Below are positions 1-32,046 of a stretch of DNA of 32,046 nucleotides, one piece after another. The DNA lies in assembly GCA_022842865.1 (NCBI GenBank), contig JALHOV010000018.1, positions 1-32,046 of the forward strand. The letters run 5' to 3'. The position numbers were made by a program, and so were the translations under genes. Under the pieces are notes generated by a model, which saw only the letters and a list, made by a program, of their open reading frames with translations, did no database searches and was not told the origin of the DNA. Source of the stretch: Vulcanimicrobiota bacterium. GTDB taxonomy: Bacteria > Vulcanimicrobiota > Xenobia > Xenobiales > JADMJV01. Position 1 is the first letter of the stretch; every line of letters starts with the position of its first letter.

Positions 1-330
1 GAAGATCCCCATCTCGATGCGGAGAATCCCCACTCGCCTGGGGATCTCACCCCACAAGGTGCCCAAAGCGCCCGAAAAACAAGAAGATCCCCATCTCGAT
101 GCGGAGAATCCCCACTCGCCTTGGGATCTCACCCCACAAGGTGCCTAAAGCTCCCGAAAAACAGGAAGATCCCCATCTCGATGCGGAGAATCCCCGCCCA
201 CCTGAGGATTTCGCCTATAAAGGTGTCCATGCGCCCTGGAAAACCCGAAGATTCCCACCTTGACGCAACTCGCCTGCGGTTCTTGCCAACGATGCGCCTA
301 AAGCCTCCAAAGAGCTCGTTCAAGGCGAGG
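1..330. repeat. 82-bp tandem repeat array, cut by the window edge and degenerating rightwards
   Basis: 'gaagatccccatctcgatgcggagaatcccc...' starts at 1, 83 and 165 (exact 82-bp spacing). A diverged copy 'gaagattccc' starts at 247 (again +82), and a more decayed 'gaggattccccc' near 327. Confidence 0.9.
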
Positions 331-434
331 ATTCCCCCCGACCTGCTCATTGGTTCACGGCCCGCAACCGGGCAGGCGGGATCCTCGCAGCCCTCTACGA
401 ACGCAGCCCGAAATCAAACAAAAAGAGGTGTCCC

Positions 435-1718
435 GTGTCCAAGAATCTCGTTCGACCCAAAAGCATCAGCGGTTTTGCCGAATATCTGCCCGCCGAGCAG
501 CGCGCCGCTCAGCAGTTGCAAGACAAGATCCGTCGTCATTTCGAGCTCTACGGCTTTACGCCCATCGAGACCCCCGCGGTGGAGCGGTTGGAAGTGTTGT
601 TGGCCAAAGGCGGCGACACCGACAAGGAGATGTTCCTCCTGCAACGCCTGGACCCGGAGGCCGACGCCGAAGCCAAGTTGGGCCTGCACTACGACCTGAC
701 CGTGCCTTTCGCACGCTACGTGGCCCAGCATTTCGGGGAGCTGGCCTTTCCGTTCAAGCGTTACCAAATGCAACCGTGCTGGCGTGGCGAGCGTCCCCAG
801 GAAGGTCGCTTTCGCCAGTTTATGCAGTGCGACATCGACGTGGTGGCGCTGGACAAACTGGCCTTATCCTTCGACAGCGAGATCCCGCTGGTGGCCTGGG
901 AAGTCCTCACCAATCTGGAGATCGGCGATTTCGATTTTCGCATCTCCAACCGCAAGATCACCCAGGGGTATCTGCAGGGCCTCGGTTTGCCTGAGAACGT
1001 GCCCCTGGCCGTGGTGACGCGCTGGCTCGACAAGCTGGAGAAAATCGGGCCCGACAAAGTCAAAGAAGAACTTGTGAAACTTGGCCTCGAGCAGCCCGAC
1101 AAAGCCCTGGCCCTGGCCCAGATCCAGACTCGCGACCTTTCTTTCGTCGACAAAGTCACTGCCTTGGGAATCGAGCACCCCAGTCTCACCCAGGGCCTGC
1201 AAGAACTGACCGAAGTGATGGAGCGCCTCCTCGGTGAGCATCAGCAAGGCTTTCTGGTCGATCTTTCGGTCACCCGGGGATTGGATTATTACACTGGCTC
1301 GGTCTATGAAATCCGCTGGAACGAGCACCCCGGGCTGGGCAGTATCGGGGCCGGAGGCCGCTACGACGACCTGGCCGGCAACTATACCAACCATCATTTG
1401 CCGGGCGTCGGTCTTTCGCTCGGTTTCACCCGTATCTTTTCCAAGCTCAAAGCCCAACTGCCGCCTCCCACACCCACCCAGGTACTGGTTACCTGGCTGG
1501 AGCCGGAAGCCACCAAATCGCGCCAGATTGCTGCTCAGCTGCGCGCCCGGGGCATCAACACCGAGTCCTATCACGAGCCGGGCAAGCTCAATAAGCAACT
1601 TCAGTATGCCAACCGCAAGCAAATTCCTTACGTCCTTTTCGAGGCCGATATGGAAGTCAAAGACCTGCGCAGTGGAGTCCAGCAGCCGATCGACTTGAAA
1701 AACTGGGAGCCTTTGTAA
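435..1718 (+). CDS. hisS: Histidyl-tRNA synthetase (GTG start)
   Basis: 427 aa; class II HisRS features: 'HYDLTVPFARYVAQH', 'KRYQMQPCWRGERPQEGRFRQFMQCDIDV', 'TRGLDYYTGSVYEI', 'GGRYDDL', C-terminal anticodon-binding domain ending 'VKDLRSGVQQPID'. SD-like AAAGAGGTG upstream. Confidence 0.95.
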   Translation: MSKNLVRPKSISGFAEYLPAEQRAAQQLQDKIRRHFELYGFTPIETPAVERLEVLLAKGGDTDKEMFLLQRLDPEADAEAKLGLHYDLTVPFARYVAQHFGELAFPFKRYQMQPCWRGERPQEGRFRQFMQCDIDVVALDKLALSFDSEIPLVAWEVLTNLEIGDFDFRISNRKITQGYLQGLGLPENVPLAVVTRWLDKLEKIGPDKVKEELVKLGLEQPDKALALAQIQTRDLSFVDKVTALGIEHPSLTQGLQELTEVMERLLGEHQQGFLVDLSVTRGLDYYTGSVYEIRWNEHPGLGSIGAGGRYDDLAGNYTNHHLPGVGLSLGFTRIFSKLKAQLPPPTPTQVLVTWLEPEATKSRQIAAQLRARGINTESYHEPGKLNKQLQYANRKQIPYVLFEADMEVKDLRSGVQQPIDLKNWEPL

Positions 1719-1786
1719 CCCACTTCACAGACACTGGACTTTAGGCCTACAGGGGAGTATTATCGGAAAAGAAGGTAGGATAAAAA

Positions 1787-2506
1787 GTGCATATGTTGCA
1801 GAAAGCCTGTCTCATCGCAACCGGTCTACTCATCCTGGGCATTGCCAACGCCCCGATCGACTGGCCTGGCATTCAGACACTGGTCGGGTGGTCCCAAGCA
1901 TACTGGGGTTCCTTACTGAGCCTGGCGGTGGCCATGCTTACGCTCGTCCCTGCCCTGATGTTGTTGGGCACCGGCTTCGCCGAAAGCGTTTCGGCTCTCA
2001 GCTTCGCGCTGTTTTTCTGGGGGCGTTTTCAAGCGACCCACGAGTGGATTCCCCTGGTGATCTTCGCGGTCGGCGCTTGCTTTGTGGCCGTCGAAGTTCT
2101 GCTCGTCCCCGGTCTCGGCAAGCCGTTCATTCTGGGCGCGGTGTGTATCTCCGCGGCCATTCTGAAGTCGTATCCCGACCACCAGCAGGGCATGCAGGCT
2201 TTGTTAGTCGCTTACGGAGCCCTGGGAACCGGACTTTGGGCCGGCCTGAAATACCTGCCGGGCCGGCGTCTCGGCGCCCTCAAGCCTCCCACCGCTGAGG
2301 AATCGGCCTTTGACCCCGGCGCTGCCTTGCAGCAATATGTCGGCAAGAAGGGTGACACCACCACGGCTCTCAAGCCCAGCGGCAAGGTGATGGTCGAAGG
2401 TCAGATCTACGGCGGCCGCGCCAGCCAGGCATTCGTGCCGGCCAACACCCCCATCCGTGTGGTAAGGGTCGAGAACAATCAGCTCATCGTGGAGCCGCTC
2501 GAGTAA
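1787..2506 (+). CDS. NfeD-like membrane protein with C-terminal OB-fold-like domain
   Basis: 239 aa; several TM segments, then 'GKKGDTTTALKPSGKVMVEGQIYGGRASQAFVPANTPIRVVRVENNQLIVEPL', typical of the NfeD C-terminal domain. Immediately precedes two floA-like genes, a known association. Alternative ATG at 1793. Confidence 0.85.
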   Translation: MHMLQKACLIATGLLILGIANAPIDWPGIQTLVGWSQAYWGSLLSLAVAMLTLVPALMLLGTGFAESVSALSFALFFWGRFQATHEWIPLVIFAVGACFVAVEVLLVPGLGKPFILGAVCISAAILKSYPDHQQGMQALLVAYGALGTGLWAGLKYLPGRRLGALKPPTAEESAFDPGAALQQYVGKKGDTTTALKPSGKVMVEGQIYGGRASQAFVPANTPIRVVRVENNQLIVEPLE

Positions 2507-2582
2507 CTTTTCCACCACTGGATCAGGGATCTCTAGTGTCCCTGCGAAGGTCCCCCTTTTCCTACAGTTGAGAGGAGTGTCC

Positions 2583-3578
2583 ATGACAGAAATACTTATG
2601 GGATTCGGCTTTGGCGGCTTTTTCCTGGGCCTTTTTGGCCTTTTCATCTTCATGCAGTTTGTCCCCATCCCATTATGGATCGCATGCCAGTTATCTGGAC
2701 TGCGGGTCGGCCTATGGGAGCTGTTTTCGATGCGGGTTCTCCGCAGCATCAGTCCTCACGAGGTGGTCATTCCCTTGCTGACAGCCAAGTTTGCCGACGT
2801 CAAAGTCAGCCTCTCGGAGATCCAGCAACACAAAATTTCCGGCGGCAACGTGGACCGCGTGATGGCCGCTCTGATCGCGGCTTCGAAAGCCAATATCGCG
2901 CTGGACTGGAACACGGCCACCTCGATCGATCTGGCCGGTCGTGACGTGCTGCAGGCGGTGCAGACCTCGGTCAACCCGCGCGTCATCCAGACCAAGCTGA
3001 TTGAAGCGGTCGCTCAGGACGGCATTCAGTTGCAGGCCATCGCCCTGGTGACGGTGCGCACCGACATCGCCCGCCTGGTCGGCTCGGCCGGTGAAGACAC
3101 CGTGCTGGCTCGCGTAGGCGAAGGCATCGTAACCGCCATCGGCCGTGCCCGCGACTACCGCGAAGTGCTCGAGCATCCGGACAATATCACCCAGGCGGTG
3201 GAAGCCACCGGACTCGACAGCGGTACCGCTTACGAGATCCTTTCCATCGACATCTGCGAAATCGACGTGGGCAGCAACATCGGCGCCCGCCTGCAAATCG
3301 ACCAGGCCAATGCCGATAAGCAAATCGCCCAGGCCCGCGCTGAACAGCGCCGCGCCGAAGCCATCGCCCTGCAGCAGTCGATGCGCGCCAAGGTTCAGGA
3401 AATGAAAGCCAAAGTGGTCGAGGCCGAGGCCGACGTGCCCGCAGCCCTGGCCGAGGCCCTGACCAACGGCAACTTTACCGTGGGTGACTACTACAAAGTC
3501 CAGAACCTGATCGCCGATACTCGGATGCGTGAAGGTCTGGCCGGTAATACCGCGCCCGAAACGGCCCGGTTGGCGTAA
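2583..3578 (+). CDS. floA: Flotillin-like protein FloA (first paralog)
   Basis: '[27 protein letters not shown]', '[14 protein letters not shown]', '[13 protein letters not shown]', '[18 protein letters not shown]', '[17 protein letters not shown]'. ATG at 2583 after GAGGAGTG is preferred over the track start at 2568. Confidence 0.92.
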
Positions 3579-3586
3579 GGAGAATC

Positions 3587-4477
3587 ATGACAGGTTTTGT
3601 TTTATTCGTCTGCTTTTTTGGCTTCTTGTTCTTCGCCTACTACTTTCCGGTCGGGCTCTACCTGAACGCCACCTCCAATGGCGTCAACATCAGCCTCTGG
3701 CACTTATTGGCCATGCGTTTTAAACGTGTGGATCCGGCGGCTGTCGTCAATCCTTTGATTCAGGGTCGTCAGGCCGGCGTGGACCACCTCAACGAGCGCG
3801 ACCTGGAAGCGCACTACCTGGCCGGTGGCAACGTGCAGCGCGTGGTGCGGGCCCTGGTCGAATCGCATAAGGCCAAAATCGACCTGAACTTTCAGACCGC
3901 CGCGGCCATCGACCTGGCCGGTCGCGACGTGCTCGAAGCCGTTTCCATGATGATCAACCCCAAAGTGATCCAGACCGCCTCCATCTCGGGAATGAGCAAA
4001 GACGGCATTCAGGTCTCGGCCACCTGCCGAATCACCCTGAAGGCCAACATTCAGAACCTGGTCGGCGGCGCTGGTGAAGCCACCGTGTTGGCCCGCGTGG
4101 GTGAGGGAATCGTTACCGCCATCGGTTGCGCCCCAACCCACAAGAAGGTGCTTGAAAATCCCAGCATTATCTCCCAGACCGTTCTCTCGCGTGGGTTGGA
4201 TCAGGGCACCGCCTTCGATATCCTTTCCATCGACGTGATGGACGTAGACATCGGCCGCAACATCGGTGCTCAGCTGCAGAAAGACCAGGCCGAGGCCGAT
4301 AAGCAGATCGCTCAGGCGCGCGCCGAACAGCGCCGCACTGAAGCGGTGGCCCAGGAAGAAGAGATGAAGGCCCGAGTCGAGGAAATGCGCGCCAAGGTGG
4401 TTGAAGCCGAAGCTCGCGTCCCTCGCGCGCTGGCCGAATCGATGCGCCAGGGCCGTTTCAAAGCGACCAAGGCATAA
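3587..4477 (+). CDS. Flotillin-like protein FloA (second, C-terminally shorter paralog)
   Basis: 296 aa; shares '[24 protein letters not shown]', '[18 protein letters not shown]', '[14 protein letters not shown]' with the upstream paralog, but lacks its terminal '[23 protein letters not shown]' extension. Confidence 0.9.
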
Positions 4478-4483
4478 CCCGCT

Positions 4484-4768
4484 ATGGACGCGGTCATGAA
4501 GATCCTCAAGGAGATTGAGCGCCAGTCACAGCCGGCCCAGCCGGTGGCTCCGCCGCCTCCAGAAAACCGCAAGCGACGCCGGGCAAAGGCGGCTCAGCAG
4601 CAGCAAGAGTCTATGGACCAGGCTCAAGCGGAATCGGTCCAAAGTGACGATTGGCAGATACCTCAAGACGCCGCTCCTCCAGTTGCCTGGAGTCGCCAGC
4701 GCATCGTGGACGCTCTGCAGTTCACGATGATCATCGGGCCGCCCCCGGGCCTGGAAGACGACGAGTGA
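4484..4768 (+). CDS. Small FloA-linked hypothetical protein (Pro/Gln/Arg-rich linker, conserved-looking C-terminal tail)
   Basis: 94 aa; ATG 6 nt after the floA2 stop, ends just before a clear terminator; 'WSRQRIVDALQFTMIIGPPPGLEDDE' tail. Confidence 0.7.
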   Translation: MDAVMKILKEIERQSQPAQPVAPPPPENRKRRRAKAAQQQQESMDQAQAESVQSDDWQIPQDAAPPVAWSRQRIVDALQFTMIIGPPPGLEDDE

Positions 4769-4772
4769 TTCC

Positions 4773-4800
4773 AAAAACAATCCTTCGGGATTGTTTTTTT
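4773..4800 (+). terminator. Rho-independent terminator of the nfeD-floA cluster
   Basis: Perfect stem AAAAACAATCC-TTCG-GGATTGTTTTT followed by T residues; UUCG tetraloop. Confidence 0.93.
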
Positions 4801-4829
4801 ATGCAACGAAACGGAGTATAATCATTCCT

Positions 4830-5384
4830 ATGATGAAAATGCTGAAGTCCAAAGTTCTCTTCCTGGTCGGCATGGTGGCCCTGCTCTGGGGCATCGAGGT
4901 CGCCGATACGCTTTCCCATCATCTTTTGGACAACCTCGGAGCCATCCGACCGCGCACCCAGATCGGCCTGGCCCAGATTTTTAGCGCTCCTTTCCTGCAC
5001 GGCGGATGGCAGCACTTGATTGGCAATACTATGGCGCTGATTCCGCTCGGGCTCCTGATGCTGGTGCAACGCGCTTTTGTCCCTGTCATGATGGTTTCCA
5101 TCGTGGTCGGGGGTCTGGGGACCTGGGCCTTCGGCAGCGGACCTACGTTGGGATTCTCGGGCGTACTCTTCGGCTTCATGGGCTTTCTGTTAGCTCGCGG
5201 CATCTACACGCGCAAGCCGCTGGCTATCGCGATCTCGCTCATCACGCTCAGCTATTTTGGTGGGATGGCGGCCTACAATCTGTTGCCTCACGAAGGTGTC
5301 TCCTGGGCGGGTCACTTCTGGGGATTCGTTGGTGGACTGGTGGCTGCCAAGCAACTGAAAGCCCCGCGTCCGAACGATATCTAG
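4830..5384 (+). CDS. Rhomboid-family intramembrane protease
   Basis: Polytopic; 'GGWQHLIGNTMALIPLG', catalytic-type 'LGFSGVLFGFMG' and 'AGHFWGFVGGLVA'. ATG at 4830 preferred over the track start 4791, which lies inside the terminator. Confidence 0.87.
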   Translation: MMKMLKSKVLFLVGMVALLWGIEVADTLSHHLLDNLGAIRPRTQIGLAQIFSAPFLHGGWQHLIGNTMALIPLGLLMLVQRAFVPVMMVSIVVGGLGTWAFGSGPTLGFSGVLFGFMGFLLARGIYTRKPLAIAISLITLSYFGGMAAYNLLPHEGVSWAGHFWGFVGGLVAAKQLKAPRPNDI

Positions 5385-5403
5385 GACCGTTTCCCTTAGC
5401 CAG

Positions 5404-5428
5404 AAGGCCGGCCACGCGCCGGCCTTTT
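5404..5428 (+). terminator. Rho-independent terminator downstream of the rhomboid gene
   Basis: AAGGCCGGC-CACGC-GCCGGCCTT + TT. Confidence 0.8.
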
Positions 5429-5513
5429 GCATGTACGCCACTATGCAGTAACCAGGAATGTGTAGTATGCTCCCGGGCGGGGTATGAACCCCGCTTATCA
5501 AGGAGGTGAATGG

Positions 5514-5735
5514 ATGTCAGATAAAGAGGGAGCTATTGAGGTTGAGGGCACAGTGGTTGAAGCCTTCCCCAATGCTCGATTCCAAGTAGAACTGCAAAAC
5601 GGCCACAAAGTGCTGGCCCACGTATCCGGGAAAATCCGCCGCCACTTCATTCGTATTCTTCCGGGAGACAAGGTGACCGTCGAACTGTCGCCCTACGATC
5701 TCACGCGCGGACGTATTACCTACCGCTACAAATAA
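5514..5735 (+). CDS. infA: Translation initiation factor IF-1
   Basis: 73 aa '[64 protein letters not shown]'; SD AAGGAGGTG before ATG 5514. Confidence 0.95.
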
Positions 5736-5760
5736 AAGGAAGCGACTGCCTGGCGCAAGA

Positions 5761-5836
5761 ACCTCCGCCACCTCGTCCCAGGATTTTAGGGGGGCTAACG
5801 CGCCTCCCCTATGACCCCCACTCGTAGCGGAGGTTT
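5761..5836 (+). promoter_or_regulatory. Candidate structured serA leader with sequestered Shine-Dalgarno
   Basis: AACCTCCGC (5761-5769) is perfectly complementary to GCGGAGGTT (5828-5836), which contains the serA SD. A nested imperfect hairpin (AGGGGGGC/GCCTCCCCT, about 5789-5811) lies inside. Confidence 0.5.
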
Positions 5837-5841
5837 CCCAA

Positions 5842-7041
5842 ATGAAGATTCTCTTAGCCGATAAGCTTCATCCCCAGTCGGTGCAGGCTTTGCAAGCCAT
5901 CAGCGGCGTTGAAGTTATCAATCAGCCGTCGCTCGGGCCCGACGACCTACCTGGCGCCATCCAAGGCGTTGAAATTTTGATCGTTCGGTCGACCAAGGTG
6001 AACGCAGCCACCATTGCGGCTGCTGACCGCCTTGGTCTTATTATTAGGGCAGGTTCCGGTTACAACACCATCGATGTTGAAGGCGCATCCGCCAAGGGCA
6101 TCTACGTGGCCAACTGCCCGGGCAAGAACTCCACCGCCGTGGCCGAACTGGCCGTGGGACTGATGCTGGCCCTGGATCGCAATCTGGCCGATAATGTCAT
6201 CGACCTGCGCAACGGCAAGTGGAACAAAGGCAAATACGGCAAAGCCCAGGGTTTCAAGGGGCGCACCATCGGTCTGATCGGCATGGGCGCTATCGGCCAG
6301 GAAACGGCCGAGCGTCTCAAGCCCTTTGGCGTCAAGATTCTGGCCTGGTCTCGCTCGCTGACCCAGGCCAAGGCCGAGGCTCACGGCCTGGAGTATGTTC
6401 CCAGCCCGATCGATCTGGCCGGGCGTTGCGATATCATTAGTCTGCATCTGGCCTTATCGGCCGATACGCGCGGATTGATTGGCAAAGATTTCCTGGCGGC
6501 TATGCAAAAGGATGCTTTCCTGATCAACACCTGCCGCGCGGAGGTGGTCGACCACGCAGCCCTGCTGGAGGCGATGAAGAGCAAGAACATTCGCTACGGC
6601 ACCGATGTCTTCGAGAATGAACCCTCGGGAAAAGATGGGGATTTCGCTAGCGAGATCAGTCAGCATGGCAACTGCTATGGAACCCATCATATCGGCGCCT
6701 CCACCGATCAGGCCGAGCTGGACACCGGCCTGGAAGCGGCCCGCATTGTCCACGCCTTCATCAACGGCCTGCCGGTGCCCAACTGTGTCAACCTGCGCAA
6801 GCCTCCAACCAGCGCGTCAGCCATTACCGTGCGCCACCAGGACCGGGTGGGCGTGCTGGCCGGCGTGTTTGGGGTGCTGAAAGAAAGCGGTGTCAACGTT
6901 CAGGAAATGGAGAACCTGGTGTTCTCCGGGGCCAAAGCCGCCAGTGCCCGCATTCTGGTGGAAGACGTGGTCGCCGATACCGTGGTGGCCGCGTTGGAAA
7001 AATGCGACGGCGTGCTGCACGTCCGAGCATCTTCGCTGTAG
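5842..7041 (+). CDS. serA: D-3-phosphoglycerate dehydrogenase-like 2-hydroxyacid dehydrogenase with C-terminal ACT-like domain
   Basis: 399 aa; 'GRTIGLIGMGAIGQETAERLKPFGVKI' Rossmann motif, 'INTCRAEVVD', 'FENEPSG', 'GTHHIGASTDQAE'; C-terminal 'VRHQDRVGVLAGVFGVLKESGVNVQEMEN' ACT-like. Confidence 0.85.
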   Translation: MKILLADKLHPQSVQALQAISGVEVINQPSLGPDDLPGAIQGVEILIVRSTKVNAATIAAADRLGLIIRAGSGYNTIDVEGASAKGIYVANCPGKNSTAVAELAVGLMLALDRNLADNVIDLRNGKWNKGKYGKAQGFKGRTIGLIGMGAIGQETAERLKPFGVKILAWSRSLTQAKAEAHGLEYVPSPIDLAGRCDIISLHLALSADTRGLIGKDFLAAMQKDAFLINTCRAEVVDHAALLEAMKSKNIRYGTDVFENEPSGKDGDFASEISQHGNCYGTHHIGASTDQAELDTGLEAARIVHAFINGLPVPNCVNLRKPPTSASAITVRHQDRVGVLAGVFGVLKESGVNVQEMENLVFSGAKAASARILVEDVVADTVVAALEKCDGVLHVRASSL

Positions 7042-7098
7042 AGGACGCGCCACACAAGACAAGAATCGCCCATCCGTAAGTTCGAGAGGAGTCAAGGA

Positions 7099-8232
7099 AT
7101 GATCATCCACGAGTATCAGGGGAAAGAGCTGATGAACGAAATCGGCATCCCCACCACCAAGGGCAGGGTGGCCACCACCCCGGCCGAGGCCAAGGCCATC
7201 GCCGCCGAAATTGGCAAGAAAGTTGCCGTCAAAGCCCAGGTGCACATCGGAGGCCGCGGTAAGGCCGGCGGCATCAAGCTGGCCGACACGCCAGAGCAGG
7301 CCGAAGAAGCCGCCCAGGCCATCCTGGGCATGGACATCAAGGGCCTCAAGGTCAATAAGGTGCTGGTGGAAGAGTGCATCGAGATCGAGAAAGAGTTTTA
7401 TCTCGGCATCACCCTCGACCGCGACGCCGGCACGCACGTCATCATGTTCAGCCCGATGGGCGGCGTGGACATCGAGGAAGTGGCCGTCTCTCACCCCGAC
7501 CAGATCTTCAAGTGTCACACCCACCCCTGGTTGGGCGTGCAGGACTATGAAATCCGCGAAATGCTCTACAAGACCGGCCTGGATGCCAAAATCCTCAAGC
7601 AGGTCCACATGTTCGCCAAAAAAGCCTTTGAGCTCTACCGCAAGTGGGATTGCGTATTGACCGAGATCAACCCGTTGGCCGTGCTCAAAGACGGTCGCGT
7701 GGTGGCCGCTGACGCCAAGATCAACTTCGACGACAACGCCACCTATCGCCATCCCGAACTGGAAGCCATGCGCGAAGTGGCCGAAGAAGATCCGCTGGAG
7801 CGTTCCGCCAAAGAGCGCGGCCTCAACAACTACGTTCGTCTGGACGGCGAGGTTGGCATCATCGGTAACGGCGCCGGACTGGTTATGGGAACGCTGGACA
7901 TTGTCTCGCGCGAAGGCGGCAAAGCGGCCAACTTCCTGGACGTGGGCGGTGGAGCCAACGCGGCCCTGGTAGCCAACGCGCTGGGACTGGTGCTCTCCGA
8001 TCCGAACGTGAAGGGCGTGCTCTTCAACATCTTCGGCGGCATCACGCGCGGCGATGAAGTGGCCAACGGTATCGTGCAGGGCGTCAAGCAGGTGGAACTC
8101 AAGGTTCCGCTGGTGATTCGCCTGTCGGGCACCAACGAGAAAGAGGGTCGCCAGATCCTCAAGGACAACGGCTATGAAGTGGCCGCGACGATGGAAGAAG
8201 CCGCCAAAAAAATCGTGGCTCTGACTCGCTGA
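7099..8232 (+). CDS. sucC: Succinyl-CoA synthetase (ADP-forming) beta subunit
   Basis: 377 aa; 'IHEYQGKELMNEIGIPTTKG', 'VKAQVHIGGRGKAGGIKL', 'LTEINPLAVLKDG', 'ANFLDVGGGA', 'NIFGGITRGDEVANGI'. Confidence 0.95.
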   Translation: MIIHEYQGKELMNEIGIPTTKGRVATTPAEAKAIAAEIGKKVAVKAQVHIGGRGKAGGIKLADTPEQAEEAAQAILGMDIKGLKVNKVLVEECIEIEKEFYLGITLDRDAGTHVIMFSPMGGVDIEEVAVSHPDQIFKCHTHPWLGVQDYEIREMLYKTGLDAKILKQVHMFAKKAFELYRKWDCVLTEINPLAVLKDGRVVAADAKINFDDNATYRHPELEAMREVAEEDPLERSAKERGLNNYVRLDGEVGIIGNGAGLVMGTLDIVSREGGKAANFLDVGGGANAALVANALGLVLSDPNVKGVLFNIFGGITRGDEVANGIVQGVKQVELKVPLVIRLSGTNEKEGRQILKDNGYEVAATMEEAAKKIVALTR

Positions 8233-8346
8233 AATCGCTCCGACTCCCAGACGACCCTCGCGGCCAAGCCGATTCGGGTTCGTCCGTTATGGATAGAGTC
8301 GCGATTTCAGCACGACCATGTGACCGGGACGGCGTTCCGCCGTCCC
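8231..8346 (+). promoter_or_regulatory. Structured sucC-sucD intercistronic RNA candidate
   Basis: GAAATCGC..GACTC (8231-8238, 8242-8246) pairs with GAGTCGCGATTTC (8296-8308). Nested GACGACCC (8250-8257) pairs with GGGTTCGTC (8276-8284, one bulge). Perfect hairpin GGGACGGCG-TTC-CGCCGTCCC at 8326-8346 just before the sucD SD. Confidence 0.6.
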
Positions 8347-8362
8347 TCGGAAGGAGACATCA

Positions 8363-9241
8363 ATGAGCATTCTAATCAACAAGAACAGCAAGATCCTGGT
8401 GCAGGGCATCACCGGCAAAGAAGGCGGCTTTCACGCCAAGCAGATGATCGAATACGGCTCCCAGATCGTGGGCGGCTGCACTCCCGGTAAGGGCGGCACC
8501 ACCGTTCTCGATCGTCCCGTGTTTAACACCGTGCTGGAAGGCAAGCAGAAGACCGGGGCCGACACCTCGATCATCTTCGTGCCCGCCGCCGGCGCTGCCG
8601 ACGCGGTGCTGGAAGCGGCTCACGCCGGTATTAAAACCATCGTGTGCATCACCGAAGGCGTGCCTATTCAGGACATGGTTCCGGTGGCCGCGGAAGTGAA
8701 GCGCCTGGGCGCTCGCCTCATCGGGCCCAACTGCCCCGGTCTGATCACTCCCGGAGAGTGCAAGCTGGGTATCATGCCTGCCCACATCTTCAGCCCCGGT
8801 CCGGTCGGATTTGTTTCCCGTTCGGGAACGCTGACTTATCAGGCCGTGGACGAACTGACCCGCAACGGGCTGGGCCAGTCCACCTGCGTGGGCATCGGCG
8901 GCGACCCCGTCATCGGCACCAGCTTCCTCGACTGCGTCAAAATGTTTCTCGACGACCCGGCCACCAAAGCCCTGGTTCTCATCGGCGAGATCGGCGGAGG
9001 TCAGGAAGAAGAAGCCGCTCGCTTCCTGGAAGGCAAAGACATCCCTTGCGTAGCCATGATCGCCGGCCGCACCGCCCCTCCCGGTAAGCGCATGGGCCAC
9101 GCCGGCGCCATCGTCTCGGGCGGCGTGGGCACCGCTCAAGGCAAGGTCGACGCCTTCCTGAAAGCCGGCGTTCCCGTGCTCGACACCACCCAAGAACTGG
9201 TCGCCGAACTGAAGAAACGCATGGCCACCGCCAAAGTTTAA
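8363..9241 (+). CDS. sucD: Succinyl-CoA synthetase alpha subunit
   Basis: 292 aa; '[20 protein letters not shown]', '[19 protein letters not shown]', '[19 protein letters not shown]', '[17 protein letters not shown]'. Confidence 0.96.
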
Positions 9242-9263
9242 AGCCCTTTAGCGGTCGTTCTTG

Positions 9264-9296
9264 AAGCCCGGAGTTGTCGTAACTTCGGGCTTTTTT
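9264..9296 (+). terminator. Rho-independent terminator of sucD
   Basis: AAGCCCGGAGTT-GTCGT-AACTTCGGGCTT followed by T run. Confidence 0.88.
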
Positions 9297-9380
9297 CGTT
9301 GTGCGGCTGCTGCGTCTTGAAGGGAGATGATGGGGATTTCAGGATGAGGGAGATGGCTTACGCTCTCGAATGGAGACGGG

Positions 9381-9689
9381 ATGTGCTTTAAGAATTGGAA
9401 GAGGATTGCTCTGGCCTTGGGAGTGGTGCTGTTGCTGACTGCGCTCGCCTTTCTTTTGGCAGGCAGGCAACGAGGACTGCAAATCGCGCGCCATGACCAT
9501 TCTAGCCCGTCGGGCATTTGGGCACGGGGGCTGGTGGTTAGTAACCGCTGGGGTGAACCGCGCGTGGAGTTAGTATATCGTTCCAGTGAATGGAAATACG
9601 GTCTGGCCACTTTTTCCGGCAGCGGGACCTGCCGATTCTGGCTGGGCATCGGCGGGTATCCGAAAGAAGAGCCCGTCCACTATTTGTAA
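9381..9689 (+). CDS. Hypothetical single-TM small protein
   Basis: 102 aa ORF with N-terminal hydrophobic segment 'IALALGVVLLLTALAFLLAG'; no recognised family. Confidence 0.45.
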   Translation: MCFKNWKRIALALGVVLLLTALAFLLAGRQRGLQIARHDHSSPSGIWARGLVVSNRWGEPRVELVYRSSEWKYGLATFSGSGTCRFWLGIGGYPKEEPVHYL

Positions 9690-9861
9690 GAAGGCCAGGC
9701 GCCTGACCATCGGACGGAGACCCGGCAGAAACGACCCGGGAACTGAATCGAAAAGAGCGGGGTTGGCATGACCAGATCCCAGGGCTAATTGAAAAATATT
9801 CTGCGGATCCTTGAATTACGCCATCTAGAAGGATTAATTGAAAAAGGTCTCGACGGGGTGC

Positions 9862-9890
9862 TTGCCATGAAAAAATGACTGTGCTATACT
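9862..9890 (+). promoter_or_regulatory. Sigma70-type promoter (extended -10) for the YqzL-like gene
   Basis: TTGCCA (9862-9867), 17-nt spacer, TATACT (9885-9890) with TG one base upstream of the -10. Confidence 0.75.
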
Positions 9891-10024
9891 CCGACCGGAC
9901 CTAGGACCGGGATAAAAAAGCCCGTAACAATGGGCTTTCCGAGTTCTTCCACCCAAGCAAAAACACGCAGCAATCGCCTGAGCACAGAGCCTGCCGCGTC
10001 TAGACTTACAGGAGGCACGACCCC

Positions 10025-10129
10025 ATGACGATGACCACTGAAATGTTCTGGAAACTTTTTCAGTCCACTGGTTCCCTAGAAGCATACCTGCTCTACAGAC
10101 AGAACCTGGACTCGCGCTCAGGCTGCTGA
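10025..10129 (+). CDS. YqzL-like micro-protein (34 aa)
   Basis: MTMTTEMFWKLFQSTGSLEAYLLYRQNLDSRSGC*; SD AGGAGG upstream; resembles the YqzL family pattern (FxWKLFxxTGxxxxYLLYK). Flanked by its own promoter and terminator; below the ORF track cut-off. Confidence 0.75.
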   Translation: MTMTTEMFWKLFQSTGSLEAYLLYRQNLDSRSGC

Positions 10130-10154
10130 CACGAAACACAGATAAGTGAATAGG

Positions 10155-10181
10155 AAAAAGGCTCCAGCGTGAGCCTTTTTT
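10155..10181 (+). terminator. Rho-independent terminator of the YqzL-like gene
   Basis: AAAAAGGCTC-CAGCGT-GAGCCTTTTTT. Confidence 0.92.
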
Positions 10182-10227
10182 CATTTTTCCGGGGGGCCGG
10201 CCCAAGAACCGGGCGAAGGAGGCAGAG

Positions 10228-10989
10228 ATGAAGCGAATACTACCCTTTCTCATAGGCGCCACACTGCTGTTGCCAGCCGTGCAAGCCGCCCCCAAAGGCA
10301 AAGAAGTCCAGATGTACTCCAAGAAGCTGGACTTTGACGAAAAGCACAAGAAGGTTCGCCTCATCGGTGACGTCAAGATCACCACCGACAAGTACACCAT
10401 GACCGCACCCTACGCCGAGTTCTTTACCGACAAAAAGATCGGTGAGTTTCAGGGCGGTGTGAAGATCACGGGCGAGGGGACTACCGTCACCGGCAAGCGC
10501 ATGAAAGTCTTCTACGCGGACCAGCGCGCCGTCCTCACCGGAAACGTCAAGATGGTCAGCACCAAAGGCCCGGGAGGCAGCACCGGCGCGCCCACGATTA
10601 TGACCGGCAACGAGCTGGAGTATCAGTGGGGCAAGGGCTACGGTGAAGCTCGCGGCGGCGTCAAAGTCGATCAGGGCGACCGTCATGCCTTCTGCGACAA
10701 AGCCATCTATTATCGCGACCAGCAGATGATCTACATGCAGGGCAACGTGCGCGTAGAACGCGGCGACGGAGACTGGCTGACCAGCGAGCGCGCCCGCATG
10801 AATTTGGCCACCAACGTCATTGAAGCGGACGGCGGCGTGACCGCTCGCACCCTGCTGGAAGACAAGAACAAGCCCAAACCGACGGTGGCCGCTCCTGGCC
10901 CGGCCGAGCCCGTGCCGATGGAGCCGCCCTTCCCCATGGAAGTGCCGACCACCGCTCCGCCACCACGCCTGCCGGGAGTGGATGAATGA
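10228..10989 (+). CDS. OstA/LptA-like periplasmic LPS-transport-type protein
   Basis: Signal peptide; repeated beta-jellyroll pattern 'VRLIGDVKITTDKYTMTAPYAEFFTDKKIGEFQGGVKITGEGTTVTGKRMKVF', 'MQGNVRVERGDGDWLTSERARMNLATNVIEADGGV'. Confidence 0.82.
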   Translation: MKRILPFLIGATLLLPAVQAAPKGKEVQMYSKKLDFDEKHKKVRLIGDVKITTDKYTMTAPYAEFFTDKKIGEFQGGVKITGEGTTVTGKRMKVFYADQRAVLTGNVKMVSTKGPGGSTGAPTIMTGNELEYQWGKGYGEARGGVKVDQGDRHAFCDKAIYYRDQQMIYMQGNVRVERGDGDWLTSERARMNLATNVIEADGGVTARTLLEDKNKPKPTVAAPGPAEPVPMEPPFPMEVPTTAPPPRLPGVDE

Positions 10990-12521
10990 AAAGAATCCTG
11001 TTGGCCGCCCTGCTCTGGAGCGGCCCGGTGCTGGCCCAGGAAACCGCCTGGACCCTGCGAGTTCAGCCTCAAGCAGTCACCTCAAGCAGCCCCGGTCAGA
11101 CCAACTACAGCAACGCTTTCCTGGCCTTCTCGTTAGCGGAGTCGGGCAACCCCGCTTTGCGTACCCAGGCCCAGCAACTGGTTGCTCCCTACCTCACCTG
11201 GCTGCAGGATTACCCTCGCCTCCAGGAAGTGCACGGCCAACGCGAACCGGCCTGGGTCCACGGAGAAGCGGATCAGGTGGCGCTGATCACGCTGGCCCTG
11301 ATCGAGCTGGATCGGGCCAATCCTGACCCGCGCCGCAAAGAGCAGATCAATCAATTCGCTCAGGGCCTGGCTCAACTTCACCACACCAATCTACAGAACT
11401 ATCCATTCGGAGCTCATACTTCCTTTGATCCGGCTCGTCTCGATAGTCCAGCTTATGCACCCGGCTCGGACGCCAAGGCTCCCGGGGCCCTCTGGCGCCC
11501 GGAGCGCAGCTACCAGGTCAAGGCTCTGGCGGCCGCCTCCCAGTATGTCGGCGACAAAAATCTGCTGGAGGAAGCGCAAGTTGAGGCTCTGGGCATCTGG
11601 GCACACCTGGCCACCAGCGGTCGCTGGGTCTGGGCGTTTGTTCCTCGACCTACTGGGAAATCCGAGGTTTTAGGCTCCGCCGCCGCGGTCGACAACTTTC
11701 TCACCCTGGAATCCATCACCCATAGCGACGTCTATCAGTTGCTGAGCGGTCTGAGCGCCCGCGACTGTCTTGGCGCCACCGCCAGGAGTGCCGACGAAAA
11801 AGCCGCTCAGGACTGGGTGCGCTCGCGCGTGAAATCCAATCGCTACCTGGATTTTAAGAACGCCTCCGAGCCGGTCAGCTATCAGGTGATGGAAGCAGAG
11901 CAGGGCCGCGCTGTACAAAAGGCTTTCGACACCATCGAGGTCGTCTATCCCGATGGGGAAGCCGGTAAAATGGTCAAGGTCGGACGTGACCAAATGTTTT
12001 GGATGCGCTTTGACATTGAACGCGAGGACGACTACTTCTTTCACCTGATTTTTCTGAAGAGTCGCCTGGAAGGCGGCCTGGTCTCCGTCATGATGCGCAT
12101 CGACGGCGACAAGATTTTTCAAGTGAATCTCGGCGGAGCTAGCGACCCTTACGTGGACATGGATTTCGTGGACGGACCGCGGCCGCTGCGAGCCGGACCG
12201 CATAGCTTTGGCATCCGCTTCGCCGGTCTGCTGATGACTCAGCCGGCCATCCTGGATGCGGTCCTGGCCTGGCCCGTGGTGGAACGGCGCTTCCTCAGTA
12301 GCGGTAAGCGGCGGCTGTTGGTGTTGCATAATCTTTCGAAGCAGAAGGCGAAAACCACCTATCCGGAGGTACGTAACTGGCCTCCCGAGAACATTGGTTG
12401 TGTCGACGGCAGCGGACAACCCGCCAAACTGGACCGGCTCTCCGATAAGCGCCGTCGCAAAGAATATCTGGTGTTGCCTCCCGGCGGTCTGGCCTGGCTG
12501 GAGTGGCAAGAGGAGAACTAG
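10986..12521 (+). CDS. Secreted hypothetical protein
   Basis: 511 aa; signal peptide 'MKRILLAALLWSGPVLAQ'; ATGA overlap with the upstream gene; alpha-helical N-terminal half and beta-rich C-terminal half. Confidence 0.75.
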   Translation: MKRILLAALLWSGPVLAQETAWTLRVQPQAVTSSSPGQTNYSNAFLAFSLAESGNPALRTQAQQLVAPYLTWLQDYPRLQEVHGQREPAWVHGEADQVALITLALIELDRANPDPRRKEQINQFAQGLAQLHHTNLQNYPFGAHTSFDPARLDSPAYAPGSDAKAPGALWRPERSYQVKALAAASQYVGDKNLLEEAQVEALGIWAHLATSGRWVWAFVPRPTGKSEVLGSAAAVDNFLTLESITHSDVYQLLSGLSARDCLGATARSADEKAAQDWVRSRVKSNRYLDFKNASEPVSYQVMEAEQGRAVQKAFDTIEVVYPDGEAGKMVKVGRDQMFWMRFDIEREDDYFFHLIFLKSRLEGGLVSVMMRIDGDKIFQVNLGGASDPYVDMDFVDGPRPLRAGPHSFGIRFAGLLMTQPAILDAVLAWPVVERRFLSSGKRRLLVLHNLSKQKAKTTYPEVRNWPPENIGCVDGSGQPAKLDRLSDKRRRKEYLVLPPGGLAWLEWQEEN

Positions 12522-13333
12522 TGGACCTGAATCGCGCCCTGACCGAGCAGCCCAATCCGGAAAGCGCCCACCTGGATAAAATGAGCGCCCTGGAGATTCT
12601 GCAGTTGATGAATCGACAGGATCATACCGTTTTAGATGCGGTCGAGAAGGCCGTGCCCGCGCTAGCCGCGCTGGTGGAAGCAACCGCCGACCGGCTGGCT
12701 CAGGGAGGCCGGCTCTTTTACGTGGGGGCCGGCACCAGCGGGCGTCTGGGAATGCTGGATGCAGCCGAATGTCCGCCAACTTTCGGCACTCCTCCGGAAA
12801 TGGTGCAGGCCATCCTGGCCGGCGGCCACAATGCGTTCCTGCGCGCCGTAGAGCACGCCGAGGACCGTTTCGAAGTGGGGGCGGAAGAAATGCACCTGCG
12901 CGAAGTCGGCGAGCTGGACGTGGTGGTGGGAATTTCCGCGTCGGGACGCACTCCTTTTGTGTTAGGAGCTTTGCAAGAAGCGACCGTGCGTAAGGCCCTG
13001 ACCGGTTCCCTCTTCTGCAATCCGGGAGCTCCCCTGGAGAAAGCCGCCTTGCATCCGGTTCTTTTGGAAGTGGGTCCGGAGATTTTAGCCGGGTCAACCC
13101 GCTTGAAGGCGGGCACTGCCACCAAGATGGCGCTGAACAAAATTAGCACGGGCACTATGGTGCTGCTTGGTAAGACCCTGGGCAATCTGATGGCCCACCT
13201 CACCCCGACCTGCGAGAAGCTCAGGATCCGCATTGTGCGTATCCTTTCGCAAAGCGCCGGCATTCCGTGGGAAGAAGCCGAGCAGCGGCTGGAAGCGGCC
13301 GGGGGCGACCTGAGAAAAGCGCTGCAAGCATGA
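12521..13333 (+). CDS. murQ: N-acetylmuramic acid 6-phosphate etherase (GTG start)
   Basis: 'LTEQPNPESAHLDKMSALEIL', 'GGRLFYVGAGTSGRLGMLDAAECPPTFG', 'GISASGRTPFVLGAL', 'AGSTRLKAGTATKMALNKIST'; TAGTG overlap with the upstream stop. Confidence 0.95.
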   Translation: MDLNRALTEQPNPESAHLDKMSALEILQLMNRQDHTVLDAVEKAVPALAALVEATADRLAQGGRLFYVGAGTSGRLGMLDAAECPPTFGTPPEMVQAILAGGHNAFLRAVEHAEDRFEVGAEEMHLREVGELDVVVGISASGRTPFVLGALQEATVRKALTGSLFCNPGAPLEKAALHPVLLEVGPEILAGSTRLKAGTATKMALNKISTGTMVLLGKTLGNLMAHLTPTCEKLRIRIVRILSQSAGIPWEEAEQRLEAAGGDLRKALQA

Positions 13334-15291
13334 AGAAGTGGCTGCTGGCCCTGCTGTTGCTGGCCCCCGCCTGGGCGGAAAAGCCCAAAGTCACCTTGCT
13401 GCGCAGCGAGAACACCTTTAAGCAGCTGGGCTGGAAGTCGCGTTGGGAGTGGTTGGGCGCCAAAACCGCCCTGGAGCATCTGGGCTTGCAGGTGGACGTG
13501 CGCAACGAAAACCAGTTGGGCAAGATTGCCACGCCCGTGCTGGTGTTGTGCAACGCCCGCAACCTGGAGGAGAGCAGCCTGGCCTCCATCCGGAAACACC
13601 TCGAGGGGGGGGGCAAGCTGCTGGCCAGCTACCAGAGTTCTTACAAGAAAGCCGACAACTCCAGTTGGACTCCGAACGGTCTGGCTCTTGGGCCGGAACT
13701 GGGCGTAAAATTCCTGCGCTGGAACGGAACGGCCGGAGAGACCGAGGCTCTCAAGCTGGCCCCTCCCTACGGACTGATCCCCCTGGCCCGCCATCAGGCG
13801 ATGATCGTGGAAGCCTCACCGGAAAGCTACGTTTTGGCTCAATGGGACAAGCCCGCCGACGCTCCCAGTGTCGTGCAGAAGGGGGGCGCCATCTACCTGG
13901 GCGAGGATTTGCTGGTGCCCGAGAACAGCCACAGCAAGCAAGTGCTGGGGTTGCTGGCCGGGCTGCTCAATCGCCTCGACCCCAAGTTGCGCCTGAGCCT
14001 CCCCAAAACCAGCCCGCCCCTGGTGGTGCCCCAGCTTTCCTTCACGCCCTTGCCCCAGCAGCCGGGAGAGACCCTGGTGAAAGTGGGCCTGGGCACGCTG
14101 GTGGCGGCGGACGGTGCTCTCGACTTGAGCGCCACTCGCCATCTTCTCAGCCAGAAAAACAAGCCGTTGGGTAAGCACCTGCACCTGATCGTGAAAGAGG
14201 GCGAACTCTACCAGGTGGTTGCCGGCAAGGAAATCAAACTTGGACCCGAGCTCACTCTGTCCGCCTCGCCCTATTTGAACTGCTGGCAGGAAAACGCCAA
14301 CGAAACCGTGCGTTGGTCGGCTTATCGCGGCACCCTTACGTTTAAGGCCAGCGCCAGCGGAATTTCGGCCGTCAATCAGCTGCCCAGCGACAGCTACCTG
14401 GCCGGCGTCATCCCCAGCGAAGTGCCCTTTACGTTTCCCACCGAGGCTCTCAAGGCCATGGCCGTGGTGGCCAGAACCTATGCTCTCAGCCATCTAGGCC
14501 GGCACCAGGCGGACGGATTTGACGTGTGTAGCGAGGTGCATTGTCAGGTCTATCGTGGTCTGGCCGCCGAGCATCCCTACACCAACGCGGCCGTAGTGGC
14601 CACGCGAGGCGAGCAGCTGCAGTTTCACGGGAAGCCCGCCGACTGTTCCTTCCATGCCTGTTGCGGCGGTCACGGAGTGGACGCCAAAGACACCTGGCCG
14701 GGCACGATGGACAAGACCTATTTGGCGGGCACCTACGACCAGTTGCCGGCTTCGCCCCAGGCCGACCTGACCCAGGAAACCGCCTTCCGCGGCTGGTTGG
14801 ACGGCCGCTATCCCGCCTTCTGTTCGGCCGCCGGTCGTTTCCGTTGGGAGGAAACGATGGCCTGGGCGCAATTCGAGAGCAAGCTAAAGGAGTCGGTGCC
14901 GGTGCTGATACCCAGCGCGACCCTGACGACTCTTAAAAATGTCGAAGTTTCTAAGCGGGATCGTTCAGGTCGTGTTGCTGAGCTCAAGTTGTCGGCTGAT
15001 CCGGTGGATCTGACTCTGGGTGGGGATAGCGTGCGCTGGCTGACCAGCGGAGGGAAAATTGGCGCAGGTGGCCTGCAGAGCAGCCTGTTCTATGTGGACG
15101 TCCAGGGCGCCGGAGAGGCCCGCACCATTCGCCTCAAAGGCGGAGGTTGGGGGCACGGAGTGGGAATGTGCCAGGAAGGCGCCGCCGGCCGGGCCAAAGC
15201 CGGCCAGGGCTACCGCCAGTTGTTGACCCACTACTATCCGGGCACGGTATTGCTCAGTCCCGAGCCGGTCCCGACCCGGGTTTTTCCCTGA
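13330..15291 (+). CDS. Secreted SpoIID/LytB-domain protein
   Basis: Signal peptide 'MKKWLLALLLLAPAWA'; SpoIID core 'LPSDSYLAGVIPSEVPFTFPTEALKAMAVVARTYAL', 'CSEVHCQVYRGL', 'CCGGHGVDAKDTWPG', 'GGGWGHGVGMCQEGAAGRAKAGQGYRQLLTHYYPGT'. Confidence 0.92.
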   Translation: MKKWLLALLLLAPAWAEKPKVTLLRSENTFKQLGWKSRWEWLGAKTALEHLGLQVDVRNENQLGKIATPVLVLCNARNLEESSLASIRKHLEGGGKLLASYQSSYKKADNSSWTPNGLALGPELGVKFLRWNGTAGETEALKLAPPYGLIPLARHQAMIVEASPESYVLAQWDKPADAPSVVQKGGAIYLGEDLLVPENSHSKQVLGLLAGLLNRLDPKLRLSLPKTSPPLVVPQLSFTPLPQQPGETLVKVGLGTLVAADGALDLSATRHLLSQKNKPLGKHLHLIVKEGELYQVVAGKEIKLGPELTLSASPYLNCWQENANETVRWSAYRGTLTFKASASGISAVNQLPSDSYLAGVIPSEVPFTFPTEALKAMAVVARTYALSHLGRHQADGFDVCSEVHCQVYRGLAAEHPYTNAAVVATRGEQLQFHGKPADCSFHACCGGHGVDAKDTWPGTMDKTYLAGTYDQLPASPQADLTQETAFRGWLDGRYPAFCSAAGRFRWEETMAWAQFESKLKESVPVLIPSATLTTLKNVEVSKRDRSGRVAELKLSADPVDLTLGGDSVRWLTSGGKIGAGGLQSSLFYVDVQGAGEARTIRLKGGGWGHGVGMCQEGAAGRAKAGQGYRQLLTHYYPGTVLLSPEPVPTRVFP

Positions 15292-15799
15292 AGATCCGTT
15301 GCATGATGGCTACGTCGCGCCACTGGCCACCCACCCAGCCGATTTCGCGCTGCACGCCAACCATCTCGTAGCCGAAGCGTTGGTGAAATCGGATCGAACC
15401 GGCGTTGTCGGCCCAGATTTTAGCCACCACGTGGTGATAGCCCAGGCTTACGGCGCGATCCAGTAATGCTTGCTGCAAGGGCCGGCCCAGGCCGCGGCCG
15501 CGCAGTGAGCGGTCGAGGAAAATCGAGGTCTCGCAGCACAGGTCGTAGCCGGGTCGGGGCGAGTATTTCTTGACCACACCCCAGCCCACCACTCTGGAGT
15601 CGGCCTGATAGCCGCCTTCGGCGTTTGCTGCGCAAACTTCCAAGACCAGCCACGCTTCTCGCGGTCCCATCGCCTGCAACTGCTCCAGGATTTCCTCGCG
15701 GGTGGCCGGCGCGGCCATGGTGGAATCCATCGCCTCCACCGACTGGCGTTGAATGCTCGCGATGGCCTCGGCGTCAGCGGAAGCGGCTTCGCGTAGCAT
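15254..15799 (-). CDS. GNAT acetyltransferase, phosphinothricin acetyltransferase-like
   Basis: 'MLREAASADAEAIASIQ', 'SIFLDRSLRGRGLGRPLQQALLDRAVSLGYHHVVAKIWADNAGSIRFHQRFGYEMVGVQREIGWVGGQWRDVAIMQR'. Confidence 0.9.
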   Translation of the reverse strand: MLREAASADAEAIASIQRQSVEAMDSTMAAPATREEILEQLQAMGPREAWLVLEVCAANAEGGYQADSRVVGWGVVKKYSPRPGYDLCCETSIFLDRSLRGRGLGRPLQQALLDRAVSLGYHHVVAKIWADNAGSIRFHQRFGYEMVGVQREIGWVGGQWRDVAIMQRIFREKPGSGPARD

Positions 15800-16685
15800 T
15801 CCGAGGCAACTTGTAGCTTTGTTCGCGAATATCGGCCAGCAGTTGGTCGATCTTCAAGTCTTTGAGTTGCTGGCGCAGCACCGGGTCCTGGGCCACCTGG
15901 GAGATTTTGGGATGGTCCATGACTTCCTTGTAGTTGCCCGCCCGGATGGATTCGGCGATTTGTGGATCCTGGGCGAGGCCGATCATGATCGGGTTGGACA
16001 TGAACTGCTGGACCTTGGGATGGGCCTGAAAGAGCACAAAAAGCTGCGGATCGTTGCAAACCACCGATAAATCGGTGAGGGTCTTTTCCACCTTTTCGTT
16101 GAGCGGATTGACCTTGTCCACCACCGGGGCAAAGACGGAGTTTTCCACCAGTTCGGCCCAGGCTTCCCCCTGCTCCGGAGGGGGGCCGACCTCCAGCACC
16201 TGCCTCAAATCTTTCTCCATAATGGTGCCCCACGGGCCGGGGTGCTTCTCGCGGTAGGACACCATGGCTTCGGAACGGCGCACCGCCCGTTGGGCCCGGC
16301 CAATGGCGGCAATTCCCGAGAAGATCAACACGCTGATGCCCAGGCCCCAGACCATGCCGAAGACCAACCCGGTGTAGGCTTCCCAGGGCAGAACCTTGGG
16401 CTCGCCCGCTTCCTCACGAGCTTTGGCCTGCTTCTTGAGGGGAATGCCGACCAGAAAGTCGAGCACCACAAAGAAAAAAATGCCGGCCACCAGGGCTCCA
16501 CCGAGAGGCGCAAAGACCTTGGGTAGGCTGGAGGGCAGAAAGATGGCGCCCAGGCCGCTGAAGGGCTGGCAAATCAGGCCGGCGATGGCCAGCGCCAGCA
16601 GCGAGGCCAACATCCTCACCAGCCCTCGTTTGTAGCCGCTGAAAGCGAAGAGGGCGATAAGGAGCAGTCCAATGAGGTTGATCAT
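15774..16685 (-). CDS. CvpA-like membrane protein with C-terminal DP/NP-rich helical repeats
   Basis: 303 aa; 'MINLIGLLLIALFAFSGYKRGLVRMLASLLALAIAGLI' N-terminus typical of CvpA; C-terminal 'NDPQLFVLFQAHPKVQQFMSNPIMIGLAQDPQIAESIRAGNYKEVMDHPKISQVAQDPVLRQQLKDL'. Confidence 0.8.
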   Translation of the reverse strand: MINLIGLLLIALFAFSGYKRGLVRMLASLLALAIAGLICQPFSGLGAIFLPSSLPKVFAPLGGALVAGIFFFVVLDFLVGIPLKKQAKAREEAGEPKVLPWEAYTGLVFGMVWGLGISVLIFSGIAAIGRAQRAVRRSEAMVSYREKHPGPWGTIMEKDLRQVLEVGPPPEQGEAWAELVENSVFAPVVDKVNPLNEKVEKTLTDLSVVCNDPQLFVLFQAHPKVQQFMSNPIMIGLAQDPQIAESIRAGNYKEVMDHPKISQVAQDPVLRQQLKDLKIDQLLADIREQSYKLPRNATRSRFR

Positions 16686-16743
16686 AGGCCCGATGTTTCC
16701 CTAGAAACAGGGTCCCTCCTGGAGTTAGAGCGAACGCTCCGCG

Positions 16744-18144
16744 ATGCAAATTCGAACTTTGTTTATCGTCGCCCTGGCCCTCACCGTGCCCGCGTTGGCG
16801 CAGGACAGGGCCCGTTTCGTTCTGACCGCTAAGGACTCGCAAAGTCGCCTCAGCGAGCAGCCGTCCGTGCTTTTCCGCGCGCTGGATCAGCCCGAAGAAG
16901 CAAGTTTCACGGTGATGGTTGACCCCCGTCAGCATTTTCAAACGATTGTGGGAATCGGAGGCGCGCTAACTGATGCTGCCGCCGAGACCTTCGCGAAACT
17001 GCCGGCCGACAAACAGGAAGAGTTTTTGACCGCGCATTATGATCCCGAGAAGGGAATCGGCTACTCGCTGGGCCGCACCCACATCCATAGTTGCGACTTT
17101 TCCAGCGCCAGCTACACCTATGTAGAAGACGGCGACAAACAGCTCAATACTTTTTCCATCGAGCCCGACCGTAAATACCGGCTTCCTTTCATCAAGCGCG
17201 TGCTGGAGCGCAATCCCAAGCTGACCCTGTTCGTCTCGCCCTGGAGCCCGCCGGCCTGGATGAAAAGCAACAAAGACATGCTGCACGGCGGCAAGTTGCT
17301 GCCGGAGTTCCGTTCCGCCTGGGCCCAATATTTTGTGCGCTTCATTCAGGCCTATGAGGAAGAGGGCATTCCCATCTGGGGCCTGACCGTGCAGAACGAG
17401 CCGATGGCCCCCCAGACCTGGGAGTCCTGTGTCTTCACCGGGGAGGAGGAGCGAGACTTTGTGCGCGACTTCTTGGGCCCGGCTCTTCATCAGGCTGGCA
17501 TGAAGGACCGCAAGCTGATGGTCTGGGACCACAACCGCGGTCTGGCCTACCAGCGCGGCGCCACCGTGCTTAGCGATCCCGAAGCCGCTCGCTACGTCTG
17601 GGGCACCTCGTTCCACTGGTATGTGGGCGACATGTTCGAAACCCTGTCCCGCCTGCACGACGCCTTCCCGGATAAGGCCATCTTCTTCAGCGAAGGCTGC
17701 AACTACCCGTTCAGCTGGGACACTTTGGCCGACTGGAAATGGGGCGAAAATTACGGCCACTCCATGATCAACGATTTTAATCACTGGGCTACCGGCTGGA
17801 CCGATTGGAACGTGCTGCTCGACGAAGTCGGCGGCCCCAACCACGTCAAAAACTTCTGTTTCGCCCCGGTGCACGCGGACACGCGCAAAGGCACCTTGCA
17901 TTACCAGAACAGCTACTATTATATCGGCCACTTCTCCAAGTACGTGCGCCCTGGCGCCCGCCGCCTGGCCTGCACCAGCACCCAGGCCGATCTGGAAGCC
18001 ACCGCCTTCGAAAACAGCGACGGCTCCAGAGTGACTGTCATGATGAATCGCAGCGACAAACCCCAATCCGCCGTCCTCTGGGTGAACGGCAAGGGCGCCA
18101 AAGTCCCCCTCCCGCCCCACTCCATCGCCACCCTCCTTTATTGA
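16744..18144 (+). CDS. Secreted glycoside hydrolase family 30 (glucosylceramidase-like)
   Basis: 'FQTIVGIGGALTDAAAETF', 'SPWSPPAWMKSN', 'WGLTVQNEPMAPQTWESC' (acid/base Glu), 'AIFFSEGC' (nucleophile Glu), C-terminal beta-sandwich 'RVTVMMNRSD'. Confidence 0.93.
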   Translation: MQIRTLFIVALALTVPALAQDRARFVLTAKDSQSRLSEQPSVLFRALDQPEEASFTVMVDPRQHFQTIVGIGGALTDAAAETFAKLPADKQEEFLTAHYDPEKGIGYSLGRTHIHSCDFSSASYTYVEDGDKQLNTFSIEPDRKYRLPFIKRVLERNPKLTLFVSPWSPPAWMKSNKDMLHGGKLLPEFRSAWAQYFVRFIQAYEEEGIPIWGLTVQNEPMAPQTWESCVFTGEEERDFVRDFLGPALHQAGMKDRKLMVWDHNRGLAYQRGATVLSDPEAARYVWGTSFHWYVGDMFETLSRLHDAFPDKAIFFSEGCNYPFSWDTLADWKWGENYGHSMINDFNHWATGWTDWNVLLDEVGGPNHVKNFCFAPVHADTRKGTLHYQNSYYYIGHFSKYVRPGARRLACTSTQADLEATAFENSDGSRVTVMMNRSDKPQSAVLWVNGKGAKVPLPPHSIATLLY

Positions 18145-18227
18145 CCCCGTCTGCCAGCTCTTCGACTTGAGGGGGGATTTGGGGGACTGTTGGGGATGTA
18201 GAGATACCCTTAGCGGCAAAAGCGCGG

Positions 18228-19454
18228 CTAGGCTTCGATCGGGCGGGCGAGGGCGATGGCTTCGGGTTTGAGGGCTTTGAGTTCGGCCACGACGGCGTCC
18301 ATGTCGGGGTAGCGCTGGTCGCGGTCTTTGGCGATCATTTTGAGAATGCAGTTGGCCAGCGCTTCCGAAATTTGCGGGCGAATCTCGCGCGGGTTGCGAG
18401 GCTCTTCCTGGACATGTTTGATGACGACGTGAATGGCTTCGTCCCCGTCGAATAGCTTCTCGCCGGTGAGCATCTCGAAGCCCATGGCTCCCAGAGCGTA
18501 CTGATCGCAGCGTCCGTCCAACTGCTTTTCGCCCAGAATTTGCTCAGGAGGCATGTAGTGCGGGGTTCCGATGGCTGAGCCGGTCTGGGTCAGGTCCGAG
18601 GTGCCCGACTGGCGGGCCAGCCCGAAGTCCATGATTTTGCAGCCGTGAGGCGTGAGAATGATATTGTCGGGCTTGACGTCTCGGTGAATCACTCCCTTGG
18701 AATGGGCGTGGGCCAGAGCACCGGCCAGCTCGAGTAAAAGGTTGACGGCGTCGGGCACTTCCATGCGGCCCTGTTTCATGCGAGTGCGCAGGGTTTCACC
18801 ATTTACGAATTCCATAATGATGTAGCGCAGCTTATTTTGCTCGTCGGCCTTGTGAATGCGCACGATATTGGGATGGTCGAGCTTCTGGCAAAGAGCCACT
18901 TCGCGCCCGACGCGGGCGGCGAAATCGTCCTGCTCGAGGGCATTCTCCGAAAAGACCTTGACGGCCACTGATTCACTTTCGCGCAGGGTGCGGTCCGGGA
19001 CGCCTTGGAAAACCTTGGCGAATCCTCCAGAGCCGACGAAACGGATTAAGCGATAATGCTCCACCAGGGACATGGCCAGCGGTTCCTCGCCAGCAGCGGC
19101 GGTGTAGTCTTCGATGCGCCGCAAGCGGTCGTAGCGCACTTTGGCCCGCAGCAGGGCACTCACGATCAGCGCGCCCAGCAGCGACGGAATCAGGTAAACG
19201 TGGGACAGGTTCGGTCCCCAGGCACCGAACACCACGTTGCCCACAATGGCGCCGGTCAGTCCCAGGGCAGTGGCCGAAAGCCGTCCGTGGCTCAAAGGAG
19301 AAGGATAGATGGATTCGGACAAAAGCCCGAGACCACAGCCGATTGCTACCAAAACAGCCAGACCCAGCAGATTGCCCAAAACCATAATGAACACGGCGAA
19401 AAGAACCAAAATGAGGGCGCCGTAGCCTATGAGTTGGAACGACTCTCTGTTCAC
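18228..19454 (-). CDS. Membrane-anchored Ser/Thr protein kinase (N-terminal TM segments, GTG start)
   Basis: 'FVGSGGFAKVFQGV', 'VAVKVF', 'VIHRDVKPDNIIL', 'MDFGLARQ', 'GTPHYMPPEQ'. Start at 19454 has a good SD (AGGAGGAAATCGTTAGT-GTG); the longer track start (19640) would overlap the divergent kinase gene. Confidence 0.9.
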   Translation of the reverse strand: MNRESFQLIGYGALILVLFAVFIMVLGNLLGLAVLVAIGCGLGLLSESIYPSPLSHGRLSATALGLTGAIVGNVVFGAWGPNLSHVYLIPSLLGALIVSALLRAKVRYDRLRRIEDYTAAAGEEPLAMSLVEHYRLIRFVGSGGFAKVFQGVPDRTLRESESVAVKVFSENALEQDDFAARVGREVALCQKLDHPNIVRIHKADEQNKLRYIIMEFVNGETLRTRMKQGRMEVPDAVNLLLELAGALAHAHSKGVIHRDVKPDNIILTPHGCKIMDFGLARQSGTSDLTQTGSAIGTPHYMPPEQILGEKQLDGRCDQYALGAMGFEMLTGEKLFDGDEAIHVVIKHVQEEPRNPREIRPQISEALANCILKMIAKDRDQRYPDMDAVVAELKALKPEAIALARPIEA

Positions 19455-19471
19455 ACTAACGATTTCCTCCT

Positions 19472-19487
19472 GGTAGATTGATCTACC
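19472..19487. promoter_or_regulatory. Perfect palindrome between the divergent kinase genes
   Basis: GGTAGAT-TG-ATCTACC. Confidence 0.5.
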
Positions 19488-19527
19488 TCCCACAGGAATG
19501 GTCTTTAGCAATGCAAAAAGAGGTGCG

Positions 19528-20754
19528 ATGAACGGGATGTTGTTGGTCGTCGATGACAACCTGATCAGCCGAGAACTGATGCATCGCCGCTTGATTCGCG
19601 AAGGCCACGAAATCGTGGTGGCCGAGTGCGGAAATTCCACCCTGGAAGCTGTGGCGCTTCATCCCATCGAGCTGGTCATCTTGGATCTTAATATGCCGGA
19701 CATGTCGGGCATGGAGGTCCTGGAAATTCTGCGCCGCCGCTTTACTCCCATCGAGCTGCCGATCCTGATGGTTTCCTCCACGGATGATGTTCACGCCATA
19801 GTGCGCGCCATCGATGGCGGAGCCAACGACTATTTTACCAAGCCCGTGCAGTTCGAGTTGCTTTTCGCCAAGATCCGCCACCTTTTGCGTCTGCGGCCTA
19901 AGGTGGTGATCCTCAATCCGGAAGAGGATTTGCCGCTGGAGCTGCCCGGTTCCTACCAGACAGGCGAGCGGGTGGCCCACTACTGGCTCGAAGGCTCGCT
20001 CGGCAAGGGTGGCATGGGTGAGGTCTTTCGCGCTCAGGATACGCGCCTTCTGCGTCAGGTCGCCCTCAAACTCATCACCGATGAACCCAAGCCGGGTCAG
20101 GCTTTGCAGCGCTTCATCACAGAAGCGCGCGCCCTGGCTCGCGTGGATCATCCCGGGGTCGTCAAAATTTACGAAATCGGATTGCAGCCTTGTCGTTTCA
20201 TCGCCATGGAATTGATCGAGGGCAAGCTGCTCTCGGACGCGCTCAAGGTCATTGCCGACATTCCCACTATCGTGAAGCTCTTCATTCAGCTGCTGGAAGC
20301 CCTGGAAGCCATCCATCTGGAAGGCGTGGTCCATCGCGACCTGAAGCCCCATAACGTAATGGTTACGCTCGACGGCCAGACCAAGGTGATGGATTTTGGG
20401 CTGGCTCGGACCGAGGTGGATCCGATGAAAGGAGACAGCCTTTACGGCACGCCCCACTACATGGCCCCAGAAGCTTTTAATCCTGACCTGGGTCACGTAG
20501 ATGCGCAGAGCGATTTGTTCGCAGTCAGCGTGATGCTTTACGAGTGCCTGCAGGGCGAGCATCCTTTTCCCGCCAAGAATCTCGGAGAGTTGATCATGGC
20601 TCTGGCCAATCATGAACCCGAGCCTTTGGACGTCGCCGTCGATTTATGGCTGGCCATTCAACGCGGCATGCGCCGGGAAAAGCGCCTGCGCTTCGCCACC
20701 GCCCGCGAGTTTGCCCAGGCTCTGCGCCAGTCCATACTGTCTCCACAATTGTGA
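19528..20754 (+). CDS. Response-regulator receiver domain fused to Ser/Thr protein kinase
   Basis: REC: 'MLLVVDDNLISRELM', 'LVILDLNMPDMSGMEVL', 'YFTKPVQF'; kinase: 'LGKGGMGEVFRAQD', 'VALKLI', 'VVHRDLKPHNVMV', 'MDFGLART', 'GTPHYMAPEAF'. ATG 19528 after AGAGGTG. Confidence 0.93.
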   Translation: MNGMLLVVDDNLISRELMHRRLIREGHEIVVAECGNSTLEAVALHPIELVILDLNMPDMSGMEVLEILRRRFTPIELPILMVSSTDDVHAIVRAIDGGANDYFTKPVQFELLFAKIRHLLRLRPKVVILNPEEDLPLELPGSYQTGERVAHYWLEGSLGKGGMGEVFRAQDTRLLRQVALKLITDEPKPGQALQRFITEARALARVDHPGVVKIYEIGLQPCRFIAMELIEGKLLSDALKVIADIPTIVKLFIQLLEALEAIHLEGVVHRDLKPHNVMVTLDGQTKVMDFGLARTEVDPMKGDSLYGTPHYMAPEAFNPDLGHVDAQSDLFAVSVMLYECLQGEHPFPAKNLGELIMALANHEPEPLDVAVDLWLAIQRGMRREKRLRFATAREFAQALRQSILSPQL

Positions 20755-20768
20755 ACTAACCTCGGGAT

Positions 20769-21650
20769 ATGAGAATCCTGTTGCTCGTCCTACTGTTCAC
20801 CGTCTCGGCTTTTGCTCAGGAAAAGATCCAATGGTATGCCACCTGGGAGATGGGTTTGCGCCAGGCTCGCGCCAGCGGCCGGCCGATTCTGCTGATCGCG
20901 GCTGCCCCTCATTGTCACAATGTATCCGGCATCTGGTGACCCGGTAAGCAAGCTATGGACAGGAGTTTCCTGTCCCGACCCGAGGTTGTGCAGGCCTCGC
21001 GCAAATTCATCTGCATCCGTCTGGCCACTTATGAAAGCTTTGAAGAAGCGCAAATGCTGCGCGGCATTTTTCTGGGCGGGTCGGGTCAGGTGGAGAACAC
21101 CACCTTCGCCCTGCTCAGTCCGGACGGCCGAACGCCGCTGGTCTATTCGGGACGCAGTCCCGACTTCGCCTTCGTCAGCTCTCAACAGATGGCCGCCACC
21201 ATGGTTCGCATTTCCGAGCGCTACCAGGGACGGGCCAGCGGTGAACTGCCGGCTGTGGTCAACCTGCGCCTGGCGGTCAACGTAGCCGCCTGTGACGGCC
21301 TGCCGGTATTGGCTCTTACGTCCCCAGACGCCAAACAACTGCGTAACTGGCAGAGCCGACTGGCGGCCGTCGCTTGGGACCCGGCGCTCTTGGGAAAAGC
21401 CATCTACTGCCTGGACCAGAGAGCCACCCCAAAGCCCGGGTTGTTGGTGCTGGCGCCCGGGAAATTCGGACTCGACAGCCAGCCCCTGGGTTGGCTGGAT
21501 CCAGACTCGGCGAACCTCGCGGCTGAACTTCAGAGGCTTTTGAGCAGCTATCGAGCGGCCGACAAGAATGCCCGCGATCACATTCTGGAGGGCAACCAGC
21601 GAGGAGTGTACTGGCAGACCCAGATTCCCGTCACCGATCCCCATAAGTAG
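20769..21650 (+). CDS. Putative selenoprotein: secreted thioredoxin-like protein with in-frame UGA (Sec57)
   Basis: Same frame on both sides of TGA 20937-20939. N-terminus MRILLLVLLFTVSAFAQEKIQWYATWEMGLRQARASGRPILLIAAAPHCHNVSGIW-U-PGKQAMDRSFLSRPEVVQASRKFICIRLATYES..., continuing to the TAG at 21648-21650. Signal peptide and thioredoxin-like first beta strand lie upstream of the TGA; the rest of the domain lies downstream. The ORF track sees only 20955-21650. Confidence 0.7.
20957..20975 (+). promoter_or_regulatory. Candidate bacterial SECIS hairpin
   Basis: GGACAGG-AGUUU-CCUGUCC: perfect 7-bp stem, 5-nt apical loop with G at loop position 2. The loop starts 24 nt after the UGA. Confidence 0.65.
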
Positions 21651-21684
21651 GTTCCGGACCCTCGGGTGCGGAAACAGGGGCCCA

Positions 21685-22575
21685 ATGAAAGAGGCACCCC
21701 GCGTCCTCGTTCTCGAGGACGATCTGATTATGCTTGAGACTTTGTGCGGGGTGCTGCGCTTTCATAACTACGACCCGCGAGCGGCCGAGAGCGCCGATAC
21801 GGCCATCGAGCTAGCCAAGATTATTCCCTTTCATCTGATTGTGTCGGATATCCGCATTGGCGGCCCTCAAGACGGTCTGGCGGTCATGCAGAAGATCAAG
21901 AAATTCCAGCCCAAGGCAAAGATCGTCATGTTGACGGGCTACGCCGACGAAGATGCCGCTCGCCGCGCTGTCGAGATCCTGGTGGATGATTATGTCCACA
22001 AGCCCATCAAACTGCCGGTCCTGATGGAAGTGGTGGAACGGGTGCTGAATCCGCCGCCTCGCCAGTTCTCCCCGCTGGCCGGGCTGCGCAGCCTGCTGGC
22101 CGGCCCCATCAAGCTGATGGAGCAGGCTAAGGCCCAAAAGGTGCAGCGTATGCTGGGCTTGCTGGAACAGGAAAAGCACAAGGTCCTGCAGGCATTCTTC
22201 GTGTCGCTGCGCGCCCGTGGCCTGAGCAAGTCGGCCTCTCTAGAACTTTGGGATCAGTTAGAGAAGCTGGAGGCCGCCTGGCTGCAGCTGCCCGGAACCC
22301 CCACCGAAGAAGCGCTTCAGGGGATGGGTGTGGCCTACCGAAAGGTCTACGAGCGCATGGCCCACTATCAGAAGACCGGCAACGTGGCCAGTCTACCGCC
22401 GCGCGACGGCAAAGCGGTCTCCCGCAGCGGCTTTCAAGCCATGGTCGATATTGTGCAGGCCGGTCGGGTGGCTCAGGAAGAGCTGCTGCTCTTGCTGGAA
22501 GCCCGACTCAAGCCCGACAAAGCGGCCGCTCTGCCCCCCGCTTTGCAGGAGGTCTTACAGCAGCTAATAGGGTGA
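21685..22575 (+). CDS. Response regulator (REC domain) with novel helical C-terminal region
   Basis: 'RVLVLEDDLIMLETLCGVL', 'HLIVSDIRIGGPQDGLAVM', 'IVMLTGYADEDAARRAVEILVDDYVHKPIKL'; C-terminal about 170 aa helical, no DNA-binding motif recognised. Confidence 0.88.
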   Translation: MKEAPRVLVLEDDLIMLETLCGVLRFHNYDPRAAESADTAIELAKIIPFHLIVSDIRIGGPQDGLAVMQKIKKFQPKAKIVMLTGYADEDAARRAVEILVDDYVHKPIKLPVLMEVVERVLNPPPRQFSPLAGLRSLLAGPIKLMEQAKAQKVQRMLGLLEQEKHKVLQAFFVSLRARGLSKSASLELWDQLEKLEAAWLQLPGTPTEEALQGMGVAYRKVYERMAHYQKTGNVASLPPRDGKAVSRSGFQAMVDIVQAGRVAQEELLLLLEARLKPDKAAALPPALQEVLQQLIG

Positions 22576-23217
22576 GATCTGAAAGACCTGCCCATGGGCG
22601 TCCTGGCCCTCCCAGCTAATCTCCACTCGCTCCCGCTCGTTCTCTTCGCGGTCCAGTCCGGCCACCCACACGTCGCGAATCTCCGGGTCGAGCTCTACGT
22701 CTTCCTGCAGTTGCCCCTGGCCGGGCACGCTCATGGAGGTGGGCAGCACCCGGTAGAAGTTGTGCGTGGTTTTGCCAGCGGAATCCAGGTAGCGCACGCG
22801 AAAAGCGGTCACCCGCAGGCTCTCTTTGGCCAGATTGGCGAACTGGAAGTGGGCCATCAGGCAGTCGACGCCGCCCAGCAGATTGCGTTTGAGCTCCAGG
22901 GTAAAGCTGCCCTGAAGCGGAGGAGCGACCACCGCTGGCGTCGCTGGGACCGGCGAGGCGGCCAGCGTCGGGCTTAGCCACGGTGAAAACAGACGGCGCG
23001 GGCCTTCCGGCAGTCGAGCCGCCAGGGCCTGGGCTCCACCCGGTAGCATGCGCGGTAAGTAGAGCAGAGTGGCCCCCAGGGCCATCGCGCCCAGCACTCC
23101 CAGGCCTACTTTCAGGTGACCGCGGTCTTTTTCGCGCACAAAAGCGACAAGGTTGAGCACGGTGGCCGAAAACCCGATCAGGCCGGCCACCACCGTCAGG
23201 ATTTGAATCTCACTCAT
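22564..23217 (-). CDS. Hypothetical membrane-anchored protein
   Basis: 'MSEIQILTVVAGLIGFSATVLNLVAFV' TM plus a second TM, Pro/Ala linker, then beta-rich domain; ATG 23217 preferred over 23277. Confidence 0.7.
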   Translation of the reverse strand: MSEIQILTVVAGLIGFSATVLNLVAFVREKDRGHLKVGLGVLGAMALGATLLYLPRMLPGGAQALAARLPEGPRRLFSPWLSPTLAASPVPATPAVVAPPLQGSFTLELKRNLLGGVDCLMAHFQFANLAKESLRVTAFRVRYLDSAGKTTHNFYRVLPTSMSVPGQGQLQEDVELDPEIRDVWVAGLDREENERERVEISWEGQDAHGQVFQISPY

Positions 23218-23328
23218 ATTTTCATAGGGTCCCCCATTTCTCAGCGTAATACTCTTGCCGCTCGAATTTAGTTTCACGATCGTGGGCGAGGGGAGGTTCC
23301 TCCCTTAGGAATGTGGATATTCCCACCC

Positions 23329-25425
23329 ATGAAGCAATCACTGCCCGGTCAACACGGCCTTGTTCGCATTCGTTGGAACGGTCGCGGGGTGCCCAGCATT
23401 CGCGCTCAGCACTGGGACGATTTGTGTTGGGGTCTTGGCTATGCACACGGTCGGGACCGACGTTATCAGATGGAGATGCAGCGCCGGCTGGCCAGCGGGC
23501 GGCTGTCCGAGGTTTTCTCCAAGCTGACCTTCCGAGCCGATTGTTTCGTGCGCAAGCTGGATCTGGTCGGTCTGTGCCGGCGCGAATTGGAACTTTACCG
23601 GCCCCAGGAACTGGCGGGATTGCAGGCTTACTGCGCCGGCGTCAATTTCCGTGCCGAGCGGCCCTGGGCCATGCGTTTGCTGGGGATGCCCCTGACCGAA
23701 TGGACTCCGCTGGACTGCCTGCTCTGGGTCAAGATGATGGCCTTCGGACTGGCCGCCAACTGGGAACAGGAGCTCCTTCGTGGACAACTGGCCGCCACTC
23801 ATCCGGAAGCCCTGGAAAGTTGGGGAGCCATGACCGCTCCCCCCGGCTTTCCTCAGGTATCCGGCCAGCCCACCCGGGTGCGGTTACAAGAGCTACGCGA
23901 GGAATGGGAGCTCATTCAGCAGAGCTTGCCGGCGGGCCTGACGCCGGCGGGGCCGGGCAGCAACGCCTGGGCCGTGTGCGGACGCCTGAGCGCCAGCGGC
24001 AAGCCCATGTTGGCCAGCGATCCCCATCTGGCTCCGAAGGCGCCCGATAGCTGGTACCAGGCCGAGCTGATCTGGCCCGAAGGACACGTGCTGGGAGCGA
24101 CCATGGCCGGCTTTCCGGGGGTGGTCATCGGGCAGAATCGCAGTCTGGCCTGGGGAGCCACCAATTCCTACATCGACGTCCAGGATCTCTTTTGGGAGAA
24201 GGTTGACGGCAACGTGAGCGAGCGTTGGGAGGGAATCGGGGTGCGCGGCTTCGGCACAAAACGCGTGCTGGTTCAGTCCACCGAGCGGGGCCCTTTGTTG
24301 GTGCCGGTGCGCGAAGGCCATTCGCTCTCTCTGGCCTGGACTGGACAGCAGCCTGGCGAATTCTTCCGCGCACTTTTCGGGCTGAACTTCGCTCGCGATC
24401 TGGTGGAAGCTCGCCAGGCCATGCGCCACTGGGTCGCCCCCAGTTTGTGTTATGTGTTGGCCGACATAGAGAACATCGGTTACCAGGTGGTGGGACACAT
24501 TCCGCGCCGCGGCAAAGGGACGGGTCTGGTGCCGGTGCCGGCTTGGAAAGAGGAATTCACCTGGCAAGGCCTGCTGGATTTCGAGGAGTGGCCCGCCCTG
24601 ACCAATCCGGAGAGTGGTTTCGTGGTTTGCGCCAATCACGGCCTGGGGCCGGATTTGTCTTGGGATTTCAACAGCGGCATCCGCGCCCAGCGCATCGAGC
24701 GGCTCCTGGCTGCGCAAGGTCAGCACGACTGGCGTAGCTTCGCCAAGATTCAGATGGACATTTTCAGTTCGCCGGCCCGTCGTTTTGCCGACTTATGCCT
24801 GAAGTTGGCGGATTTCCCCCACCCCTGGATGCTCCGAGACCTGCGACACTGGGACGGCAACATGCGCTCCGACAGCCGGGCTGCTCTGCTGGCGGCTTGC
24901 GGGTTACTTTGCTTGACCCAGCTGGCTTTGCCTGACCAGTGGCGGGGACTTTTCCTGGGCCCCGATACCCACCATCCACTGCTTAAGCGTGGTGGGCATT
25001 TGTCCAGGTTGCAGCCGTGGGTTTTACACTGGGTGGAGGAAGATTCTGAGCGGCTGGCTCTGGTGCGCGAGGCCCTTCTGGAGACTCACCAGCGGCTCGC
25101 CAGGAAACTGGGACATCCGGGCAGCTGGAACTGGGGTCGTATGCACGGGCTGCGCTTACCCTTTGGACGCTGGCTGCCCATGGATGGAGACGCGGACACT
25201 CCCAACCAGGCGGGCTTTTTGTGCGACCGAGAATTGCCGGGGACGATTTGTCTGATCGGAAGCTTCCGGATGATCGCGGAAGTTGGCCAGCCCGAAAAAT
25301 GCCGTAGCTGTCACTTTCCGGGGCAATCCGGGCGCTGGAATAGTGGCCATTACGGCGACGGAGTCGAGGATTGGCGCCACGGTCGTTACACCTGGTTGAG
25401 CGCCAGGGACACCGTCTCGAGCTAG
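23329..25425 (+). CDS. Penicillin acylase family (Ntn hydrolase), no evident signal peptide
   Basis: 'GRGVPSIRAQHWDDLCWGLGYAHGRDRRYQMEMQRRLASGRLSE', catalytic Ser context 'GPGSNAWAVCGRLSASGKPMLASDPHLAPKAPDSWYQAEL', 'GVVIGQNRSLAWGATN'. Confidence 0.92.
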   Translation: MKQSLPGQHGLVRIRWNGRGVPSIRAQHWDDLCWGLGYAHGRDRRYQMEMQRRLASGRLSEVFSKLTFRADCFVRKLDLVGLCRRELELYRPQELAGLQAYCAGVNFRAERPWAMRLLGMPLTEWTPLDCLLWVKMMAFGLAANWEQELLRGQLAATHPEALESWGAMTAPPGFPQVSGQPTRVRLQELREEWELIQQSLPAGLTPAGPGSNAWAVCGRLSASGKPMLASDPHLAPKAPDSWYQAELIWPEGHVLGATMAGFPGVVIGQNRSLAWGATNSYIDVQDLFWEKVDGNVSERWEGIGVRGFGTKRVLVQSTERGPLLVPVREGHSLSLAWTGQQPGEFFRALFGLNFARDLVEARQAMRHWVAPSLCYVLADIENIGYQVVGHIPRRGKGTGLVPVPAWKEEFTWQGLLDFEEWPALTNPESGFVVCANHGLGPDLSWDFNSGIRAQRIERLLAAQGQHDWRSFAKIQMDIFSSPARRFADLCLKLADFPHPWMLRDLRHWDGNMRSDSRAALLAACGLLCLTQLALPDQWRGLFLGPDTHHPLLKRGGHLSRLQPWVLHWVEEDSERLALVREALLETHQRLARKLGHPGSWNWGRMHGLRLPFGRWLPMDGDADTPNQAGFLCDRELPGTICLIGSFRMIAEVGQPEKCRSCHFPGQSGRWNSGHYGDGVEDWRHGRYTWLSARDTVSS

Positions 25426-25444
25426 CAAGCCGATGTGACATCGA

Positions 25445-26404
25445 TCAATCCAGGGCCTCTAACTGATCGCGAAAATCGCCCCCCATTTTCACAACCAGGT
25501 CGTCGAGGTTGTTGGGATGGGTGGCGATTTTGCGTTCACATTGATCCAGGGCCTGGTCCACGCTTCCGGAGAGTTCATACCAGTGTCGATAAAACCCCGG
25601 GATCAGGTAAAGCAGGGCCAGATTGCCCAGCAGTGGCCTGCGATTGATCAAGGTTTTGCCGTGCAGTAGCGCGCGCAGATAGGCCTCCAGTGGCTCTTGA
25701 GGGGCCTTCTTGCCTTTTGGGGGAGCGGGCTTTTCACCGCAATGAGCCAGCAGGTTGCTGAACCAGTGAAGTTCCATGAGCAGCAACGGCTCATGCGGCG
25801 GTTCCAGGGCGGCCGCACTCCATTCCAGGTAAGCCTGCAGAGGCCGCCGGGGATTCAGGCTCCACTGAGCCAGCGCCCAGAAGCCCTCGGCCAGCCCCGG
25901 TTCAACGGACTCCCGCCCCAACAGGAACTCTTCCAACTGGCGATACTCGGACCAGCCTAGCCGGCTCTGTTGCCAGACCTTGACCCCGTCGCCTCCCCAC
26001 AGGGGCAATGAGGACGCTATCTCCGCCAATTCCCGTCGGTAATCTTCCAGGGCCTCGCCCTGATTGTTTTGAATCGAGGGGCAGCTGAAGGAAGTGCCCA
26101 CGAAGATACCGTCCGGGGTGTTGGTCAGCCGAAAAGGGAACTGGCGGCAGCCGCGAGGCTTGGCGGCGGCCCCCAGTTCCGAGTGGATTTGGCAGCGTTG
26201 ATCATTCCCCAGAAAGTTGCAGGCTGCTTGAGAGTCTCGGCGCGCGAAGACCGAGCCGTCCTTTTCTTCAAGGCCTTTGCGGAAGGGGGTTGCCTTCAAC
26301 TGCTCGGCCGTCCGGGGGTCGACCCGGATACGCCAGCCACGACAACAGCGGGCGCACTGGCTGCATGTGAATTTCTGGCCGGGCGCGAAGTGCCAGTCGG
26401 TCAA
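25445..26404 (-). CDS. YkgJ-type cysteine-cluster protein
   Basis: 'FTCSQCARCCRGW' (CxxCxxCC), 'ACNFLGNDQRCQIH', 'KPRGCRQFPFRL'. Confidence 0.85.
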   Translation of the reverse strand: MTDWHFAPGQKFTCSQCARCCRGWRIRVDPRTAEQLKATPFRKGLEEKDGSVFARRDSQAACNFLGNDQRCQIHSELGAAAKPRGCRQFPFRLTNTPDGIFVGTSFSCPSIQNNQGEALEDYRRELAEIASSLPLWGGDGVKVWQQSRLGWSEYRQLEEFLLGRESVEPGLAEGFWALAQWSLNPRRPLQAYLEWSAAALEPPHEPLLLMELHWFSNLLAHCGEKPAPPKGKKAPQEPLEAYLRALLHGKTLINRRPLLGNLALLYLIPGFYRHWYELSGSVDQALDQCERKIATHPNNLDDLVVKMGGDFRDQLEALD

Positions 26405-27456
26405 TCGGCGGCGGGTTTGTCTTCGGACAACAACTGAGTCAGGTGATGATCGAGACCCGGGCCGAGCTCTCCAAAGGGGACTCGTTCCACGTTGTCCTGG
26501 CCCTCCATGATTTTGGCCACTTCGGGGCGGTCACCAGAAACGATCCGATGGTTGGGTACGCCTAGAAAGGAATCTGGTAGAAGCATGGTGTCATTGGTGT
26601 TGTCGCCAGCGGTGATGACCGCTTGCACGCTGGGATATCGGCGCACCAGATAACTGACCAGGCTTTCTTTGGAAATGTTGTTGGGCTCGATAAGGTAGAT
26701 CTGGTGGCAGCTACGGTCGACAAACTGCTTGGCAGTCAGGCCGACGCCCTGCTTGGTGAGACGGTCTTCCAGTTTGCGGGCGAGCTTGCGGGCAAAGTCC
26801 CGGTGGGCCGGGGTCAGCGGTTTGTTGACGTCCTTGAAGTCAGCTCGGAACATGAGCGTGGTCTGGTCCTTGGTAAGCGCTACCACAGCCACTTCCCCTC
26901 TTTTCCCGCCGGGAATGGGCGCGACAAAAGCGTCCCGTTCGTGGTGCGGGGGCGGCAGGGGCACGGCGCAGCGTTCGAAGCCAAAATCGTTCAGCACACC
27001 GTGGGTGGCCCGCATGACCAGTTCGGTGTTGAAACCTCCTGAGCGGCGCGAGACTTCCTGGTCCCAATCGCGGTCGCTTTCGTGAACCTTCAGGCCGGTG
27101 AGCCATTCCTCGGTCGGTTGGTTTTTACTGTTGATGTAAACCTGTTGTCCGCCGTTGGTGCCGATGAACTGCATAGGGACGCCCTTGAAGAATGGCGCCA
27201 GTTGCTGAATCTGGCTCAGCCCGCGGGCGCTGCACAGACCATTGATGGTCTTTCCATCGTATTTATTGAGAGTTTCCTTGGTGCGTCCCAACTTGTCGAC
27301 GTCGGCCACCTGATTGTAGCTTTTCCAAGGAACAAAGGTGTCGTCAATGTCGGAAAATACGAGAACACTCGGATCGTTGGGCAAGCCTGTAGGGCCGGGT
27401 TTGCGGAAGTCGCAGCCGGGAGTCAGGAACGAGGAAAAGAAGCCCTTCAGGTCCAC
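26401..27456 (-). CDS. HAD-superfamily phosphatase (sucrose-phosphatase-like Cof/S6PP type)
   Basis: 'VLVFSDIDDTFVPW', 'FIGTNGGQQVYI', 'ITAGDNTNDTMLLPDSFLGVPN'; overlaps the downstream gene by ATGA. Confidence 0.8.
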   Translation of the reverse strand: MDLKGFFSSFLTPGCDFRKPGPTGLPNDPSVLVFSDIDDTFVPWKSYNQVADVDKLGRTKETLNKYDGKTINGLCSARGLSQIQQLAPFFKGVPMQFIGTNGGQQVYINSKNQPTEEWLTGLKVHESDRDWDQEVSRRSGGFNTELVMRATHGVLNDFGFERCAVPLPPPHHERDAFVAPIPGGKRGEVAVVALTKDQTTLMFRADFKDVNKPLTPAHRDFARKLARKLEDRLTKQGVGLTAKQFVDRSCHQIYLIEPNNISKESLVSYLVRRYPSVQAVITAGDNTNDTMLLPDSFLGVPNHRIVSGDRPEVAKIMEGQDNVERVPFGELGPGLDHHLTQLLSEDKPAAD

Positions 27457-27490
27457 GTGTGGTTATTTCTCAGCATCGGTGGGGAATCCT

Positions 27491-28351
27491 CTACTTCTTG
27501 CCTTGAGCCAGGCGTTGGGCCTCTTCGGCCGCCGAGCTGTAGCCCAGGCGAGCCAGGGCGGTGGCGGCCTGAGCGTAAAAATTGCGCCCTTTGTCCCATT
27601 CGGGGTGAAGTTGCAGCACCCACTTGAGGGTTGAGTAGCCGAGTTGGGCGGTGGGGTATTTGTCGGAAAGCACCAGTTGCAGTTCATCAGGCCGCAACCT
27701 GGTGGCCATTAGAATCTGATCCAGGCTACGCTGAGCCAGGCTTTCGTCCATCTCGCGCAGTTCGCGCTTGGCGGTAAGCACGCCGCTGGAGGCCAAATAG
27801 CGGATCCAGTTGTTGCCTCCCGGGTGCTCTATCGCTCGGGTCAGCCAGGTGATCGATTCCTCATAGCGTTTCAGTTCGCCGCACAGGTTGCCCATGCTGG
27901 AGTAGAACTCGAGCAGGGTGGGCGCGAAATCTTCGGAGCGAATCTCGCGTTGTTTGCCTTCGAAGGGATAGACCACCGGGAAGTTCTTGCTGTCGGAAAG
28001 GAAGACCATGTCGCCGGCTGCCTGAGACCACGCGTCGTAGGCTTCTTTGGAATGTTTGAGCACCCGTGCCACATAGCCTATTTCATAGAGAAAGTTGGCT
28101 CGATAGTAGCGGGCCGCTCGGCCCCCTTCGTCCTTGCCCTGGCAGAGGCGGTCCAGACTGGCTTGCACGCTCGTGTATTCGGCCTTCATTCCGGCAAAAT
28201 CGGACTCGGTCAGTTCCTGGGGCTGGGTATCGTCCTCAATGTCGCGCAGCCGATTGTAGGCTTTGACCGCCTCTTCCAGAGGGGTAGCGGGGACGCACCA
28301 GGCGGGACCGCAGAGAACGGCGGCCAGCGTGAGGCAGACGAGCATTCGCAT
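27491..28351 (-). CDS. Secreted TPR-like hypothetical protein
   Basis: Signal peptide 'MRMLVCLTLAAVLCGPAWC'; helical repeats ('ITWLTRAIEHPGGNNWIRYLA', 'LKWVLQLHPEWDKGRNFYAQAATALARLGYSSAAEEAQRLAQ'). Confidence 0.7.
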   Translation of the reverse strand: MRMLVCLTLAAVLCGPAWCVPATPLEEAVKAYNRLRDIEDDTQPQELTESDFAGMKAEYTSVQASLDRLCQGKDEGGRAARYYRANFLYEIGYVARVLKHSKEAYDAWSQAAGDMVFLSDSKNFPVVYPFEGKQREIRSEDFAPTLLEFYSSMGNLCGELKRYEESITWLTRAIEHPGGNNWIRYLASSGVLTAKRELREMDESLAQRSLDQILMATRLRPDELQLVLSDKYPTAQLGYSTLKWVLQLHPEWDKGRNFYAQAATALARLGYSSAAEEAQRLAQGKK

Positions 28352-28445
28352 TGTTTGCTCTTCCCAGCCCACCCGGTCCGGTCCTTTGACGCAGGATTAA
28401 CATGGGTTTCACCGCCGGCGGCTCGGGGAGGGCTACACTCGAGGA

Positions 28446-29465
28446 GTGAACGCGAGCGCCTTGCCCCCAACAAAGTGGACGGTCATGATGTACAACGCCT
28501 CTGACAACAACCTTTATGCCTACCAGGTCAACGACTTGAAGGAGGCGCAGGCGGCGCAAGTGGGGGATTCTGTGCAGTTGCTGGCCACCGTCGACCACCA
28601 CCCGGTGGGAGGAACAGGACAGCGTCTGGATCTCAAGAGCGGCGAAGTCAAGGCTCAGTGGCCCGACCTGAACATGTCGGATCCCCAGAATCTGGCCGAT
28701 TTCGTCGAGTGGGGCATCAAGAATTACCCGGCCGAAAACTACTGGCTGGTGATCTCCGACCACGGCGATGCCTGGAAGGGGGCCCTCGAGGACGAACACA
28801 GTCAGGGCTGGATGAGTCTGCCGCAAATCCAGGGTGCGTTGGCCCAGGCGCGCGAGAAGACGGGGCGCAAACTCGACGTCCTTAGCTTTGATTGTTGCTA
28901 CATGGGAAGTCTGGAGGCGGCTCACGAGCTACGCAACGAGGCCGGCTACATGGTGGGCTCCCAGGAAGAAGTCGGCTACTATGGCCACGATTATACCAGT
29001 CTGCTGCCCGCTATCGAGGGCAAGAATCCCCGCCAATTGGTCGATTTTCTGGTCGAATCCGGGTCCAAATACCCCGAGGAGTTCCGGACTATTTCCGCTT
29101 ACGACCTGTCCAAGGTGGAAGGGGTGACCCGGGCGGTGGGGCAACTTGGAGCCAGTCTTTCCCAAACCCCGCCAGCCGAGCTGCGGGCCGCCGTGGATCG
29201 CACCGCAATTTTCGGAGAGTATCATGACGTCGCAGACCTGGCCGAGAATCTGGCTCAGGTCTGCCCAGCTGCGCAACCGGCTGCTCAGGCGGTCAAAGAA
29301 GCCTTGTCGCAGGCGGTTGTGGCCGAAGCTCATCGCCCGGATTGCGCTCGGGCGCATGGCTTACAAATCGAGACCAAAGTGGACAGCGAAAAGGCTGGCT
29401 ACGCGGAAACGGCCTTCGCCAGGGACTTCGGCTGGGATCGAGCTATCGCTCACCTGCGTTCTTGA
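28446..29465 (+). CDS. Clostripain-like (C11) cysteine peptidase, no evident signal peptide (GTG start)
   Basis: 'KWTVMMYNASDNNLYAY', 'NYWLVISDHGDAWKG' (His), 'DVLSFDCCYMGSLEAAHEL' (Cys). Confidence 0.9.
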   Translation: MNASALPPTKWTVMMYNASDNNLYAYQVNDLKEAQAAQVGDSVQLLATVDHHPVGGTGQRLDLKSGEVKAQWPDLNMSDPQNLADFVEWGIKNYPAENYWLVISDHGDAWKGALEDEHSQGWMSLPQIQGALAQAREKTGRKLDVLSFDCCYMGSLEAAHELRNEAGYMVGSQEEVGYYGHDYTSLLPAIEGKNPRQLVDFLVESGSKYPEEFRTISAYDLSKVEGVTRAVGQLGASLSQTPPAELRAAVDRTAIFGEYHDVADLAENLAQVCPAAQPAAQAVKEALSQAVVAEAHRPDCARAHGLQIETKVDSEKAGYAETAFARDFGWDRAIAHLRS

Positions 29466-30358
29466 TGTTTCAGGCGCCGACGGCGCGGCCGAAAGCGTCG
29501 TACCAGGAGCATCGCGATCGGTCCAAGCAGCGCGAATCCGACTGCGCGGTAAGCCAGATAGTTAAAGGCAGGGTCGCGCTGGGCCGGGTCGGGAAACCAT
29601 TGGCGGGTCAGTTGATCTCCAAGGAGCAGTAACAACAGGCTCAGGGCCGGCGGAAAAGCCAGCAGCGCGGCCAACTGACGTCGGTAACTGGCGAGGTTGC
29701 GTTCCTTGCGGGTCCTCAGGGCCATCGGAATGAGCAGAAACAGAGGCCAGAAGGTCAGCGTTGAGACCAGCTTCTGTAGCTTTTCCTGCGCTTTGACCGG
29801 TTGGGGGCGAGCCTTGGGAGTAGGGGAGGGGGCTGGCCGTGGAGAGGGCTTATGGCCAGGCACGAAGCGCAGCAGTTGGTCACTGCGCTGGTAGGTTTTG
29901 AGCCATTCCTTGAATTCTGGCGGAGTCGGTCCCGGTCCCAAGTCTAACCAGGCCAGGGTGGCCGGGATGGTATGGGCCACCACCAGTGTTCCTTGCCAGT
30001 CAGGCGCCGTAAAGGGCAACCAGTAACTGCCCCCGTGAGGAACCTCACTGTAGATCAGTTGGTAATTCTTGCTCTCGGGCACCAGCTGGGCAAACCACTC
30101 GCGAGTGGACGGTGGGTCGGCCACGCCGGGCGGTAGCAAAAACAAATGCCAGACCCGCTTGTCGCGGACGGTGACATAGTGCCAGCGGTCGGGCGGGGTT
30201 TCGGCTTCTTTCTCCCAAACCGCCCCCGGCAATTGTCGTAAACTGCCCCACTCGAAGAAGAAACGCCCGTCGCGCAGCTGGTCCGGTCCCACCGGTCGCC
30301 AGCGAGGCTCACCCCAGACCGCCACGCTCCAAACCAGAACCAAGAGCCACTTGCGCAC
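29450..30358 (-). CDS. Hypothetical membrane/secreted protein
   Basis: Likely GTG start giving 'VRKWLLVLVWSVAVWGEP' signal peptide; Pro-rich linker; C-terminal TM segments 'FWPLFLLIPMAL', 'LALLAFPPALSLLLLLLG', 'AYRAVGFALLGPIAMLLV'. Confidence 0.65.
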   Translation of the reverse strand: MRKWLLVLVWSVAVWGEPRWRPVGPDQLRDGRFFFEWGSLRQLPGAVWEKEAETPPDRWHYVTVRDKRVWHLFLLPPGVADPPSTREWFAQLVPESKNYQLIYSEVPHGGSYWLPFTAPDWQGTLVVAHTIPATLAWLDLGPGPTPPEFKEWLKTYQRSDQLLRFVPGHKPSPRPAPSPTPKARPQPVKAQEKLQKLVSTLTFWPLFLLIPMALRTRKERNLASYRRQLAALLAFPPALSLLLLLLGDQLTRQWFPDPAQRDPAFNYLAYRAVGFALLGPIAMLLVRRFRPRRRRLKHQERR

Positions 30359-30501
30359 TCCCCAGCCTTCGGTCCCCCCCTCGCTTCGCCCCTGCGCTGG
30401 TCCCGCGCCCTTCCGACCCACCAGCGGCGATTGTCTCCGTTCCCGTCGTCAGGGTGACTCGAACCGGGCTTCTTTGTTCCATCTTACTCGCCATGGAGGT
30501 A

Positions 30502-30534
30502 TTATGTGATGTGAGTTCAAATCACACTACATAA
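30502..30534. promoter_or_regulatory. Extended imperfect palindrome upstream of the TPR-like gene
   Basis: TTATGTGATGTGA-gttcaaa-TCACACTACATAA: 13-nt arms, 11/13 matching, 20 nt before ATG 30554. Confidence 0.55.
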
Positions 30535-30553
30535 TTAACCGAGGAGTTAAGCG

Positions 30554-31594
30554 ATGTTTCTACGCAGGATGGGCCGAAAAATATTGTTGCTCCATAACTA
30601 TCGCGATGGGACGGGCAAAGTGAGGCAGCAGCGCCTGGGGGACTTTGCCGGTGCGCAGGATGCTGCATGTCAGTTGCGTGATGAAAAGTGGCTGCAGGAG
30701 CTCAAGGCACTTTATCCCGACTTCAGATTCGACCAGGAGCGGTTGCTGGAGCGCGCGCGCACCCTGCAGGACAAGCCCCCGCCGCAAAGAGTCCAGAAGG
30801 CGCGCAGCCGCAACCTCCACCACATCATTGAGCGCACTCTGCTCACACTTCAGCGCTTGCTCGAAAAGGCCCAGGACCCGGAACTCGAGCGACGAGTCGT
30901 TCAGCAACTGACCCGGACTTCCAGGGCAAAACGGGAGGTCGAACTTCGCGCGTGGGTGCGCGCCACTCAGCCCCCACGTAGAAGCTGCTGGCATCGCGAT
31001 GATCCCGCCGCTGCCGCACATCGTCAGGCGATGCAACAAGTGGTCGAGCATTTCGAGGGCGCCGGACAGTTCGAGGAGGCATGTGTCGCCCAGGCGGAAC
31101 TGGCCCGAGCCTTTCCCGACCAGCAAGCCTGGCTCGATCACGGCGTGCTCTTGCAAAGGTTGGGGCGCTGGGACGAGGCCATCCTGGAATACTCCAGGCT
31201 GCCTTATCGTGATAGCCTGCGACACTATCAAATCGCTTCGGCTGTCTGTGCGAAAGGGAATCCAGAGGAGAGCCTGGAGCACGTGTTCCGCGCCCTGACC
31301 TGGGACCGCGATGTGGCGGAGGGCCTGCTCAAAATCGAAAAGGGTCTGGAGCCTACGAAGGGCGCCGAGTATTGGCAGCGCCTTGGCCGCCTGTGGACCC
31401 CGGCCGGGCGCAAATTCTTGCTGGCGGTGTATAACCAATCCCTGGTCAAAATGGGTCTGGGTCGGGCGGCCCGACGGGGAATCAAGCCTCGCCGGCTCTT
31501 CCGTGGGCACGCCGTGACGGTCATTTTGGGGCAGGCCCGCGATGGAGTTGCCTACCGCAAGCTCCCGGTGACCCGCGAAATCATAGATTTCTGA
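30554..31594 (+). CDS. TPR-like hypothetical protein with transposase-like N-terminal motif
   Basis: 346 aa; 'MFLRRMGRKILLLHNYRDGTGKVRQQRLGDF' N-terminus; TPR-like 'AWLDHGVLLQRLGRWDEAILEYSRLPYRDSLRHYQIASAVCAKGNPEESLEHVFRAL'. SD GAGGAG before ATG. Confidence 0.75.
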   Translation: MFLRRMGRKILLLHNYRDGTGKVRQQRLGDFAGAQDAACQLRDEKWLQELKALYPDFRFDQERLLERARTLQDKPPPQRVQKARSRNLHHIIERTLLTLQRLLEKAQDPELERRVVQQLTRTSRAKREVELRAWVRATQPPRRSCWHRDDPAAAAHRQAMQQVVEHFEGAGQFEEACVAQAELARAFPDQQAWLDHGVLLQRLGRWDEAILEYSRLPYRDSLRHYQIASAVCAKGNPEESLEHVFRALTWDRDVAEGLLKIEKGLEPTKGAEYWQRLGRLWTPAGRKFLLAVYNQSLVKMGLGRAARRGIKPRRLFRGHAVTVILGQARDGVAYRKLPVTREIIDF

Positions 31595-32046
31595 GCCAGA
31601 AGGATAGCTGTTTCTCGGTTTCCGACTCGGCGCCCACGTCGGTCCAGGAGAAGGAGCAGCGCCGTTCGGGATGGTGGACATAGCCGCGGGCTCGCCAGAA
31701 GGGCTCCAGAGAGCGGTGACCGGCTCGGGGCTCCCGCTCTACGGCGCAAAAACAGCACCGCTGGAAACCGAGCTGGCGGGCGCGCTCTTCGCGCTCATCA
31801 AAGAAGAAATGGCCCCAGCGCTGGCCGCGATATTCTGGCAGAAGCACGGACTCGCCCAAGTAAAAATAGTCCTGGGGTCGCTCAAAGGGAGCGCGAAACT
31901 CGGGACCTTCATCGGCCAACGGCAAACAAGTACTGGCTCCCACCGCCGAACCGCCGTCACGTAACACCACCACCCGGCTGCCGGTGGAGCGCCAGTAGGT
32001 GCTCAGATACTCGCGTTCGTAATCGAAAGTGCCTTCATAGAGATAA
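31581..32046 (-). CDS. GNAT acetyltransferase-like protein, 5' end beyond the window
   Basis: 'FYLGESVLLPEYRGQRWGHFFFDEREERARQLGFQRCCFCAV...FWRARGYVHH'. The reading frame stays open to the window edge (...YLYEGTFDYEREYLSTYWRSTGSRVVVLRDG). Confidence 0.8.
   Translation of the reverse strand, partial: YLYEGTFDYEREYLSTYWRSTGSRVVVLRDGGSAVGASTCLPLADEGPEFRAPFERPQDYFYLGESVLLPEYRGQRWGHFFFDEREERARQLGFQRCCFCAVEREPRAGHRSLEPFWRARGYVHHPERRCSFSWTDVGAESETEKQLSFWLRNL

Follow-up and report, generated by a model that had tools for sequence, protein, structure and literature searches.

A gene at positions 20769–21650 on the plus strand of the window (the whole 32,046-nucleotide stretch of Vulcanimicrobiota DNA that was analyzed) is best explained as encoding a 293-residue selenoprotein, secreted or periplasmic, with two tandem thioredoxin-like domains and selenocysteine (Sec) at the UGA triplet of codon 57 (20937–20939). 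The probability assigned to this explanation as a whole is approximately 0.88. Insertion of Sec at codon 57, taken by itself and judged from sequence, is close to certain, being backed by a conserved UGA, a covarying hairpin and Sec machinery in the genome; these findings uphold the proposal of a first-pass annotation, which had favored Sec insertion over a nonsense mutation. The protein would represent a new family among the thioredoxin-fold selenoproteins, distinguished by an unusual active site and the apparent absence of Cys forms.

Gene Structure and Conservation of the UGA Codon

The reading frame is open from 20769 to 21647 with the exception of a single TGA (20937–20939), and it closes with a TAG stop codon (21648–21650). 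A mechanical list of open reading frames opens the protein at 20955, downstream of the TGA, as noted earlier, and reading of the frame bore out the claim that it extends upstream through this one TGA to the ATG at 20769. An in-frame stop lies four codons upstream of that ATG, and the position of the start is kept in relatives. The N-terminus, MRILLLVLLFTVSAFA followed by QE, has the character of a signal peptide, as first described; the predicted peptide (20769–20816, plus strand, as are all other features of the gene) would probably be cleaved after AFA (residue 16), a site that was placed by eye, and nearly all homologues possess a strongly hydrophobic N-terminal 10-mer.

Upstream of the ATG, 14 nt separate the gene from the end of a protein-kinase gene (19498–20754, plus strand), which also carries a response-regulator domain and overlaps a second protein-kinase gene on the opposite strand (18228–19640, minus strand). 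The downstream neighbor encodes another response regulator. Other phyla do not preserve this gene order, and clustering of the gene neighborhoods of 30 loci revealed no conserved partner outside the close relatives of the window.

An in-frame TGA could also reflect a nonsense mutation or a sequencing error in one assembly, leaving either a pseudogene or a real gene that starts at 20955, which is where the ORF caller begins the protein; the fragmented state of the genome assembly (809 contigs, 82% complete) adds to this concern. However, the identical TGA was found in all 74 distinct homologues that were read across the codon (54 and 20 more), which come from independent assemblies in three phyla. 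Furthermore, dN/dS is low on either side of the TGA (in comparison with sister genome G003, dN 0.033 and dS 0.743 before it, dN 0.082 and dS 0.818 after it), so that selection acts on both flanks of codon 57, and residues P39, G54, and W56, encoded upstream of the TGA, are conserved. Conservation of codon 57 across phyla refutes a local error or nonsense mutation, which has become vanishingly improbable.

Phylogenetic Distribution

Homologues of the selenoprotein are distributed among Vulcanimicrobiota/Eremiobacterota, Planctomycetota and a non-photosynthetic class of Cyanobacteriota. Related genomes from the same taxonomic family have exactly one TGA in the same place, at 85, 79, 66, and 51% identity, and a scan in which each species was represented by a single genome turned up relatives in Planctomycetota and in a genome labeled as Cyanobacteria. 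Profile searches detected the gene in 51 of 392 genomes of Planctomycetota, in 12 of 240 from the non-photosynthetic cyanobacterial class and in 5 of 149 from the window's own phylum; for the Cyanobacteriota phylum at large the count was 1 of 386, namely the genome of the query itself. Neither plasmid records, phage records nor viral contigs held a relative.

The motif among the homologues is G-x-W-U-P-G-K/Y-Q, with few exceptions. No Cys or other codon occurs at position 57 in the 74 homologues from three phyla, contrary to the condition named earlier as refuting Sec insertion, homologues with neither Cys nor Sec at the aligned position. In addition, no Cys homologue was found by profile in the genomes of the three phyla, nor in the pattern scan of contigs. 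The search profile has Cys in the column of codon 57 and would favor Cys forms; the sensitive profile searches covered the three phyla, and other phyla were scanned with short exact patterns. Two genomes that seemed to be exceptions lacking the UGA were rejected as such: in G393 the contig, at 4,124 bases as long as that of L016, ends just past the codon, and in G115 a frame change splits the gene, the N-terminal piece of which retains the UGA. In the sister genome G001 the whole gene is missing and no Cys form is present, with the Sec machinery retained. Genomes without Sec machinery lack the gene instead of having exchanged it for a Cys form. Because a Cys version was never seen, Sec is apparently indispensable to this protein.

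In a phylogenetic tree, the sequences from the cyanobacterial class form one supported clade, those of the window's genus form another, with the placement of G005 unsure, and the Planctomycetota straddle the midpoint root. Two histories would fit this tree: the family may have arisen long ago within or close to Planctomycetota and then undergone a few transfers, or it may go back to still older vertical descent.

SECIS Hairpin and Sec Machinery

A hairpin, GGACAGG-AGUUU-CCUGUCC (20957–20975), begins after a 17-nt gap behind the UGA codon, and it recurs across homologues with 7 bp and a loop of AGUUU or AGUUA. The bSECIS model calls for a stem of 4–16 bp and a loop of 3–9 nt, with G in one of the first two loop positions and the loop located 16–37 nt from the UGA (PMC13188914). 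The window hairpin conforms to this model, having 7 bp, the loop AGUUU and a distance of 24 nt from the UGA codon to the loop. While the folding energy of this single hairpin is only moderately unusual (z -2.1), comparison of 52 sequences revealed that 94.7% of pair cells form, that 30 cells are altered on both sides, and that five of the seven pairs show such two-sided changes. The covariation score was 0.364, versus 0.158 for shuffles and 0.05–0.11 (maximum 0.113) for slid pairings, and RNAalifold returned the same helix unprompted. Among 20 held-out sequences that were absent from the alignment, 130 of 140 pairs form (92.9%). Codon choice is restricted as well: Ser at U+9 is encoded by AGT in 59 of 59 cases (43/43 and 16/16 in the hold-out), a codon that is rare farther downstream in these genes (8.7% of Ser codons) and that the hairpin constraint would force at this site, and Arg at U+8 is encoded by AGG in 21 of 25 cases, compared with 6.4% downstream. 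The search for a SECIS element suggested in the first-pass annotation thus yielded a covarying SECIS-type hairpin downstream of the UGA.

The same annotation had pointed to selA, selB, selC, and selD as genes to look for, and all four are present in the host genome, with profile scores of 439 bits for SelA, 405 bits for SelB and 351 bits for SelD, and a tRNA-Sec that scores 62.4 bits and has the anticodon UCA. The host SelD (L046, G000 contig C326) itself has an in-frame UGA, in the context SCAGUASK, where sister genome G003 has SCAGCAAK; from these sequences, SelD reads as a Sec/Cys pair within the genus. In Planctomycetota, SelB was found in 49 of the 51 genomes that bear the gene and in 186 of the 341 others (Fisher p 7e-10, a value that serves as a guide only, related genomes being non-independent). 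The two gene-bearing genomes that scored negative for selB, G060 and G399, both hold SelA, and the absence of SelB from them is therefore probably due to assembly loss.

Reassignment of UGA occurs in some uncultured lineages, and the codon could in principle be decoded as Trp, Cys, or Gly through genome-wide or partial recoding, or be passed by plain leaky read-through. However, TGA terminates 13 of the 23 main ORFs checked in the window, which argues against global reassignment and agrees with the earlier remark that TGA is an ordinary stop elsewhere. The presence of tRNA-Sec, SelA, SelB, and SelD, a hairpin that is tied to codon 57 alone, the tracking of SelB by the gene and the UGA at the position of the sister's Cys in SelD of the same genome likewise speak against recoding, leaving it extremely improbable. 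In the preferred explanation, Sec insertion, the ribosome would decode UGA codon 57 by means of SelB, tRNA-Sec and the downstream hairpin.

Domain Structure and Putative Active Site

The first thioredoxin-like domain (20829–21218) matches the Pfam family Thioredoxin_7 (PF13899) over residues 21–87 at 31.8 bits, above the gathering cut-off of 27, which substantiates the thioredoxin-like assignment made in the first-pass annotation; Thioredox_DsbH (PF03190) scores 16.8 bits, below its gathering cut-off of 27. According to AlphaFold2 and Foldseek, this domain extends to approximately residue 150, and the order of helices and strands in the AlphaFold2 model, together with Foldseek, indicates a second thioredoxin-like domain at approximately residues 165–262 (21261–21554). 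The model has a mean pLDDT of 80, with the second alpha/beta domain visible and the active-site loop modeled worst (model residues 40–46, pLDDT < 50). Foldseek matches span the two tandem domains of PDI-type proteins with low TM scores, and are informative at the level of fold only. Among solved structures, no significant match was obtained by profile search (best E 0.069).

The CxxC site that is usual in Thioredoxin_7 is absent, and UxxK or UxxY is found instead. Residues G54, C82 (codon 21012–21014), R84, E89, N110, and R129 are invariant in 54 of 54 sequences, and the Trp that precedes Sec, W56, is present in 53 of 54. In the second domain, Cys175 (21291–21293), part of a conserved NVAACD motif, is invariant in an alignment of 12 sequences, and the adjacent D176 is found in 52 of 53. 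Cys49 (20913–20915) is a candidate resolving cysteine. The C-x7-U spacing noted for it earlier is correct in the window, but it is not strictly conserved, as Cys lies at -8 from Sec in 72 of 74 homologues and at -9 or -11 in the remaining two. MAFFT alignment of different Trx7 types placed Cys49, not Sec57, on the first Cys of CxxC at the cost of two gaps, while counting back from a shared MDR motif placed Sec57 on the first Cys of WCxxC with one insertion. The latter alignment is preferred here, and most simply Sec57 would correspond to the first Cys of WCxxC.

Sec57 would then replace the first, nucleophilic Cys of WCxxC, giving W-U-P-G-K, with the second Cys replaced by Lys or Tyr. In the proposed mechanism, the selenolate of Sec57 attacks an oxidized or disulfide substrate, and release would proceed through a selenenylsulfide with a Cys outside the motif, of which Cys49, in the preceding loop, and Cys175, in the second domain, seem the foremost candidates. 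The chemistry would be that of a selenol/selenenylsulfide oxidoreductase or a peroxidase, and the protein likely functions in redox protection or repair of the cell envelope as a thiol peroxidase or as a disulfide or sulfenate reductase. While redox catalysis by Sec57 is probable, the assignments of resolving cysteine and substrate are tentative. A Sec protein with a non-redox role, in which the Sec and Cys residues together form a binding site for a metal or metalloid such as mercury, copper or selenium, or in which the protein serves as a selenium carrier, is an unlikely alternative: Lys or Tyr at Sec +3 and the lack of a resolving Cys in a CxxC would suit it, as would the failure to find a conserved partner gene and the fact that mercury or arsenic is the target of several known Sec families (PMC13188914), but the thioredoxin-like fold, the Trp before Sec (53/54) and the presence of a nearby Cys in every sequence are better suited to redox chemistry. 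A speculative extension of the redox proposal, which is rather doubtful at present, is that this is an old, Sec-obligate envelope enzyme with a Cys counterpart nowhere, that its WU-x-x-K site carries out a reaction beyond the capacity of Cys, and that lineages in which SelB is lost shed the gene and do not exchange Sec for Cys.

Novelty and Other UGA-Containing Genes

The first-pass annotation did not recognize a known selenoprotein family here, a view that finds support in the NCBIfam scan and in a recent catalogue. No NCBIfam model (June 2026) reaches its cut-off for this family, and neither the motif nor the architecture of the family occurs among the 119 families of the 2026 catalogue (PMC13188914); planctomycete candidates in the supplementary material of PMC4807772 lay outside this comparison. 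According to the deep-Sep study, Cys homologues seem to exist for every known selenoprotein, and the method of that study may discard proteins that lack them (PMC12013277, 2025), a plausible reason why the family was missed. An apparently Sec-only family would break that generalization. Approaches that search for Sec/Cys pairs would miss a family with UGA everywhere and Cys nowhere in dozens of genomes. Such a family also opens the question of what Sec does that Cys cannot to a direct Sec-to-Cys swap. Many Planctomycetota, Vulcanimicrobiota and related genomes are probably annotated without the gene or with a truncated version of it.

Other Trx7-type genes with in-frame UGA codons were encountered during these searches. 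A second family from Planctomycetota (L105:684-2039:-, L106:481-1779:+, L107:441-1760:+, L112:598-1827:+) has the motif NGHP[LF][GA]CTUNNGV and no NCBIfam match near a cut-off, and in at least two of its four members the UGA is followed by a strong hairpin (CCAGACGGTCCGTCTGG); the family is possibly another undescribed selenoprotein. Single genes of other kinds (L103:873-2300:-, L104:427-1410:+, L110:1-1194:-, L111:73-1014:-) display the motifs GGTUPAC, fused to cytochrome c-like domains, CGTUMLC, GHCUATA, and SVUGVRC. Planctomycetota, as far as these reading frames indicate, seem rich in UGA-containing Trx7-type proteins. Genes of VPGUxxT type 2 (L141, L144, L145, L146, L147) have a second UGA in their MsrA-like C-terminal half (e.g., FAMTUFW), and a VPGU-like gene with the motif ENPGUAGC occurs in the window's taxonomic family (L149, G005 contig C101), scoring 68 bits to NF041383, below the cut-off.

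Comparison With Known Systems

Placement of the protein within a named family, as a divergent form of either Trx7/PDZ (NF041199) or VPGUxxT (NF041382/NF041383), would draw on partial, weak matches over the first 60–70 residues and on the fact that these families likewise carry Sec in a Trx7-type domain. NF041199 proteins are probably exported and are common in Planctomycetota, but they differ in having the motif C-x-x-U-K-D-C (e.g., RCETUKDC) and a PDZ half; a few members without a stop inside the match indicate that Sec-free forms may occur. Members of NF041383 (VPGUxxT type 2) are similar in length and have Sec in a Trx7-type first domain, but their motif is QEVPGUxxC and their second half is MsrA-like, often with a UGA of its own. 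Scores are far under the cut-offs (12 bits for the window protein versus 300 for NF041199; for NF041383, with a cut-off of 275 bits, weak matches in 2 of 12 members of the present family, best E 0.0085), the second half of the window protein is neither PDZ nor MsrA-like, and genomes such as G076, G105, G163, G227 and G307 each have all three as separate genes. Membership in a named family is thus very unlikely, and a family of its own is preferred.

The first domain shares its fold and residue pattern with PF13899 and with thioredoxin domains of the DsbD/DsbH type, from which it differs by WU-P-G-K/Y in place of WCxxC and by an insertion before the active site; by eye, the cis-Pro position of thioredoxin appears to be Thr or Ser. 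Tandem thioredoxin-like domains, as in the predicted model, are also a feature of PDI, ERp44, and QSOX (Foldseek E down to 4e-6), but TM scores of 0.2–0.35, 8–17% identity and the lack of CxxC in the window protein restrict this likeness to the fold. Finally, selenoprotein A of glycine reductase (GrdA) was long regarded as the sole selenoprotein without Cys homologues, until these were reported (PMC12013277); its fold and role are unrelated to those of the protein described here.
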